The position numbers and the translations under genes were made by a program. A stretch of 64,000 nucleotides of DNA, taken from contig NZ_SJPI01000002.1 of NCBI RefSeq assembly GCF_007859865.1, positions 186,001 to 250,000 of the forward strand, read 5' to 3'. Source of the stretch: Rubripirellula amarantea (GTDB taxonomy: Bacteria > Planctomycetota > Planctomycetia > Pirellulales > Pirellulaceae). The stretch's first letter is position 1; every line of letters starts with the position of its first letter. The notes below the pieces were generated by a model. The model was not told the origin of the DNA. It saw nothing but the letters and a program-made list of their open reading frames with translations, and ran no database searches. Of the stretch, positions 1-64,000 are shown piece after piece.

Positions 1-1347
1 GGTCGTACTCGTTTGTTATTAGCGATTGCCTTTGTGTCGCTGCTAGGTGGTTGCGCACGTTCGGTGGCCACCATTGCCGATGCAAGAATGGCGTTCGCCA
101 GCGGTGACTTACCGACGGCCCAAGCGACCTTGGAACCCATTGCAAAAAAGCGAGGCCGCAACCGCGATGCAGCTTCGCTGGACTTGGCCATGGTGAAGCT
201 CGCCGCCGGGGAAGTTCACTCAGCCGAACAAACGCTGCGTGAACTGCGCGATCGATTTGACCAGGCACCTAAATTGTCGTTGGCTCACGACGCGGCATCC
301 ACGATGACTGACGACAATACCCGCGTCTTTCGTCCGGCGTCACACGAAGAAGTCATGATTCGTGCGATGTTGTCCATCTGCTCGCTCGCTCGTGATGGAA
401 CCGATGCCGAGGCGTACGCACTGCAAGCGACCACCAAACAGGATCAGCTTCGAGTCGAGGCCGAAGCGCGGGGCATCCCGTTAGCCGCAAACCACTTCCA
501 ACCGATCGCGCTTGCGCCGTATCTGCGCGGCGTGTTACGCGAAGCGACTCACCACGACTACGACGATGCTGCCAAGGCCTACCAACTCGTCAGTGCCGTG
601 CAGCCTCAGTTTGCACCCGCGGGTGAAGATATCGAGCGGGCCACCACGGGCGCGCACTCTGCACCGGGGCATGGCGTGCTTTACGTCATCGCATGCGTCG
701 GAGAAGGCCCGCGGCTCGAAGAAACCACGGCGCCGACGACTTCCGCCGCGCTATCAATTGCCTCGGTGGTGTTGAACGCTCAAACCAACCAAGGATCGGG
801 AAACGGCGACCAAGAAAATGGTCCAGTGTTGCCCAACATTGCGCAAGTCAAGGTTCCGCGGGTGGTGGTTCCGCCAAGCAATCTTGCTGCCATCAACGTG
901 AAAGCTAGCGGCGCAGAGTTTGGCGTCACTCAAACGCTGACCGACGTCGGGCAGCTAGCGATCTCGCAAAACGAAGCGGAAATGCCTTGGACGATCGCTC
1001 GCGCCGTCACTCGCCGAGTTGTGAAAGAAACAACCGTCGCCAAAGTAACCGATTCAATTGGTCTTGATGGCAGTTTGGGATCACTGTTTCACTTTGCCGC
1101 CGCCAGCGCATGGTCGGGTGTCGAAAAGGCGGACACGCGTTGTTGGGGGCTATTGCCTCGCGAGATTCAAGTTCTGCGTTGCGAGTTGCCCGAGGGGAAT
1201 CATCCTGTGGAACTGCAAGCGGTTAACTTTCACGGCATCGTCAGCGGCATGCCGCGAATCGAAAACGTCACGATGGTAAACGGACGCAATACTTACTTGA
1301 TCGTAATCGCACCTCGAAATGCGATTTATGTGGTCCGATCGCAGTAG
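1..1347 (+). CDS. Lipoprotein of unknown function, 5' end outside window
   Basis: The reading frame is open from base 1 to a TAG at 1345-1347. It reads as the hydrophobic core and lipobox of a type II signal peptide (LLGGC, Cys codon near 52), so the protein should be lipid-anchored and exported. The first visible codons encode Gly-Arg-Thr-Arg ahead of the Leu run, which suits the positively charged n-region, so the true start probably lies upstream; a TTG at 13 is the alternative. After the lipobox comes an Ala-rich helical part resembling tetratricopeptide-like repeats (about residues 15-210), then a beta-rich C-terminal half. The build recalls the COG3014-type lipoproteins, but I assign no function. 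It is convergent with trpD. Confidence 0.7.
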   Translation, partial: GRTRLLLAIAFVSLLGGCARSVATIADARMAFASGDLPTAQATLEPIAKKRGRNRDAASLDLAMVKLAAGEVHSAEQTLRELRDRFDQAPKLSLAHDAASTMTDDNTRVFRPASHEEVMIRAMLSICSLARDGTDAEAYALQATTKQDQLRVEAEARGIPLAANHFQPIALAPYLRGVLREATHHDYDDAAKAYQLVSAVQPQFAPAGEDIERATTGAHSAPGHGVLYVIACVGEGPRLEETTAPTTSAALSIASVVLNAQTNQGSGNGDQENGPVLPNIAQVKVPRVVVPPSNLAAINVKASGAEFGVTQTLTDVGQLAISQNEAEMPWTIARAVTRRVVKETTVAKVTDSIGLDGSLGSLFHFAAASAWSGVEKADTRCWGLLPREIQVLRCELPEGNHPVELQAVNFHGIVSGMPRIENVTMVNGRNTYLIVIAPRNAIYVVRSQ

Positions 1348-1369
1348 CCGATGGCCAACCCAGTTCAGC

Positions 1370-1425
1370 GATTGTGGGCCTTCGATTGTGGGCCTTCAAT
1401 TGTGCGACTTCGAAAGTGGGCCAGC
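1370..1425. repeat. 14-bp tandem repeat, 4 units
   Basis: Four consecutive 14-bp units (consensus GATTGTGGGCCTTC) fill the gap between the convergent lipoprotein gene and trpD. Units 1 and 2 are identical; 3 and 4 are degenerate. No hairpin terminator is evident here. Confidence 0.85.
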
Positions 1426-1475
1426 AAAGTGCTCAATTGAGTCGAACAGCTTTGCCGCAGGGTGAGGACTTAGCC

Positions 1476-2489
1476 TTATGACCGAAGCGCTTCAAGCTTC
1501 GCCAATGCTTGCCCGCCATCGATTGCCTCGGCCGCCATCGTCACTCCTTGCGCGACATCCGAAACTTTGCCCACCAATAAAAGCGCCGTGGCGGTTCCCG
1601 CTAGCACTGTGTCACGGCATGGACTCGGTTGGCCCGCAAAGATGCTTTCGATGATAGCGGCACTTTCGGTAGGGTCGGCCGCAGCGAGGGATTGAGCATC
1701 GACCGAGGGCAGTCCGAAATCGTCAGCGGTAAAGGCGTGAGTCTTGGACTGGTCACCGCCGACTTCAATGATGTTGGCGGTACCCGCCAGCGATACCTCG
1801 TCCTGGCCATCGGAGGAATGAACGACGAATGATCGGATCGTTCCCAATTGGCTGATCGCGCTGGCGACTTTGTTTTGCGCGTCGACACTCGATGTGCCCA
1901 ACAATTGATGCGTCGCACCGGCCGGATTGCATAGCGGGCCTAGCAGATTGAACAGCGTCTTCACGCCAAGTTTGCGTCGGACGCCAACGACGTGTCGCAT
2001 TGCGGGGTGCAACTTGGCTGCAAAGCAAAAGCAGATTCCGATCGAATCCAACCGCTCGGCGACTCCTTCGGCGTCGGATTCAATCTTTACCCCAAGCACT
2101 TCCAAGACATCGGCTGACCCCGTCAAGCTGGTCGCCTTGCGGTTGCCATGTTTCGCCACCGCGACTCCGCAAGCCGCCGCGACGATCGCCACCGCGGTGC
2201 TGATGTTGAACGTTCCACTGCCGCTGCCGCCGGTGCCGCAAGTATCCAACAGCACTTCGTGATGGTGAGGGATACGAGTCATGTGGCGGCGCATCGCCTG
2301 GGAAGCGCCGACGAGTTCGCTAACCGATTCGCCTTTGTCCTTGAGTGCCAACAGCAGCGCAGCGATATCGTCGTCACTGGCCTCGCCACGTAGCATCGTA
2401 TCTATCAGTTCGCTGGTTTGTTCGACAGACAAATCGGCCCCCGACTGAGCCTGATGGGCAGCGACGGCGAAAAGGTTCGGAGAGGTCAT
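1476..2489 (-). CDS. trpD: Anthranilate phosphoribosyltransferase TrpD
   Basis: TrpD transfers the phosphoribosyl group of PRPP to anthranilate, the second step of tryptophan synthesis in the cytoplasm. At 337 residues it has the normal family length. The PRPP-binding glycine motif DTCGTGGSGSGTFNIST is at about 82-98, KHGNRKATSLTGSADVLEVLG follows near 115-135 (one stretch of the family signature), and the anthranilate-site stretch with FNLLGPLCNPAG lies near 181-192. The ATG at 2489 gives the usual N-terminal helical domain. No other trp gene is adjacent. Its first 69 codons have a second, truncated copy at 4291-4498 with mosaic identity, so the 5' end of this gene may be recombinant. Confidence 0.95.
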   Translation of the reverse strand: MTSPNLFAVAAHQAQSGADLSVEQTSELIDTMLRGEASDDDIAALLLALKDKGESVSELVGASQAMRRHMTRIPHHHEVLLDTCGTGGSGSGTFNISTAVAIVAAACGVAVAKHGNRKATSLTGSADVLEVLGVKIESDAEGVAERLDSIGICFCFAAKLHPAMRHVVGVRRKLGVKTLFNLLGPLCNPAGATHQLLGTSSVDAQNKVASAISQLGTIRSFVVHSSDGQDEVSLAGTANIIEVGGDQSKTHAFTADDFGLPSVDAQSLAAADPTESAAIIESIFAGQPSPCRDTVLAGTATALLLVGKVSDVAQGVTMAAEAIDGGQALAKLEALRS

Positions 2490-2510
2490 GAGTCAATGCA
2501 AAAGAGGAAA

Positions 2511-2593
2511 CGTAGAACGGAATCCATTACGTTATACGGGGATGGAAGTGTAGTGACGAGTGAGTGCAGCAAACGGAATGAATTTCGTTCTAC
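2511..2593. repeat. Inverted pair of GTAG-headed palindromes (second REP-like type)
   Basis: Two imperfect palindromes face each other just upstream of trpD. The first (2511-2538) begins with GTAG followed by AACGGAAT, then a mirrored arm with a few mismatches. The second (2572-2593) is the same element on the minus strand, ending in CTAC on the plus strand. A third copy with a perfect 6-bp stem is at 56658-56677. The GTAGAAC head is shared with the repeats flanking the transposase, but the stem differs. A REP-like identity is inference from this structure. Confidence 0.6.
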
Positions 2594-2740
2594 GGGCCTG
2601 TGTCAGCATGAGGCTCCCTGAATGGTGCCACCCAACATGCAGAGTCGCTGTCATGCCATCCATTCTCTGCGACGTTCGATTGAACGGAAAGTGCATGGCA
2701 CCAAATGTTCCATTTGGGTTCGGGCTCTGCCGGGCGGTCA

Positions 2741-2884
2741 CCAAACGATTGGGACAATCGTTCTACATTGGGACGGTAGAACAACTGTCCCAGTTGTTTG
2801 GGATGGGTAGTGTTGGGGATCTGGCCAAACGATTGGGACAATCGTTCTACTCTGGGATGGTAAGACAACTGTCCCAGTTGTTTG
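2741..2884. repeat. Left REP/BIME cluster, two inverted REP pairs
   Basis: Two inverted pairs lie 84 bp apart. Each REP is a GTAG tetranucleotide followed by a perfect 7-bp stem with loop GTCCC (AACAACTGTCCCAGTTGTT at 2780-2798; minus-strand partner with stem AACGATT at 2744-2766). The second pair occupies 2828-2850 and 2860-2882; its plus-strand head is altered from GTAGA to GTAAG. In a pair, the loops read GGGAC and GTCCC on one strand, so they are complementary. A further fragment CCAAACGAT lies near 2908. This GTAG-plus-hairpin layout is the known signature of REPs recognised by RAYT transposases. Confidence 0.9.
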
Positions 2885-2930
2885 GGATGGGATGTATTTG
2901 GTGGTTCCCAAACGATCAGTGGCCCGACGT

Positions 2931-3638
2931 TCAATCTCGTTGCCAATACAGGAATTCGTTTTCGCGAAGCTTGGCTTTCTTCGGATTCTCCGAGATGTAG
3001 CCTTGCAAGTACGCGAACTGCCGATCACTGCGGATGATGTGATCAAACGGTTCCGGTTGCCAGATGGCCCCCGATTCTTCACGCAAACGATTGATGTTCC
3101 TCGCTGAAAATCGCATCCAGCTTTGGCCGACGACCGACAAGTCAAAACCAGTCCGAAATTGAACGATCGCGTGAGCGTGATTGGGCATGATGACGAATCG
3201 GTCCAAATCATATCGCTGGCCATCGAAATGCAGGATCGTTTGGGCGACTTCGGCGGCCAGTTTTGGATCACGAAACGGGCAACGTCCGTGACACTCATCG
3301 AGCGAACGATTAAAGACTCGATCGCTCAGCCGTTTGAACTCGATCGACTGAGTGGGATCGAGTTGCCTCATCATCTGGTCATGGTCGGGAAACCTACCAT
3401 GCACGACGCTGGCCGCGAGTGCGATAGGCAACCCTGATTGAGTCAACCAAGCTTCGAGTTCGCGCTGCCATTGCAGGATGACTTCCTTGGGCATCGAGTC
3501 GATGGTGCGAAAGGTGACAAAGATGGCTGCTCCCGGCTGAAACCAGTGAGGCAGATTACGCTCACTGACGAACAGTTCTGCCGACCGATCTAGCGGATTG
3601 AACGTAACGGCTGTCCGGAGCTTTGGTTTCGGATCCAT
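2931..3638 (-). CDS. REP-associated tyrosine transposase (RAYT, Y1 family)
   Basis: A single-strand DNA transposase of the Y1 TnpA_REP group, 235 residues from the ATG at 3638. The frame is open further upstream, but that stretch only reads through the REP repeats, so I reject the longer start. The HUH metal-binding motif is H154-A-H156 in MPNHAHAIVQF. The candidate catalytic tyrosine is Y214 in GYISENPKKAKL, preceded by WQPEPFDHIIRSD, all typical of RAYTs. These enzymes act on REP hairpins with a GTAG foot and are usually single-copy and flanked by their REPs, exactly as here: paired GTAG hairpins sit on both sides. Excision or replication of REPs by this protein is expected from the family but not shown by the sequence. 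Confidence 0.93.
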   Translation of the reverse strand: MDPKPKLRTAVTFNPLDRSAELFVSERNLPHWFQPGAAIFVTFRTIDSMPKEVILQWQRELEAWLTQSGLPIALAASVVHGRFPDHDQMMRQLDPTQSIEFKRLSDRVFNRSLDECHGRCPFRDPKLAAEVAQTILHFDGQRYDLDRFVIMPNHAHAIVQFRTGFDLSVVGQSWMRFSARNINRLREESGAIWQPEPFDHIIRSDRQFAYLQGYISENPKKAKLRENEFLYWQRD

Positions 3639-3684
3639 AGCAGGATTGTAAATAGGTGCCGTGGACTGTGTTGGGGGGATCCGA

Positions 3685-3829
3685 TCAAACGATTGGGACA
3701 ATCGTCTTACCCTGGGATAGTAGAGCAACTGTCCCAGTTGTTTGGTGTCGGATGTGTTGGGGATCTGACCAAACGATTGGGACAATCGTTTTACTCTGGG
3801 ATAGTAGAACAACTGTCTCAGTTGTTTGG
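3685..3829. repeat. Right REP/BIME cluster, two inverted REP pairs
   Basis: Same arrangement and same 84-bp period as the left cluster and in the same orientation. Pairs: 3688-3710 (minus, head GTAAG) with 3720-3742 (plus, GTAG head, 7-nt arms AGCAACT/AGTTGTT with an outer G-T wobble); 3772-3794 (minus, head GTAAA) with 3804-3826 (plus, GTAG head, loop changed to GTCTC). The linker between pairs (GTTGGGGATCTGRCCA) is shared with the left cluster, which shows that duplication involved the whole 84-bp block. Head and loop changes suggest decay of some copies. Confidence 0.9.
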
Positions 3830-3928
3830 GTTTGGATGTGCCGAGTGTTGGCAAAAGGTAAGTGTTCGGTGGGGGGATGAATTGGGTGGCGATAGCTTGG
3901 CGAGTTTTCTTGAACCCAGGAGGTCAAC

Positions 3929-4173
3929 ATGCTGCCGTCCCCTCGTCAGGTTTGGGCCGAGCGATTGAATCGCGATCGCGCCAGTCCACAGACCGTCAAG
4001 GCGTTTTACCAAGCCGAGAACGTCTTGGTGCCCCAATTTCGAAGAAGCTCGTCGAAGCGGAGGTCGCTGCCTCGCCCGCGTATCTCTCGGTCAACCTTGT
4101 CGCGCAGCCAAGTGATGATCTCGGCCTGGTGCTGCACGGCGGAGCGACCCTCAAGCTCAGCAGGGAAACTTAG
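3929..4173 (+). pseudogene. Frameshifted remnant of IS66-family orf1 (TnpA-like)
   Basis: A strong Shine-Dalgarno AGGAGG (3918-3923) precedes an ATG at 3929. The first about 37 codons read like the N-terminus of the small IS66 accessory protein (VWAERLNRDRASPQTVKAF, then a motif corresponding to EGVSVPSFYQW). At about 4040 the match continues in another frame, KKLVEAEVAASPAYLSVNL and then LGLVLHGGATLKL, to a TAG at 4173. About two codons' worth around the expected YQWRR are lost. The family call rests on my recognition of the pattern and is tentative; no transposase or terminal repeats remain nearby. Confidence 0.5.
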
Positions 4174-4290
4174 GTGCGCACGTTAATTACCTCCGCCTCC
4201 TTTATCGCGTCCTTAATCAATTTCGTGAACGAAATGGACGCACACGAGTGCCCCGATGCCTTGCGTGCCATCCACCATGCGACGGGGCGA

Positions 4291-4498
4291 TATGGCGACG
4301 CATCGCTTGGGAAGCGCCGACGAGTTCGCTAACCGATTCGCCTTTGTCCTTGAGTGCCAACAGCAGCGCAGCGATATCGTCGTCACTGGCCTCGCCACGC
4401 AGCATTGTATCTATCAGTTCGCTGGTTTGAGCCACGGACAGGTCGTTTCCCTTTCGGGCTTGCTGTGTCGCAATCGCGAACAGGTTGGGTGAGTTCAT
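4291..4498 (-). pseudogene. Truncated duplicate of trpD 5' end
   Basis: Codons 1-69 of a trpD gene (start ATG at 4498) aligned in the same orientation as the intact copy 2 kb away. By eye, the inner about 145 bp differ from trpD at only about 4 positions, whereas the first 69 bp of coding sequence differ at about 26. After RRH the similarity stops abruptly and the frame runs into unrelated sequence. The fragment lacks the PRPP-binding motif and cannot be active. Together with trpD it brackets the RAYT/REP/IS66-remnant segment as a direct repeat. Confidence 0.9.
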
Positions 4499-4552
4499 AG
4501 TGGACAAGCGATGGTCCTAGCATGCGGGCGTGAGACGATTTACAATTTTGCG

Positions 4553-5494
4553 ATGAGCCGAAAGATAATCTTAGACTGTGATCCAGGCATCGACGATGCT
4601 GTGGCCCTTTGTATCGCATTGTTCGATCCCCGTGTCGATGTGCAGGCCATTACAGCAACGGCGGGGACGGTCGAGGCCGAAGTGGCTACCAAGAACGTCC
4701 ACGCGATCGTGGCTCACTTGGATCCGCCTCGCTACCCGCGGATTGGTATGGCGTCGCCGTGTGAGGACGCACCCGTGATGGGAAATAGCGAATTGCACGG
4801 CAGCACTGGGTTGGGGGAATTCGAGTTCGAGGGAGCTGATCGGCAGCACCAAACGCCCAGCGATAAGGTAATTGGCGAACTCGCTCATCAAAACCCAAAC
4901 CAAATCACGCTGGTTTGTCTTGGCCCGCTGACCAACTTGGCTCGGCTTTGTCGCAGGGACCCGATGGCCGTAGGGCTGCTCGATAAGGTCATTATCAGTG
5001 GCGGAGTCGTGCGAGCCCCCGGGAACGCCAGCGCCGTGGCAGAGCGGAACATGTACTTCGACCCCAAGTCGGCCGCCGAGGTATTTGCATCCGCGACAAC
5101 CAAATCCCTGGTGCCGCTCGATGTGACCGAGGCTGTTGGGTTCGGCGTCGATCTGCTTGAACAATTGCCTGACAAGTTCAGTCGCGCCGGCAGTCTGTTG
5201 CACAAGATGTTGCCGTACGCCTTTCGCGCCTACCATCAAAAGCTTGGCCGCGAATTGATACCGCTGTACGATCCCATCGCGCTGTTGTCAGTCTTGGAAC
5301 CGGACTTGTTTGAGTGGGAGCAGATCGCTGGCAAGGTCGAAACAAAAGGCGAATTGACCCGAGGTGCGACGCTATTTGATCAGCGTCTGCGTCGTGAATG
5401 GCCACTGAACATGGAAGTGGCCACGTCCATCGATCGCAACCAAGCCAAAGAGCAAATCGTGCGACTGATGAAGTTCGCGGGCCAGCAAACCTAG
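4553..5494 (+). CDS. Inosine/uridine-preferring nucleoside hydrolase
   Basis: Hydrolyses the N-glycosidic bond of ribonucleosides for purine/pyrimidine salvage. The calcium-binding N-terminal motif LDCDPGIDDAVAL is right after the start, and a conserved NMYFDPKSAAEVF stretch occurs near 180, followed by the PLDVTE region and YDPIALL near 240. From ATG 4553 the protein has 313 residues, normal for the family. An in-frame ATG at 4511 would add 14 residues unlike the family N-terminus. No signal peptide is visible, so it is cytoplasmic. Substrate preference cannot be read from the sequence. Confidence 0.92.
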   Translation: MSRKIILDCDPGIDDAVALCIALFDPRVDVQAITATAGTVEAEVATKNVHAIVAHLDPPRYPRIGMASPCEDAPVMGNSELHGSTGLGEFEFEGADRQHQTPSDKVIGELAHQNPNQITLVCLGPLTNLARLCRRDPMAVGLLDKVIISGGVVRAPGNASAVAERNMYFDPKSAAEVFASATTKSLVPLDVTEAVGFGVDLLEQLPDKFSRAGSLLHKMLPYAFRAYHQKLGRELIPLYDPIALLSVLEPDLFEWEQIAGKVETKGELTRGATLFDQRLRREWPLNMEVATSIDRNQAKEQIVRLMKFAGQQT

Positions 5495-5529
5495 ACGACG
5501 AACCCGAAAGCTAGGTTGAGTTCAATCGC

Positions 5530-5576
5530 GTTGGTGCGTCGAGTTGGTGCCTCGAGTTGGTGCCTCGAGTTGGGCG
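5530..5576. repeat. 13-bp tandem repeat between convergent genes
   Basis: Three full units (consensus GTTGGTGCCTCGA) and a partial fourth fill the short gap between the nucleoside hydrolase gene and the stop codon of the convergent gene at 5578. Confidence 0.85.
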
Positions 5577-5577
5577 A

Positions 5578-7005
5578 CTACTTGTAGTCCACCATCATTG
5601 TCCCATTGTCGGCCACATCGAAGAGTGGTCGGCAATATCGTCCGCAGCCCTTCGGTCCACCGGGTCGATAGGTCAGTCCCAACGAGATGTTCCAGGTTTC
5701 GTCTTGGAAGTCCCGATTAAGGTCAGCTTCAGCGGGGATCAAGAAGGTTGCCGACGAATTGAGCAACAGCTTTTGAGTGAGCGGCAGGTTCATCCCCGCA
5801 CCCAACAACGTGTCTTCTCGGTCGGTCCCACCGATGAACGCAGTCCAGTCACCGCTGCGGTTCAGCAATCGACGATAGAACACTCGGTATTGGTCGGTTG
5901 GTTCGATCGAGATGCTGCCCGCGAAAATCGTGTTGGTGGAATCTTGAACCGCCGTTGTCGATGTTGAATCGCTAAGGCCGGCCATGTATTGAACGCCGAA
6001 TACATGGCATCCGTTGGTCTTCCAGCTTACTTCGCCACGGATCTGCAACAGGTCAGCTTGGTACCACCAATCTTCGTTCAGGTAATCGAGCACCGCACCG
6101 TATTGCAAACCGTAATCCACGCGACGGAACAGTCCGGCCGTAACAAATACTTGTTGGCGACTTTCGTCAGTGAACTCTGATCCGTAAAGGCTGCTTTGAG
6201 TGGCTCGTAAACCAAGTTGGGCAGCCATGTCCCAACCGAACAATTTTTTCAATGAACGACCTTCGTTGAATCCTTCATAGAATCCAAAACTACCACTGCC
6301 GCTGCGAACATTTGGATTAGTCGAGCTGGTGTTTGCGTAGTTCAGCGGTCCTTTGAATCCCTGCACGCCGGCAAAGAAATCAAAACGGCACCATTGGACG
6401 CGAAGCATTGGTAGGAACAGCGGAATGCTTGAAACGTCGCAGCTACTGCAGGCATCGCACGAGCAATCACCCATGTGTTCCAAACCGCAGCTTGCTTCGA
6501 TTCCGCATCCGGGTTCCAACCCGCAACTCGCTTCGATGCCGCAGCCGGGTTCGACACCGCAACCGGGTTCGAAACCGCAGCTCGCTTCCAAGCCGCAACT
6601 TGGATCCATGAAAATTTGCTCGACACCGCATCCTGGTTCAGCTCCGCAGGCGGGGTCCATGTAGACGCCTTCCGCACCGCAGGTAACATCGCAATCGCAA
6701 CAGTCGCCGCAACCATTGGGGCAGCCATCGAAGAATCCGACTTGTTTGATTTGGTTTTTTAGCAAGGACCCGTCGAGGGGGGCCTCGGGCATTTCAGTCG
6801 GGATTCGACCGTGTGCTGCTTGAGCGACCATCGAACGCGAACGTTGTTTCACGGTCGTTTTGGTGGCTTGGTTTGTCCTGCGTAGGCTATTTTCAACTGA
6901 GCCGTCGGCAGCCCCACTGTTTACCGGTGGAACAGCGATTCCGAGCATGCAAAAGAAGATGGCGGTGGTTGCCCACCCTCGGAAGGTCGCGTTAGACGTT
7001 ATCAT
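5578..7005 (-). CDS. Secreted Cys-rich, barrel-like planctomycete protein (DUF6666-like)
   Basis: From ATG 7005 (475 residues) the protein starts with a signal-like hydrophobic segment (AIFFCMLGIAVPPV). A central Cys-rich block follows: a CxxxCGDCCDC cluster, nine hexapeptides of the form PGCGVE/ASCGLE (seven consecutive, encoded by 6478-6603), and another cluster CSCDACSSC. The C-terminal 280 residues are rich in alternating aromatic/hydrophobic strands (FDFFAGVQGFKG, GLQYGAVLDYLNEDWWYQADL), like an outer-membrane beta-barrel. I associate this layout with the planctomycete DUF6666 family; the function is unknown. A longer frame to 7116 exists but has no signal-like start and would nearly abut the divergent gene at 7118. 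Confidence 0.8.
   Translation of the reverse strand: MITSNATFRGWATTAIFFCMLGIAVPPVNSGAADGSVENSLRRTNQATKTTVKQRSRSMVAQAAHGRIPTEMPEAPLDGSLLKNQIKQVGFFDGCPNGCGDCCDCDVTCGAEGVYMDPACGAEPGCGVEQIFMDPSCGLEASCGFEPGCGVEPGCGIEASCGLEPGCGIEASCGLEHMGDCSCDACSSCDVSSIPLFLPMLRVQWCRFDFFAGVQGFKGPLNYANTSSTNPNVRSGSGSFGFYEGFNEGRSLKKLFGWDMAAQLGLRATQSSLYGSEFTDESRQQVFVTAGLFRRVDYGLQYGAVLDYLNEDWWYQADLLQIRGEVSWKTNGCHVFGVQYMAGLSDSTSTTAVQDSTNTIFAGSISIEPTDQYRVFYRRLLNRSGDWTAFIGGTDREDTLLGAGMNLPLTQKLLLNSSATFLIPAEADLNRDFQDETWNISLGLTYRPGGPKGCGRYCRPLFDVADNGTMMVDYK
6478..6603. repeat. 18-bp coding repeat for (P/A)(G/S)CG(V/I/L/F)E hexapeptides
   Basis: Seven consecutive 18-bp units inside the Cys-rich gene, each encoding one hexapeptide with a single Cys; two more diverged copies lie upstream in the same gene. 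The even spacing of Cys every six residues suggests ordered disulfides or metal binding (inference). Confidence 0.85.
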
Positions 7006-7117
7006 GGCGTTGCGATCGTGAAAGCGTTCGTTGAAAGCGATCCAGGTGCGAAACGAAAAAATCCTGCACTGATCGCCAGTTCTCTCATTCTTTCCATCGA
7101 CTCCTACGACCCGCAAA

Positions 7118-8008
7118 ATGAGTAAACCTTTCCTAATCGTTACATTTTTGCTGTTGGCAGTTTCACGTTTGTTTTGCGTCGCGTCGATCGCTCAAGAAAA
7201 CGCTGCGACATCAGACGAAGGGCAAAGCAAGAAGGCGGCCAATGAACCGGTCTATCCGCTCGCTTTGTGTTTAGATGGTGATTCGATCTACGTCGTTGAT
7301 CTCGACTTGCCCGGAGTATGGAAAGCCGGTGCAGAACGTCAGCTCTTCATTCGGGGATCAAAGTATCTGCGAAAGCCGCTCAACCGCCCTCGCTGCGTGA
7401 TCATGCACCCCGCGGGCGGAATCCTGGTCGCGGACTCGGCGACTCGCGATATCTATCACATCGCCGAGTCGTCCGACGAACCAATCGCCAACGACACGGT
7501 CGGTTTGACCGAAGGGCATATTGGGATTCCGATGGCGATGGCAATTTCCGCTGATAAGAAAACGCTGTACGTCGGCGATGCCGAAAAGCGGGCGACCTTT
7601 AAGTTGCCTATCGATGGTGGTAGTCCCGAATTGGTTGCACGTGTGAACGCTCGAGGTTTTGCCTGGGCGGATGACAATACCTTGCTTGCGGTCACTCCGG
7701 ATGCCAACGCCGTTGTGAAGATCAATGTGGAAACCGGCGAAGCTACGCCGCTGATTACCGAACGACCCTACCAGTATCCCAATGGAATCGTGTGGTCAGG
7801 CGATGAAGGTTACGTGACCGACGGTTACGGAAAAGCAATCTGGAAGTTCTCTCTCGATGGCAAAACCGAGAAGTGGCATGAAGGCGAGCCCCTGGTCGGT
7901 CCCGTTGGCATCGCCATCAGTGACGATTCGTTGTTCGTTGCTGATCCGAAACAAAAACAGATCTATCAGTTCGACCGTAAAAGCAAAGAAGCGAAAGAGC
8001 GATTCTAA
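7118..8008 (+). CDS. Exported NHL/SMP-30-like beta-propeller protein
   Basis: A 296-residue protein with an N-terminal signal peptide (FLIVTFLLLAVSRLFCVASIAQ, cleavage likely near 25) and then repeated blades of the type YPLALCLDGDSIYVVDLDLPG, GGILVADSATRDIYHI, KKTLYVGDAEKRATFKL, GIAISDDSLFVADPKQKQIYQF. This is the pattern of NHL/SMP-30 gluconolactonase-like propellers. No catalytic metal site can be assigned with confidence, so it may be a binding or scaffold protein in the periplasm. It is divergent from the Cys-rich gene. Confidence 0.75.
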   Translation: MSKPFLIVTFLLLAVSRLFCVASIAQENAATSDEGQSKKAANEPVYPLALCLDGDSIYVVDLDLPGVWKAGAERQLFIRGSKYLRKPLNRPRCVIMHPAGGILVADSATRDIYHIAESSDEPIANDTVGLTEGHIGIPMAMAISADKKTLYVGDAEKRATFKLPIDGGSPELVARVNARGFAWADDNTLLAVTPDANAVVKINVETGEATPLITERPYQYPNGIVWSGDEGYVTDGYGKAIWKFSLDGKTEKWHEGEPLVGPVGIAISDDSLFVADPKQKQIYQFDRKSKEAKERF

Positions 8009-8138
8009 TTTCGCTTTGTCGTTTGTCGCTGACTCACAACAACCGTCCCTGACTCGCCACAACGATTCCTCACACACCACGCCGTGACAAGCTGGTCGAT
8101 GACTCGTCGCTTGTGACGAACGACAAGCCGATCACTAG

Positions 8139-8168
8139 CCGCGAGTTTCCACCCGGCAAGACTCGCGG
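8139..8168. terminator. 8-bp perfect hairpin between convergent genes
   Basis: CCGCGAGT (8139-8146) and ACTCGCGG (8161-8168) form a perfect 8-bp stem with a 14-nt loop between the convergent NHL gene and RND permease gene. There is no long T-run, so intrinsic termination is only probable. Confidence 0.4.
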
Positions 8169-8199
8169 AAGGTAGCTTTTGAAACTTTGCCCGCGAATC

Positions 8200-11100
8200 C
8201 TACTCGTCGGTTTCGACCAACGAGAATCCCAGCGACTCGATCAAGTTCAGGTAGACCAAGTAGAACACCGGCACCAAGAATAGCACGAGGATGGTGGCCA
8301 GCATGAGCCCGAAAGCCAAGCTCGCCGCCATGGGAATCAGCAACTGAGCCTGAAATGAACGTTCCGTCAACAACGGCGCCAAACCGGCGATGGTTGTCAT
8401 ACTCGTGAGCAGAATCGGGCGAAACCGGCGTTGGCCAGACTCAACCAGTGCTTCGCGAATCGGGACCCCTTCGCGAACGCGTGCGTTGATGAAGTCGATC
8501 AACACGATCGAATCATTGACCACGACACCCGCCAAAGCCACGAGCCCAAACATGCTAAAGAGCGTCAATGGGATTCCCAGCAAAGCGTGTCCCCAGACCG
8601 CGCCGATCATGCCAAAGGGCACAATCATCAGGATCAACAAGGGTTGGATATAGCTGCGGAATTGAAGGACCAGCAATACAAACATCGCGACGATGGCGAC
8701 CGCAAAACCGATCAGCAAACTGCCGACCGACTCGTTACTTTGTTCCCGTTGTCCTTCCCATCGCACTGAGATGTCAGGGTATTGTTTCTGCAGATTGGGG
8801 ACAAAATCGCGTTGCAGTTCGCCAATGATCAAATCTGAATTCGCTTTGGTTTCGTCTAAGTCTGCTGAAATGGTGATCGAACGCATTTGGTCAACACGAT
8901 TGATCTCCGAGAAACCGCGGCTGAGTTCGACTTCGGCAAGTTCGGTGATCGGCCGCTGCGAACCGTCGGCGGCTTGAACACGAATTTCGCGGAAGTTGAC
9001 CAAGCTTTGGCGTTCTTCTTCGGGATAGCGAACCATCAATTTCACTTCGTGACGTCCGCGTTGCAAACGCATCACTTCGGCACCAAAGTAAACGTTGCGA
9101 ACTGTTTCACCCAAATCCGACGGTGTCACTCCCGTTGCCAAAGCGCGATCCTTCACGCGGAATTGGAATTCCCATTTGCCGGGCGTATTGTCGTCGGCAA
9201 TGTCATACACACCAGCAAAATCAGCCAAACGGGTTTTGACCGCCTCGGTTGCAGCTAACAGTTGATCGACGTTCTCACTCGGGGCCAGCAGTTTGAACTC
9301 GATCGCTTTCCCGCCGGGACCAACGCCGATGGTTCCAAAGGTGATTCGCTCGGCGCCGGGGATTTCACCCACTTCTTTTCGCCATGCAGAGATCAAGTCG
9401 TCGCTATGGACATTGCGGACTTCGGTGTCAAACAGTTCGACAAACACTTGACCCACGTGAGAACCGCTTCCGCCACCGCCAGCAGCGTTCTGCGTGTTCG
9501 TGATCGTCCCAAGGTCGCGATAGGTTAAACGGACGGGGCCATCGCCTTGCAGTCCTTCGAACTGATACGTTTCCTCGGGTGAAATACCCGTCTCTTCTGA
9601 ACGTTTTTTGGCAACCTGCTTGCTGATCTTGCGAATCGCTTCTTCGATTCGGCGCGTAGCACGATCGGTTTCGATAGCCGGAGTTCCGTCTGGAAACGAA
9701 ATGGTGGCTTGCAGGTTGTTGTTGTCCGTCTTCGGAAACAAGATCGACGGAACAACTCCACCACGTATCAACCCGAACGTGAAGATGAACATCGCAATCG
9801 CCATTGCGATCGGAATTGGTGGATGTTTCAGTGAGAACTTCAAGGCCGGCGTATAAACACGATTAACGATCCAGTCCAACCCCAAACTGGCGCGATCAGA
9901 AGCCCAATGAAGTGCGATTGCAAACGGACGCACCGGATAGGTCAGCACCGAGATCATACGAAAGAACCCGGTGTGCTTATGAGCTAAGTGCGTGGGCAGC
10001 ACAAAAATGCTTTCCCAGAGCGAGATCACCAGCATCGCGATAACCGCGAACGGAATCACCGCCATGAATTTGCCCATCACCCCCGACACAAAGAACATGG
10101 GGGAAAAGGCGATCACGGTGGTTGTCACCGAAGCCGCGACACTGCCCATCACTTCGACCGTTCCGTCGATCGCAGCTTGCCGCAGGGACTTGCCCATTTG
10201 TATGTGCGAATAAATGTTCTCGCCAATCACGATTGCATCGTCGACGACAATGCCGAGGGCCACCAAGAACGAAAACAAGCTGAGCATGTTCAGCGTCTGA
10301 TTTCCCCACGCCAGGAAGACACCGGCTCCCAGAATCGAGATCGGAATTCCCAGAGCGACCCAAAACGCGAGACGCATTTCCAAGAACAACGTCAGCACCA
10401 AGAACACCAGAATCAAACCTTGCGTGCCGTTTCGAAGCAACAGATTCAAACGTCCGCGCACTTCCGTGCTTGTGTCGCCCCAAACTTCGAAACGGTATCC
10501 CGGCGGTAGCGTTGTTTCAGCGACGTACTCACGCACTTGCTTGACCATGGCGAGCAAGTCTTCGGATTTGGTGCGGTCGACATTCACCACCATGGCGGGT
10601 TCGCCGTTGATCTCACCCACCGCCGTGATGTCTTGGAATTCGTCTTTGACTTCGCCCAGATCGCCGACTGTCAAAACCACGCCACCGGATTGAGTGACCA
10701 AGGGCAACTTTTGGATTTCTTCGCCAACGCGGCCTTTGTTTTTGGCCCTCAATAGGATCTCTTGGCCTTCCGCTTTGAGTTGTCCGCCGGGCAATTCGAT
10801 GTTTTGAGCTCGAATTAAGTTGGCGACTTGATCAAGGGACAAGCCATAACTGCGCAGTGTCGCCTCGGGAATTTCAACGTCGATTTGATACGGCCGCGAT
10901 CCCATGATCGAAGCCGACGAAACCGACGGCAACGTCAGCAGGTCGTCCCGAACGCTCTCGGCAACTTCTCGAAGGCGTAATTCCGATGATTCAGTGCGCT
11001 CGTTCGGCCCAACGACGCCAACGCGTATGGCTGCCTCACGAAAGGTGATTTGCTGAATCTGCGGATCTTCGGCAAGGGCGGGAAAGCTAGGAATACGATT

Positions 11101-11442
11101 GACCTCGCGGTCGATCTCGCTCATCACTTTCTGGACGTCTTTGACATCGCTGCGCAGTTCCGCCAACACATAACCGGAACCTTCGCGAGCGATCGACGTA
11201 ACTTTCTTAATGCCATCGATGCTGCGAATCGCTTCTTCGATCTTTTGGCAGATAGCTTCTTCACTGTCTTTAGGAGTCGCGCCGGGGTACGGCACCGTCA
11301 CCATTACGATTTCGAGCTCGAAAGCAGGAAAGACCTCGCGACGCATGTTGTAGAGCGAAAATCCGCCCATCAACATTAGCGCCAGCATCAACACATTCAT
11401 TCCGGGAGCGTTGGTGATCGCCCATGATACGGCTTGTTTCAT
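8200..11442 (-). CDS. RND-family efflux permease (AcrB/HAE1-like)
   Basis: A 1080-residue inner-membrane proton-driven transporter of the RND superfamily. It has the twofold repeat: TM1 at the N-terminus, a large periplasmic loop, TM2-6 around 335-480 (FLVALGIVVDDAIVIGENI contains the expected acidic relay), a second periplasmic loop, and the C-terminal TM block with LAGVVVNDSIVLIDFIN near 1000. It partners with the adaptor encoded just upstream; start and stop overlap as ATGA at 11441-11444, so translation is coupled. No outer-membrane channel gene is in the operon. Substrate is unknown; export of drugs, lipids or metals are all possible. Confidence 0.93.
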   Translation of the reverse strand: MKQAVSWAITNAPGMNVLMLALMLMGGFSLYNMRREVFPAFELEIVMVTVPYPGATPKDSEEAICQKIEEAIRSIDGIKKVTSIAREGSGYVLAELRSDVKDVQKVMSEIDREVNRIPSFPALAEDPQIQQITFREAAIRVGVVGPNERTESSELRLREVAESVRDDLLTLPSVSSASIMGSRPYQIDVEIPEATLRSYGLSLDQVANLIRAQNIELPGGQLKAEGQEILLRAKNKGRVGEEIQKLPLVTQSGGVVLTVGDLGEVKDEFQDITAVGEINGEPAMVVNVDRTKSEDLLAMVKQVREYVAETTLPPGYRFEVWGDTSTEVRGRLNLLLRNGTQGLILVFLVLTLFLEMRLAFWVALGIPISILGAGVFLAWGNQTLNMLSLFSFLVALGIVVDDAIVIGENIYSHIQMGKSLRQAAIDGTVEVMGSVAASVTTTVIAFSPMFFVSGVMGKFMAVIPFAVIAMLVISLWESIFVLPTHLAHKHTGFFRMISVLTYPVRPFAIALHWASDRASLGLDWIVNRVYTPALKFSLKHPPIPIAMAIAMFIFTFGLIRGGVVPSILFPKTDNNNLQATISFPDGTPAIETDRATRRIEEAIRKISKQVAKKRSEETGISPEETYQFEGLQGDGPVRLTYRDLGTITNTQNAAGGGGSGSHVGQVFVELFDTEVRNVHSDDLISAWRKEVGEIPGAERITFGTIGVGPGGKAIEFKLLAPSENVDQLLAATEAVKTRLADFAGVYDIADDNTPGKWEFQFRVKDRALATGVTPSDLGETVRNVYFGAEVMRLQRGRHEVKLMVRYPEEERQSLVNFREIRVQAADGSQRPITELAEVELSRGFSEINRVDQMRSITISADLDETKANSDLIIGELQRDFVPNLQKQYPDISVRWEGQREQSNESVGSLLIGFAVAIVAMFVLLVLQFRSYIQPLLILMIVPFGMIGAVWGHALLGIPLTLFSMFGLVALAGVVVNDSIVLIDFINARVREGVPIREALVESGQRRFRPILLTSMTTIAGLAPLLTERSFQAQLLIPMAASLAFGLMLATILVLFLVPVFYLVYLNLIESLGFSLVETDE

Positions 11443-13412
11443 CAGTGGTTCTCCCCGTCATCAGCAGAATCGACAGGCGGGCTCACAAGGGCTTGAGCTT
11501 GAACCAGCTTGGTAGCGACAGTGGCAATTTTAGATTGAATGGTCGTTGAATTTTCGTTGATCGAATCGGATTCTTGATCGTCCCGCGTTCGCGAATTTCC
11601 TTGCACCTGAACTGCGTTGTCTTGATTCGTCGTTGCCGCTTCGTCTTGTTTCAATTGAGCTCGCGCGGGCAGGAATTCGCCGTCCACGGTTCCGATTGGC
11701 GAAACGACAACCATCGCACCGGGCTTCAAATTGTCTCCGGTGACCTCGCAAACCCAAAGCCGATCCTCGCCACCAACTTCAGGAGCAAAGAACGTTGGCT
11801 TGTTTTCGGCGATCAGTTTTAAGTTGGCTATCGACAAGGAATCCACCGGAGTCACTCCTGATTCCACCTGGACCCGGCCTGCCACCCATTCGCTGGCGAC
11901 AAAACCATCCTCCGACTCGGCGATCGTTTCCTCGGTCAGGTCCGAAGCATCGGTCGCGCCCTCATCGTTATCAGCTTCGGCAGTGGTGTCTTCGGTCGTA
12001 GTAGCTTCGGCCGTGGTGTCTTGAACGCTCGCGTCTTTCGCACCCGTATCGCTGACCGACTTGGTTGGCGGTTGCAGGACCGATTCGTCCGGAGTGAAGT
12101 GGTAGACACGATTACCAGGTTGCATTGCCTGAGCGGGAATCACTACCAACGGCGTTTTGGGATCGATGAACAATTTGACTTGAACGTACATGCCGCGAAC
12201 CAACGCGGGTGCTGACGGATCGAAACGCTCTTTCCCATCTTTGCCAATCGTTTGTCGCGGCTTATCAACCACCACTCGCACGGGAACGGTGCGAGTTTCA
12301 GAGTCCAGCCCAATGCCGTTGTAGGACAGCAGTTTGCCGTTCCAACGGTAGATCACGCCATCACGTCCGGACAATTCGTATTCGATGACCGCTGGCGTTT
12401 CAGGCAACTCGTAACCGCGAGCCGCCTCGTCAACCGATGTGCCCTTTTGGTCAAGGATCCAATAGAGCTGGTCCATTCGCAAACTCGACGCTACTTCCAC
12501 TTTGGATGTGTCGTCGATCACCACCAAGGTCGTTCCGCGGGCAACAAATGTATTCAAGTCGGCTTCTTCGGCCGCGATCACACCTTCAATCGGAGCTCGG
12601 ATTTGCGTTCGCTCAAGATTCACCTCTGCGCCGCGTAGTTGAATCTGAGCCAGTCGCTCCGATGCTTCCAGTCGCGTACGTCGCTGTTTGAGCAAGTCGA
12701 GTTGATTTTCTTGGCTGATCAACGTTTGGGTTGCCGTCAGCACTGACTTTTCGGCTTGTTCCAAGTCAGCGGCCGTGCCAAATCCAGGTGGCAACGATTG
12801 TTGACGTTTGAACTCTCGTTGCTGTAGGCGGATGTCGTCTTTGGCAACTTCAATAAGACGCTGCGCGTTGGCCATTTCCTGGTCGAGTTCTTTCAACGAC
12901 TGATAGGCTTGTTCTTTTTGACGCGTGAGTTCTTCGACTTGCAGTTCGTAATCGGTGGCGTCAATTTTCATCAGCAATTCGCCCTCTTGGACGTACTGAC
13001 CCGTTTCACACTTCTCCGATTTAAACACGACTCGACCCGCGACTTCGGCCGCCACGCGAGCTTCGCGGTAAGGTATGACCGTTCCATCGACGTCCAAGTT
13101 GAGCTTAGCGCCGGTTTCTTCTAGCGACATCAAACGCTCGACTCGCACCGGCGCAAGCGCTTTCATTCGGCCCGTCCGCGTGACATCAAGTGGCGGACGT
13201 TTTTCCGGTTCAACGGTTCCCAACGCCCACACCGCCGCCGCGGCCACGCCCAGCAATAGCAAAGGAACGACGACGTTGACGAATAGAGTCGAGCCTCTTG
13301 AGCCGCGTTTGAATCGATTGCTATCGGTTTTGATATCGATCGTGGGCAGCTTGTCCGATTCATCGACTTCGCGGACGCTCGAAGCGGGAGGAGGATTAGA
13401 CATAGATTTCAA
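11442..13412 (-). CDS. RND periplasmic adaptor (HlyD/MFP family), enlarged
   Basis: The membrane-fusion partner of the RND permease. After a short cytoplasmic stretch there is one TM segment (LFVNVVVPLLLLGVAAAAVW), then the lipoyl-like half (VAAEVAGRVVFKSEKCETGQ), a long coiled coil (about 150-250), the second lipoyl half (RAPIEGVIAAEEADLNTFV) and beta-barrel regions. At 656 residues it is much longer than typical adaptors (about 350-420). The excess is mostly a Thr/Ala/Glu/Asp-rich low-complexity insertion at about 11890-12060, plus an acidic/Asn-rich C-terminal tail. It sits 9 bp after the tetR stop codon, consistent with one operon. Confidence 0.9.
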   Translation of the reverse strand: MKSMSNPPPASSVREVDESDKLPTIDIKTDSNRFKRGSRGSTLFVNVVVPLLLLGVAAAAVWALGTVEPEKRPPLDVTRTGRMKALAPVRVERLMSLEETGAKLNLDVDGTVIPYREARVAAEVAGRVVFKSEKCETGQYVQEGELLMKIDATDYELQVEELTRQKEQAYQSLKELDQEMANAQRLIEVAKDDIRLQQREFKRQQSLPPGFGTAADLEQAEKSVLTATQTLISQENQLDLLKQRRTRLEASERLAQIQLRGAEVNLERTQIRAPIEGVIAAEEADLNTFVARGTTLVVIDDTSKVEVASSLRMDQLYWILDQKGTSVDEAARGYELPETPAVIEYELSGRDGVIYRWNGKLLSYNGIGLDSETRTVPVRVVVDKPRQTIGKDGKERFDPSAPALVRGMYVQVKLFIDPKTPLVVIPAQAMQPGNRVYHFTPDESVLQPPTKSVSDTGAKDASVQDTTAEATTTEDTTAEADNDEGATDASDLTEETIAESEDGFVASEWVAGRVQVESGVTPVDSLSIANLKLIAENKPTFFAPEVGGEDRLWVCEVTGDNLKPGAMVVVSPIGTVDGEFLPARAQLKQDEAATTNQDNAVQVQGNSRTRDDQESDSINENSTTIQSKIATVATKLVQAQALVSPPVDSADDGENH

Positions 13413-13421
13413 AAGAAAAGT

Positions 13422-14123
13422 TTATAGTTGAGGTGGGGCGACTACGCCGTGACTTTTAGTGTGAGCCAGCGCCGAAAGTGTCACCGCTGATATATGCTCG
13501 ACCAAGGTTTCGATGCTGAAGTGCTTCTTCCGTTCAGTCGCTGGGATCAAAATCTCAATCACTTTGGCGCCGAACTTGTGATAGACGCACTGGCCCACCA
13601 CGCTCAGCGCTAATTGGTCGATCACATGTTCGTCGACGGCCTCGGTGGTGAGGTCATGCAACGAACGTTTGAGCCTTTGAAAAAGTGGCTGAAAAAATTC
13701 ACGGATCAATTCGTCAAAGACCGGGGTTGGATTTTGCATCTCTCGCATCATCAACTGCGACTCCCAACCCGTTGGGTCATCAGCGAGAATGCGTGACAAC
13801 AGGGTGCGCACGATGGCTCGAAGAACTTCGGTGGGATCAGACAATTCTGATTGAGGTGTCGGAAATCGACGTTCGCGGGAATCTCGGATTCCCCGGATCA
13901 CTTCGCGATAGAGCCCCATCTTGTCACCAAAGTAGTATCCCACCGAGGCAATGTTGACGCCGTCGGCCGCCGCGCAGATTTCTCGTACGGTCGCTCGGTC
14001 GTAACCAGATGACGCAAAGACGGGCCCCGCGGCTTCTAGCAAGCGAGTACGGGTATCAAAATCGGACTCCGTGACCGCTGTGTCGCTCACGGGAGGGGTA
14101 GGCTGGGAAGCCGGGCTGGTCAT
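13422..14123 (-). CDS. TetR/AcrR-family regulator, CecR-like
   Basis: A 233-residue repressor with an N-terminal helix-turn-helix (TVREICAAADGVNIASVGYYFGDK region, residues about 44-70) and a C-terminal ligand domain resembling the CecR/YbiH type (ESQLMMREMQNPTPVFDELI). First gene of an apparent tetR-adaptor-permease operon, so it probably represses its own operon and is released by a pump substrate (inference). Palindromic boxes sit 15 bp upstream of its start. ATG at 14123 gives a 17-residue Thr/Pro-rich leader before the HTH domain. Confidence 0.9.
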   Translation of the reverse strand: MTSPASQPTPPVSDTAVTESDFDTRTRLLEAAGPVFASSGYDRATVREICAAADGVNIASVGYYFGDKMGLYREVIRGIRDSRERRFPTPQSELSDPTEVLRAIVRTLLSRILADDPTGWESQLMMREMQNPTPVFDELIREFFQPLFQRLKRSLHDLTTEAVDEHVIDQLALSVVGQCVYHKFGAKVIEILIPATERKKHFSIETLVEHISAVTLSALAHTKSHGVVAPPQL

Positions 14124-14137
14124 GCATTGCCCTTTGA

Positions 14138-14171
14138 AAACGGTTTAAACAGTTGTTTAAAACAATCGTTT
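14138..14171. promoter_or_regulatory. Candidate TetR operator, clustered AAAC-GTTT boxes
   Basis: Three near-palindromes follow one another directly upstream of the tetR start: AAACGGTTT (14138-14146), AAACAGTTGTTT (14147-14158) and AAACAATCGTTT (14160-14171). TetR-family operators typically lie next to the regulator's own start. The binding assignment is inference. Confidence 0.45.
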
Positions 14172-14200
14172 GAATTGGCCGATTTGTCAAGTCAGCCGTT

Positions 14201-14782
14201 TTACGCAAGTTTGCGTATCGCTTCGGGAAGAGCTTCGCACTCCAGTTCAAAAACGCGTGCGGCGAGCGTGTCCGCGGTATCCGTTTGCTCGACACGACAG
14301 CTCTTTTGCAACACGATCGGGCCGTTGTCGTATTCGTTGTCGACATAATGAACGGTACAACCACTGACCTGGACCCCGCGGTCGATTACGGCTTGGTGGA
14401 CACGATGGCCGTACATTCCTTCGCCACCGAACGCCGGTAATAGCGAAGGGTGGATGTTGATGACTTTCCGCTCAAATGCCTTCGGGATCAGAACGTGTTT
14501 TAGGAAGCCTGCCATCACGACCAATTCGGCGCCTGATCCGGCGCAAGGATCGAACATCGCGTGTGAGTACTCATACGGATCGCGATGCTCGGACTTGCGA
14601 ACAACCAGCGTTGGGATCTTTGCTTCTCGGGCAACGTTCAGGCCTTTGACGGTACCGCTACTGCTGATGACCAGTTTGATGTCGATGGGCAAATCGTGCT
14701 TATCGCGATGGTGAATCAGGTTCGCCAGTGTTCGACCGCTGCCGCTTAAGAACACTGCGATGGGCAGATGTGCTTTCGACAT
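14201..14782 (-). CDS. purN: Phosphoribosylglycinamide formyltransferase PurN
   Basis: Transfers a formyl group from 10-formyl-tetrahydrofolate to GAR in purine synthesis. The 193-residue length is standard. Visible signatures: the nucleotide/GAR loop FLSGSGRTLANLI near 12-24, the catalytic segment INIHPSLLPAFGGEGMYG (Asn-Ile-His-Pro) near 108-125, and the downstream HYVDNEYDNGPIVLQ containing the catalytic Asp. Its ATG overlaps the ileS stop as ATGA at 14781-14784, so the two are probably translationally coupled. The last codons end 78 bp from the tetR start. Confidence 0.95.
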   Translation of the reverse strand: MSKAHLPIAVFLSGSGRTLANLIHHRDKHDLPIDIKLVISSSGTVKGLNVAREAKIPTLVVRKSEHRDPYEYSHAMFDPCAGSGAELVVMAGFLKHVLIPKAFERKVINIHPSLLPAFGGEGMYGHRVHQAVIDRGVQVSGCTVHYVDNEYDNGPIVLQKSCRVEQTDTADTLAARVFELECEALPEAIRKLA

Positions 14783-17700
14783 CAGTTCACCACTCGCTTG
14801 ACGTACACATGACCGTATTCCGCTTCAATGGCGTCTACCGATTCGATGACTGCAAGTGAAACGGAGTTCGCCAGCGTTTCGTTAGCGATCATTTCATTGT
14901 GTTCGTTGACCGCTGCGGACACTTCGTCGTCGCTGGTCGAGACACCAATCTCAATACGGTCAAGGTATTCGCATTCGATTGCCTTGCGTTGATTTTGAAC
15001 GGTGCGAATGATGTCTTTGGCGATGCCTTCGCGGCGAAGTTCATCGGTGACTTCGGTATTGAGCACGACGACGCACTTCAAACCTTGCGCGGCTGCCCAA
15101 CCTTCGCGAGCTTGCAAACGTACTTCGATGTCCTGATCGTCCAGAACAATCGGCCCATCTGGCAACTCGATCGTGACGCTGCCGTCTTTTTGCATCGATT
15201 GCAAGAGAGCGTTCCCATCGGCGTCGGCCAATGCCTTCTTCACCGCTGGAATGTTCTTGCCAACCTTGGGGCCAAGTCGTTTGAAGTTCGGCACCACCAA
15301 GTACTTCACGTATTCATCGCCCTCGGTGGTGTACTCGACAGCTTTGACATTCAGTTCTTCGCGTACCAACGCATCGTGTTGCCTGAGCCAATCCACATGA
15401 GTGTCATCGGTAAGCACCACTTCCACGCGAGACAACGGCAAGCGAACCTTCAATTTTGCTTCCGCCCGCGCCGCCCGGCCAAGCGAAGCAATTTCGCGAA
15501 GCACATTCATCGACGCCGAAAGTGTCGGGTCGATTCGCGTAGGATCCGATACCGGATAATCGCAAAGGTGAACGCTCTTAAGCACCTTGTCGCCGAACGG
15601 TTCCGACAGGCTTTTCCATAGGGTTTCGGACAAGAACGGAACAAACGGCGCGATCAATTTGGAAACTTCGATCAACGTTTCGTAGAGTGTCCAGTAAGCG
15701 TCGAGCTTGTCTTGGGAATCCGTTTCCTTAGCCCAGAAGCGATCGCGCGATCGCCGTACGTACCAATTGCTAAGTCCGTCGACCAAACTCGTGATCGCTT
15801 TACAAGCGTTGTAGTTATCCAACGCATCCATACGTTCGGTAACAACGGCAACGGTGGAGCTTAGTTCGGAAAGGATCCAACGATCAATCTCGCTACGCTC
15901 GGACGCGTCGCGATATTGAGGCGACGATGCGAGTGATTCAGGCGATAAATTTTCATCCGCCCCGGTTGCCGTGGTCGGGTCAAAGCCATCGATCTCGGCG
16001 TAGATCGTCAAGAAGCTGTAAACGTTCCAAAGTCGCAACAAGAACTCGGGGATCGAATCTTTAATGGACTGTTCGGCATAGATGATCGAGCTCCATGGCG
16101 GCTGGTTGGCAAAGAAGTACCAACGCAGAGCATCAGCACCATAGCGATCAAAGATTTCGTCTGGGCTGCGATAGTTGCGAAGGCTCTTTGACATCTTGCC
16201 AACAAGTCGTTTGAACTTCTTGCCGGGATGCTTCGCCTGTTCCTCTTCGGACAACACCATCGTGCCGTCTTCTGCTTCGTACCATTGAGACAACATCAGG
16301 CCGAGCACGATGCAATTACGAAATGGGTGCGGGTAGTCGGCGACAACCCCAAGCTCTTTCTTGCTGGTTCCCTTCTTGCCGAACAACATCGTGCTGATCG
16401 CAAGTTGGCTGTAGAACCAACCGCGGGTTTGATCCAAGGCTTCGCTGATGAAGTCGGCTGGGAATTGGTCCTCGAACCGATCGGCATTTTGATGCGGGTA
16501 ACCCCACTGAGCGAACGGCATCGCGCCGCTGTCGTACCAGCAATCGATGACTTCGGTAACGCGGTTCATTCGTGCGCCCGGAGCGAACGGCGAATCATAG
16601 GTGACTTCGTCGATGTATGGTTTGTGAACACGCAGGTCGTCAACCAGTTCGGGATTAGCGGCTTTCGCCTTCGCCCAAACTTCGGTTCCTTGGATGCCGG
16701 GTTTGGCGAGCAGTTCGTCATAACAAGAAATGGCTTCCTGCTTGCCCGTTTCGCTGCAGGTCCAAATGGGAAGCGGCGTGCCCCAGAAACGTTCGCGAGA
16801 CAAAGCCCAATCAACGTTTGATTCCAGGAAGTTACCGAAGCGGCCATCTTTGATGTGATCGGGCTGCCAGCCAATCTTGGCGTTGTTGGCAAGCATTTCG
16901 TCCTTGAACTCAGTTGTCCGAATGAACCAACTGCGACGAGGATACTGGATGAGCGGGTCTTGATCGGCTCGCCAACAAAACGGGTATTCGTGCAGGTATT
17001 GTTCGAGCAACAACAGTCGACCGGATTCTTTGAGCTCACGCGAGATCGGCTTGTCGGCGTCTTTCACCCAGACGCCCTTCATGGACGCGAACTCATCGGT
17101 GAACTTTCCATCGGGACCGACTGCGCAAAGTAGTTCGGGAGCATCGCCATCAACAAATCGCTTTTGCTCCTCGATCAGCACGTCGTAGTCGACCTCACCA
17201 AACGCAGGAGCCTGGTGAACGATGCCGCTACCCGATTCCGTAGTGACAAAGTCAGCCGCAACGATCCGCCAGTACTTGGATGCTTCGCCACCCTCGACCA
17301 GCTTGCCGCTTGGGTCGCCAGTGGCTTTGACGTAGTTATCAAACGGTGGCGTGTAGCGTTGTCCGATTAGGGACTCGCCGCTGATCGTTTCGACAACTTC
17401 CAGTTCACGTTTGAGCTTCGCTGAAATGGTTTCCACCAGGGCCGACGCCATCACCAGCTCTTGGTCGGTTTCGGGATCTTTGCAGACGGCATAGTCGATC
17501 TTGCTCGGATGCACGGCCGCGTACATGTTGCTCGGCAACGTCCAAGGGGTGGTGGTCCAAACCACAAGTGAGCGACCGGGGTGGTCAACTAAAGGAAACA
17601 GCACATACACACTTGGGTCGGCGACTTCTCGATAGCCTTGGCCGACTTCACCAGCGGATAACGCCGTCCCACCTTGAGCCCACCACCACACGATCTTGTG

Positions 17701-18243
17701 ACCCTGGTACAGCAACCCTTGATCGAACAGTGTCTTTAGGGACCACCAAACGGATTCGACGTAGCTTTGGTGGTAGGTGACGTAGGCATCGTCCAAATCC
17801 ACCCAAAAGCCCAGTCGGCGAGTCAGCGTTTGCCACTGCTGCATGTATCGCCAAACACTTGCCTGGCATTTTTGAATGAAGGGTTCGATGCCGTAAGCTT
17901 CGATTTCTTCTTTGCTGTGAATCCCGAGCTCCTTACCGACTTCGACTTCGACGGGTAATCCGTGCGTGTCCCATCCGGCCTTGCGCTCGCATCGGTAGCC
18001 CTTCATCGTTTTGTAACGAGGAAACACGTCCTTGATGCTGCGGGTCAGGCAATGGCCGGGGTGCGGCATGCCGTTGGCCGTCGGCGGGCCTTCGTAAAAC
18101 ACGAACGAGGGCCCATCGGCGCGCCGTTGCAGCGACGCTTGGTAGATTTCATTCTCGTCCCAGAATTTTAGGATTTCCTCTTCGAGTTTAGGAAAACTGG
18201 GGCTACCGGAAGGGGCACGAAGGGGGCTGGCCGATGCGGGCAT
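14782..18243 (-). CDS. ileS: Isoleucyl-tRNA synthetase, eukaryote-like type 2
   Basis: Charges tRNA-Ile with isoleucine. Residue numbers from the chosen ATG at 18243 (1153 aa). The HIGH motif appears as HPGH in [18 protein letters not shown]; the KMSKS motif is [17 protein letters not shown]; the editing domain ([18 protein letters not shown]) lies between, and an anticodon-binding domain follows. Length and motif context fit the type 2 (eukaryotic/archaeal-like) IleRS, a group often naturally mupirocin-tolerant. The frame is open to 18384 but those 47 residues are basic and unlike any IleRS N-terminus. Upstream lies an 18-bp minisatellite. Confidence 0.95.
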
Positions 18244-18472
18244 GGTGGTCGTGGCGCTAGCGTGGCAAATAGGAAGGCGAGGACGGTCAATCACGAACGC
18301 GTGATTGTAGAGCGCAGCGGCCAATCGCCGTAGGCCGGCTAATCTGAGAAGCCACGCCGGGGCCGTTGGTTCGCGCGGAGCCAAAACGGTTCACGCTGAA
18401 CCAAAAGTAGCTCGTATCGCCCGAAACGAACAATCCGTGCCAAACTCGTTCGTGCGAGATTTCGCGGTACCC

Positions 18473-18580
18473 ATGACACTCGCGGTAGCCATGACGTTCG
18501 CCGTGCCTATGAAGTTCACCGTGCCCATGAAGTTCACCGTGCCCATGACGTTCACCGTGCCCATGACGTTCACCGTGCCC
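18473..18580. repeat. 18-bp minisatellite, 6 units
   Basis: Six head-to-tail 18-bp units starting at 18473, 18491, 18509, 18527, 18545 and 18563, consensus ATGACGTTCACCGTGCCC. Units 5 and 6 are identical and the array decays toward ileS. The period is a multiple of three, so both strands stay open in one frame (His/Gly-rich on minus, MTFTVP on plus), but neither has gene-like surroundings. Confidence 0.95.
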
Positions 18581-18725
18581 GGCCCTCGCAACCAGCGAGC
18601 TCAACCCAGGGGGCGTCGAAGCAAGCCAGCCCGCCCAGTGGTCACAACCGCCAGGGCCGCGGGCGCTTAGATGCTGGCTACTAGATGTTGGCTACGAAAC
18701 TGTCGCGGCCAAGAGCTTTTCAAAC

Positions 18726-19865
18726 TCAGACATCGAAATCGTCGAGTTCGGTTTCCATCAACCGCAGTTCTTCGAGCCACAATCGGATGTCGTTGTCGTA
18801 CTCGGTCGCCATGTCGCCGAGAACCAGTTGGCGGTGGAACTCAGCCGCGCCGCCTTCAACATGCTCGGCCGCTTCACCATCAGGGAATCGGCGATTGGGA
18901 TCGGGTGAAATCATTTGGTGGATGAACTTCATCAACAGCTCGTTGACCAGGACCTCTTCGGGCAGCAGTTCCGTGAGTCGACTGGGGAGTTCGCGTTTTG
19001 CGATCAACAGATCACGAAGCTTTGCATTGGAAACAAACGGATTCATCCCACTCAGCATCTCGACCAACACGTAACCAGCACTAGCGATGTCACTTCGCGG
19101 TGTCGCCAACCGGTTTTCTAGCACTTCAGGCGCCGCATACATCGGTGTGCATTCGCGTTCCCGGGGAGGGTTCGCAACTTCGATCGCAGACCCCATGTCA
19201 ATCAGCTTGGTGTGGCCGCTGCGTTTGAGCATGATGTTGGCGGGCTTGATGTCGCCATGAACGATGCCCTCGCGGTGCAACGAAGCGAGTGCCGCTAGGA
19301 CTTCTCGGACAATGGCAACCGCAACGCCCGCTTTGAAACGCGACTGAGTTGTTCCCGCGGTCAAAATCACTTCGTTGATGTATTCCCAGCGAGCCGCATC
19401 GACTCGGCCATCAAGCATCGATAGGCAATGAGGCGACATCAACTTGCGAAGGTCATAGCCATCGACCCATTCCATCATCATGATGCGAATTCGATTTCGC
19501 TCGATGAAGTTTTGAACGTCAAGCAGGTTGTCGTGTTGAATCAACGCGACCTTCGCAGCAATGCTTGCGACGCGTTTCATCGCTTCGTTGTAGGCCGCCG
19601 CTCCCGCGTAGCGTTCCGGCGAGAAGACTTTCATCGCCACGGGAACGGTGAAGCCGTCGGTACCGCGGTACTCCGTCAAGTAAACCTCGCCCTGACCACC
19701 TCGGCCAAGCAAGCGAAGCATATGGTGATGGCCAGTCCAACTCACCTTATGGTCTTTGGTGAGCATTTCGTAGCTCGCCAAAAGCTTAGGGTCCGCCGAA
19801 GCATTCTTGGACGACCCGCCATAGGATATCGTCGGATTCGGTTCGTAGCGTGTGGTGGATTGCAT
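18726..19865 (-). CDS. Hanks-type Ser/Thr protein kinase, non-RD, soluble
   Basis: A 379-residue kinase from ATG 19865 (an upstream in-frame start at 19916 is possible). The glycine loop LGRGGQGEVYL, the ATP-positioning Lys in VAMKVFSPERY, the catalytic loop HGDIKPANIML and the APE-like MYAAPEVL are present. Two departures: the RD arginine is Gly (HGD), and the DFG motif reads DMG. Both are seen in active non-RD kinases, so activity is plausible. The stretch between the N- and C-lobes carries a long insert with RVDAARWEYINEVIL. No TM helix, unlike PknB-type receptors; it is a cytoplasmic kinase. The rhomboid protease gene lies just upstream in the same orientation. Confidence 0.88.
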   Translation of the reverse strand: MQSTTRYEPNPTISYGGSSKNASADPKLLASYEMLTKDHKVSWTGHHHMLRLLGRGGQGEVYLTEYRGTDGFTVPVAMKVFSPERYAGAAAYNEAMKRVASIAAKVALIQHDNLLDVQNFIERNRIRIMMMEWVDGYDLRKLMSPHCLSMLDGRVDAARWEYINEVILTAGTTQSRFKAGVAVAIVREVLAALASLHREGIVHGDIKPANIMLKRSGHTKLIDMGSAIEVANPPRERECTPMYAAPEVLENRLATPRSDIASAGYVLVEMLSGMNPFVSNAKLRDLLIAKRELPSRLTELLPEEVLVNELLMKFIHQMISPDPNRRFPDGEAAEHVEGGAAEFHRQLVLGDMATEYDNDIRLWLEELRLMETELDDFDV

Positions 19866-19941
19866 CAAGGTACGTGTCTCTTCCTGAAACCCAGAGCGAG
19901 TAATTTTCCGTGGCAAATAATCTAGTCTAATTTAAGACGCG

Positions 19942-20706
19942 TCAAAACCGTCGCGTACCAACATCCTCATTTCCCAAATGAGCTCGGCCAATCAGCAAGG
20001 CCGCACCCGCACCGGCGACAAATCCGCCGATATGGGCCCACCATGCTACTCCGCCAGCCTGTCCAGAGGCGGAAGCCGAGATGCCATTGTACGTTTGCAG
20101 CACGAACCAAATGCCTAGAAAGACCGGTGCGGGCAAAACAAATACCTGAATCAAGATTGGAATCGGCAGGATGGCTTTGACTTTGGCATGCGGGTAAAGC
20201 CAAGCATAGGCACCCATCACCCCCGCGATTGCTCCGCTGGCACCGATGGTCGGGACGACGCTATTCATGTTGGTGTAGAAATGCGTCAAGCCGGCCGCGA
20301 TGCCGGTGGCTAAGTACACGACCGCGTAACCGATGTGTCCCAGCCGATCTTCGACGTTGTCGCCAAAGATATATAAGAACCACATGTTGCCTAGAAAGTG
20401 CATCCACCCGCCGTGCAAGAACATACAGGTCAACACGGTTAACCAAGGTGCCACGGCCGAAGGTGCAATCGTCTTAGTGGCGATCTGCCGTTCAAGGCCT
20501 CGGTTGGTCTGCACGATGACTTCTTGCTGAATGACCGTGGGCGCGTCTTCGTTAGACAACCGCACCGGCACCATCCCGTATTGTTCGGCAATCGATCCGG
20601 TGGGATCCGACAGTTGAAACAGGAACGCGACCGAGCAAATTGCGATCACGGCATAATTGACAAACGGAGTGCGGCGACTCGGGATGCTGTCTTGAAGCGG
20701 AATCAT
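19942..20706 (-). CDS. Rhomboid-family intramembrane serine protease
   Basis: A 254-residue polytopic membrane protein with about six TM helices. The catalytic serine is in GASGAIAG (Ser at about 169-170), the catalytic His in WWAHIGGFVAGAG in the last TM, and the family-typical HGGWMHFLGNMWFLYIFGDNVE occupies the L1/TM2 part. It should cleave TM substrates within the inner membrane. A roughly 40-residue periplasmic insert (RLSNEDAPTVIQQEVIVQTNR) lies between TM1 and TM2. It may be cotranscribed with the kinase downstream (77-bp gap). Confidence 0.93.
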   Translation of the reverse strand: MIPLQDSIPSRRTPFVNYAVIAICSVAFLFQLSDPTGSIAEQYGMVPVRLSNEDAPTVIQQEVIVQTNRGLERQIATKTIAPSAVAPWLTVLTCMFLHGGWMHFLGNMWFLYIFGDNVEDRLGHIGYAVVYLATGIAAGLTHFYTNMNSVVPTIGASGAIAGVMGAYAWLYPHAKVKAILPIPILIQVFVLPAPVFLGIWFVLQTYNGISASASGQAGGVAWWAHIGGFVAGAGAALLIGRAHLGNEDVGTRRF

Positions 20707-20880
20707 AGAGGACGTGCGCGCGAAGTATTGAGTGAGAGCGAATCGGAATCACTTAATGAGTGAAACTCTCGCGACGCATCGTACACGGCTTTGGGGCAAC
20801 CGTGTGACGTCGTGCAAGTCACAAGCTCTGAAAAGGAAGCTTTCAAAACGATGTCCAATCCGGCGAACCGAAACCCCGCG

Positions 20881-20958
20881 AAGAGCCGGCGAACCGCAAT
20901 CAAAGGAAGAGCCGGCGAACTGCAATCAAGGGAAGTGCGGGCAAACCGCGATCAGGCG
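20881..20958. repeat. 26-bp tandem repeat, 3 units
   Basis: Three consecutive units at 20881-20906, 20907-20932 and 20933-20958, sharing a core GCCGGCGAAC-GCAATCA; the third is degenerate and a further partial copy begins near 20859. Confidence 0.85.
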
Positions 20959-21013
20959 AAGAGGGTGCGGCGATTGGCGAATGAGTCAGCCAGCGATCAA
21001 ACTGTGGGCGCAT

Positions 21014-21047
21014 AAAAAAAGTCGGGTCAGCGTCCTGCGTTCCCGAC
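21014..21047 (-). terminator. Strong intrinsic terminator, minus strand
   Basis: Read on the minus strand: GTCGGG, an inner CAG-GACG-CTG mini-stem, CCCGAC, then seven T residues (A-run at 21014-21020 on plus). This is the only hairpin with a long T-run I found in the window. Confidence 0.8.
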
Positions 21048-21330
21048 AATTCGTTATTGCCAAGCGACTGGCTCAATCTCTCTCCTGATATTGAGTCAAT
21101 CGCCCGACGTACCGGCTGCTAAGCAATCGGCACGATGAAGCAAAAAACAGGCGGCGAGTCCATTCGCTCAGGTCCTAAGACCTGTTGCTCGATCCTCGAG
21201 CGCACCGATGTAAAAATAAGTCATCGCAATCTTTGCGAGTCTCCGCGAACCATCGAATCATTCGAGTGGTCCTTGGTTTGATGAGGACATCGCAATGTCC
21301 GTCGCAAATTGGAAGTCGCGTTCCAATTTG
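21014..21330 (-). ncRNA. Candidate structured noncoding RNA ending in intrinsic terminator
   Basis: Within about 310 bp there are at least seven local stems followed, on the minus strand, by a classic terminator. Perfect stems: 21305-21330 (10 bp, 6-nt loop), 21285-21300 (6 bp, 4-nt loop), 21224-21238 (6 bp, 3-nt loop), 21187-21201 (6 bp, 3-nt loop), 21169-21184 (6 bp, 4-nt loop). Imperfect stems: 21249-21270 (8 bp, one bulge) and 21064-21103 (14 positions, one wobble, one mismatch). No upstream coding gene on this strand exists for more than 900 bp, so the terminator should belong to a noncoding transcript or a leader. I do not see tmRNA, RNase P, 6S or SRP signatures. The 5' end is unknown and could lie as far up as 21630 or beyond. 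Confidence 0.55.
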
Positions 21331-21534
21331 ATTGTGAATCGTTAAGAGCTTGAAATCTGGTTCAATAGATCGATGACTTAACATCAGCGATCATGACAAC
21401 TGATCAGAGAACAAGGTGGCCAACCGATGGTGATGAAGAGTCGTTGACGAGCCGTTCATCGTTTGAGTTGGCAAAGTGAGTCACCGAAGCGTTCGGTAAG
21501 ACACCGCGAGCAGGCTGAGTGAATCAGCTTGACG

Positions 21535-21627
21535 TCATAGCGGCGGAGAGTCTGACGGATGGTTGATGGGGTTGATCTGAGGGTTTCCGATTCGAACATG
21601 AAACGCAGTTGAATTCGGATAACTCAT
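21535..21627 (-). CDS. Possible 30-residue small protein or leader peptide
   Basis: ATG at 21627 with GGAG nine bases upstream, 30 sense codons, TGA at 21535-21537. The product begins MSYPNSTAFHVRIGNPQINP and ends SPPL; Pro/Asn/Ile-rich with no TM segment. It lies upstream of the hairpin region on the same strand, so it could be a leader peptide of that transcript. Only the start context supports it. Confidence 0.2.
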   Translation of the reverse strand: MSYPNSTAFHVRIGNPQINPINHPSDSPPL

Positions 21628-22249
21628 AGCAAACTTCTCCGTCGAAAAAAAATGCAACTCGCTGCCGTTGGTGAACAGCAACCATTGCTTCAATGAGGCT
21701 GCAAGAATTTGGCGTTGCCGCCTGCGAATGTCAACAACAATCTTGGTGAAGAAAGTAAATTCAATTTCAGCAATTCATCGAAAGCTAACGAATCGCGATG
21801 TGATAGATCAGAAAAAAATGTTTGCGTTGTTTGGGCATCGACATTCACGCCATTGCTGCGGCACATTCACGTGAAAACGTCAACCCCGAGAACGAATGAA
21901 TTTTGCTTTCTTTGCGTTAAGAAATACAAGGCTTCGTCTCGCAACAATGCACGGTGCTATCAACTTAATTCGCGTACGCGGACTTTCACTTGTCGATCGC
22001 TCATCGTCGACCGCTCATCGACGTTAAGCCATCAACGTTCAATCATCGCTATTTGCTCAACGCCTTCCACTCAATGCCCTTCACTCATCACATGTGCAGC
22101 GGTGCGACCAGCGTTCGTGGTTCCAGCGTTGATCATCGCTTGCTGCGTCGATCGCTAGCTTAGTCTTCATCAAGGGGGCTGATATGAGTCGTGCCAGTGA
22201 GTAATGCCGTTACGGGCCGACTCTGACGCAGCGATGCTGCTTTGGTAGA

Positions 22250-23128
22250 ATGCCGCTGTGCTGTTCTTTTCGCAGTTCGTCCTCATCGCGGTTCGCCACT
22301 CTCTGGCAAAGGGTTTCTATCATCAACACTCACGATCCCAGACGCTTATGGAGCGATTCGTACGTCGATGAAATGAACGCGTTGCTGGGTGCCGATGCTT
22401 GTCGTCAATTAGCAATCTACAAGCTTCCTGAGGGCTTCTGCCTGAGCGTGATCGTGCCCGTTTATAACGAGTGCAAAACAATCGCCAGCGTTGTTGAGGT
22501 CCTGCGACAAACGGGACTGCCCATGCAAATCATCTTAGTCGATGATGGCAGTAGTGATGGAACCGGTGATGCTGTAGATCAGTTTGATAACGAGCCGGAT
22601 GTTGTGGTCCGCCACCACGCCGTTAATCAAGGCAAGGGCGCAGCGATTCAAACGGGAGTCCGAGTGGCGACGGGCGACGTGATCGTTATTCAGGACGCAG
22701 ACCGCGAGTACGATCCTTCGGACTTTCGATTCCTCTTGCAGCCTATCCTTAGCGGAGAAGCCGATGTGGCTTACGGGACTCGTTACGGGCATTGCGACCG
22801 ATCGTTGTCGCCCTGGTGGCACCAAGCGGTCAACAACTTCATCACGTTGCTTTCGAGTTTGGCGATTGGGATCCGTTTGAGTGATGTCGAGACGTGCTAC
22901 AAGATGACGCGACGCGCGCATTTTATGGCGATCTTGGACGACCTTAAGGAGTCTCGGTTTGGTATCGAAATCGAATTGACAGCACGATGGGTACGGGCCG
23001 GTTTGGAGTTTACCGAGCGACCCATTCGCTACCATCATCGTTGGTACGACGAGGGGAAAAAAATCGGCTGGCGCGATGGCGTCAGTGCGCTGCGTTGTAT
23101 CGCAAAGTACGGACTGCTGAAGCGGTAA
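22250..23128 (+). CDS. Family 2 glycosyltransferase (dolichol-P-mannose synthase-like)
   Basis: GT-A-fold enzyme that transfers a sugar from a nucleotide donor, probably to a polyprenyl phosphate or cell-surface acceptor. The N-terminal part SVIVPVYNECKTIASVVEVL, the nucleotide-binding VDDGSSDGT, NQGKGAAIQTGVRVATG and the DXD-like IQDADREYDPSDF are all present, followed by AYGTRY and a conserved EIELTARWVRAG / ERPIRYHHRWYDEGKKIGW end. There are no TM helices at the C-terminus. Start: ATG 22250 gives 292 aa; ATG 22373 is a reasonable alternative because the first 13 residues are low-complexity Ser/Arg. Confidence 0.88.
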   Translation: MPLCCSFRSSSSSRFATLWQRVSIINTHDPRRLWSDSYVDEMNALLGADACRQLAIYKLPEGFCLSVIVPVYNECKTIASVVEVLRQTGLPMQIILVDDGSSDGTGDAVDQFDNEPDVVVRHHAVNQGKGAAIQTGVRVATGDVIVIQDADREYDPSDFRFLLQPILSGEADVAYGTRYGHCDRSLSPWWHQAVNNFITLLSSLAIGIRLSDVETCYKMTRRAHFMAILDDLKESRFGIEIELTARWVRAGLEFTERPIRYHHRWYDEGKKIGWRDGVSALRCIAKYGLLKR

Positions 23129-23221
23129 TTTACGAAGATAAAATCGTCGCCAGCACGCAATTGGTTCTCATTTGTTCATCGGTGACGCTAGCCGCAGTGT
23201 TTCTACTTTGCTGCAAAATTC

Positions 23222-23251
23222 TTGACTTTGCACTCAAGAGAGCGTTATGCT
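23222..23251 (+). promoter_or_regulatory. Candidate sigma-70-type promoter for the 23344 pair
   Basis: TTGACT (23222-23227) and TATGCT (23246-23251) with an 18-bp spacer, about 90 bp ahead of the gene at 23344, which itself has a strong GGAGGAG Shine-Dalgarno at 23329-23335. Confidence 0.45.
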
Positions 23252-23343
23252 GGCAGTGTTAGGCGGAGCCCTTCTTTTCTCTTGCGAGCTAATCATGGTT
23301 TGCGATTCAACATGGATGGAAACCACATGGAGGAGCTTCCGTT

Positions 23344-23883
23344 ATGTCTGCCCTTGCTAGTCCAACGACGACTGTAAACGCGGTCTCGTCTTCGCCTTCC
23401 CTGCTCTCGGTGAACCCGGCGTTCTTACAAGAGATCAAGGATAGTAACCCGGCGTACTGGAATGCGTTTCGACGCTTACCGGTGGTCTGCGATTGCCACG
23501 GAGAACCGCTCCAGGTTTGCCGAAGCCTATCACGTACGCTCGACGACCTGCGCGATGCGGCGGCCTTGCAATTCTCGCTTGAAGAATCCTACGGCTACAT
23601 TACGCTGGCTGAACCGAGCGAGCATCAAATCAAGGGTGTCCGACTAGGTGAACTAGCCGAGAGGGCCCAACGCGAACATCGCCTGCTTTACCTGCAGTTG
23701 ACCGAATTGGCAGAACAAGCCGAGGAACTGCAGTACCGCGGTGTCGAACAGAACGGCCTGCGTGAATTGATTCAATCCGCTGCAATGTTCGAATCGCAAT
23801 TGGCGGCTCATGAACGAAGTGAAAATGTTCTGATCGAACAAACGTCCTTGGCTTTAAAACTTGCAACCAGGTATCCCCGATGA
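23344..23883 (+). CDS. Unknown helical protein with hemerythrin-like C-terminal half
   Basis: A 179-residue cytoplasmic protein I do not recognise firmly. The N-terminal 30 residues are Ser/Thr/Val-rich. A short central part contains VVCDCHGEPLQVC with three Cys. The C-terminal 80 residues are predicted helices with EH at 111-112 and FESQLAAHERSEN (F149, H156, E160), a spacing that recalls HHE/hemerythrin-like bundles, although too few ligands are present to claim iron binding. The stop overlaps the next gene's ATG (ATGA at 23880-23883), so it is coupled to a response regulator and is likely its functional partner (inference). Confidence 0.7.
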   Translation: MSALASPTTTVNAVSSSPSLLSVNPAFLQEIKDSNPAYWNAFRRLPVVCDCHGEPLQVCRSLSRTLDDLRDAAALQFSLEESYGYITLAEPSEHQIKGVRLGELAERAQREHRLLYLQLTELAEQAEELQYRGVEQNGLRELIQSAAMFESQLAAHERSENVLIEQTSLALKLATRYPR

Positions 23884-24359
23884 AACATGATCACTCTCTG
23901 ATTGGTGAGCACGCCATCAAGCCAATGGAAATTCTATTGGTCGAGGATGGCTGGACGGACGCACGCGTGACGATCTATGCCGTTCGTCGCAGCCAAGTGC
24001 ACCATCGTCTGACGCTCGTGCGTAGCGTTTCAGAAGCGATCTCTTTCCTACGTCAGGAAGGCATCTTTGCGAGAGCACCGCGTCCCGACCTGCTGCTGCT
24101 CGACATGATGTTACCCGACGGCACCGGTCTGGACGTCTTGCAGTTTCTAAGCGAGGCTCAAGAGGCTGACTTTGATTTGCCTCGCATCACAACGGTCGTG
24201 CTTACCGCGTCGAACGATGCCAACCTACGTGTGCAGTGCCAAGATCTGTGCGTATCGGACTTCATGAACAAGCCAGTTCGTGAAGCTGACTTCATGCGAG
24301 TGATACGAGATCACAAGCGATTGATGGTGCACACGACGCCCGTTCTTGCTGGCGCTTAG
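23880..24359 (+). CDS. Single-domain response regulator, Rcp1-like
   Basis: A 159-residue CheY-fold receiver with no output domain. Key residues: acidic pair E22-D23 in ILLVEDGWTDARV, phosphoacceptor D75 in LLLLDMMLPDGTG, T109 in VVLTAS, and K131 in MNKPV. The long stretch between beta4 and beta5 and the position of the second acidic residue fit the Rcp1 type that accepts phosphate from hybrid kinases or phytochromes. No histidine kinase is nearby. Translated in coupling with the preceding gene. Confidence 0.9.
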   Translation: MKHDHSLIGEHAIKPMEILLVEDGWTDARVTIYAVRRSQVHHRLTLVRSVSEAISFLRQEGIFARAPRPDLLLLDMMLPDGTGLDVLQFLSEAQEADFDLPRITTVVLTASNDANLRVQCQDLCVSDFMNKPVREADFMRVIRDHKRLMVHTTPVLAGA

Positions 24360-24372
24360 GCCAATCGCGATC

Positions 24373-24392
24373 GTGCCAGTTATACCTGGCAC
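24373..24392. terminator. 7-bp hairpin between convergent genes
   Basis: GTGCCAG (24373-24379) and CTGGCAC (24386-24392) with loop TTATAC, 14 bp after the response regulator stop and upstream of the convergent sdhB end. No T-run on either side. Confidence 0.45.
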
Positions 24393-24513
24393 TGATCTTC
24401 GGACTGTTCCATTTCAGGCGACGTCGTCTGGACATCGCCTTGCCTATCAACGTCAAGATTCGCCAACTGGGCGTCACTGACTGGGCGTCACCGCGAACCT
24501 GTACCGATGCGAC

Positions 24514-25368
24514 CTACTTCTCGAACCATTTCTTGATCGCTTGGACCGTCGTGGCTCGGCCTGCTCTTGCGATCGAAGTCGTCAACGGGATTTCCTTCGG
24601 GCAAACCGCAACGCAATTCTGAGCGTTGCCGCAGGCTGCAATTCCGCCGGGACCCATCAGGGCTTCTAAGCGTTCACCGGCAAGCGACTTGCCGGTTGGG
24701 TGATTGTTGAACAACATCGCTTGCGAAATTGCGTGCGGGCCAACGAAGTCTTTGTCGAACTCGGCTAGCTTGCGAGCTTCAAATTCCTCGTCCGTTTCGT
24801 CGCTCTTCTTGGTCAGTTCCACTTTGGTGTACTGAGGGCACGCGTCGAGACAGCAACCGCAGCTCATGCACTGACTCAACGGGTAGTTTTGCTCTTGAGT
24901 GTCCCGCAGGATTCGCTCGCCCGACCCCATGTCGTAGTAGCTATCCACTGGTACCCACGCTTTAACGCGAGTGAGAGCTCGGAATAAGCGTTGGCGATCA
25001 ACCATCAGGTCTCGCACCACGGGGAACTTATTCATCGGTTCCAGGACCAGCTCGTCTGGGTTGTCCTGAAGCAACTTATCCACCAAAGCACTGCAGCTTT
25101 GTCGAACTTGGCCATTGATGACCATCGTGCAGGACCCACAAACCTCTTCCAGGCATCCACAATCCCAGACAACCGGCGCCACTTTTCGGCCATCGGAATT
25201 GGTCGCCTGAGCCGCGATCCGTTGCAGCACCGAGATCACATTTAGCTCGGGTTCGTATTGGATCTTATGCAGTTCCCAATAGGGTTCCAGGCCGGGGCCG
25301 TCTTGGCGACGCACGCGAACATTGATCCACTCTGGGCGATTCTTAAGATTGGGTTCGAGGGCGATCAT
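24514..25368 (-). CDS. sdhB: Succinate dehydrogenase iron-sulfur subunit SdhB
   Basis: Carries electrons from SdhA to the quinone site of complex II. [2Fe-2S] ligands lie in CGCLEEVCGSCTMVINGQ; the [4Fe-4S]/[3Fe-4S] ferredoxin-like half has CMSCGCCLDACPQY and, later, CGNAQNCVAVCPKEIPL. 284 residues is a little longer than enterobacterial SdhB but fits the Bacillus/epsilon-type b558 enzyme. Last gene of sdhC-sdhA-sdhB, 74 bp after sdhA. Confidence 0.96.
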   Translation of the reverse strand: MIALEPNLKNRPEWINVRVRRQDGPGLEPYWELHKIQYEPELNVISVLQRIAAQATNSDGRKVAPVVWDCGCLEEVCGSCTMVINGQVRQSCSALVDKLLQDNPDELVLEPMNKFPVVRDLMVDRQRLFRALTRVKAWVPVDSYYDMGSGERILRDTQEQNYPLSQCMSCGCCLDACPQYTKVELTKKSDETDEEFEARKLAEFDKDFVGPHAISQAMLFNNHPTGKSLAGERLEALMGPGGIAACGNAQNCVAVCPKEIPLTTSIARAGRATTVQAIKKWFEK

Positions 25369-25442
25369 CCGTCGATCCTAGTAGTAAAAAAGTTAGGTGA
25401 TGGGGAATCCACAACAGTCAACGAATTCTAAAGCGAGACTCT

Positions 25443-27422
25443 TTAGAACGTCGCCTGTGGTTGCGCTTCTTTCTTGGCAGAACGCTCTTTCCAAACTTGC
25501 TCAATTTCTTCAGCACCAACGAGCCCGTAGAGTCGTGGCCGTGGGGCAAGCAACGAAGTATCGACCTCTTCGTAATTCACTTCGACTTGTCGAGTAGCGT
25601 TGTCATAGGTCGCAATGCTGCTCTTAAGGTACTTGCGGTTGTTCTCTTCAAAGTCGTCGCACCATTGTTCGGCCTGTTGGCGACGCTCGGTTGGATCTTC
25701 GGCGGTCAGTGGCTGTTTTTCGAACTCTGGCTTGTAGTGAGCACCACGGCACTCGTCGCGTTGCAACGCACCTCGCAAAATCGCCTTGGCGATCGGGAAC
25801 ATGTCCTGAACCGACTTGGTGAAGATCACATTCTGATTCGACCATGTTCCCGTGTCAGACAAGCCGGCGTTCAACGCCCGGGTGTGAAGTTCATCGACCT
25901 TGTCGATGGCACTGGCGAGCTGATCGTTCTTGCGAACCACCGTGGCCACGCGAGTCATCACGTCGCCAAGTTCTTGGTGGATCAAATACGGGTTCTCGGT
26001 TTTGTCCTTCGAAGCGCTCAATAGCGCATCGTGACGCGATTGGTGAAGTGATGTCGCGCCATCAATCAAGCTCGACGGTACGTCCGCATGTCCGCTGCTT
26101 TGGTTAGACGCGTAGTTCAGCACCGAGGATCCCGTGAACAGACCCGTGAAGATGCACGATAGCAGGGAGTTCGCACCAAGTCGGTTGGCACCGTGGTAGT
26201 GGTAATCGCACTCACCCATCGCGTACAAGCCAGGGATGTTCGTCATGTGGTTTTGCGGGGCACCGGCTTCAAGTCCGCCGGCGGAGCTCTTCACGTAGTC
26301 CGCCCACAATCCACCCATGCTGTAGTGGACCGCTGGGAAGATTCGCATTGGTTCAATGCGCGGGTCAACACCTTGGAACTTTTCGTAAATCTCCAGAATG
26401 CCGCCAAGCTTACGATCTAGTTCCGACTTAGGGATATGAGTTAGGTCAAGGTAGACCGCCATGCGATCGGCCTCAACGCTCAAGCCTTCGTTGACGCAAA
26501 TGTCGAAGATCTCGCGAGTCGCAATGTCACGAGGCACCAAGTTGCCGTACTTCGGGTAGCGTTCTTCTAGGAAGTAGTAGCGTTCGTTGGCTGGAATGTC
26601 GCCTGGTGCGCGAACATCATGAGGCTTACGAGGAACCCAGACGCGTCCGCCTTCACCACGAGCCGATTCGCTCATCAAACGCAGCTTATCGCTACCTGGA
26701 ATAGCGGTCGGGTGAACTTGGATGAATTCGCCGTTTCCGTACTTCGCGCCCGCTTGAACACATCGACTCACAGCACTTCCGGTGCAGAACACGCTCATCG
26801 TGCTGCGGCCGTAGACCAGCCCGCATCCGCCGGTTGCAACAACCACAGCGTCGGCGGGAAAGGCTTGGATCTTCATCGACACCATGTCTTGCACAATCGC
26901 GCCGCGACATCGACCTGAATCGTCCATCATCGGTCCCAGGAAATCCCAGAACTCATACTTCTTGACCAGCCCTTCGCTTTCGAAGCGACGAACTTGCTCG
27001 TCCAGACCGTACAAGAGTTGTTGACCGGTTGTGGCTCCGGCGAACGCGGTTCGTTTGTAAAGAGTGCCACCGAAGCGTCGCCGGTCGATGAAGCCTTCAC
27101 CGGTCCGGTTGAACGGAACACCCAGGCGGTCCATCAGGTCGATCACCTTGGGAGCCCAGTCGGTCATCTCTTTGACCGGTGGTTGGTGATTGAGGAAGTC
27201 ACCGCCATAAACCGTATCGTCGAAGTGCTTCCATTCACTGTCGCCAAGTTGGCGTGTCTGATCGTTGCAACTGTTGATGCCGCCTTGGGCGCAGACACTG
27301 TGAGACCGCTTCACCGGTGTTAGGCTGATCAAGTCGACATGGACGCCCAGTTCAGCCAATTTCATGGTTGATGCAAGGCCAGCCAATCCGCCTCCGATGA
27401 CGACGACGCGATGTTGTGCCAT
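25443..27422 (-). CDS. sdhA: Succinate dehydrogenase flavoprotein SdhA
   Basis: Oxidises succinate to fumarate with covalent FAD. GGGLAGLASTMKLAELG at residues 9-25 is the dinucleotide fold; the flavinylated His is in HSVCAQGGINSC; the active-site segment GEGGRVWVPRKP and HYSMGGLWADY match the family. 659 residues, of the type found with a single-chain cytochrome b558. ATG at 27422 puts the FAD motif at the expected distance. Confidence 0.96.
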   Translation of the reverse strand: MAQHRVVVIGGGLAGLASTMKLAELGVHVDLISLTPVKRSHSVCAQGGINSCNDQTRQLGDSEWKHFDDTVYGGDFLNHQPPVKEMTDWAPKVIDLMDRLGVPFNRTGEGFIDRRRFGGTLYKRTAFAGATTGQQLLYGLDEQVRRFESEGLVKKYEFWDFLGPMMDDSGRCRGAIVQDMVSMKIQAFPADAVVVATGGCGLVYGRSTMSVFCTGSAVSRCVQAGAKYGNGEFIQVHPTAIPGSDKLRLMSESARGEGGRVWVPRKPHDVRAPGDIPANERYYFLEERYPKYGNLVPRDIATREIFDICVNEGLSVEADRMAVYLDLTHIPKSELDRKLGGILEIYEKFQGVDPRIEPMRIFPAVHYSMGGLWADYVKSSAGGLEAGAPQNHMTNIPGLYAMGECDYHYHGANRLGANSLLSCIFTGLFTGSSVLNYASNQSSGHADVPSSLIDGATSLHQSRHDALLSASKDKTENPYLIHQELGDVMTRVATVVRKNDQLASAIDKVDELHTRALNAGLSDTGTWSNQNVIFTKSVQDMFPIAKAILRGALQRDECRGAHYKPEFEKQPLTAEDPTERRQQAEQWCDDFEENNRKYLKSSIATYDNATRQVEVNYEEVDTSLLAPRPRLYGLVGAEEIEQVWKERSAKKEAQPQATF

Positions 27423-27490
27423 GGTTCAATTCCGTACTGAAGAAGTTTGTGCTTTGAGTTGGTTAATCAATAGGTCCAGGGACCGGCCGC

Positions 27491-28318
27491 TCACTCGGCG
27501 GTTTCGGCTTCGTCCGTACGTTTTTCCGGGTTCGGTGAAACCAAGCCCGCTTCGACGGATGCCTTATACATGCGGTCTTCGACTGCCTTGTACTTCGCCA
27601 TTTCCGTTTCACCTGGTGCGACGGCGGCCCACCAGGCGCTTGTTCCAATAACCGCAAGACCCAGACCCAGCGCCACGCAAACTTTGGTCGCTCGTTCTTG
27701 AGCTTTTGGCGAAATCCACAAACCCCACGTGATGCCTGCGGTCCACAAGCCGTTGGCGAGGTGGTAAACGCAGGCCCAAACACCGATCAGGTAGAAAGCT
27801 GGCCAGAAATAACCTTGCATGGCTCCGACCAACGAACTGGCCGCGTTGTATGGCTTGAACTGGCCGAAACCGACCGGCTGGATCATCGACAGCCAAATGT
27901 GGGCGTGAAGCCAACCGTGCAGGTGCAAGATATGAAAGAACAAGTACACCAAGGCGATAAACCCGGTGTAACGCTGCCAAACGTAACGCTTGTTGCTCGT
28001 GAAGGCGTAGCGACTAACATTCGATCGCCCCGTCTTGGCGATCCAAATCCCGATGCCCGCATGGAAAATCAAAGGCAAAAAGATCCCGCCCCATTCGATC
28101 ACCGGAAGTAGTTTGCCGGGACTGTGGATTAAGAACACCGCTCGCTGAAACGTCTCGCTGCCGTTAAGCAGCGACGCGTTGGTGGTCAAGTGAATGACCA
28201 TGTAGAGCCCCAGCGGAACAATTCCCAGCAGCGAGTGAACGCGGCGGATCGCAAACTCGTGCTTGATGAAGATGTTGTCGAAGAAAGTCGTACCAGAATC
28301 CGTTTCAGCCGCACTCAT
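27491..28318 (-). CDS. sdhC: Succinate dehydrogenase cytochrome b558 subunit SdhC
   Basis: A 275-residue membrane anchor with five TM helices of the b558 (type B) class, where one protein replaces SdhC plus SdhD. Candidate haem ligands are His residues in HSLLGIVPLGLYMVIHL (TM1), IFHAGIGIW, HILHLHGW and VYHLANGLW. The C-terminus has a 40-residue Glu/Lys-rich extension (AKYKAVEDRMYKASVEAG) outside the membrane that is not typical of short Bacillus homologues. First gene of the sdhCAB operon. Confidence 0.93.
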   Translation of the reverse strand: MSAAETDSGTTFFDNIFIKHEFAIRRVHSLLGIVPLGLYMVIHLTTNASLLNGSETFQRAVFLIHSPGKLLPVIEWGGIFLPLIFHAGIGIWIAKTGRSNVSRYAFTSNKRYVWQRYTGFIALVYLFFHILHLHGWLHAHIWLSMIQPVGFGQFKPYNAASSLVGAMQGYFWPAFYLIGVWACVYHLANGLWTAGITWGLWISPKAQERATKVCVALGLGLAVIGTSAWWAAVAPGETEMAKYKAVEDRMYKASVEAGLVSPNPEKRTDEAETAE

Positions 28319-28703
28319 GAGCGAACATCACTATCGAAAAAGCGGTTATAGGAAGGTTTGCGCCGTAAGGATGATTCCTCGGCTCAACCAAGGTAATGGA
28401 TCGATTGACTTTATGTTAGTGGAGAGTCGAACGCTCGATCCCTAGAGGTAACCCGCAACGCTTGGCAAAGACACAACGAGAACGCGGTCGCGGCGTCGGT
28501 GCGCCGAGCCATCGCCGTAGCGGCGCAAAGGTTTCCGCCGTAAATCACCAACTGCGGCGCTAGCCGATGTGCAGTGCGATGTGATCCATCGAGCGGCACT
28601 CTACAACCGAGTCAAGAATCACAATGGCGACAATTTGTCGCCATTGCTGATGACGAATCCACCGCTTCGACGAGAACGTTTAGCGTTTGGGCGACGGGAA
28701 CGT
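28319..28703. other. Intergenic region upstream of sdhC
   Basis: 385 bp with no supported gene. It should hold the sdhCAB promoter near 28319-28420, a GC-rich part with short dyads (GCGCCG/CGGCGC near 28500-28530), the 28623-28645 palindrome and the 3' repeat of the next gene. Confidence 0.6.
28623..28645 (-). terminator. 11-bp near-perfect palindrome after the fucose operon
   Basis: AATGGCGACAA and its mirror TTGTCGCCATT separated by one base. It lies 59 bp downstream (minus strand) of the last gene of the fucose cluster and could stop its transcript; there is no T-run. Confidence 0.45.
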
Positions 28704-28718
28704 TTAGCGCTTGGGCGA
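28674..28718. repeat. 24-bp tandem duplication across a stop codon
   Basis: GAACGTTTAGCGTTTGGGCGA (21 bp) recurs 24 bp away at 28698-28718 with one change. The unit includes the last codons (SPKR) and stop of the 28704 gene, so a second SPKR-stop lies just beyond the real stop. Confidence 0.8.
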
Positions 28719-29441
28719 AAGATGAAGCATCCTGAAGTCGCCGACAGCCTTGTTGGCGATCTGTTTGGCCCGGACGGTCACTCGGTAGCGTCCCGGATCG
28801 GCGATCGTAAGTTCACCTACATTCCGCCAAACGAAGTTTTGAAAGTGCCCGGTCTCTTCGACGTTGAATTCCAACGACGAAATTACCTCGCCATCTCGCT
28901 CCACTTCGATCGTTGCCACGCTGCCACCTTGGTCTTTGCCGCAACCTTGTAGCGCACCAACGTTGAACGTGTACGGTTGATCCACATCGATAACCCAGTG
29001 TGCGTAATCGCCCGCTTTCGCCCAGTAACCCACCGTGTTTTTGTGCGGTTGCGGTTCGAAGCGAATCAGTTCGCCATGAACTTCAGCCTGGTCGGCCCGC
29101 ATGGTGATGGTGCCGTCACCCGCCTGCTCGATCGGCGATGGTGACTTAACTTTTTGGTCGAAATGCAACACGATCGACTTCGAGCCTTCGGGATGTTTGT
29201 CCCAACGCACGACCCAAGATTGAGTCTCTGGGTGCACGGTAACCTTCGCGGATTCATTCCCCGACCAATGCGAATCACGAAGCGAAGCGTAGACTCGCGG
29301 GATCTCGATCTCGCCTTTATCAGTCCATTGATCTTGGGTAATCGTCAACGTCTTATCATCGACGGTCAAGTTCGCCTCAGATGCCTGGATCAGTTCGCAC
29401 CCAAGCATCAGAGTTAGGCTAAGCAAAATCAGTCGAGTCAT
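28704..29441 (-). CDS. Secreted protein with CBM-like/fucosidase-associated domain
   Basis: A 245-residue protein with a signal peptide (LILLSLTLMLGCELIQAS; the Cys could also mark a lipobox). The C-terminal 120 residues (GYWAKAGDYAHWVIDVDQPYTF, SVATIEVERDG, GRYRVTVRAKQI; quoted in parts) resemble the beta-sandwich domain that follows the catalytic domain in some GH29 fucosidases and related carbohydrate-binding folds. The gene overlaps the fucosidase gene (ATGA at 29438-29441), so the two are translated together and probably act on the same glycan in the periplasm. Confidence 0.7.
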   Translation of the reverse strand: MTRLILLSLTLMLGCELIQASEANLTVDDKTLTITQDQWTDKGEIEIPRVYASLRDSHWSGNESAKVTVHPETQSWVVRWDKHPEGSKSIVLHFDQKVKSPSPIEQAGDGTITMRADQAEVHGELIRFEPQPHKNTVGYWAKAGDYAHWVIDVDQPYTFNVGALQGCGKDQGGSVATIEVERDGEVISSLEFNVEETGHFQNFVWRNVGELTIADPGRYRVTVRAKQIANKAVGDFRMLHLSPKR

Positions 29442-30931
29442 TTCGTGGTCACCTTGTAAACAATCGCCATGTCATCCGTCTTGGTCTTCGGAGCCGTAAC
29501 GATCAGACCATCGTCTGTTAATTCATACTCAATTTTTTCATCACTGCCCAAAAGTGATACCGATTCAATGTCGCGAGGAGCGTCTTTTTGCGAAGCGGCG
29601 AAACCCTTCAGAACCGACTGGGTCCCTTCGCCCGGCCATCCCAAAGCGAATGCATACACGACATTATCATTTCGAGTGTAGCGAATGTCTTCAGCCGAAT
29701 AAGCGATGTCCGTTGCTTTGCCACCAAAGTGTCCCTTGCCGGCGACCGTCGGTCCATGACCATCGATCACGAAGGGGCGCGTGTTGTAGATAGACTCGCC
29801 GTACTTTTCCAGCCACGCACCTAGTTCCAGTAGCACCTTGCGTTGGTTGTCAGGGATCGTTCCATCGGCCATCGGCGAAAGGTTCAAAATGAGTTGACCG
29901 TTCTTAGTGACAATGTCAATTAACGAATGCAACACGACGTTGGTGGGTTTAATTCTTAGCGAGTCGGTGTAGCACCAACTTCCCATGCTAATTGTGTCGT
30001 CGCTTAGCCATGCAAAATCGGTGATTCCTTCCAATCCGCCTTTCTCGATATCAAGCACGCAGATGTTTTGCGGCATGTCCTGCTGCTTGTAGGTCACCAC
30101 GACTTCTTGGCCGGTTTGTTCGGCGTGGTTGAAATAGTCGGCCAAGAATTGCATGCGATTGGCATCGGGGATTTCGTCGAGCCACGAGTCGAACCAAATC
30201 AGGTCGGGGCTGTATTGGTTTATCACCTCGGACAGTTTGCCATTCCACATCTTCAAGAACTTTTCACGCGGCATGTAACCGTACATGAACGCTCGTTCTT
30301 CGTTTTCAAGTGCTTTTGGGAAGTGATTCTTGGCCCCGTCGAAATGACCTGACCATTTTCCCGGCTGCTTCTCCCAAAGGTTGTTGCGAGCGTGGTGGAA
30401 CGTGGTGACAAACTTCATGCCACGTTTCTTTGCTGCCACTGCCATCTCGCCGGTGATATCGCGTTGGGGGCCTCGGTCCATCGAATTCCAAGGTGTCAGT
30501 TCACTGTCCCACATCGCAAATCCGTCGTGGTGCTCGGAAACGGGACCGACGAACTTGGCTCCCGACTTTTGAAAAAGATCGCACCATTCTTCGGCGTCAA
30601 AGTTCTCCGCCTTGAAATCTTGCACGAAGCGATCGTATCCGTACTGGTCGACCGGCCCGTACTTTTCGACGTGGTGCTTGTGCACCTTGTGTTTGGGGTC
30701 ATGCATGTAACGCGGATACCATTCGCTACCAAAGGCAGGAACCGAGTAAACACCCCAGTGGAAATAGATACCGAACTTGGCGTCCCGGAACCATTCAGGT
30801 GCTGGGTTGTGCTTTTCAAGCGATTCCCAGTTGGCTTGGTAAGGCCCCGTCGCGGTGGCGTTGTCTTGCGCTTCAAGCGAAGGTGTCAAAACGGCAACCG
30901 CGATAGCAGCCACCAGGAACCGAATTTTCAT
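29438..30931 (-). CDS. Alpha-L-fucosidase, GH29
   Basis: Exported glycoside hydrolase (signal MKIRFLVAAIAVAVLTPSLEA) removing terminal L-fucose. From ATG 30931 it has 497 residues; a GTG 12 bp upstream is in frame. GH29 hallmarks: WFRDAKFGIYFHWGVYSVPAF near the start of the barrel, SEHHDGFAMWDSELTPWNS in the middle, and the nucleophile Asp in PDLIWFDSWLDE (residue about 248). Fucose clipped outside would be taken up by the transporter encoded downstream of the start region, within the same cluster. Confidence 0.94.
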   Translation of the reverse strand: MKIRFLVAAIAVAVLTPSLEAQDNATATGPYQANWESLEKHNPAPEWFRDAKFGIYFHWGVYSVPAFGSEWYPRYMHDPKHKVHKHHVEKYGPVDQYGYDRFVQDFKAENFDAEEWCDLFQKSGAKFVGPVSEHHDGFAMWDSELTPWNSMDRGPQRDITGEMAVAAKKRGMKFVTTFHHARNNLWEKQPGKWSGHFDGAKNHFPKALENEERAFMYGYMPREKFLKMWNGKLSEVINQYSPDLIWFDSWLDEIPDANRMQFLADYFNHAEQTGQEVVVTYKQQDMPQNICVLDIEKGGLEGITDFAWLSDDTISMGSWCYTDSLRIKPTNVVLHSLIDIVTKNGQLILNLSPMADGTIPDNQRKVLLELGAWLEKYGESIYNTRPFVIDGHGPTVAGKGHFGGKATDIAYSAEDIRYTRNDNVVYAFALGWPGEGTQSVLKGFAASQKDAPRDIESVSLLGSDEKIEYELTDDGLIVTAPKTKTDDMAIVYKVTTK

Positions 30932-30985
30932 AACGATGTTCACGGGTGAAGATCTTGCGAGTTAAACAGCGATGTAGATAGCGAA

Positions 30986-32518
30986 TTAGACAGAGAGCGT
31001 ACGAGATTCTTTCTCGAATCTCGTGAACGTGCGAAGGCCATAGATAGCGATCATCACGAAGCAGAACGCGGGCAACCAGAACGATGTTCGGATTCCATAC
31101 GCATCGATGAGCCCACCTTGGAACTTCGTTAGCAACGCACCCCCGACAATCGACATGATCAAGAATGCCGATCCAAGTTTGGATTCTTCTTCTTCCATGC
31201 CATGAAGAGCGATGCCGTAGATCGTGGGGAACATCAAAGACATGCAGGACGAAATTCCAATCAAGCTGTAAAGACCGGTGAAGCCGGGAAGCATGATGGC
31301 ACCCACCGTGAATCCAAGAGCACCAAGCGAGAAGAAGCAAAGCATCTTGCCGGGACTGATGTACCGCAGCAGGAATGTGCAGATCCAACGACTGCAAAGA
31401 AAGATCACCATCGCAACAATGTTGTATCCCTGGGCCTGGCCCAAAGTCAGGTCAACTTGCTCCATGCCGTAATGAACAATGAATGTCCAACACATGATTT
31501 GGGCACCGACATAAAAGAGCTGCGCCATCACACCTTCGCGGAAACGCGAACGTGCAAAAATACGTGACGCGATTTCCCAAAACGGAGCGTCCTTTTCCTC
31601 TTGCTTGAACGTCGGCATTTTCGTGAACATGAAAATTGCCAGGAACGCGATCACAATCCCTGCCACGATAATGTACGGTTTCTTGACCGTCCCCAAGTCA
31701 GCGTCTTGCATCGTTTGGAAACCAGCGGGGTCGTTCGCTCGAAACGCCTTTAACGCATTAGGCATGGCGCCGTCGAGTGCTCCCACGGTGTTTTCAAAGT
31801 CGGGGACAGCGTTGTAAACCTTGACTACCGACTCGTCGGCAAGCTGCACGTTGGCAAGTTTGGCACCAGCGGGCAAGCCAGCAAGCTCGACGTCGTCCAT
31901 CACGACCAGGTGCTTGGTGTAACTTTCGTCACCAGAGCCAAGTTTGGTGCGGAAGTCGCCGGTCATCAATTGCGGTGCCAAGACAAGCGTGGCTACCGAC
32001 ATTCCGACAAGCGACCCGATGGGATTAAATGCCTGGGCCAGATTCAAACGCTGTGTCGCGGTCTCGCGAGGTCCCATCGCAAGGATGTACGGGTTGCACG
32101 CCGTTTCAAGAAACGCCAATCCATAAGTCAGGATGTACGAACCGAGTAAGAACAAGCCGAACGAAGCCGACGATGCTGCGGGCACGGCGAACAATGCACC
32201 CAGCGCGTAAAACGCAAAGCCCACCATGATCGCCGCTTTGTACGAAAATTTGCGAATGAAGAAAGCCGCGGGAAGTGCCATGCAAAAGTAGCCCGTGTAA
32301 AAGGCAAACTGCAACCATGACGCTTGTGAGGTCGAGATAATGAATACGTTTTCGTAAACCTTGACCAATGGATTGGTAAAGTCATTGGCAAATCCCCACA
32401 ACGCAAAGCAGCACGTCGTCAAGATGAACGGAAGCAGGTACTGCCTCGGCACAACCGCAGGCCGAACGGCGGAATCCGCAGCGATGGAGTCATTTTCGGA
32501 GATCGCTTCAGTGCTCAT
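30986..32518 (-). CDS. Sugar MFS transporter, FucP-like (L-fucose:H+ symporter)
   Basis: A 12-TM permease of the FucP/GluP group: the family segment FALWGFANDFTNPLVKVYENVF at TM1 (split here as in FucP), TGYFCMALPAAFFIRKF at TM2, GLAFLETACNPYILAMGP and NLAQAFNPIGSLVG. It has an insert of about 75 residues in the loop between TM5 and the central region (THLVVMDDVELAGLPAGAK-like; not in E. coli FucP). From ATG 32518 it has 510 residues; the 26 residues upstream look spurious. Adjacent GH29 gene and sugar dehydrogenase make fucose the likely substrate. Confidence 0.88.
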   Translation of the reverse strand: MSTEAISENDSIAADSAVRPAVVPRQYLLPFILTTCCFALWGFANDFTNPLVKVYENVFIISTSQASWLQFAFYTGYFCMALPAAFFIRKFSYKAAIMVGFAFYALGALFAVPAASSASFGLFLLGSYILTYGLAFLETACNPYILAMGPRETATQRLNLAQAFNPIGSLVGMSVATLVLAPQLMTGDFRTKLGSGDESYTKHLVVMDDVELAGLPAGAKLANVQLADESVVKVYNAVPDFENTVGALDGAMPNALKAFRANDPAGFQTMQDADLGTVKKPYIIVAGIVIAFLAIFMFTKMPTFKQEEKDAPFWEIASRIFARSRFREGVMAQLFYVGAQIMCWTFIVHYGMEQVDLTLGQAQGYNIVAMVIFLCSRWICTFLLRYISPGKMLCFFSLGALGFTVGAIMLPGFTGLYSLIGISSCMSLMFPTIYGIALHGMEEEESKLGSAFLIMSIVGGALLTKFQGGLIDAYGIRTSFWLPAFCFVMIAIYGLRTFTRFEKESRTLSV

Positions 32519-32620
32519 CTTGAAAGTTCCAGGGAGAATCGAAGGGTGCGTCGTAGTGGGGGCGTAAAAATACGTGGTGTCGTAAAGATACGACATGTCG
32601 TAGAGGGTAGCGCTGGTCGA

Positions 32621-33667
32621 TTAGGCGAGCAGCTTGCCGATGATCGAAGGTTCGTCGCGAATGAGTTCTTCTGCGATAAGCGACAACCAAAACTCACGTG
32701 GCAGTTTCGCGTGGACTGCATCAACCATCGACGGCGTACGTCTTGGTTCGGATGAACTCAGGGCAATCGACGTGATCGCATCATGCGCGGTCGCGAATGC
32801 AACGGCCGCCTGAAAGAGGTTGACTTGGTGTTCGTTGCAAATCGAACTGAATCGCGATCGCCAATCTAGCTTGGCGGCGTGGTCCGGGTTGGACGGATCG
32901 ATCGGTTTGTAGTCGCAGAAGTCCCCGCCGACCAAAAAGCCGCCATGCAGGACTGCCGAGTTAACGACCGCAACACCGTTGTCCTTTAGCAATGCGAGAA
33001 AGCGAAGCAACTCCGACGGATGCGACATGATCGTCAACGAGTTGGCGATCATCACCCAATCGAATGCGACGTGTTCGTTCAACTCTTGTACGACTCGCCA
33101 GTCCTTGCATCCGATTCCGACGCCATCAAGATCATGCTCGTCGCGAATTTCCGCGAGAACTTCGTACGCTTCCAGCACATCGGCGAACCGCTTCGCTCGT
33201 TCTTCCTTGTTGCGTGCCGCGGCGAGGTACTCGTCGGGGTCGTGGACCGAAAGAAGGCTCGTTTGGTATCGACCTAGCAATTCATTGCCTTCTTCCCAAC
33301 ATCGACGAATGCCTTGTCCGCTGATGTCCTGAGCCGCATCGTGCTTAAGGTCTTTCCAAACACCGGGCTCAAACGTGGGTTCGGATCCCGTCAGGGGCGT
33401 GCGTCGCCAACCCAATTTGTTGCTGATTATGACATCCGCAGGATCAACTCCAGCGTTTTGCAGTTCTCGGCCGATCACTTCCAATGCTAAGCCAGCGCCG
33501 TACTTCCCAGCGCTATCAATCACAATTGGCGCTTTCATGGATGCCACCCATGACTGCACGATGTCGCGTTTAGTCTCATCGCTGCTTGCGACCAGCATAT
33601 TTCCCAGGCATCCTGACCCAAAAACGAGCGGGGGAAGTGAGAGTCTGGTCCGGGCGGTTGTTTCCAT
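32621..33667 (-). CDS. Aldo/keto reductase, D-threo-aldose/L-fucose dehydrogenase-like
   Basis: A 348-residue AKR fold enzyme. The catalytic tetrad can be placed: Asp and Tyr in VIDSAGKYGAGLALE, Lys in ISNKLGW, His in LLSVHDPDEYL. The sequence resembles NAD(P)-dependent D-threo-aldose 1-dehydrogenases that oxidise L-fucose to L-fuconolactone, the first step of the non-phosphorylating fucose pathway. Downstream enzymes (lactonase, fuconate dehydratase) are not in this window. ATG 33667 chosen over TTG 33673. Probably the first gene of the fucose operon. Confidence 0.85.
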   Translation of the reverse strand: METTARTRLSLPPLVFGSGCLGNMLVASSDETKRDIVQSWVASMKAPIVIDSAGKYGAGLALEVIGRELQNAGVDPADVIISNKLGWRRTPLTGSEPTFEPGVWKDLKHDAAQDISGQGIRRCWEEGNELLGRYQTSLLSVHDPDEYLAAARNKEERAKRFADVLEAYEVLAEIRDEHDLDGVGIGCKDWRVVQELNEHVAFDWVMIANSLTIMSHPSELLRFLALLKDNGVAVVNSAVLHGGFLVGGDFCDYKPIDPSNPDHAAKLDWRSRFSSICNEHQVNLFQAAVAFATAHDAITSIALSSSEPRRTPSMVDAVHAKLPREFWLSLIAEELIRDEPSIIGKLLA

Positions 33668-33805
33668 GAGCAACGTTGTAGGGGTTTTCCCAGGTTACCA
33701 CCCGAAAATGTGGTCTGGAGAGCGATCGAGGGCGTAATGTGAATTGCTAGGGCTGGTTCGTAACCATTAGAATAGCGTCATCAAACGTATCCGGGATAGC
33801 CGGTG

Positions 33806-33833
33806 TTGACAAAAGCATGTCGATTATTAACTT
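33806..33833 (+). promoter_or_regulatory. Candidate promoter giving a leaderless araC mRNA
   Basis: TTGACA (33806-33811), 16-bp spacer, TAACTT (33828-33833). Transcription would start within a few bases of the ATG at 33840, so the message may be leaderless. Evidence is sequence similarity only. Confidence 0.35.
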
Positions 33834-33839
33834 GTGTGT

Positions 33840-34868
33840 ATGTCTACAAGCAACCCTACTCCCGACGACTCCCCGGCCCGCGAACTTTCCGACAAGGACG
33901 AGTCGGTCGACGCCTCGCTTCTTGATGGCGCTTCACTTGATGACGATGCAATTGGCGACGTCGATTTGAGCGATCCTGTTATCGACGATGACACGTCGAC
34001 TCAGCCCGGCGGCGTGTTGCCCGGGTTTGTTTCGATGCAGGTTCAGCGTGCTCGGCGTTTCTTCATGAACCTTAATCCGGATCCGCACGCGCCACTGAGT
34101 GTGGTGTGTGGAGGAGTCGAAGCGGTCAGTCCCGATTACTTCATTTCGCGTGAGGACTTTCCGTACTTCGGAATCGAACTCGTTGTCGAAGGGGAAGGCG
34201 AAGTCACGATCAACGGGGAAACCTATCCTGTGTCGGCGGGATCTGTTTTCTTGTACGGTCCAGGGATCCCGCACCAGATCAAGACTGACAAGAAGAACGT
34301 GTTGCGAAAGTACTTCATCGACTTTGTCGGTTCCGAAGTGACGCAGTTGCTCGCCCCTACGGATTTGAATGATCGCGTGCCGATTCGAATCGCGGCGACT
34401 CACGAGTTGTCAGGGCTGATGGAAATGATCATTCGCGAATCGGTGAATGATTCGAGCAACACGCGAGCCATTTCTGAAACGCTGTTGCGGTTGTTGTTCC
34501 TTAAGATTGAACAACTGCATCACAGCGACGGCGGTGACCGTTCGAAGGCTTACGAGACTTATCAACGAATTCGCGGGCACATCGAAGCGAATTGCTTGAG
34601 CGTTAACACGATCGAAGAGATCGCTCGGCAATGTGAAGTTACCCCCGTTTACTTGTCGCGGTTGTTCAATCGCTTTTCGGAGTGCGGTGCTTACCAGTAC
34701 CTGTTGCGATTGAAGATGAATCACGCCGCTGGATTGTTACTTAACGAAGCAATGCTCGTTCGTGACGTCGCCGAACGTCTAGGGTTCGCTGATCCGTTTC
34801 AGTTTTCAAGAGCGTTCAAACGCGTCTATGGCGTACCGCCAAAGCAGTTAATTAACGCTAGAAAGTAG
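33840..34868 (+). CDS. AraC-family regulator of the fucose cluster
   Basis: A 342-residue activator, divergent from the fucose operon. An acidic N-terminal tail (about 60 residues, Asp-rich) precedes a cupin-like sugar-binding domain (YFGIELVVEGEGEVTINGE, YPVSAGSVFLYGPGIPHQI). The C-terminal 100 residues hold the two HTH motifs: TIEEIARQCEVTPVYLSRLF and LVRDVAERLGFADPFQFSRA, ending KRVYGVPPKQL. It probably binds between 33668 and 33839 and responds to fucose or a derivative (inference). GTG codons at 33834/33836 are alternative starts. Confidence 0.92.
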   Translation: MSTSNPTPDDSPARELSDKDESVDASLLDGASLDDDAIGDVDLSDPVIDDDTSTQPGGVLPGFVSMQVQRARRFFMNLNPDPHAPLSVVCGGVEAVSPDYFISREDFPYFGIELVVEGEGEVTINGETYPVSAGSVFLYGPGIPHQIKTDKKNVLRKYFIDFVGSEVTQLLAPTDLNDRVPIRIAATHELSGLMEMIIRESVNDSSNTRAISETLLRLLFLKIEQLHHSDGGDRSKAYETYQRIRGHIEANCLSVNTIEEIARQCEVTPVYLSRLFNRFSECGAYQYLLRLKMNHAAGLLLNEAMLVRDVAERLGFADPFQFSRAFKRVYGVPPKQLINARK

Positions 34869-34885
34869 AGTGCTGGTAGAGTTTA

Positions 34886-34901
34886 AGTGCGCGTTCGCAC
34901 T
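34886..34901. terminator. 6-bp hairpin between convergent araC and kinase genes
   Basis: AGTGCG-CGTT-CGCACT, overlapping the last bases of the kinase gene and 17 bp after the araC stop. Likely a shared terminator; T-run absent. Confidence 0.45.
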
Positions 34902-37395
34902 AAGAACCCCCGTGATGGCTCCACCATATCTTCGCTTGGTCGGCGCTCCACTCGTGATCGATTCGCAGTTGATCGATCATCCGACCTAGTTCCGCGATCG
35001 ATGCGAAGCGGTCATCCACGTTTTTCGCCATGCATCGAGAGATCAAGTTGGCGACCTCAAGCGCGATCGGTTCACCACGATGAATGTGAATACCGATGGG
35101 TTGCTCGCTAAGAATTAACGAGAACAGCGATTCGGGGTCAGATTCGATGAAGGGTGGTCGTCCGGCAAGCAAGTAATAGCCGACGCATCCTACGGAATAG
35201 ATGTCGCTGCGAGGATCCATGTTGCCCGGGTCGCGAAAGCGTTCGGGAGCCATGTACATCGGAGTGCCTGCCCAAATGGCTTCGGTCGTTTGGTAGACGT
35301 CAGCATCGGGTTCGAGCGGTTTGGCGAGTCCGTAGTCGAACACAACGACCCAATCGCCCACGGACTTGTCGAGCGACAGCATGATGTTTTGCGGCTTGAT
35401 GTCTCGGTGTAGCAAGTTCTTAGCATGAGCTTCGCTGAGGGCATCGCATACTTGTCGCATGATGGACAAGACTCGGCCAATGGGCTGATGCCCACTTCGC
35501 GCGACAACTTCTTGAAGCGTCAGGCCTTTGAGGTACTGCATCACGCAATACGCTTCGTTTTGTTCGCTGTGGCCGTAGTCGTAGATCATCACGCTATGAG
35601 GATTAGTCAGCGACGCGGCGAGTTTGGCTTCACGATCGAAACGCAACCGGTCATCGTGTTTGTGACGATCACTGCGCAATACCTTTAAGGCAACATCTCG
35701 GTCGAGTTGTCGATGTCGGGCTAGATAGACGACTCCCATGCCGCCGCTTCCAAGTTCACCGGTCACATCGTAGCGGCTCAGAGGATGGACAGCCGCTTGT
35801 TCAGCGGTCGATGTTCTGGCCAGCTTGGACGCTGCAAGAAACGCTGTCACGGAAAGCAGGCTTCCTAATAGCAGGAAACTAAAACGTACCAAACGAGTTG
35901 GCGCAAACGAGTCGGCTGCTGATTCTTCAACGATGATGCCAAGGTCCCAGCGATCGAGCCATTTCCATGCGCCGACAACTTCGATTCCCGCGTAGTTGGC
36001 ATAGGGCTCGGTGCGAACGTCGGGGCGGTTGGCGATTGCCCCGGCGGCTGCAACCGTGACGGGACTAAATTGTCGTTTAACGAGTTCGCGGTTTTCGTTG
36101 GTTAATTCCATGCCCGGATCGCAGACACGCAGATTCGCCGCGATCTCGGTGGAGGGGATGTCGAACTTGCCTTGAGTTGCCAGCGACGTAGCGCCGGGCC
36201 CTTCGGTCACCATGATGCTGTCGTTGTTAATCGCGTACGCGTCCACACCCGCGGAAACCGAAAATTCCGCGAACATCCGATTGAACTTTTCGTAGGCTGA
36301 AAAGCCCCGGATAAGCATTGCCGCACTGACCTTGCCTTCATCGTCTTCGACCGGAACGATCACAGCCATGACGGGTGCGGTGGTTTCCGGTTCAAACCCG
36401 ATGGTATCTTGCGTCAATCGTTCGGGACCAAACAGCACGGTTTCACCCGCCATTACTCTGGCAAGGTTTGCAGCACCGCTGGGATGCACGACGTTGCCGA
36501 CATCGGCGCGATCGGGCAACCAGCTTGCTACGATCCGAAAGGAGTTATTCCAAACCACGAACTTCACATCGTCGTGACCTGAAAGTTCTCTGAGCTGATC
36601 GGCAATGCGGTCAATCTGCGTCGCGTCTCGCATTGTTTCGACATCAGGATCCGTGCGAGCGATTTGGATCAGCTCGTTGATCGAGTTGCGAATGGAGTTT
36701 TGCCGGGACCACGATCGAACCAAATCAGACTGGTTCACGAGAAAGCGGTCCGCAGCCAACGCCAAGTTCTCCGCTGCGCCGCTCAGTTTCACTTCAACGG
36801 ATCGCTGCATCGTGGCATCCACGGCGCGATACGTCCACCAGCCCACCAGCGCCGTCGGTAGCAACGCCGCCAACCAAAGCCAGCCTGACGCACGCCGACG
36901 TGACTTACGAGTTCGCTCGGCCCACATCGGCATCTGTTTCGACCGCGGCTTGGATCGTTCCGAATCCTTGCCGTAACGCGGTGATGCGTGAGTTCTAAGA
37001 ACGCCTTGCTTCGTGATCTGGCCTGGATCTGATGAGCTAGATCGCCGCGGATGAATTTTCGTCGCCGAATCGCTGACTGATGAATCGCTGGCTGATGAAT
37101 CGCTCAATCCTCGGCCATGCCCGAAGGTCTCCGACGGCAATGGGCCCGTGAAGGTATCTGACAAAGCGATCGAGCCGGACGAGGGATCCGATGGCGGCAT
37201 CGCGACCGGTTGAGCACAATCGCCTTCAAGTTTCGCCGCGGCGGGGTCGTGTTCGGCAAGCAGCGAAATGACTTCTTCGAGCAAGCTGACATCGTCCGCT
37301 GTTTCGCGCCGAAGAAACTCTTCTTGTTCACCGGGGGGAAGTTCGTCGGCTGCCAAAAACAAGTCGCGTACGCGATTGTACCTAGTCGAATCCAC
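34900..37395 (-). CDS. Membrane Ser/Thr kinase with extracytoplasmic dCache-like sensor
   Basis: 831 residues in an order unlike PknB: a 170-residue cytoplasmic head (first 50 residues helical, then Ser/Asp/Pro-rich), TM1 at about 171-188, an extracytoplasmic domain to about 490 with the features of a double Cache sensor (MQRSVEVKLSGAAENLALAADRFLVNQSD helix; VWNNSFRIVASWLPD), TM2 at about 493-512 and a C-terminal kinase from about 533. Kinase motifs: GSGGMGVVYLARHRQLDRDVALKVL, HRDIKPQNIML, FDYG in place of DFG, and APERF. GTG start at 37395 lies 3 bp after the sigma-factor stop, so the two genes are a unit. It should sense a ligand outside and phosphorylate inside. Confidence 0.9.
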   Translation of the reverse strand: MDSTRYNRVRDLFLAADELPPGEQEEFLRRETADDVSLLEEVISLLAEHDPAAAKLEGDCAQPVAMPPSDPSSGSIALSDTFTGPLPSETFGHGRGLSDSSASDSSVSDSATKIHPRRSSSSDPGQITKQGVLRTHASPRYGKDSERSKPRSKQMPMWAERTRKSRRRASGWLWLAALLPTALVGWWTYRAVDATMQRSVEVKLSGAAENLALAADRFLVNQSDLVRSWSRQNSIRNSINELIQIARTDPDVETMRDATQIDRIADQLRELSGHDDVKFVVWNNSFRIVASWLPDRADVGNVVHPSGAANLARVMAGETVLFGPERLTQDTIGFEPETTAPVMAVIVPVEDDEGKVSAAMLIRGFSAYEKFNRMFAEFSVSAGVDAYAINNDSIMVTEGPGATSLATQGKFDIPSTEIAANLRVCDPGMELTNENRELVKRQFSPVTVAAAGAIANRPDVRTEPYANYAGIEVVGAWKWLDRWDLGIIVEESAADSFAPTRLVRFSFLLLGSLLSVTAFLAASKLARTSTAEQAAVHPLSRYDVTGELGSGGMGVVYLARHRQLDRDVALKVLRSDRHKHDDRLRFDREAKLAASLTNPHSVMIYDYGHSEQNEAYCVMQYLKGLTLQEVVARSGHQPIGRVLSIMRQVCDALSEAHAKNLLHRDIKPQNIMLSLDKSVGDWVVVFDYGLAKPLEPDADVYQTTEAIWAGTPMYMAPERFRDPGNMDPRSDIYSVGCVGYYLLAGRPPFIESDPESLFSLILSEQPIGIHIHRGEPIALEVANLISRCMAKNVDDRFASIAELGRMIDQLRIDHEWSADQAKIWWSHHGGS

Positions 37396-37398
37396 CCG

Positions 37399-38049
37399 TT
37401 ACTCGCCTTCGGTCCAGGTAGCGTGCGGATCTTCTTCGATATCTTCGTCATTCGAACCGAACGTTGTCTGGTTGGTGCCGTTGGATTCGGCAAGCTCTTC
37501 TCGGCGAAGTTCTCGTCGCATCCACGCGCGGGCCATCGCCCACTCTTTTTCGATCGTGCGCAGGCCTAGATTCATTTCTGTTGAAATCTCTCGCATCGTC
37601 ATACCGCCAAAGAATCGCAGTTCAACGATTTTGGCCTGTCGAGGATTTAACTCGGCAAGTGTTTCGAGCAACTCGTCCAACGCCATCACGTCACCGTCAT
37701 CGGACAACAAGAACGTGATCTCGTCATTGAGTTGACGACGTTCCCAGCCGCCGCCTCGTTTGAGCGATCGGACTTTGCGGGCGTGGTCAACCAGAATGCG
37801 ACGCATCACCGTGGCGCCGATGGCAAAGAAGTGCGTCTTGCCTTGCCAGTTGATTCGCGATTGATCGACCATCCGCACGTAAGCTTGATGGACGAGTGAC
37901 GACGAGCTAAGACGATTTCGCATCGGCTCGTTCTGCAGGAAACGACCGGCCATGCGGCACAGGTCATCGTACATCAGCGTGAACAGCTTATCTGTTTCAC
38001 CTTCATTCCCTCGCGTGCTCTTGCTTAACAGCTCAGTGATTGAAGTCAT
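37399..38049 (-). CDS. ECF sigma factor linked to Ser/Thr kinase
   Basis: A 216-residue sigma-70 family protein from ATG 38049. Region 2 (DKLFTLMYDDLCRMAGRFLQ, SSLVHQAYVRMVDQSRINWQG) and region 4 (LNPRQAKIVELRFFGGMTMREISTEMNLGLRTIEKEWAMAR) are clear. This is the planctomycete ECF type that is encoded beside STPKs instead of an anti-sigma factor; activation by phosphorylation is the working model for that group. A 35-residue acidic tail follows region 4. It precedes the kinase by 3 bp, so kinase and target are likely coupled. Confidence 0.92.
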   Translation of the reverse strand: MTSITELLSKSTRGNEGETDKLFTLMYDDLCRMAGRFLQNEPMRNRLSSSSLVHQAYVRMVDQSRINWQGKTHFFAIGATVMRRILVDHARKVRSLKRGGGWERRQLNDEITFLLSDDGDVMALDELLETLAELNPRQAKIVELRFFGGMTMREISTEMNLGLRTIEKEWAMARAWMRRELRREELAESNGTNQTTFGSNDEDIEEDPHATWTEGE

Positions 38050-38391
38050 GTTGGATGTGCCTGCACGACGATCTCGTCGTAAAAAATTCAAACCGTCAGG
38101 AATAAGATAAGTTAAGAACGTTGGGCCGGTCCAGAGATTGAATCGACCATTGTGGCCGTTGAGTTCTCGATTGGTAAGGTGCCAATCGACTCAACTTGAC
38201 CACACACCATGGTACCGCAAAAGCGAGCAGGAGTGAAACGTCCCATCAAATTGTTGCTCAATTCCGACATGTTGATGCGTGCACTGATTTCTTGCCAGGA
38301 AACTTTGTTCACCTACATTTAGAAAGTGAAACCGCCGCTCGGTTGACGCGAATCTGACTATCCTTCGGGTATTCGGATTTAGGAGGGCAGA
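38050..38391. other. Intergenic region between sigma factor and DUF2306 gene
   Basis: About 340 bp, divergent promoters expected. I see no hairpin, repeat or gene I can support here. Confidence 0.5.
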
Positions 38392-39096
38392 ATGAATCTT
38401 CAACTCCGTCGGGCTTTGCAAATTGCTGTCGGTCTGTTGTTCGTCAGAGTGCTTGCGTCAACGCTTTGGGAGTATCGATGGTACTTTCCGGCGGATTTTC
38501 AATCGGCATTCCTTACCGGCCGCGAATCGACGTTCTACGGGCTGTACGAGCTCGCCTTTTACGCTCATATCATTAGCAGTCCCGTAGCATTGGTATTGGC
38601 GGGTGGGCTCGTTGTTTCGGGACGCCAGTTCTTCCAGCCAAACGTCGTTCTAGGGCGTTTGAGGAAGCTGCATCGTTGGGGCGGTCGAATCCAAACATTC
38701 GTTGTCTTGGGTTTGGTTGTTCCTTCGGGCCTAGCGATGTCACCAGGATCTCGAGCGGGATTGCCTGCGGTGGTTGGGTTTCTAACGCTATCGAGCCTGA
38801 CCGCGTTGACGATCATCATGGCGGCGAGGGCAGCGATATCCGGCCGCTACGCGGATCACCGCCGCTGGGCGATGCGATGTTTCTTGCTGCTTTGCTCGTC
38901 TTTACTTTTGCGAGTGCTTGGCGGTGCTTTCATCGTGTTGAATGTCGAATCTCGGTTTACCTATCAGCTCAATTCATGGATCAGTTGGCTCGTTCCTTTG
39001 GTGATCTATGAGTGTATGATCTTGGTCCAATGTCGACGGAATCGGCGTTGTCTATCACCGACATCACCGCCGGAAACTCTAAGTTTGCCCCTATGA
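38392..39096 (+). CDS. DUF2306-type membrane protein
   Basis: A 234-residue membrane protein with six or seven predicted TM helices (LQIAVGLLFVRVLAST, HIISSPVALVLAGGLVVSG, TFVVLGLVVPSGLAM, VVGFLTLSSLTALTIIMAA, FLLLCSSLLLRVLGGAFIVL). His residues in FYAHIISS, KLHRWGGR and YADHRRWAMR are placed like haem-binding or metal ligands of DUF2306 (cytochrome b561-like) proteins. Function unknown. A well-placed AGGAGGGCAGA Shine-Dalgarno precedes the ATG. Overlaps the methyltransferase start (ATGA). Confidence 0.75.
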   Translation: MNLQLRRALQIAVGLLFVRVLASTLWEYRWYFPADFQSAFLTGRESTFYGLYELAFYAHIISSPVALVLAGGLVVSGRQFFQPNVVLGRLRKLHRWGGRIQTFVVLGLVVPSGLAMSPGSRAGLPAVVGFLTLSSLTALTIIMAARAAISGRYADHRRWAMRCFLLLCSSLLLRVLGGAFIVLNVESRFTYQLNSWISWLVPLVIYECMILVQCRRNRRCLSPTSPPETLSLPL

Positions 39097-40142
39097 GCCC
39101 ACATCCTCTTGCCAGCGTTCCCACATCGGATCCGAGCATCGCACTGCGCTATCGCGACCGGCAATATGCTGCGGATCTGATCGCCGCGGCGCTATTGCAT
39201 TTTGACCTGTTCACTTACTTACGGGATCACCCCGGTTTGACGTTCGATGCAATTTGTAAACACTTCGAATGGCAGCAACGACCTGCTGATGTGTTGATGA
39301 CGTTATGCCGAGCTTCAGATTTCGTCCGAACTGATGAGGCTGGGGTTTATTCGTTAACGGACGCGGGACGCGAGCAGCTTTGCGTTGGCAGTCCGTACTA
39401 TCTAGGGCCTTACTACAAGCCAATTGCCGATTCCGCGATCATGAAAGGTTTCGTTGAGATCTTGCAAACGGGAAAGCCTGCGAATTGGCAAGCCAAGTCC
39501 GATGGGAAGGATTGGCACGAATCGATGAAGGACCCGACGTTCGCCCAGGACTTCACCGCACTGATGAATTGTCGAGGTATCGCATTCGGCCAGCATCTTG
39601 CTCAATCGCTCGCGGCCGAAGTGGCTGATCGAACGCATCTGCTCGATGTAGGAGGTGGTTCTGGAATTTACTGCACGACGATGGTTTCACGGCATTCCCA
39701 TCTGCGAGCGACGGTGCTTGAGCAACCGCCCGTGGATCAGATTGCCACACAGCAGATCGCCGCGCACGGACTCGCGGACCGTGTCGATGTTGTATCGGGT
39801 GATATGTTTGCTGGCCCATGGCCCAGCGGGGTCGACATGATCTTGTTGTCCAACCTGCTGCACGATTGGGGGTTAGAGAAGGCTCAGCAAATTGTCGACA
39901 AAGCAGCCGAGACGCTGCCGGTGGGTGGATTGCTGGTCATCCACGGCGCGATCGTAAATGCTGACAAAACAGGGCCGTTACCAGTTGCCGAATATTCAGC
40001 CTTGTTGATGAACATCACGCAAGGCAAGTGTTACAGCGAACGGGAATACGGCGACATGTGCCGCACCGCAGGCCTGACGCCTGGGGCATGCAAGCCGACC
40101 ACCGGAGATCGCGGTTACCTAACCGCGGTGAAAACAGCCTAG
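39093..40142 (+). CDS. SAM-dependent O-methyltransferase (acetylserotonin-type)
   Basis: 349 residues from ATG 39093, chosen because it overlaps the upstream stop as ATGA; in-frame ATGs at 39012 and 39030 exist. N-terminal winged-helix dimerisation part (RQYAADLIAAALLHFDLF, LTFDAICKHFEWQQRPADVL), then a Rossmann fold with the SAM loop LLDVGGGSGIYCTTMV, the acidic VVSGDMF and the LSNLLHDWGLEKA region with the His used as base. Typical of plant-like small-molecule O-methyltransferases that act on phenols or quinone precursors; the substrate is unknown. Confidence 0.9.
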   Translation: MSPHPLASVPTSDPSIALRYRDRQYAADLIAAALLHFDLFTYLRDHPGLTFDAICKHFEWQQRPADVLMTLCRASDFVRTDEAGVYSLTDAGREQLCVGSPYYLGPYYKPIADSAIMKGFVEILQTGKPANWQAKSDGKDWHESMKDPTFAQDFTALMNCRGIAFGQHLAQSLAAEVADRTHLLDVGGGSGIYCTTMVSRHSHLRATVLEQPPVDQIATQQIAAHGLADRVDVVSGDMFAGPWPSGVDMILLSNLLHDWGLEKAQQIVDKAAETLPVGGLLVIHGAIVNADKTGPLPVAEYSALLMNITQGKCYSEREYGDMCRTAGLTPGACKPTTGDRGYLTAVKTA

Positions 40143-40183
40143 CGAATCATCGTCCGTTCGCGATGTGCGCAACGCACCGGATC

Positions 40184-40462
40184 TCACGATGGTGGGGTGA
40201 ACTTCGGAGCCGAAGGCACGTCGACATCTTCGTCGTCGTCGGCGTCGATGGTGTTCGATTTTGACGGTGAGCTATCGGCCGAGAAAGTTTTCTTGGCTTC
40301 GTATTCCGCCATGCGGAACTGCTGCTGCACGTCGTTGAGTCCTCGGCGAAATTCGCGATAACTACCACCCAGCTTACGAGCAACCTCGGGAAGGTTGCCG
40401 CCGAAAAGAAGTACTGCGACCACGCCGATGACCACCATTTCAAATGGTCCCAGCCCAAACAT
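40184..40462 (-). CDS. TatA/TatB-type Sec-independent translocase subunit (paralog 1)
   Basis: 92 residues: one N-terminal TM helix (FEMVVIGVVAVLLFGGNLPEVARKL), the Phe-Gly hinge of TatA/B, an amphipathic helix and a Glu/Asp-rich tail. Component of twin-arginine protein export in the inner membrane. Lies 2 bp from the next tat gene. TatC is not in the window. The TatB or TatA role cannot be told from length alone. Confidence 0.88.
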   Translation of the reverse strand: MFGLGPFEMVVIGVVAVLLFGGNLPEVARKLGGSYREFRRGLNDVQQQFRMAEYEAKKTFSADSSPSKSNTIDADDDEDVDVPSAPKFTPPS

Positions 40463-40464
40463 GG

Positions 40465-40704
40465 TTACGCGCTTTTGTCAGAGGAATCGGACTTCGATGA
40501 ATCATCATCGAGCGTTGATTCCGTCATTCCGCGCTTGAATTCGTTGGTGCTACGTCCCAAGTTTCGCATCAAGGTGGGGAGCTTCGACGAACCGAACAAC
40601 AATAAAATGATGCCTGCGATGATCGCAAGTTCTAGAGGTCCGGGAGCACCGAAGCCCAGCAAATTACCAAAACCAAGCACAGTCGGGATACTTTCAAACA
40701 ACAT
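40465..40704 (-). CDS. TatA-type Sec-independent translocase subunit (paralog 2)
   Basis: 79 residues with a short N-terminal extension rich in Gly/Phe, then the TM-hinge (LELAIIAGIILLLFGSSKLPTLM), amphipathic helix (RNLGRSTNEFKRGM) and Asp/Ser tail. Adjacent to paralog 1 and presumably cotranscribed. Confidence 0.88.
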   Translation of the reverse strand: MLFESIPTVLGFGNLLGFGAPGPLELAIIAGIILLLFGSSKLPTLMRNLGRSTNEFKRGMTESTLDDDSSKSDSSDKSA

Positions 40705-40968
40705 GGGTCACTCTCGCATTAGGAAAGGGTCAAACGAAAAACCCTAACGCAATCGCCGGCGAAAGCGGGAAGGCCGTTCAGCGATGGGGCCAGCGAGAGC
40801 AAAACTCAATCGCCATAAAGACCGCAGCTAAACGCCTCCGGAACCGATGGGTCGCGTAGGAATGGGAGGCCAAATCAACCAATGAAGAGGCCTCCACTAC
40901 TGACAACAGTTTATTCACAAATGCGGGGCCGTCAAAGGGGACATTCTTCCCTCATAACCCTCACAAGC

Positions 40969-42165
40969 CTAACCGCGGCGGATTTCACTTCCTTTGAAGC
41001 GGATGCCGATTCGGTAGACTTTTTTCTGCTGGTAGTTGATCTCGCCGGTTTCTAGATCAAACCGAAGCGGGACACTGTGGCGGGTGATATCAATGCTGGC
41101 GTGAAATCCCCGCTCGGAAAAGACGTCAATCAGCATCGCCAAAGCATGCGTTTCTTCCCAAATCGGGTCTTCCGAGTTGATGATCGCTCGCCCGGAAATC
41201 GCGTGTCGGACGATGATCGGCATCATCTTTTCTTCGATGATGCGTACCACTTCGTGAAAGACGCGCGGTTGTTCAATCTCATATTCGTCGAGTCGCTTGA
41301 CCAAGTCGCGACGCGCGTGCGAAATGATCTCACTCGCCAACGGAATCTTTCGCAACGTATGAAAGGTCTTGGGGTCAAGTTCGAGTGAACTTTGGTATTC
41401 GAGTTCGCTAAGGATGTTTTCACGAACAACTTCAAGTGAAGCTTGAGCGTTGATGAAGTGGTAGTGAAAGATCTGTTTCAAAGATACCAACGCATCGTAC
41501 GTTCGTTCTTTGAAGACGCGATAACGGTTGCGGGCAAGTTCTTCGTTGAAATCCGTCGGGCGTTCTTCCCACGCCGTTGCGGTTGCATCGTTTTCAACCG
41601 TTTCGTTGTGAGCGATGGTTTGGCGTCCGCGTCGCAATTGACGAGCAACCGATTCGGCTTCGTCGACGAACAGCACCATGATGTGGAAAACGGGCTGACG
41701 AAAATGAACCAGGTCACCCGAGTCGGCAAATTCGCGACGCAGACCGATCATGGCATCGTAAAGTAGTTTCAAGCACTCCACTTGCACCTTGGTGCGAGGG
41801 AAGCCGTCCAAGATTGCGCCATCTTGGTATTCTGGTTCGAGTAATTTTTCAAACAGCAAGCCAACCACTTCGCGGTCACCGACCATTCCGCCCTTGGCTT
41901 TGATCATTCGAGCTTCGGGAGTATCCAAAAGCGAACTGACCACGATCGGCGGCGCGCTAATGTCACGTACTTCGCGAATGAAGTCGGTGTTGGTTCCTTT
42001 GCCGGCACCCGGAGCACCACCTAGAAGAATCAACTCCTTGGGAAACCGCATGTTCTCGCGGCCACGCTCGTCTTCAATCTTCTTCCAGACGGAATTGAAG
42101 ATCAGTTGCGCGTCTTTGACTTCAAGGTCGACCGGTGCAGAAGGTTTGTTGATGGAATCGGGCAT
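40969..42165 (-). CDS. Adenylate-kinase-like P-loop protein with extra C-terminal domain
   Basis: 398 residues. The N-terminal 210 residues form a nucleoside monophosphate kinase fold: Walker A GGAPGAGKGTN (about 49-59), AMP-binding-like VVSSLLDTPEARMIKAKGGMVGDREV and DGFPRTKVQVECL. The remaining 180 residues (from about 240) are not adenylate kinase; they contain SEIISHARRDLVKRLDEYE, EDPIWEETHALAMLIDVFSERGFHASIDITRH, and end in a beta-rich KKVYRIGIRFKGSEIRRG. No zinc-finger LID is seen. This arrangement is known to me from planctomycetes only; the second domain has no assignable function. Confidence 0.7.
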   Translation of the reverse strand: MPDSINKPSAPVDLEVKDAQLIFNSVWKKIEDERGRENMRFPKELILLGGAPGAGKGTNTDFIREVRDISAPPIVVSSLLDTPEARMIKAKGGMVGDREVVGLLFEKLLEPEYQDGAILDGFPRTKVQVECLKLLYDAMIGLRREFADSGDLVHFRQPVFHIMVLFVDEAESVARQLRRGRQTIAHNETVENDATATAWEERPTDFNEELARNRYRVFKERTYDALVSLKQIFHYHFINAQASLEVVRENILSELEYQSSLELDPKTFHTLRKIPLASEIISHARRDLVKRLDEYEIEQPRVFHEVVRIIEEKMMPIIVRHAISGRAIINSEDPIWEETHALAMLIDVFSERGFHASIDITRHSVPLRFDLETGEINYQQKKVYRIGIRFKGSEIRRG

Positions 42166-42349
42166 AGCGGTTAATCGAAGTTCAATTCGTCGAGAACGTT
42201 CAAGGATAGCGGCGGCGGCAAGGCGACGGGTGAATGGTCAGTGGGTGTATAAGCGATAGGACAGTGACAACGCGTGCGAGCCGTTTTGCGACGGCTTGCA
42301 GGATGAATTGAGCGATCCGAAAACGACCGCCGGGGGGCATCATTCGGGT

Positions 42350-43801
42350 CTAGTGAATGACCGGGCACACGTCGAACCATTCGCGTTTCTGGTCAGCCAT
42401 CCATTTGGTGGATTCCATTGGCCCCCACATTCCCGTTTCGTAGCTGTAAAGCGGCGGAGCAGCCGGGCTATTCCAGGCTGCCAGGATCGGGTCAACGATG
42501 CCCCATGCTAATTCAACTTCGTCCGAACGCGCAAACAAACTCGCATCCCCCTGAATCGCGTCTAGCAGCAACCTTTGGTAGGCGTCCGGCATGGAGCCGC
42601 CGATCGACTTTTGGAAGTTGAAATCAAGCGTGCTGGTTCGCGTCTTCATTTCAGAATCAGGAACCTTTGTCTCAAAGTGCAATTGGATCCCCTCGGCAGG
42701 CTGGACTTGAATGACCAGTCGGTTGCCGAGCGGAGTTCGCGTTTTTTCACCAAACAAAATGTGCGGCACGTTCTTGAATTGAATCACGATCTGAGTCGTG
42801 CGACAGGACATGCCTTTGCCGCTTCTGAGGTAGAACGGCACATCCTTCCAGCGCCAATTGTCGCAGTACAGTTTCAGGGCCGCGAACGTCGCCGTCTGTG
42901 ATCCTCGCGGCACGCCTTCTTCTTTAAGGTAGCCGTCGTATTGTCCGCGGAACGTGTTCGCAGCAAAGTCGCCGCCACTCATCGCGCGAACGCTATGTAG
43001 AACCTTCACCTTTTCATCGCGGACCAACGCCGAATCATATCGGGCTGGCGGTTCCATCGCCGTGATCATCATCAATTGCAAGATGTGATTCTGGAACATG
43101 TCTCGTAAGATACCCGACGTATCGTAGTATCCTGCTCGGCGACCAATCACCACTTCTTCGGCGACTGTGATTTGCACATGGTCGACATAGTTGCGGTTCC
43201 AAATCGGTTCAAAGATGCTGTTGGCAAAACGAAGTGCAAAGATGTTTTGCACGGTTTCTTTGCCCAAGTAGTGATCGATGCGATAAATCTGATCTTCGCG
43301 AAACACACCGTGAATTGATTTGTTCAGCGCTTGAGCGGTCGAGAGATCGGTGCCGAAAGGCTTCTCGATGATCACACGGCGATAGCCCTCGGTATCATCC
43401 GACAATCCCGCGGTACCGAGTTGTTTGATGGCGGCTTCGTACAACTGGGGCATTGTTGAGAGGTAATACACTCGCCCGCATGTGTGTTCCGGCTCGATGG
43501 ATTCGAGGAACGTTTTAAGCGAGTGGAAGTCTTCGATGGCACCAATGTCACCGGGGTGGTAGTAAACATTGTCGCTGAACTCGTTCCAAAGCTCAGTCGT
43601 GAAGGTGTCGCCCGCGAACTTGGCCGTCGATTCTTTAAGTGAATCACGCCACTCTTCGTGTTTAAACTTGCTGCGCGAGACCCCTACAATTCGCGAATCT
43701 TTCGGCAGCCGCCCTTTGGCATAAAGATTGAAAAGAGCGGGGATGAGCTTGCGACTGGTGAGGTCACCAGAAGCACCAAAGATGACAATCGTGTCAGACA
43801 T
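42350..43801 (-). CDS. zwf: Glucose-6-phosphate 1-dehydrogenase Zwf
   Basis: Oxidises glucose 6-phosphate to 6-phosphogluconolactone with NADP, the entry to the pentose phosphate pathway. 483 residues, standard. The dinucleotide site FGASGDLTSRKLIPALFNLY starts at residue 8, and the substrate-binding signature RIDHYLGKETVQNI lies near 175. The stretch 43831-43852, 30 bp upstream of the ATG, can form a hairpin (GTGGG...CCCAC with inner GTTTC/GAAAC), which could be a leader feature. No gene partner (gnd, pgl) is adjacent. Confidence 0.96.
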   Translation of the reverse strand: MSDTIVIFGASGDLTSRKLIPALFNLYAKGRLPKDSRIVGVSRSKFKHEEWRDSLKESTAKFAGDTFTTELWNEFSDNVYYHPGDIGAIEDFHSLKTFLESIEPEHTCGRVYYLSTMPQLYEAAIKQLGTAGLSDDTEGYRRVIIEKPFGTDLSTAQALNKSIHGVFREDQIYRIDHYLGKETVQNIFALRFANSIFEPIWNRNYVDHVQITVAEEVVIGRRAGYYDTSGILRDMFQNHILQLMMITAMEPPARYDSALVRDEKVKVLHSVRAMSGGDFAANTFRGQYDGYLKEEGVPRGSQTATFAALKLYCDNWRWKDVPFYLRSGKGMSCRTTQIVIQFKNVPHILFGEKTRTPLGNRLVIQVQPAEGIQLHFETKVPDSEMKTRTSTLDFNFQKSIGGSMPDAYQRLLLDAIQGDASLFARSDEVELAWGIVDPILAAWNSPAAPPLYSYETGMWGPMESTKWMADQKREWFDVCPVIH

Positions 43802-44075
43802 GGGACGCTGTACGTTGCAGGGAACAGACCGTGGGTTTCAGAAACAGCCCACAGGGTACAGGTTTCGGGTTAAAGCGAACAGCCAGACCTTGATCGAGCC
43901 ACGTCCCCCCGCTTCGCCGCTGATGGAAACCGACGCGGTGCATTAGCCCACGAAAGACCATTCGCCCAGCGCCGTCGCTTCGTATCGAATCCAAAAATAA
44001 GCGATGACCGACCCGCAAACGTGTCTCAACGGAACCGGACGCATCACTGCGTCACGAACCAGCCAAAAGCGTTGG

Positions 44076-46694
44076 CTAGGGAGTTCGTCGGATATCACCT
44101 TTTTGGAGTCGAACGCTCCATTTTTTAAGTCCTTGCACGCGCCTTGCTGCGGTGGGTTCTTCGGGACGAAAATAGAGCGTCGTGCCGGTAATTTCGTGTA
44201 GGTTTTCGAGTGAAAGTACGCGAACGGCTGTGGAATCCGAATCGAGCATCGTGACGAGTTCTTCGTCGCTGCCGGCTTCCAGTTGATCGTTCGAAAATCC
44301 GACCAGCATTCGGAACAACGAATCTACATTGGCAGCGTCCATCTTCGCGATTGCGTCACGAACCAACATCGCCGAATCGGGACCCCGATCGACTGCCGCG
44401 ACCAATGCCCGGTAATGGTCAGGCCAAAATTGTCGTTGCTTCGTATCGCTCAGGACGCCATCGCCGCCAAAGAACACGTCCGCGTATCCCAACGACAACA
44501 ACGTTTGTGATGCTAGGGCGCCGACTTCTGCTCGACGGAAAAAGCGAGCCTCACGAAGAGAACGCTCAATCGGTTCGTTCTTGGCGATAAGCTCCAACAG
44601 CGATTCTTTTGCTTTGACGTCGAGAGGCGATTCTTCGGGTGCCTCGACCCAAGTCGGCGTAGATTCGATCACCGTTACTTCGCCTTCAGCTTGCCCGTCT
44701 TTGATCCACTGCTCCCCTGCGATCAACCTTGATTCCATGCCGTTCACCTTCAACGTCAGTTCGCCTTGGACGCAAACGATGTTCACCAGTTCGCTGAAGT
44801 TCTCGGGGACGAACGGATCCAAGCCAGCGGTGCGAACCCGATGCACGCTCATCGCCGCGATGGATTCTTTATCATCGAATAGAACCTCCATCGCCGTCGC
44901 ACCTAGCATCACGGGTACAAGCAACTTCTTTTGCTTCGACGTTATGACCACTCGCCCAAAGCTGACTTCCAGTCCGTAGTCGGTTTTTTCGTCGGCGGCA
45001 ACGGCTTCGCTCGGCGGTGTCAGTGGTAGCCATCGAGTCCCGGTCGGTCCAACCAGTGTGACTTCGGATTCGATGGGTGGTTCATCCTCGTCGCCAACGT
45101 CCGCGGTCGCCGACTTGCTCATCGTGGCCCGGAAATTGGGTGCGCATACCACTGGTGCTTCAGAAATGACGTCTGCGTTCTTACCTAGCCTTAGCCAATT
45201 TCCGTTCCGGGTTAGCAGCGAAACGATCGTGTCAGCGCCATGCATGGTCGCAACCGCAGGACCAACTGCTGCAACGGGCGGTTTGGTCAACTCATCCGAC
45301 GTGGGCGGAAGATCGGCGACACCGGTGTCCGCCGGTGCATCTGGATCAGCCATGGGTTCCGCTAAGTTGCCAGCGGGAGATCCAGCGTCCACCGTAGGAC
45401 TCGGCATAGGCTCGGTCATCTCCGTGGTCGGGGACGGCGACTCAGATGCAGGTTCTGGTATGTCAGACGCAGACCCATCCGGCGCAGGCATTTCAGCTGC
45501 CGGGACCTCGGATGCTGAGATTCCGGGTGCAGGAGCGGGAACGGGTTCGGGAACCGGCATTGGCATCGCAAGGTCTTCGCTTGCCAACGGTCGGGCGGGC
45601 GAGCCATCGGCGTTCATGGCAACTGAGTTGTTCGCCGGATCGGCAGCAGGTTGAGGCGGTGGAAGAAACTCACCGTCATCAATAGTTGCGTCGTTCGTAC
45701 CACCCGCCATCAGGTCGCCGACGGGAATGTCACCTGGGGAGATCGCATCGTCGGACGCGTCCACATTTCCTCCGGTGCCGCGGTCGGTTTCGCCGGGCGG
45801 AGTCTCTATGACCACGATGTCGTCCATCGAGTTGACCGCAGCCATTTCCGAATCACCTCGTTTGGACAGCAAGGGCGAGAAGCTTTGCACGATCGCAAAT
45901 AGCAAGGCCGCGACCAACCCCAATGAAACGAGCCAAGGCGTGATTCGTGACGGACGGATGGATCCACCGTAAATGCTGTCCTTCCTGGACTTAGCGCTCG
46001 ATCCCTCCTTCGATGAAGAGCCAGGAAACTTGGTGACTGATTCAGCATCCATGACGCCCGCTTCTCGCAACCGAGTCGGTGCGTCGGAGACACCTGAATC
46101 CGTCGGGCCGACGGGCACCACTGGACCGCGAGCGTGCGTGAGTGGGGAATCCATCGTTGGCATTTCGCTAAGGGCGAGGTCATCCGTCGCCTGCGAAGCT
46201 GGCGGACGGCCATGAAAGACACCGCTTTCAAGCTCAGGATGCCCGGAAGGAGGGTCATCGATCGTCAGCGAAGAATACTGCTCACTCGAAGCCGCAATTC
46301 TCTCAATTTCCGAATCTGGCAGTTCGTAGATTCTCGCCCTCAAGCTCGCTGGCACCTGCGCTGGCTCACCAAGCACCATGGTCAAGATTTGGTGGCATGC
46401 CGCTGCCTCGGCCAAATTAACTTCCGATTCCAAGCAAGCACGCTCAATCTCAGCAACCTGTTCTCGCGGCAATGTGCTGTCGAGGTACTCACCGATCACG
46501 TTCGCGTCCTGAATCGGCCCCACCGCGTCTGGGGGAACCGCAGTGATGGCTGGGTTGACCAGCGTCATGCGGATCTTTTGCACAAGCTGCGTCGCAAAGC
46601 CACTTTCAGTAAGTTTGAGCCGCAGGAGTTCCGCATCGCGGGGCTCAAGCGTATTGTCCAGATAGGCCAGCAAGGTTCGTAGAGTAAGTCGCAT
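44076..46694 (-). CDS. Large membrane anti-sigma-like protein, FecR-like C-terminus
   Basis: 872 residues. N-terminal 120 residues have two helical segments like planctomycete zinc-less anti-sigma domains (RTLLAYLDNTLEPRDAELLRLKL, VIGEYLDSTLPREQVAEIE). A single TM at about 253-275 (TPWLVSLGLVAALLFAIVQSF) places the rest outside the cytoplasm. Beyond it comes a Pro/Ala/Glu-rich linker (about 290-470), and then a beta-rich part with LTLKVNGMESRLIAGEQWIKDGQ, the shape of FecR-type domains. No cognate sigma factor is next to it, so the role is inference. A GTCTCGAGAC palindrome lies 73 bp upstream of the ATG. Confidence 0.65.
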   Translation of the reverse strand: MRLTLRTLLAYLDNTLEPRDAELLRLKLTESGFATQLVQKIRMTLVNPAITAVPPDAVGPIQDANVIGEYLDSTLPREQVAEIERACLESEVNLAEAAACHQILTMVLGEPAQVPASLRARIYELPDSEIERIAASSEQYSSLTIDDPPSGHPELESGVFHGRPPASQATDDLALSEMPTMDSPLTHARGPVVPVGPTDSGVSDAPTRLREAGVMDAESVTKFPGSSSKEGSSAKSRKDSIYGGSIRPSRITPWLVSLGLVAALLFAIVQSFSPLLSKRGDSEMAAVNSMDDIVVIETPPGETDRGTGGNVDASDDAISPGDIPVGDLMAGGTNDATIDDGEFLPPPQPAADPANNSVAMNADGSPARPLASEDLAMPMPVPEPVPAPAPGISASEVPAAEMPAPDGSASDIPEPASESPSPTTEMTEPMPSPTVDAGSPAGNLAEPMADPDAPADTGVADLPPTSDELTKPPVAAVGPAVATMHGADTIVSLLTRNGNWLRLGKNADVISEAPVVCAPNFRATMSKSATADVGDEDEPPIESEVTLVGPTGTRWLPLTPPSEAVAADEKTDYGLEVSFGRVVITSKQKKLLVPVMLGATAMEVLFDDKESIAAMSVHRVRTAGLDPFVPENFSELVNIVCVQGELTLKVNGMESRLIAGEQWIKDGQAEGEVTVIESTPTWVEAPEESPLDVKAKESLLELIAKNEPIERSLREARFFRRAEVGALASQTLLSLGYADVFFGGDGVLSDTKQRQFWPDHYRALVAAVDRGPDSAMLVRDAIAKMDAANVDSLFRMLVGFSNDQLEAGSDEELVTMLDSDSTAVRVLSLENLHEITGTTLYFRPEEPTAARRVQGLKKWSVRLQKGDIRRTP

Positions 46695-46766
46695 CAGGTC
46701 ACCAGCAAATAATGAGGGGGTTACCTGATTAGTGACCTGCCGACCGTCAGTCCGTGCAAAAAAATA

Positions 46767-46776
46767 GTCTCGAGAC
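46767..46776. promoter_or_regulatory. Perfect 10-bp palindrome between A-tracts
   Basis: GTCTCGAGAC flanked on both sides by AAAAATAGT-like sequence, in the promoter region of the 46694 gene. Possibly an operator; not matched to any known regulator. Confidence 0.3.
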
Positions 46777-46868
46777 GAAAAATAGTAGAAATCGGGCTTT
46801 CTGTGCGATTGTTCGCCGTCGATCGAGGACGTCAGCCTTTGCGTCCTGCCGCTGGCTATCTGTCCGAG

Positions 46869-47525
46869 CTATCCGTCCCAGCGTTGCATGATCGAATTGT
46901 CGACGTCGAGTTGGTCCAGGATTCTCGAAACCACGAAATCAACTAAGTCATCGAGCGATTCGACGCCGTGGTACCACCCTGGCATCGCTGGAAGCAGTAC
47001 TGCGCCGGTCTGGGCGAGCCGGTGCATGTTCTCGATCTGCAGAACGCTCATCGGAGTTTCGCGAGGCACCAAGATCAGCTTGCGGTGTTCCTTCAGGTGC
47101 ACTTCGGCAGCCCGTTGAACTAAGTTCGACGCAGCTGACCGAGCGATCCCGCTAAGCGTGCTGCCGCTGCAGGGACACACCACCATTGCCCGTGTGCGAA
47201 ACGAGCCGCTAGCGATCGGCGTCATGTAGTCGTCGTGAGCGTGAAAGCGGACGCGCTCGGAAATGTGGGCCACGGAATCCGCTGCGCATTGTTTGATCGC
47301 ATCCGATGTTGTCCATGGCGAAACATATCCGATCAACGCATTGAGGTCGGGTTGGCGGATGTTAAGCGTTAGCCCCAGTTCTTGTTTGATAACCGCCGCG
47401 CCGCTGGGGCTGATCGTGATGTGAATCTCATGCTGCGTTTGGCAAAGAAGTTGCAAAAGACGTACGGCGTAAACGGCGCCGCTGGCACCGGTGATGGCAA
47501 CAACAATCGGTTCGTGATCATTCAT
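46869..47525 (-). CDS. ubiX: UbiX-family flavin prenyltransferase
   Basis: Makes prenylated FMN, the cofactor of UbiD-type decarboxylases, as used in quinone synthesis. 218 residues from ATG 47525. Signatures: [18 protein letters not shown] (nucleotide-fold start), [69 protein letters not shown] (quoted family blocks in parts: [21 protein letters not shown]). Overlaps the ubiE stop by a few bases, so the two are co-translated. No UbiD decarboxylase is adjacent. Confidence 0.9.
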
Positions 47526-48303
47526 CCGATGCACGGCCCGGTTTGGTGCCTTCGTAGATCGTCGCCACGCCGAAGGTCAGCGGAGTAAACTTCACGTTGG
47601 TTAACCCTGCCATCGTCATCCGATCGGCCAGCTCTTTTCCGTCCTGGAACAAACCGACGGACTTGGGCAGGTACTCGTAGGCGGACTTATCATTGCGAGC
47701 CATCATCTGTCCCACTCGCGGAAGGATGCTGGTGAAATAGAACCCGTACAATTGTCTGAGCCCGATCAGCGTAGGGCGAGAAAACTCCAGCACCATCACT
47801 TGCCCGCCCGGTGCGCACACGCGAGTCATTTCGCGTAACCCTTGGTCGGTATCGGCAACGTTCCGAAGTCCAAACGCGACGGTGACACAGCCGAACTTAT
47901 CGCTGGGAAACGGCAACGCCTGGGAATCAGCCTCGATGAACTCGACTTCATTGGTCGGGTCGTCGGGCTTCCGTTTTGTGCGAGCGATTTCAAGCATCGC
48001 GTCGCAAAAGTCGCTGCCAACAACCTCGATCCCCGGGCCCGCCTTGCGAGCCATCGCGAGAGCTAGGTCGCCGGTGCCCGTGCAAACGTCGAGCAATGGT
48101 TTGCCTGGAATCAATCGCAACCGTTTGATGGCCTGAGATCGCCAGTACTTATCGATATTCAGCGACAGCAGGTGATTCATCAAATCGTAGCGGGGAGCGA
48201 TTTGACGAAACATCTCTTGAACCCGCGAGTTGCTTTTATCAAGCGTCGTTTCGGGAGCAGGCGCAGCCGGCGAGGTCGCGGAAGTGGAGGTCATGGCGGT
48301 CAA
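47518..48303 (-). CDS. ubiE: Demethylmenaquinone/ubiquinone C-methyltransferase UbiE/MenG
   Basis: SAM-dependent methyltransferase for the last step of menaquinone or the C-methylation of ubiquinone. 261 residues. The signature [24 protein letters not shown] is at 32-55, the SAM loop [15 protein letters not shown] near 70-84, and the [19 protein letters not shown] motif near 142-160, ending [14 protein letters not shown]. Together with ubiX downstream it suggests a quinone-related unit; planctomycetes generally use menaquinone, so the product name menG may fit better. Confidence 0.94.
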
Positions 48304-48359
48304 ACGAGAATGAAAAGGGGATGGTTAGTCATATAGTAGCCGGTGAGGAAGGGCCATCC

Positions 48360-48794
48360 TTAACCGCGACGCAGAATCACTTGGATTCGATGCAGGATCC
48401 TGCGAATGAATTCACCCGACTTTGCCGGCGAAGGTTTCCCGATGGGCGCCAAAATTCGCAGCGGCATTTTGGATTCGAAACGGTCGTTGCGGTTGAGCAA
48501 CTCGGAACCAACGAAGCTCGCCAAACGCCGACTGAAATGCTCGGGCGGTCCCGTGCGGTGGGTTTGCGTAGCTCGCATGCCACGCCGTCGAGCGGCACTG
48601 CGACTTCGATGGAGACGTTCCAAATGCGCAAAGTACAGTTCGGAAGCAGCGAAACCGGCCAGCAGGCCAAGCAGTGAAAACGTCAGCTCCAGCTCGCTTT
48701 GCCGCAAATCATCGTTAACGAAGAACTGCGGCAAGAAATCACCGAAGGCGAAGGCCAGAATCATCACACACGTGGTGGTGCAAACGCGGACCAT
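48360..48794 (-). CDS. Small hypothetical membrane protein
   Basis: 144 residues with two hydrophobic segments (TTTCVMILAFAFGDFLPQFFV, about 6-26, and LTFSLLGLLAGFAASELYF, about 37-55), then a basic cytoplasmic tail rich in Arg. Start codon uncertain. I recognise no family. It is preferred over the overlapping plus-strand frame because of the two clean TM segments next to acidic/basic loops. Confidence 0.4.
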   Translation of the reverse strand: MVRVCTTTCVMILAFAFGDFLPQFFVNDDLRQSELELTFSLLGLLAGFAASELYFAHLERLHRSRSAARRRGMRATQTHRTGPPEHFSRRLASFVGSELLNRNDRFESKMPLRILAPIGKPSPAKSGEFIRRILHRIQVILRRG

Positions 48795-48981
48795 GGATCT
48801 GCCTTGGAATGAAACGAAGGTTTCGGAAACGGCGCCGTTATCCTGAACCCCAACTTCCTTGATAGCGACACGCGCGGAGCACGGTGTCGCTAGGGATCAT
48901 TCTAAGCGAATGTATTCGTGTAGCCTTGGCACGACTCTTCGGCAAAACAGCAACGTACCAAGGCGGTTTCCGAACAATGCC

Positions 48982-51900
48982 TTAGGTGGTTGCGGTTTTT
49001 TCGCCTCGACCCACCAACCACAACAGGATTGGGCTGGCAACAAAGATCGAACTGTACGTTCCGACCATGACGCCAACGACCAATGCAAACGCAAATGCGT
49101 GGATGCCGTCACCACCGAACCAGTATAGCAGCAGGACCACGATCAATGTCGTCAACGACGTCAGCAACGTTCGGCTAAGCGTTTGGTTGATACTTTGGTT
49201 CACCATGTCGCCGGTTAGCCGCGGTGCCTTCCCCTTGGTCTCGCGAATACGGTCGAAGACCACGATAGTATCGTTCAGTGAGTATCCGATGATCGTCAAC
49301 AAGGCCGCGACCACAGTCAGCGAGATTTTGAATGGATCGATCAACAAGATTCCAAGTGCATCGGCAAGCCAGTAGCTAACCGCAATCGCACCGAGCGTGA
49401 TCAACACGTCGTGAAGCAGGGCTGCAACAGCAGCAAGGCCATAGATCACTCGTTGGAAGCGGAACCAGATGTAACCGATGATGCAAAGCAGGCTGGCGAA
49501 CAGAGCACCAAATGCTCTTTGGATCATGTCGCCGGCAACTTGCGATCCAACACTACTGCTGCTGATCCAAACCGGTTCGGTATCAAGATCATTTTGGAAC
49601 GTGCTGAACACCTTATCGGCTTCGGCAGCCTTGATCGGCATTGCCACTCGCCAGCGACCAAACGTCAGCGACGAACCTTCGCTCCATTCCGACGCATTGT
49701 CGCCCAACGGAGTGAGCTCGATGGATCGCTCGGACAGTTCGACACCCGCCGCTTTGGCGGATGCGAGTAAGGCTTCGACTAGCGTTTCGGCCTTCATTTG
49801 TCCGCCGGTTGGGTCGCCATCGATGCCCAGTTCAATCACGGCGGTGGAGGTCACCGTTGCACCGGAGAAAGCCGATGGCGAAACCGCAGGGACATCGTCC
49901 GCAATCGCAGCCTCGTCTTGCATCAATGCGGTCAGCATGACGCCGTTTCGGTTTGACAAGCTGCGGTTGGATGACTGTGCGTCACCGGCGGGCGAGATCT
50001 TGACGTCGTAAGTGATTAGTTTGACGCCGGAGCCATCGGCAAACGCCTTTTCCACAGCGTTCTTAAGATCGTCGACTCGTGTGAACGACGAATCAACCTT
50101 GTAGACCGTTCCGGCCTCGGCTTCTTCCATCGACACGCCGTTGACCGTGTAAGGAACTGCTTGTCCGTCTTCGGCCAACATGGTGGTTTTGACGATCTCG
50201 CGGACCGTATCGGTTTCGGTTGATCCGTTGAGTCGGAATTGAACTGACGATCCACCGGCGAAGTCGATGTCCAGAATGCTTCGTCCGCGAGCGAACAACG
50301 ATGCAACACCGATCGCCACCAAGATAGCCGACACAAACAGCATCAACTTGCCCTTGCCCACGAAGTCCAAGCCAGCGTCACCGGCAATGCTGTGGCGAAG
50401 CGAGTTGACACTGTCGGACATCGAAAGCGAAAGGAAGCCGTGGCGTTCAGCCAAGTCGAAGAAGGTTCGCGAAACGTAGATGGCGGTAAACATCGAGAAC
50501 AGGATGCCCAAGATCAACGTGACGGCAAAGCCGCGAATTTGGTCAGTACCGATGGCGTACAAAACGATCGCCGTGATCAGCGTCGTCAAGTTGGCATCGA
50601 TGATCGTCACCGTAGCTTTGGCGAAACCATTGCGGATTGCCATTCGCGAAGCGGCACCTTTTTTCAGTTCCTCGCGGATCCGTTCAAAGATCAGAACGTT
50701 CGCATCAACCGACATACCCACGGTCAACACCAAACCGGCAAGTCCGGGCAACGTGAGCGGTTGGTTGATCAGCACCATCGTGGCCAAAATCATCGCCAAG
50801 TTCATGATCAGGGCGATGCAAGCGACCACGCCCGCGAAACGGTAATAGAACAAGATAAAGACGAGCACCAGCATCAGCGACACGGAAATCGCCCAGACGC
50901 CCTTGTTGATGGTGTCAGCCCCCAGGGTCGGGTCAATTTGGTTCTCGGCGATCGGCTGAGGCGTCAACGCGGCTGGCAATTGACCTGCCTTCAGGATCTT
51001 GACCAAGTCTTCGACTTCTTCACGAGTGAAGCGACCGGTGATGCGTCCTTCTTTACGAATCGCTTGCAGAATGTTCGGCGCCGAAAGCAGTTTGTCGTCA
51101 AGCACGATGCCGAGTTGGCGTTGGCGACTGCCTTGGGGAGCGTTCTCGCTCGTCAACGCAAAGAAGCGGTTGGATCCCGAGTCCGTCAAATTGAATGCGA
51201 CGGCGGGAGCACCTTGTTGGTCGAAAGTACTCGCAGCGAACGCCAAGTCTTCCCCGGTGATATTAAGCAGCGGATCGACGATCATCAGGACCTCGAGAGC
51301 GCTGAATTTCTGGTCGTCGATCCATCGGCCAATTGCCAATTCCGGATCCGAGTTCATGCGAACGTTTTCCGGAAGGGAGATCAGTTCGCCGGTGTCTGGA
51401 TTTCTCAGAACCGATCCCGCAACATTGACTCGCAAACGACCTTTCACGCCATTGTCGACTTCGCGATCGACTTCCACCCACAAACCGTAGGGACCGTTGT
51501 CGCCGTCTTCGCGGACGGTGGGAGCCAAGCGAACGCTACGCTCGGGCGATTGAGAATGCTCGGCGGCTGTGGTGATGATGCCTTGATGGTCGGCTTGATT
51601 GGCGACGATCGCGAAACGCAGGATACCCGCAGTTTCGATCGCGCCCTTGATGCGATCCACTTCGGATTGTTCGACGGCGGGAACGATAATTTCGATTTGA
51701 GTTTCGCCGTAAGGGCGAATCACGATTTCTTGGGTTCCCGATGGATTGATTCGACGACCCAAGGGTTCCACGAGGTCTTCGGACTTGACCGTTTCGTCAG
51801 AGTTCTCGTTCAGGGTTTCCAGTTTTTCCGGGTCCATTTCGTAGACCAAGATGGTTCCGCCGCTAAGGTCGACGCCGAGACCGGGAAGCTTGTTGATTAG

Positions 51901-52221
51901 CACGACCGAGCTGGCAATCATCGCCAACAAGACCCATCCAAAACGGTTGCCCGAGTTGGGCATCTTCAAAGACTTGGCAAGAAAGCCGCCGATGACGAAA
52001 GGCACGATCAGAACCGCCAAGGCGATTGCCACAAACAGGTACTGTTTACCCGAGATTCCTTCCGCTACGGCACCTGCTTGGGTTTGGGCCAGCAGTGAGG
52101 AGGCGGCAAATGGGACCGCCGAAGTGACGACGTCCAGGGAAGGCGTGGTGAAAAGGGAACAGTCCATCGGAATTTTCGTGCTATCGAGGGGAAGGTGTTT
52201 CGTAAGTTCCGCAGGTCGCAT
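48982..52221 (-). CDS. secDF: Fused protein-export subunit SecDF
   Basis: SecD and SecF as one 1079-residue polypeptide, the proton-driven accessory of SecYEG export. After a signal/TM region the SecD half has its conserved GLGVDLSGGTILVYEMD and a periplasmic P1 head domain of about 300 residues. The TM block (GLVLTVGMSVDANVLIFERIREELKKG) follows, and then the SecF half starts (ILDIDFAGGSSVQFRLNG) and ends with TVVAALLTIIGYSLNDTIVVFDRIRETKG. A start at ATG 52167 is equally plausible. yajC lies 88 bp upstream on the same strand, the classical yajC-secD-secF order. Confidence 0.95.
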   Translation of the reverse strand: MRPAELTKHLPLDSTKIPMDCSLFTTPSLDVVTSAVPFAASSLLAQTQAGAVAEGISGKQYLFVAIALAVLIVPFVIGGFLAKSLKMPNSGNRFGWVLLAMIASSVVLINKLPGLGVDLSGGTILVYEMDPEKLETLNENSDETVKSEDLVEPLGRRINPSGTQEIVIRPYGETQIEIIVPAVEQSEVDRIKGAIETAGILRFAIVANQADHQGIITTAAEHSQSPERSVRLAPTVREDGDNGPYGLWVEVDREVDNGVKGRLRVNVAGSVLRNPDTGELISLPENVRMNSDPELAIGRWIDDQKFSALEVLMIVDPLLNITGEDLAFAASTFDQQGAPAVAFNLTDSGSNRFFALTSENAPQGSRQRQLGIVLDDKLLSAPNILQAIRKEGRITGRFTREEVEDLVKILKAGQLPAALTPQPIAENQIDPTLGADTINKGVWAISVSLMLVLVFILFYYRFAGVVACIALIMNLAMILATMVLINQPLTLPGLAGLVLTVGMSVDANVLIFERIREELKKGAASRMAIRNGFAKATVTIIDANLTTLITAIVLYAIGTDQIRGFAVTLILGILFSMFTAIYVSRTFFDLAERHGFLSLSMSDSVNSLRHSIAGDAGLDFVGKGKLMLFVSAILVAIGVASLFARGRSILDIDFAGGSSVQFRLNGSTETDTVREIVKTTMLAEDGQAVPYTVNGVSMEEAEAGTVYKVDSSFTRVDDLKNAVEKAFADGSGVKLITYDVKISPAGDAQSSNRSLSNRNGVMLTALMQDEAAIADDVPAVSPSAFSGATVTSTAVIELGIDGDPTGGQMKAETLVEALLASAKAAGVELSERSIELTPLGDNASEWSEGSSLTFGRWRVAMPIKAAEADKVFSTFQNDLDTEPVWISSSSVGSQVAGDMIQRAFGALFASLLCIIGYIWFRFQRVIYGLAAVAALLHDVLITLGAIAVSYWLADALGILLIDPFKISLTVVAALLTIIGYSLNDTIVVFDRIRETKGKAPRLTGDMVNQSINQTLSRTLLTSLTTLIVVLLLYWFGGDGIHAFAFALVVGVMVGTYSSIFVASPILLWLVGRGEKTATT

Positions 52222-52308
52222 CCGGCGATGGCGGAAATAACTTTGAAAAGTTGTGCTGGTAGCTTGGAAAGTGTTTCGTGTTTCGTTGGCCGGTCTTGTT
52301 CAATGCAC

Positions 52309-52794
52309 CTAGGTGGTGGCTTCTTTTTCGTCCTTCGCGTCCTTAGGCGTCACAATCTGGCCGATCGCCGAGCGATTGACTCGGATGCGAGCGTTGCCAC
52401 TTTCGTCAACTTTGAGGGTGACAATGCCATCGCTTTCGGAGATTGCCGCGACCACACCATGGATGCCACCGATGGTGACAACACGGTCGTTCTTCTTCAG
52501 TGACGCCATCATCTTGGCTTCTTCCGCTTTTTTGCGACGTTCCGGAGCGATCACAATGAAGTAGAAAAGGAAAAAGAAACCCGCGACAAGCGTCAGCGGC
52601 GACAGAAAGCTAGGGCCTGGCTCGGCGGCAGGGGCCTGGGCAAATAGCGCAGCAGAGCCTTGGGCGACCAGTTGGACGGAGGTCCAAGCGTCTGATCGGC
52701 CAGAAAAACTAGCAATGGATTCGGTAACTAAAGGGGTCACGCGGGTCGGATGCCTGACGCGAAAAGCGACGAGAGTACTGAAAAATGCCAGCAA
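52309..52794 (-). CDS. yajC: Preprotein translocase subunit YajC
   Basis: Small inner-membrane partner of SecDF. The family core is one TM helix (SFLSPLTLVAGFFFLFYFIVIAP) followed by ERRKKAEEAKMMASLKKNDRVVTIGGIHGVVAAI, a DNA-free beta domain. The 60-residue N-terminal extension is unusual; GTG at 52740 would give a 143-residue form. Ends in a charged tail KDAKDEKEATT. Confidence 0.9.
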   Translation of the reverse strand: MLAFFSTLVAFRVRHPTRVTPLVTESIASFSGRSDAWTSVQLVAQGSAALFAQAPAAEPGPSFLSPLTLVAGFFFLFYFIVIAPERRKKAEEAKMMASLKKNDRVVTIGGIHGVVAAISESDGIVTLKVDESGNARIRVNRSAIGQIVTPKDAKDEKEATT

Positions 52795-53307
52795 GAGGGG
52801 CTAAAAGTAGCCGCTGGCCAGTGCGGCATGATATGGATGTGGAAAAAAGGTCACAAGGGCAGAGTCGGGATCAGGCAACAGGAATTAGCTATCAGGGGCC
52901 GGGACTAGGCAATAGGGGACAGGTAACAGGCGTCAAGTTTCTGGTTTGAGGTTTCAAGTTTCAGTTTTCAGGGAACAGCTCATCGGTTTCAGTGAGCCAA
53001 TCGTCGTTTCGGTCTGATAGTCGACCGCGAGCCCCTGATCCCAATCTTCGATCTACGAGCTCCTGGTTCCAAGCTCCTGGTTCCAAGCTCCTGATTCCGA
53101 GCACCTGATTTCATGCACCTGACTTGAAACGTCTTGGCTCTTCGTTCTTGGCCCCTACTTTCGCCCTTTCGTCAAAGTCGGCGCAATCTGTACTTTCGGC
53201 TCAAGCCACATCTTCGGAACCGCCGATGGTGGAGACAGCGGGAAAATTTCTCGTGCCCAATACATCATTTGCCTCCCCCGAACAACTGACGACAGGAATC
53301 TGGTCCC
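52795..53307. other. Gene-free region with 7-nt-phased repeats
   Basis: 510 bp without a supported gene. 52936-52970 holds degenerate GGTTTCA-type heptamers, and 53058-53127 holds the 14-bp array. The upstream part (52860-52930) is an A/G-rich variant of the same theme (AGGCAATAGGGGACAGG, ACAGGCGTC). Confidence 0.6.
53058..53127. repeat. 14-bp tandem repeat, 5 units, heptameric substructure
   Basis: Units 53058-53071, 53072-53085 (identical AGCTCCTGGTTCCA), then 53086-53099, 53100-53113 and 53114-53127 progressively diverged. Each 14-mer splits into two similar heptamers (AGCTCCT/GGTTCCA). Confidence 0.9.
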
Positions 53308-54405
53308 ATGCGAAAGACCTTCCTCTCCCTGCTGACTACCGCGACCGTCTTTTTGACGGGGGCCGGATACGCACAAGCCGAAATTGCTTGGGAAAGCAGC
53401 CTACGAAAGGCTCACGATAAAGCGTCCAGCGAAGGAAAGCTTCTTCTGCTGCACTTCACTCGCGACAATTGCGTTTATTGCGACAAGTTAGAGGAGGGAG
53501 CTTTCAAGACGGATACCGTCTCTCAAGCCGTCGCCGCCAACTTCGTTCCAATGAAGGTCAATGTCAGCGACAGTGCTGGCAATAAGAAACTCGGCGAGAT
53601 GTTCAAAGTGGACCGCTTTCCCATGGATGTCGTCGTGACAACGGACGGAAAGGCTCTCGTTCACACGATTAGCCCTCAAGATCCGAACCAATACGTCGCG
53701 ATGCTCGCTAAAACATTGCCGACTCAGGCACCGGTTCAGCAATCAGCGCCACAAACTCAGATTGCCAAGGCTCCAGCTCCCCAATACACAGCACCCCAGC
53801 AAACATCACCTCAAACGGCACCCGCTGGTCCTACTGGTGGCGATACTTGGGCACTTCCCAATCCAACCGCCGGCGCAGGTGTTGCCGCATCGACGGTCAG
53901 CAGTCGCAGCAACGGAATGTCGCTTTCGATGCCTTCCCAGGCTCCGGCATCGGCTTCCATCGCACCTCCAGTCGCCGCCGCCACCAAGGCACCAAGCCAA
54001 AAGGTCAGCCGCAGCAGCAAGTCACCTGAATTGGCCATGGATGGTTACTGTCCTGTGACGGTCGTGAACGAATCGCGATGGGTGGAAGGCAAGCCAGACT
54101 TCGGTGTCATTCACCTGGGCAAGCTGTACCTCTTCGACAGCAAGCAGGCGATGGCGACCTTCTTGATTGATCCCATCCCTTACACTCCGGTCTTGAACGA
54201 AATCGACGTCGTGCGTTTCTTCGAGGAACGGAAGATCGTGAAGGGTAAGCGAGAATTCGCGATGCAAGATCCAGTCAACAAGCGAATGTTCTTCTTTGCC
54301 GATGAAGACGCGATGATTCACTTCGAAAACGAGTGGGGCCGCTACGTCGGTGCCGCGATTCAAGTGATGGACAAGGCCGTTAAGGAATCCAATCCAGGTT
54401 CCTGA
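53308..54405 (+). CDS. Exported thioredoxin-fold protein fused to a YHS-like domain
   Basis: 365 residues with a signal peptide (FLSLLTTATVFLTGAGYAQA). The thioredoxin-like domain (about 30-135) has an active-site CVYC motif (HFTRDNCVYCDKLEE), so it is a likely periplasmic disulfide or thiol protein. A Pro/Gln/Ala-rich linker (about 140-240) follows, and the last 115 residues form a YHS-like domain (MDGYCPVTVVNESRWVEG, GKLYLFDSKQAMATFLIDP, YTPVLNEIDVVRFF), with a second copy of the theme near the end (DPVNKRMFFFADEDAMIHFEN). YHS domains are often linked to metal handling; here that link is inference. Confidence 0.8.
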   Translation: MRKTFLSLLTTATVFLTGAGYAQAEIAWESSLRKAHDKASSEGKLLLLHFTRDNCVYCDKLEEGAFKTDTVSQAVAANFVPMKVNVSDSAGNKKLGEMFKVDRFPMDVVVTTDGKALVHTISPQDPNQYVAMLAKTLPTQAPVQQSAPQTQIAKAPAPQYTAPQQTSPQTAPAGPTGGDTWALPNPTAGAGVAASTVSSRSNGMSLSMPSQAPASASIAPPVAAATKAPSQKVSRSSKSPELAMDGYCPVTVVNESRWVEGKPDFGVIHLGKLYLFDSKQAMATFLIDPIPYTPVLNEIDVVRFFEERKIVKGKREFAMQDPVNKRMFFFADEDAMIHFENEWGRYVGAAIQVMDKAVKESNPGS

Positions 54406-54424
54406 TCAAAGCGGTCAGCACTTA

Positions 54425-54504
54425 TGCCGGTCAACATCTGGGCCGGTCAGAATCTGGGCCGGTCAGGATATGGGCCGGTCAGGATATGGGCCGGTCAGAA
54501 TTAG
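54425..54504. repeat. 16-bp tandem repeat, 5 units
   Basis: Five units, consensus GGCCGGTCAGGATATG, at 54425-54440, 54441-54456, 54457-54472, 54473-54488 and 54489-54504; units 3 and 4 are identical. Lies just after the thioredoxin-YHS gene. Confidence 0.9.
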
Positions 54505-54632
54505 GCAGAGCCGATCAACGAGCGGCCGCTGCGGTAAGCGGCCGAGGCTCTTCAGCGGTCTCTTTAGCGACTGAGTCTTTCTAGCGACCAGTTGTCCAGC
54601 AACAAATTTTCCAGCAACGGGCGTGGAGGCGA

Positions 54633-55043
54633 CTAAATCGCTTTCAGCCCGTTTTGCAATTCCAGAACTTCACCAATCCAAGTGCTGTGGTGTATCTCGC
54701 CAGCATCTTGCCATCGCATTCGCATCGCCGACGAAGTCTTCAGCACGCGATCGATTCCCGCGATGGCGGCTGGAACCAGTGCTTTGAGTTCATCAGCTAG
54801 GTTCTCGTGATTCTCGATCCACGATAATGCTTGCTCAGGCATCTTTTCACGCGGCTCGGCGAGAACACCGTGAATTAGTTCCGACGTGCCCAGGACTCCG
54901 ACGCAGGCCACGAAGTTCAATGCATCCTGGTCAGACAAGTCCAGGCAGTGCGTGAAGAATGAGATAGGATCGGAATCTTCAAGGTCCTCCAACCAATCGC
55001 AGGCGAAATCGTCTTCAAAGGTGCGTGGGCCCCAAGTGCTCAT
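54633..55043 (-). CDS. DUF4259-family protein
   Basis: A 136-residue soluble protein whose start MSTWGPRTFEDDFACDWLEDLE is the hallmark of DUF4259 (compare the family's MGTWGHGPFDNDTAADWL pattern). Acidic, helical, with ALSWIENHENLADELKALVPAAIAGIDRVL. Function unknown; some relatives occur as immunity-like or toxin-linked proteins, which is not supported here. Confidence 0.85.
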   Translation of the reverse strand: MSTWGPRTFEDDFACDWLEDLEDSDPISFFTHCLDLSDQDALNFVACVGVLGTSELIHGVLAEPREKMPEQALSWIENHENLADELKALVPAAIAGIDRVLKTSSAMRMRWQDAGEIHHSTWIGEVLELQNGLKAI

Positions 55044-55052
55044 CGTCGTCTC

Positions 55053-55079
55053 AAAAATGCGGCCTAGGCGTCTCGCCTA
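55053..55079 (-). terminator. Intrinsic terminator-like hairpin after DUF1598 gene
   Basis: Minus-strand stem TAGGCG-AGA-CGCCTA (55065-55079) followed after seven bases by TTTTT (55053-55057). Lies 54 bp downstream of the DUF1598 stop and just upstream of the next minus-strand gene. Confidence 0.4.
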
Positions 55080-55133
55080 TGAAAAAGTTTGGCTAGATAC
55101 CGAGCGATTCGCCCAGGCTTTGCTGTGGTCAGC

Positions 55134-56534
55134 TTATTTGCCGTTCCACCACCAACCATCGTTGCGAGCGGCCAATGCTGCGGAAGCTTCGGTCGCGACT
55201 TCGGGAGCAACGACTTGCTTTTCGACGACTTCGAATGCATTGATATCGACACCACCCGAAGCGGTGACGACCCAGCCCTTGCGGCCGCGAATGAAGCTGC
55301 ATTGCGGTGAAACGCTGCGAGGAACGTCGTAAGCAGCTAGTTCAATCGATCCTTCCAAGACCGACAGGTCCAAGCCGGCTTTGCGAGCGAGTCCTTCTTG
55401 ACGAATCAGGGTGGCCAACACGGTCACGTCCATCACGTTCTGCAGGTCAGAGAAGATCGGCATCGCGGAAATCAATTCAGGAAGGCTGGCGTTCATCTTG
55501 TCGGCCCAGGCCTGAGCTACCTTGTCGGTCTTGCCCGCACCTTTCACGCTGCCATCTGCGTTTACCAAGTCTTGCTCGGTGAGAGTTTTGACGCGGTTGC
55601 CAGCGATTTTCCAAGCCATAGCGTCTTCGGTTTTGGCCAGTTCGGTATAGTCGCAAGCCATCCACCAACGTGGGTTTTGACCGGGGCCATGAGCGCTATT
55701 GCGGCTCATTTCAAGGTAGCTGGGAAGTTGAGCAATCGGGGAATCAACCAAACCCATTGCGACACGCTTCATTTCGAAGTCGGCCGCAACCATGGTGCGA
55801 GCGTAGCGTGAATCCAATGGCACGCCGGTAAGGTGGATCATTTGCGGGCCATAAGCCTCCTTCATCGACGCTTCCAAGCCCACGGGGTTTTCGCCGGGAC
55901 GAAGCTTCACTTTGCGAAGCATGGTTTGCAATCGTCGGCGTCCCTCGGCGGTTGGTTCGATCGAGCAACTGATCGGCTCATTCGCAGCCCGTTCGACTCC
56001 ACCGATTGCGACCGCAAGATCGGCCAAACGCATCACTGAGCCACCGGTGATTGAGCCCACAACGTGTCCGTCGTCACGAAGCTTCCATGGTTCAGCCGGA
56101 CCGGCGATCACGATGTCTGAGTTTTCAGCGTCAACGAACACATAGTCAATTTGTTGCAATCCGGCCAAGTATTCGACTTCGGCAGGGATGGGGTTGCCCG
56201 ATTGTTTGGCTTCGACGATCGCTTGTTGCAATCCTTTTAGCGAAACCATTCGCAGCGATGCTTCGTTGGCCAAGTCGCCTTGGACCTGTTTGGTGTGTTG
56301 GCGAAGCATTTCGGCGAGTTCACGTTTTTCGTCAATCGTGGCATCTCGCACAATGCCCGCCGCGTCAACCATCACGCCCCCAACACTGTTCTGGTTGCCC
56401 AGACCACCGATCAAGCCGGCGTGCAAGGACGCTGCCAGCGCTATCACGCCAAGGGAACCCAAGCTCACACGCTTTGTCAGGGTGATGAGTCGATTTGGCT
56501 GAGCGTGCCACTTTAGCAGTGCAGAAAAATCCAT
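55134..56534 (-). CDS. DUF1598-like planctomycete secreted protein
   Basis: 466 residues with an N-terminal TM/signal segment (VSLGSLGVIALAASLHAGLIGGLG). The body has GGVMVDAAGIVRDATIDEKRELAEM, RYVDYVFVDAENSDIVIAGPAEPW-type strands (YVFVDAENSDIVIAG), and a C-terminal domain with RWWMACDYTELAKTEDAMAWKI and GWVVTASGGVDINAFEV. I associate this with DUF1598, a family I know from Pirellulaceae; it is probably exported, function unknown. The gene is divergent from the FHA-sigma54 activator. Confidence 0.75.
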   Translation of the reverse strand: MDFSALLKWHAQPNRLITLTKRVSLGSLGVIALAASLHAGLIGGLGNQNSVGGVMVDAAGIVRDATIDEKRELAEMLRQHTKQVQGDLANEASLRMVSLKGLQQAIVEAKQSGNPIPAEVEYLAGLQQIDYVFVDAENSDIVIAGPAEPWKLRDDGHVVGSITGGSVMRLADLAVAIGGVERAANEPISCSIEPTAEGRRRLQTMLRKVKLRPGENPVGLEASMKEAYGPQMIHLTGVPLDSRYARTMVAADFEMKRVAMGLVDSPIAQLPSYLEMSRNSAHGPGQNPRWWMACDYTELAKTEDAMAWKIAGNRVKTLTEQDLVNADGSVKGAGKTDKVAQAWADKMNASLPELISAMPIFSDLQNVMDVTVLATLIRQEGLARKAGLDLSVLEGSIELAAYDVPRSVSPQCSFIRGRKGWVVTASGGVDINAFEVVEKQVVAPEVATEASAALAARNDGWWWNGK

Positions 56535-56657
56535 CGTGTGGATCTCCGGGGGCAGGTTGTTCGAGAGCGAAGGGTGACCATGATAAGATGAGAGCTGTCC
56601 GCAAAAAACAGCATTCCCATGTTCGTTAGGATAGTTGCAGGCCTGCTTGGCGGCAAC

Positions 56658-56677
56658 GTAGAACGGAATTTATTCCG
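56658..56677. repeat. Lone GTAG-headed REP-like hairpin
   Basis: GTAG (56658-56661) followed by AACGGAAT-TT-ATTCCG with a perfect 6-bp CGGAAT stem, in the divergent spacer. Same type as the elements at 2511-2593. Confidence 0.55.
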
Positions 56678-56783
56678 ATGGATGGTCGGCTTTTGATCGG
56701 TGGAATGATCGCATTTTGACGATTCTTTCCCCTGTCTTGCCGCAGCATATTTCACGCTTCTCCTCTTAACACACCAATTCCTT

Positions 56784-58763
56784 TTGTCTTCATCCGCCTA
56801 CCTTGTGCTTCGATCCGCCGGCCGCTGGAGTGACGTGTTCCGGCTTTCGCCACCCGCCCAGGCGATTCTGGGCCGGTCTTCGCAAAGCCAAATCGTGCTC
56901 CGAAGTGAGCGAGCCAGTCGCCAGCATGCTCGGATTTATTGGCATCCCGGCGATCGCGATGGGGATGGGGCCGGCTGGATGATCGAAGATCTCGGCAGCC
57001 GCAATGGGACCTTCGTCGATGGAACCCAGATCACCGCGCCGACATTGTTGACCGATCCGGTGGAAATCAACGTCGCTGGATTTACCATTCGATTCACTCA
57101 TCACATCAACGCAGCGCCCGCGAGCGAGAAGTCCGAGGCTCAAGCCACCGACGATCAGCTAACCATGGAGTTCGATCCATCAGCGATCACAGATCGTCGC
57201 AGCAAGAGCCGGTATTTGGAAAATGATCCGACGGCATCGCCCGGCAGTGCTTCGGCGGCCAGTGCGGCTGGGTTGTCGAGTCGTCGACTGTTGCAGCTCG
57301 CCTTCGCGCTCGCTCGCACCGATTCATTTGAGTCGTTGGTCGAAGAAACGCTCAATGCATTGGATCAACATCTGATACTTGATTCGGCCGGGGTCTACGC
57401 TTCGCAAGCTGCTTCCAGCGTGATCGACATGCCGCTTGTTGGTACGCGGCAAAACGGAACGCGTTCTTATCGTCGTCCGCCAGATTCGCTGTTGCAAACC
57501 ATCGAGGGCGAAAACAGCGAGGCGACGTTGGCACGGAACATCCTCGGCGATTCAACGCTGGCGACCGAGAATAGTCGTGGTGTGATTGATGTCGAGAGTC
57601 TGATCATTGCACCGGTGCGTGACACCGACGCGATCCTTCGAGGATTTATCCACGTCACTACCACTGGCGGGCAAGATCCCTTGTCGAGTGAGGACCTTGA
57701 ATTTGTGGTCGCCGCAGCGCAAATCCTGGCTGAGTCGATCCGTTCACTCGGACAGCAAGTTCAACTGTCACGTTCGCTTGATCGCAGTCGCAAGCAGGTG
57801 GAGCTGTTGCAGCGTCAGGTCAGCGACAAGGTCCGCTTGGTTGGACGTTCGAAGCTAATCCGCAGCGTGATCGACAAAATTGGCCTCGCCGCACCGACGA
57901 ACACCACAATCTTGGTTCGAGGTGAATCGGGAGTTGGGAAAGAATTGGTGGCTGCGGCGCTGCATCATGCGAGCACGCGACGTGATGGACCATTGGTGTG
58001 TTTGAACTGTGCCGCGCTATCGCCAACACTACTCGAAAGTGAATTGTTTGGTCATGAAAAAGGTGCGTTCACAGGAGCTACTGATCAAAAGGCGGGCAAG
58101 TTCGAAACCGCCGATACCGGAACTCTGATGCTTGACGAAATTGGCGAGATGAGCGCCGAGGTGCAGGCAAAGTTCCTTCGAGTCCTTGAAGGTCATGCCT
58201 TCGAACGAGTGGGCGGACACGAATCGATCAAGGTTGACGTGCGAGTGGTCGCCGCGACCAACCGCGATCTTCAGGACATGGTTCGCCAAGGAACTTTCCG
58301 GCAAGATTTGTACTATCGGCTGAACGTTGTCGAGATCGTGGTGCCGCCGCTGCGTGAACGAGCGGACGATGCGCTGCTGATCGCTGACTACTTCCTCAAC
58401 AAATTCAACCTCGAAACTGGCCGCAAGATCGAAGGCTTCACTGCGGCAGCCAAGCGAGCGTTGTTAGATTATTCGTGGCCGGGCAACATTCGTGAGCTGA
58501 AGAATGTTGTTGAGCGTGCGGTTGTGCTCAATACGAAAAACGAGATCGATGTTTCCGATCTAGCGTTATCGCAGACGCCGATGCCGAGTGGTCCATCCGC
58601 CACATCACTTACGAGCGACGTCAATCTTACGCTCGCCGAACTGGAACGCGCTCACATTGAACGAGTGCTTCGGCATACGGAAGGCAACAAGACTCAGGCG
58701 GCCAAGTCGCTTGGTATCGAACGCAGTACGCTCGATCGGAAGTTAAAGCGTTGGTCCGAGTGA
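56784..58763 (+). CDS. Sigma-54-dependent activator with FHA and GAF domains
   Basis: 659 residues from a TTG start (no ATG is available upstream and the FHA domain begins at once). FHA domain at about 6-110 ([32 protein letters not shown]), a phosphothreonine-binding input. A GAF-like region follows (about 170-320, [16 protein letters not shown]), then the AAA+ core (about 345-580): Walker A GESGVGKE, the sigma-54-contact GAFTGA in [14 protein letters not shown], and the Walker [12 protein letters not shown]-terminal Fis-type HTH ends the protein ([25 protein letters not shown]). It should activate sigma-54 promoters in response to a Ser/Thr kinase, linking to the STPKs in the window (inference). 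Confidence 0.93.
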
Positions 58764-58774
58764 CGAATCGACGC

Positions 58775-59710
58775 TTATTGCTTCAACGCTAGTTTCACCA
58801 TTTGCCCCATCGATCGAATGGCCTCGCGTGATGTCAGTTTGCTTTCGCCGAGCGTTCGATCGGTGAACGTGATTGGCACTTCGATCATGTGAGCTTTGAC
58901 TTGTTTCAGCCGAATCAAGATCTCTTCCAGTACCGAATAGCCGTTGCTCACCAAGTTGTCGGCACCAGCTTCCTTGAGTTTCTGAACTCGATAGCAACGC
59001 ATCGAACCGCTGCAATCTCGAACTGGCAATCGCAAGCACAGCGTGGCAAATCGATTGACCAGATGGCTCATGATCTTTCGTCTCAGCGGCCATCCCACAA
59101 TGGAGCCACCGTCGACGTATCGCGAGCCAATCACCACGTCGATTTCACGTTGAGGTTTACCGTTGGCGGTAGGTTGTTCATCGGCTGGTTGGTTTGAAGC
59201 TGCGCTGTTTGCTGAGTTATTAGTCACCGATCTATTTGTCGCCGAGTTGATCGTCACCGCGTCATTAGTCGCTGCTGCGTTACTGCTCACGTCGCGGCCA
59301 CCCGATTTCGTTGAATGCGTTGTCTGATGAGTTGCTGCATCCAGCAGTCTCGGTATGTCGGCGGGGTTGTGACTGAAGTCGCCATCCAGGTTGACGAACC
59401 ATTCATAGTCGCCATCGATAGCCGCTTGCATGGCGTGTCGGATCGCTCCACCAAGTCCACGCGCCGTGCGAACGTCGACTCGGATCCGAGCGTCATGTTC
59501 GGCGCTTCGGTTCGCGATCGCCGCGGTGCCATCGGGCGAATTGTCGTCGACGATCAAGATATCGGCGTCGGGCAACGCCATTCGCAAATGCGTCAGCAAG
59601 CTCTCGATATTCGCGGCCTCATTGAGCGTGCAAACACCGATCAGAACTCTTCCCGTGGGTGGAGGTGCTAGATCGGCGACGGTGGCGGCGTTTGGCATCA
59701 ATTCATTCAT
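58775..59710 (-). CDS. Polyprenol-phosphate mannosyltransferase-like GT2 with low-complexity insert
   Basis: A 311-residue GT-A enzyme of the DPM1 type: LIGVCTLNEAANIESLL, the nucleotide site IVDDNSPDGT, the DXD-like VNLDGDFSHNPADIPRLL, and GSRYVDGGSIVGWPLRRKIMSHLVNRFA, all family-typical, ending DRTLGESKLTSREAI. Between residues 127 and 188 (59147-59332) about 60 residues of Asn/Thr/Ser/Ala repeats (SVTNNSANSAA) are inserted, in a place where normal DPM1 has a few residues. The fold is intact on both sides, so the insert is likely a loop. It makes polyprenyl-P-mannose or a related donor. Confidence 0.88.
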   Translation of the reverse strand: MNELMPNAATVADLAPPPTGRVLIGVCTLNEAANIESLLTHLRMALPDADILIVDDNSPDGTAAIANRSAEHDARIRVDVRTARGLGGAIRHAMQAAIDGDYEWFVNLDGDFSHNPADIPRLLDAATHQTTHSTKSGGRDVSSNAAATNDAVTINSATNRSVTNNSANSAASNQPADEQPTANGKPQREIDVVIGSRYVDGGSIVGWPLRRKIMSHLVNRFATLCLRLPVRDCSGSMRCYRVQKLKEAGADNLVSNGYSVLEEILIRLKQVKAHMIEVPITFTDRTLGESKLTSREAIRSMGQMVKLALKQ

Positions 59711-59972
59711 TCTTCATTTACCTTACTCGCAAACCACCAATTTCGACCAGCGTGGTTTTTTCCATGCGTCGTTTGGCTCCCACCATGATCGGTTTTCGAT
59801 AACGATATTTCTGGCTCGTAGAATCATCGAGCCAACGCGATGACGGGCTTGGGGGCGACCACGCATAGCAAACGGATCCGCGCCCACGGGTGTACGCATG
59901 GAAGATTGCGGGATAAAAATGGTCATCCCTTCATGGTGGCCTCGCGGCCCGGAACTCTAAGGAATCATTGAC

Positions 59973-60782
59973 GTGGACCAGCATCATCTTGACATTGCCA
60001 TCCGTGCGGCTCGAGCAGGTGCGAGGGAGTTGATGGCGCGTCGCGATGATCGAGTCGTTCGCGAAAAGGCGCCCAAGGATTTGGTGACCGACGCGGATTT
60101 AGCATCCCAAGAAGCCGTGCGTAAGATTTTGCTCGACGCATGCGAAGGCTACGCATTTGTGGGGGAAGAGGAAGGCGAGACCCAGCCACCCGACGCAGTG
60201 CGAAAGGGCGACGACGACGCTCCGCCATGTTGGGTAGTCGATCCTCTCGATGGGACGGTCAACTACGTTCATCGACTTCAATCGTTCGCTGTTTCGATTG
60301 GTCTGTACGCCAAAGGCAAGATGCGGCTGGGGGTAATTTACGATCCGGTTTCTGGCGAGATGTTCACGGCTTTCGAAGGCGGGGGAGCGTTTTGTAATGG
60401 CAAGCCCATCAAGGTGAGCGGTCAAAGTGATTTATCGGACTCGTTGGTCGCTTGTAGCTTTCCCGCCGGAATCAAAAAAACAGACCCCGAGGTCGGGAAG
60501 TTCGTCAACGTTCTTGAGCAGTGCCGGTCGCTTCGACGGCTTGGGTCGTGTGCACTCAACATGTGCTATGTTGCCGCAGGTCGATTGGATTCCTATTGGG
60601 CGACCGCCGTGTCACCATGGGACTCGGCGGCAGGAACAGTCATTGCCCGCGAGGCAGGGGCAGTCATTACCGCCTACGACGGTGGTGAATTCGACGACTG
60701 GAATCCACGGTTCTGCGTTTCGGGTTCGTTGCCACTTCACCAATCGATGGTTGCGTTGCTGAAGTCGGACTCGATTACTTAG
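59973..60782 (+). CDS. Inositol monophosphatase family protein
   Basis: Mg-dependent phosphatase (inositol-1-phosphate, or other sugar phosphates; SuhB-like). 269 residues from GTG 59973, preceded by AAGGAAT. Metal-site motifs: EEEGET after GEE near 70, WVVDPLDGTVNYVH near 88-101 and the C-terminal SPWDSAAGTVIAREAGA (Asp at about 217). No signal peptide. Divergent from the DPM1-like gene. Confidence 0.93.
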   Translation: MDQHHLDIAIRAARAGARELMARRDDRVVREKAPKDLVTDADLASQEAVRKILLDACEGYAFVGEEEGETQPPDAVRKGDDDAPPCWVVDPLDGTVNYVHRLQSFAVSIGLYAKGKMRLGVIYDPVSGEMFTAFEGGGAFCNGKPIKVSGQSDLSDSLVACSFPAGIKKTDPEVGKFVNVLEQCRSLRRLGSCALNMCYVAAGRLDSYWATAVSPWDSAAGTVIAREAGAVITAYDGGEFDDWNPRFCVSGSLPLHQSMVALLKSDSIT

Positions 60783-61029
60783 TTTTCGTCTGCGTAGCTT
60801 TCGTCGCCATCGCAGGCAGCAAACGGAAATTAATTTCTCGACCGCGCACGCTGCGATAGGTCCAGTCAGCACGTCCGCGTGACAAAGTGTTTCGCGGTAA
60901 AATCCGTGATGCCGTCTGATTGTGGCAGTATTGATACCCCGCTAAACTGAAGCGAAGAGCTGGCGGAATGTGCTCTGAATCAGTTTTGACCCTCCTGACC
61001 GGCACCCCATCGATCACCTGGAAACGCGG

Positions 61030-62346
61030 ATGAGTAAATCAGACAACTTGGATGTAATGGACGCCGGCACCGTAAAGATGATCATTGGTGATCGAGAAAT
61101 CGAGATGCCACTGGTCGAAGGTAGTGAGGGCGAGAAGGGCATCGATATCAGTAAGTTGCGTGCTTCGACTGGCTTGATCACGCTCGACGATGGCTTCGTC
61201 AACACCGGTTCGACTCGCTCTGCCATCACTTTTCTCGATGGTGAAAAAGGAATCCTGCGATATCGCGGATACCCCATCGAAGAGTTGGCGGCAAAGAGTG
61301 ACTTTGTCGAAGTCGCGTATCTCTTGATCTACGGCGACCTACCCACCCCGGTCCAGGCGGAAGCGTTTCGTTCGGGGATTCGTGATCACACGATGATTCA
61401 CGAAGACATGCGTTCGTTTTACAACGGGTTCCCTCGTGATGCTCACCCGATGGCGATCTTGTCGAGTGTGGTGGGAGCGTTGTCGACGTTCTACCAAGAT
61501 TCGATGGATCCTAACGACGCCGATCAGGTTGAAATCTCGATCTACCGGTTGCTCGCCAAGCTGCCAACGATTGCGGCTTACAGCTACAAGAAGTCGATGG
61601 GTCAGCCATTCATTTACCCGAACAATGAATTGAGCTACTGCGAGAACTTCTTGCACATGATGTTTGCGACTCCGGCGCACGAGTACATGGTCGACCCGGA
61701 CTTCGCCGAAGCGTTGAATTTGTTGTTGATCGTTCACGCCGACCACGAACAAAATTGCAGCACGTCGACGGTCCGCATGGTTGGTAGTAGTAACGCGAAC
61801 TTGTTTGCATCAATCTCGGCCGGTATCGGCGCCCTTTGGGGGCCCTTGCACGGTGGAGCCAACGAAGCGTGCGTGAACATGCTTGATCAAATCGCCAAGG
61901 ACGGTGGTGACGTCAAGAAGTACGTCGATATGGCCAAGGACAAAGAAAACGGTTTCCGCTTAATGGGATTCGGTCACCGGGTCTACAAGAACTTTGATCC
62001 GCGTGCGACGATCATCAAGGCAAGCTGCGAGAAATTGTTGAAGAAGCTGAACTTGGATGATCCGCTGTTCCATGTCGCGCAAGAGTTGCAGGAAGTCGCA
62101 CTGCGAGACGAGTACTTCATCGAACGCAAGCTCTATCCCAACGTCGACTTTTATTCCGGCGTGATCTATCGCGCTCTTGGAATTCCCGTTCAGATGTTTA
62201 CCGTGCTGTTCGCAATTGGACGTCTGCCGGGATGGATTGCTCACTGGCGTGAAATGCACGCGAACCCTGGAAGTCGCATCAACCGCCCTCGCCAAATCTA
62301 CACCGGGGCGACCGAGCGTGAGTTTGTCAGTATCGAAAAACGATAG
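61030..62346 (+). CDS. gltA: Citrate synthase GltA
   Basis: Condenses acetyl-CoA and oxaloacetate, first step of the TCA cycle. 438 residues, type II-like. Signature FGHRVYKNFDPRA (with catalytic His) near 316-328, the earlier LHGGANEA with the other catalytic His near 278-285, and the family N-terminus with GFVNTGSTRSAITFLDGEKGIL. Hexameric, NADH-sensitive types look like this. moaA starts within its last codons. Confidence 0.95.
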   Translation: MSKSDNLDVMDAGTVKMIIGDREIEMPLVEGSEGEKGIDISKLRASTGLITLDDGFVNTGSTRSAITFLDGEKGILRYRGYPIEELAAKSDFVEVAYLLIYGDLPTPVQAEAFRSGIRDHTMIHEDMRSFYNGFPRDAHPMAILSSVVGALSTFYQDSMDPNDADQVEISIYRLLAKLPTIAAYSYKKSMGQPFIYPNNELSYCENFLHMMFATPAHEYMVDPDFAEALNLLLIVHADHEQNCSTSTVRMVGSSNANLFASISAGIGALWGPLHGGANEACVNMLDQIAKDGGDVKKYVDMAKDKENGFRLMGFGHRVYKNFDPRATIIKASCEKLLKKLNLDDPLFHVAQELQEVALRDEYFIERKLYPNVDFYSGVIYRALGIPVQMFTVLFAIGRLPGWIAHWREMHANPGSRINRPRQIYTGATEREFVSIEKR

Positions 62347-63340
62347 TTCGCCGTACCCGCTCGTCGATCGGTTTGGACGTGTCCACCGTAGCGTTCGATT
62401 GAGCGTTACGGATCGTTGCAACATCCGATGCTTCTATTGCATGCCCGAGCACGATGCCGTGTTCGCGCCGCGCGAACAATTGCTGACCTTCGAAGAACTC
62501 CATCGACTGACTTCTTTGTTGGTCACTCAGATGGGTGTCAACCGAGTGCGGATCACTGGCGGTGAACCCCTGGTGCGACGAGAGCTACCCACGCTGATCC
62601 AAATGTTGGCGGGGATTCCGGGACTGGAAGACTTGTCGTTGACGACCAACGGAGTGCTGCTTGCTGAACACGCCGATGCGCTGCGTGACGCCGGCTTGCA
62701 GCGGCTCAACATCAGTCTCGATACGCTCGACGAATCGACGTTCCAACGAATATCGCGGCGTTCTGGTTTGGCTAAAGTGATCGAAGGAATCGATGCCGCG
62801 ATTGCCGCCGGCTTCCAAAGCGTGAAGCTAAACGCACTGGCGATTGCTGGGGTGAGCGAACCGGAAATCACTCGCTTGGCCGAGTTTGCGATCGACCGAG
62901 GTGTCTCCATTCGTTTTATCGAGTTCATGCCACTCGACAGCGATCGCGATTGGACGTCCGCGAAAGTGCTAACGGGTGATCGGCTGCTCGCAATCTTGCG
63001 CGAACGTTTCGGCGAAGTGACACCTATACAACGAGCCGATCAATCTCAACCGTCGGAAGACTTCTTGGTTGGGCGTGGACGCGTCGGAATTATTCGTTCG
63101 GTTAGCGAACCGTTTTGCGGTTCTTGCGATCGATTGAGAATCACCGCGGATGGATCAATGCGAAACTGTCTCTTTGCGAGTGAAGAGACCCCGCTTCGCG
63201 AATTGATGCGGTCGGGAGCCCACGATCAGGTCTTAGCTGACCAAATCGCGTCATGTGTGGCAGCCAAGAAAGCGGCTCACGGCATCGATGATGCCTCGTT
63301 CTCGCCACCTATCCGCCCGATGTATTCGATTGGCGGATAG
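62318..63340 (+). CDS. moaA: GTP 3',8-cyclase MoaA
   Basis: Radical-SAM enzyme, first step of molybdopterin synthesis. 341 residues from GTG 62318 (TTG 62324 is an equal alternative); both overlap gltA by about 25 bp. The SAM cluster CNIRCFYCMPE is near 38-48; further motifs are RITGGEPLVRRELP, and the C-terminal second cluster CGSCDRLRITADGSMRNCLF. The C-terminus ends SIGG, with the usual GG tail. Other moa genes are not in the window. Confidence 0.93.
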   Translation: MSLSVSKNDSSPYPLVDRFGRVHRSVRLSVTDRCNIRCFYCMPEHDAVFAPREQLLTFEELHRLTSLLVTQMGVNRVRITGGEPLVRRELPTLIQMLAGIPGLEDLSLTTNGVLLAEHADALRDAGLQRLNISLDTLDESTFQRISRRSGLAKVIEGIDAAIAAGFQSVKLNALAIAGVSEPEITRLAEFAIDRGVSIRFIEFMPLDSDRDWTSAKVLTGDRLLAILRERFGEVTPIQRADQSQPSEDFLVGRGRVGIIRSVSEPFCGSCDRLRITADGSMRNCLFASEETPLRELMRSGAHDQVLADQIASCVAAKKAAHGIDDASFSPPIRPMYSIGG

Positions 63341-63369
63341 GTCGCGAAAAGAAAAATATACTGCTTGAA

Positions 63370-63391
63370 CGACGAAGCAACTCATTCGTCG
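63370..63391. terminator. 7-bp hairpin between convergent moaA and EF-hand gene
   Basis: CGACGAA (63370-63376) and TTCGTCG (63385-63391) with loop GCAACTCA, 29 bp after the moaA stop. Confidence 0.4.
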
Positions 63392-63409
63392 CTCAGCAAT
63401 GCAGGCCGG

Positions 63410-64000
63410 TTATTCGGTGGCCGGTCGCTTGGGACGATCGCCACCCGGTTCGCCACCGCCATCGCCATTTCGATCGCCACGACGACCTTGTCCACCGCCG
63501 CCCATGCGTGACATCGCTTTGGTGAGTTCTTCCTTGGAAAGCGATCCATCACCATCGGCGTCGATGCGTGCTAGACGACCTGACATTGCTTCAGGAATCT
63601 CATCGCCGCTGAGTTTTCCGTCGCCATCGGCGTCTCGGTTTTCGAACATCTTGGCAACCATTTCAGGGCCGCCTCTACCTTGGCGTGACATCCCTTCGCG
63701 TCCACCTGGCCCACCTGGTCCGCCCGGGCCACCACCGCGATTGCCCATCATGGTAGGCCGCAGTTCATTGGCACTTAGCGAACCGTCATTGTCTTTGTCC
63801 AACGTTTTCAAGGCAGCGACCGCATTGTTAATTTCGTCGCTACTGATGGTGCCGTCTTGGTCAACATCGAGCGCCTTGTAGATCGGCAGCATCTGGATCA
63901 TTCGTCCGAAGCCTTCGGGACCACCCCCGCCGCCAGGTCCCCCGCGTCCGGGGCCGCCTTCACGACGAGCGCCTCTGTCTCGTGGTCCTTTTTCGGATCC
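63410..64000 (-). CDS. EF-hand protein, 5' end outside window
   Basis: The frame is open to base 64000 and beyond, so the start lies outside. At least four EF-hand loops are visible: DVDQDGTISSDE, DKDNDGSLSANE, DADGDGKLSGDE and DADGDGSLSKEE, each with the Dx[DN]xDG pattern of calcium binding. A Gly/Pro/Arg-rich linker (GGGPGGPGGPGGREG) divides them, and the C-terminus is Gly/Arg-rich. Upstream of the ATG at 63901 the frame is also Gly/Pro/Arg-rich (63902-64000). Likely exported and calcium-dependent, as is common in planctomycetes; no function assigned. Confidence 0.8.
   Translation of the reverse strand, partial: GSEKGPRDRGARREGGPGRGGPGGGGGPEGFGRMIQMLPIYKALDVDQDGTISSDEINNAVAALKTLDKDNDGSLSANELRPTMMGNRGGGPGGPGGPGGREGMSRQGRGGPEMVAKMFENRDADGDGKLSGDEIPEAMSGRLARIDADGDGSLSKEELTKAMSRMGGGGQGRRGDRNGDGGGEPGGDRPKRPATE

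Follow-up and report, generated by a model that had tools for sequence, protein, structure and literature searches.

What is a dense array of hairpins doing in a stretch of a planctomycete genome that was read as free of genes? The question was raised by a sequence-only reading of 64,000 nucleotides of Rubripirellula amarantea DNA (this whole stretch is the window in what follows). It had claimed seven local stems at 21014-21330, five of them perfect and ending in a strong minus-strand terminator, in a gene-free region, and had deduced a noncoding transcript or long leader. As judged by comparison with relatives, the cluster forms the 3′ half of a gene for a conserved RNA of Pirellulales, the transcription of which is inferred.

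The hairpin cluster, its inferred transcript and its neighbours

The density of stems was borne out. Within 21014-21330 the minus strand has six perfect stems that do not overlap, each 6 bp or longer and with a loop of 3-12 nt, and the terminator adds a seventh. Dinucleotide shuffles gave 0.68 such stems (sd 0.78) and six were reached in none of 1000, while none of 401 overlapping 317-nt tiles of the window had more than five. Relative to shuffles, the minus strand of the region folds 5.1 sd lower and the plus strand 4.9 sd lower, so the strand cannot be told from folding energy. As claimed, the terminator has a 6-bp GC stem and seven T (21047-21014). Gene-free holds in substance, if not to the letter: up to the divergent glycosyltransferase gene there is no minus-strand protein gene of ordinary size, but ORFs of at least 60 codons exist. 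A 69-codon ORF on the same strand overlies the hairpins (21384-21175); it was rejected as a gene and taken as chance, because a tblastn search of the flanks of 43 relatives gave no counterpart (best E 0.28). The features of the locus are as follows.

19942-20706, minus strand: downstream neighbour, rhomboid-family protein (PF01694)
21014-21047, minus strand: terminator GTCGGG[AACGCAGGACGCTGA]CCCGAC plus seven T, GGA in the 15-nt loop
21014-21698, minus strand: inferred transcript of about 685 nt, from the conserved promoter and the terminal hairpin, without RNA data
21072-21095, minus strand: hairpin CTCAAT[ATCAGGAGAGAG]ATTGAG, GGA in the loop, one of the six perfect stems, conservation not shown
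21224-21238, 21285-21300 and 21305-21330 (10 bp), minus strand: three further perfect stems, conservation not shown
21535-21627, minus strand: small ORF of 30 codons, MSYPNSTAFHVRIGNPQINPINHPSDSPPL, with Shine-Dalgarno ACGGAG at 21642-21637
21645-21681, minus strand: hairpin (stem 21681-21659) followed by eight T, from the terminator scan, between the inferred start, which it closely follows, and the small ORF
21706-21737, minus strand: promoter TTGTTGACA - 17 nt - CAAATT, with −35 TTGACA at 21734-21729 and −10-like CAAATT at 21711-21706
22340-23128, plus strand: divergent neighbour, glycosyltransferase family 2 (PF00535), ORF open from 22250

When 60 genomes were searched with the whole intergenic region at the DNA level, the only match besides the window itself was 40 nt long, and this match is the promoter region. 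A 40-nt match to G012 has 87.5% identity (E 2e-8). Clear counterparts of the locus were reached through the gene order glycosyltransferase - intergenic region - rhomboid. Glycosyltransferase homologues at E <= 1e-60 were present in 106 of 149 family genomes, and the rhomboid gene is next after the RNA also in G012, G001, G013, G154 and G081. In relatives the promoter reads TTGTTGACA, a spacer and then CAMATT. This pattern was found in 26 of 44 flanks (25 after G072 was dropped), and the window contains one exact copy of it. In the 18 best of 30 glycosyltransferase loci, the window included, it stands upstream of the glycosyltransferase gene in divergent orientation, and so it does in L060, which was later dropped; such a divergent promoter is a criterion of the new core family described below, and the window fulfils it. 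The transcript start was placed 7 nt after the −10-like box.

At the other end, a final hairpin with a U-run was assigned in all 25 promoter-bearing RNAs, in 20 by script and in five by hand, with GGA in the loop in some of them and not in all. In the window's clade a second hairpin with a U-run follows the core, and by eye this is also so in L163, L169 and L174. A consensus terminator scan restricted to loops of at most 8 nt did not report the terminator at 21014, and its sites were no more than expected by chance (3 versus 2.0). The hairpin with eight T at 21645-21681 is possibly an early terminator or attenuator. Among the stems in 21014-21330, counterparts in relatives were seen for the core stems (21150-21206) and for the terminator only. 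The idea of a minus-strand noncoding transcript or long leader is thus supported by the promoter, by a core with compensatory changes and by a terminal hairpin kept in relatives, transcription itself being inferred, and it can be refined: the transcript probably also carries the small ORF.

Two repeat regions near the locus were noted by eye. Imperfect direct repeats of about 25 nt (gccggcgaac.gcaatcaa.ggaag) lie on the plus strand at 20870-20960, between the rhomboid gene and the terminator, and a short tandem repeat region on the minus strand at 18391-18604, between two genes, gives ORFs with repeats such as MGTVNVMGTVNFMGTVNF.

The conserved core and its distribution

Before the terminator, the relatives share a core of 70 nt in which two hairpins, P2 and P3, and a small third one, P4, stand inside a closing stem P1. 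It was recognised by pattern in 23 of the 25 promoter-bearing RNAs, and by eye in the remaining two, G021 and the window. The window's own copy, all on the minus strand, consists of the following parts.

21150-21206, minus strand: core domain, P1 (21206-21203 with 21153-21150) enclosing P2, P3 and P4
21187-21201, minus strand: P2, GCTCGA[GGA]TCGAGC, the first GGA loop; one of the six perfect stems
21169-21184, minus strand: P3, CAGGTC[TTAG]GACCTG; one of the six perfect stems
21154-21167, minus strand: P4, GCGA[ATGGAC]TCGC, the second GGA loop, an ANGGAN hexaloop
21142-21147, minus strand: U-run after P1, as in relatives

Three alignments bear on the helices. In the unfitted one (A2), made with MAFFT from 19 cores without the window, 95.1% of cells were paired and both-side changes were seen in 10 of 14 pairs; its helices were drawn by the analyst on the same sequences. 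Four of the 23 pattern-recognised cores were left out of A2 (G171, G118, G187 and G032), and the window and G021 had no core matching the regular expression. An alignment of 49 cores gave 95.8% paired and 13 of 14 pairs changed on both sides. In A4, with 50 members picked for spread over the order, 95.8% of 691 cells were paired and both-side changes occurred in 13 of 14 pairs (134 cells); none of 500 shuffles was as high, and slid versions were 41-66% paired. Having been fitted to the model, the 49- and 50-member alignments are biased in its favour, and the shuffle values overstate certainty because the sequences are related. Mutual information computed on A4 without supplying the helices placed all eight of the strongest covarying column pairs within them. 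The compensatory changes in homologous intergenic regions that the earlier reading had named as a check were found. In P3, all five pairs change on both sides among relatives. The three pairs of P4, whose loop mostly has six or seven bases, stand in 47, 44 and 27 of 49 members (L069 was left out); the first two exceed the shuffles, about 1% of which were as high, and the third does not.

All 50 cores carry GGA in the P2 loop and in P4; complete invariance is confined to the columns of the P2 GGA and to that of the first G in the P4 GGA. The count of 50 is partly selected, because the covariance-model search favours sequences with GGA at these places; the window and G021, which were found by synteny, both have the two GGAs. 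The P2 loop often continues as GGANCGA. An A two bases before the GGA is present in only 38 of 50 members in P2 and 28 of 50 in P4. The U-run after P1 is kept in relatives. One idea, judged by eye, was a mimic of the 16S 3′ end or anti-Shine-Dalgarno (P1′ CUCCC with the U-run); it was given up because of the covariation of P1, to GGAAG/CUUCC and GAGGG/CCCUC, and to GGUG/CGCC in the window.

The distribution was followed with three successive models. R1 found the core in 27 of 99 relatives, including 19 of 21 other genomes of the genus, with a second, contig-edge fragment in G011 alone. R2 found it in 122 of 297 Pirellulales genomes (48 of 123 genera), once in each of the 122. In a sample of 292 genomes of the phylum, R3 found it in three, all of them Pirellulales. 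Absences are soft because the search filters were strict, and the window's own genome is among the misses. Among named genomes, where 44 of 80 glycosyltransferase loci were used, the core is present at 34 of 36 planctomycete loci (L186-L221, missing in L190 and L213), the carriers including Rhodopirellula baltica, R. europaea, R. sallentina, Stieleria and Rubripirellula. It also occurs in one further planctomycete (L229), and no core was found at the glycosyltransferase loci L230 (planctomycete), L231, L232, L234, L236, L238 and L241. Twenty distant loci (L160-L179) were fetched from the 122 R2 hits, 18 from other families and two from the window's family. All 20 have FolK downstream, on the strand of the RNA, with a match that begins 78 to 801 nt after the core start, and in two the glycosyltransferase was found within the fetched stretch. 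FolK follows the RNA in seven of the 49 loci of the first set. The folK arrangement of the distant members was not seen at the window.

The window has the promoter, the ORF and the terminator, with a divergent core. R1, R2 and R3 place this core at 21141-21206 with 8.4, 13.0 and 12.5 bits, where it ranks 6th of 7, 4th of 11 and 3rd of 10 matches in the window, behind unrelated places. Within the transcript (21014-21760) it is the best place for R3 (E 0.0054), and over the whole window its E is 0.47. Both GGA hairpins stand at the expected place. Folded in isolation, the core forms P1-P4 (-25.9 kcal/mol); the minimum-energy structure of the full-length RNA retains P2 and P3 and lacks P1 and P4. 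Membership of the window would then rest on synteny, promoter and architecture more than on score, and we consider it highly probable that the window is a divergent member. An R2 search of the whole genome listed one place only, on another contig (14.9 bits, E 8.2), and did not list the 13.0 bits of the window; we therefore see no convincing second copy in this genome. The best R1-R3 match in the window, at 47906-47981 on the plus strand (16.9 bits, E 0.045 with R3), scores above the core and was taken as chance.

Neither a repeat family nor a standard housekeeping RNA had been suspected from the letters alone, and this agrees with our searches. The Rfam search that had been proposed as a second check gave nothing for the RNA at gathering score, the sole hit being a tRNA elsewhere in L171, and at up to E 10 the stretch 20700-22350 gave five chance-level matches, none of them CsrB, CsrC or Rsm. 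A tRNA and tmRNA scan of the window found none. RNase P (RF00010) and tmRNA (RF00023) are absent from the window and were found elsewhere in the genome, while 6S RNA (RF00013) was found in neither. In the openly accessible literature on small or structured RNAs, CsrA and folK in Planctomycetes and Rhodopirellula we recognised no paper on the core RNA, and nothing there joined 'Pirellulales' with 'noncoding RNA'. We have little doubt that this order-wide structured RNA family is real and new. On the comparative evidence, it is a single-copy structured RNA gene, orthologous across Pirellulales, with its conservation demonstrated and its transcription inferred.

The small ORF and the GGA loops

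The small ORF had gone unmentioned in the earlier reading, and relatives have one at the same place. Downstream of the promoter, 23 of the 25 RNAs have a short ORF with a Shine-Dalgarno, often ACGGAG, and 29 of 37 members with the TTGTTGACA-type promoter have an ORF at a similar place. The starts were picked by hand and lie mostly 100-157 nt downstream of the base that opens the promoter pattern. Lengths are nearly constant inside subgroups (25 aa in 7 of 8, 42 in 3 of 3, 28 in 3 of 3, 37 in 3 of 3, 43 in 2 of 2; one further pair has 32 and 29 aa). Among codons with a single change, 104 were synonymous against 64.7 expected and 145 were nonsynonymous, a weak synonymous excess from overlapping, non-independent pairs, those involving G013 or G015 being left out. 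With the window peptide as tblastn query, only two matches fell on homologous ORFs: the best match overall, in frame on the ORF of G098 (E 0.073), and one on that of G130 (E 2.5). No Pfam match was obtained for the peptide. These comparisons give weak support to selection on the small peptide, or on its being translated. The ACGGAG Shine-Dalgarno may itself be a CsrA site.

The core shape suggests binding of CsrA, a translational regulator that recognises GGA in hairpin loops. The available part of PMC7652899 gives RUACARGGAUGU as the CsrA SELEX consensus, and in many Rubripirellula-type members P4 reads ACAYGGAYGU, which is near it. According to an excerpt of PMC4005645, RsmE prefers, and binds with highest affinity, an ANGGAX hexaloop on a stem; P4 of the window is GCGA[AUGGAC]UCGC. 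In 24 clade RNAs (G118 was left out of the 25) we counted 55 hairpins with a stem of 4 bp or longer and GGA within a 3-8 nt loop, where 20.1 (sd 4.4) were expected. The excess lies on both sides of the core (27 versus 9.9 on the 5′ side, 18 versus 4.8 on the 3′ side) and is absent from the antisense strand (19 versus 17.9), from downstream sequence (18 versus 22.3) and from glycosyltransferase genes (23 versus 25.0; strands mixed, minus-strand matches not turned). Sixteen representatives gave 39 versus 13.6. The window alone has 3 versus 0.94, reached by 7% of shuffles, and with longer stems and loops 3 versus 0.50 (1% of shuffles). Among the 64 triplets in this test, GGA ranked first in one run and second in a repeat. 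In the 330 nt 5′ of the core of the 20 distant members there was no excess (15 versus 13.2), so only two GGA sites are evident there, few for a sponge. In whole-RNA minimum-energy folds, GGA was not more unpaired than other triplets (56 of 281 versus 18.8%). The ANGGA count (108 versus 50) is not among our main evidence: much of it comes from the two core sites, and no excess of unpaired GGA was seen.

CsrA was found in all 149 family genomes searched, in 3 to 18 copies (7 in the window's genome), and its presence therefore does not discriminate. A copy read from the window's genome has L4 and R44, residues of CsrA named in the accessible text of PMC7652899. FliW, a protein antagonist of CsrA, was found in 52 of 60 family genomes, including that of the window. 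Its presence speaks against a CsrB-type RNA, because FliW is reported, in the portion of PMC4894983 at hand, to be anti-correlated with the CsrB/C sRNAs.

Competing readings and known systems

We favour the reading that the RNA is a CsrA-binding, sponge-like platform, which we hold to be somewhat better than an even bet, with no binding or expression data behind it. The core would display two GGA trinucleotides in loops of hairpins held within a closing stem, and one CsrA dimer could clamp both. In the Rubripirellula/Rhodopirellula/Stieleria clade the extra GGA hairpins would bind more dimers, so that the RNA may draw CsrA away from mRNAs; alternatively, CsrA might control how the small ORF is translated and how stable the RNA is. 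Comparison has established that the family exists, where its promoter lies, which helices it forms, that its GGAs are fixed and that GGA loops are in strand-specific excess in the window's clade; transcription, CsrA binding, titration and the direction of regulation are all inferred.

The same core could instead be a structured RNA that offers its two GGA loops to some other partner, be it a protein, a ligand or a tertiary contact, the likeness to CsrA sites being accidental. We regard this as unlikely but not negligible. It would account for a GGA that is fixed without the A two bases upstream, for a P2 loop that often extends to GGANCGA, beyond what CsrA needs, for the U-run kept after P1 and for distant members with the two core sites only. 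It does not sit well with the GGA loops that, in the window's clade, are enriched outside the core on this strand only, nor with the closeness of the clade's P4 loop to the SELEX consensus, and the most divergent copy, that of the window, keeps little except the hairpins and both GGAs.

The constant FolK neighbour of the distant loci (all 20 of those chosen from 122 hits) and of seven first-set loci, together with a P1 and U-run that resemble a terminator, would fit a cis-acting leader or attenuator of a downstream gene, originally folK, in which the core hairpin and U-run form a regulated terminator. We find this improbable: the RNA persists where no FolK is seen beside it, in 42 of 49 first-set stretches (111 to 2517 nt downstream), the window has a rhomboid gene and not folK, a second hairpin with a U-run follows the core in clade members and in L163, L169 and L174 (these three by eye), and Rfam gave no riboswitch match. 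We give slightly less credit still to the idea that the transcript is above all a small-protein mRNA (23-54 residues) whose long 3′ part is structured. In its favour are the similar spacing of Shine-Dalgarno and start from the promoter, the nearly constant lengths within subgroups, the synonymous excess with its non-independent pairs and the matches on G098 and G130. Against it, the amino-acid sequence is hardly conserved between subgroups and has no Pfam match, 8 of the 37 members that have this type of promoter yielded no ORF, and none was recognised in an unsystematic inspection by eye of L160-L179, where the core is kept.

The CsrA-binding reading can be stated more specifically, and then only tentatively, at rather less than even chances: the RNA may be an order-wide, single-copy CsrA-titrating RNA outside Proteobacteria, a closed four-helix platform for one dimer, in bacteria that have FliW and up to 18 csrA genes, with the extension in the Rubripirellula/Rhodopirellula clade forming a multi-site sponge with a small peptide. 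The known CsrA antagonist in FliW-bearing bacteria is a protein, and the CsrA regulon outside Gammaproteobacteria is described as poorly known in the section of PMC4894983 that was available. With two fixed GGA loops in genomes that carry 3 to 18 csrA genes, the conserved RNA allows the idea that CsrA is under RNA control in planctomycetes to be tested directly. Independently of what it binds, the core represents a well-supported RNA family that lacks an Rfam 15 match and can be annotated across the order.

Among described RNAs, the Rhodopirellula-1 motif (Weinberg 2010) is listed for Proteobacteria and Planctomycetes in PMC2864571; the row consulted in that paper carries no Rfam number, and identity with the core RNA is neither shown nor excluded. 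CsrB and CsrC (RF00018, RF00084) and RsmX, RsmY and RsmZ resemble the window RNA, the transcription of which is inferred, in being free-standing with their own promoter and terminator, in their GGA loops and in having CsrA in the host. They differ from it in belonging to another phylum, and no Rfam match was obtained at gathering score. E. coli CsrB has 22 GGA (PMC7652899, as far as accessible), whereas only two GGA hairpins, placed within a closing stem, are universal in the Pirellulales RNA; many GGA loops are a mark of the CsrB/CsrC/Rsm type, and in the Pirellulales RNA such loops are enriched in the window's clade but not outside the core in distant members. Unlike these RNAs, that of the window's clade carries a small ORF. 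The leader of the Campylobacter flaA mRNA belongs to a flagellin mRNA, whereas the Pirellulales RNA has no large gene in its transcript. This leader has two GGA stem-loops able to titrate CsrA, in a translated RNA of a FliW-bearing bacterium (PMC4894983, consulted in part), and as far as that source goes the Pirellulales RNA would be like it, with two GGA stem-loops, a FliW-bearing host and, in the window's clade, a small ORF that may be translated.
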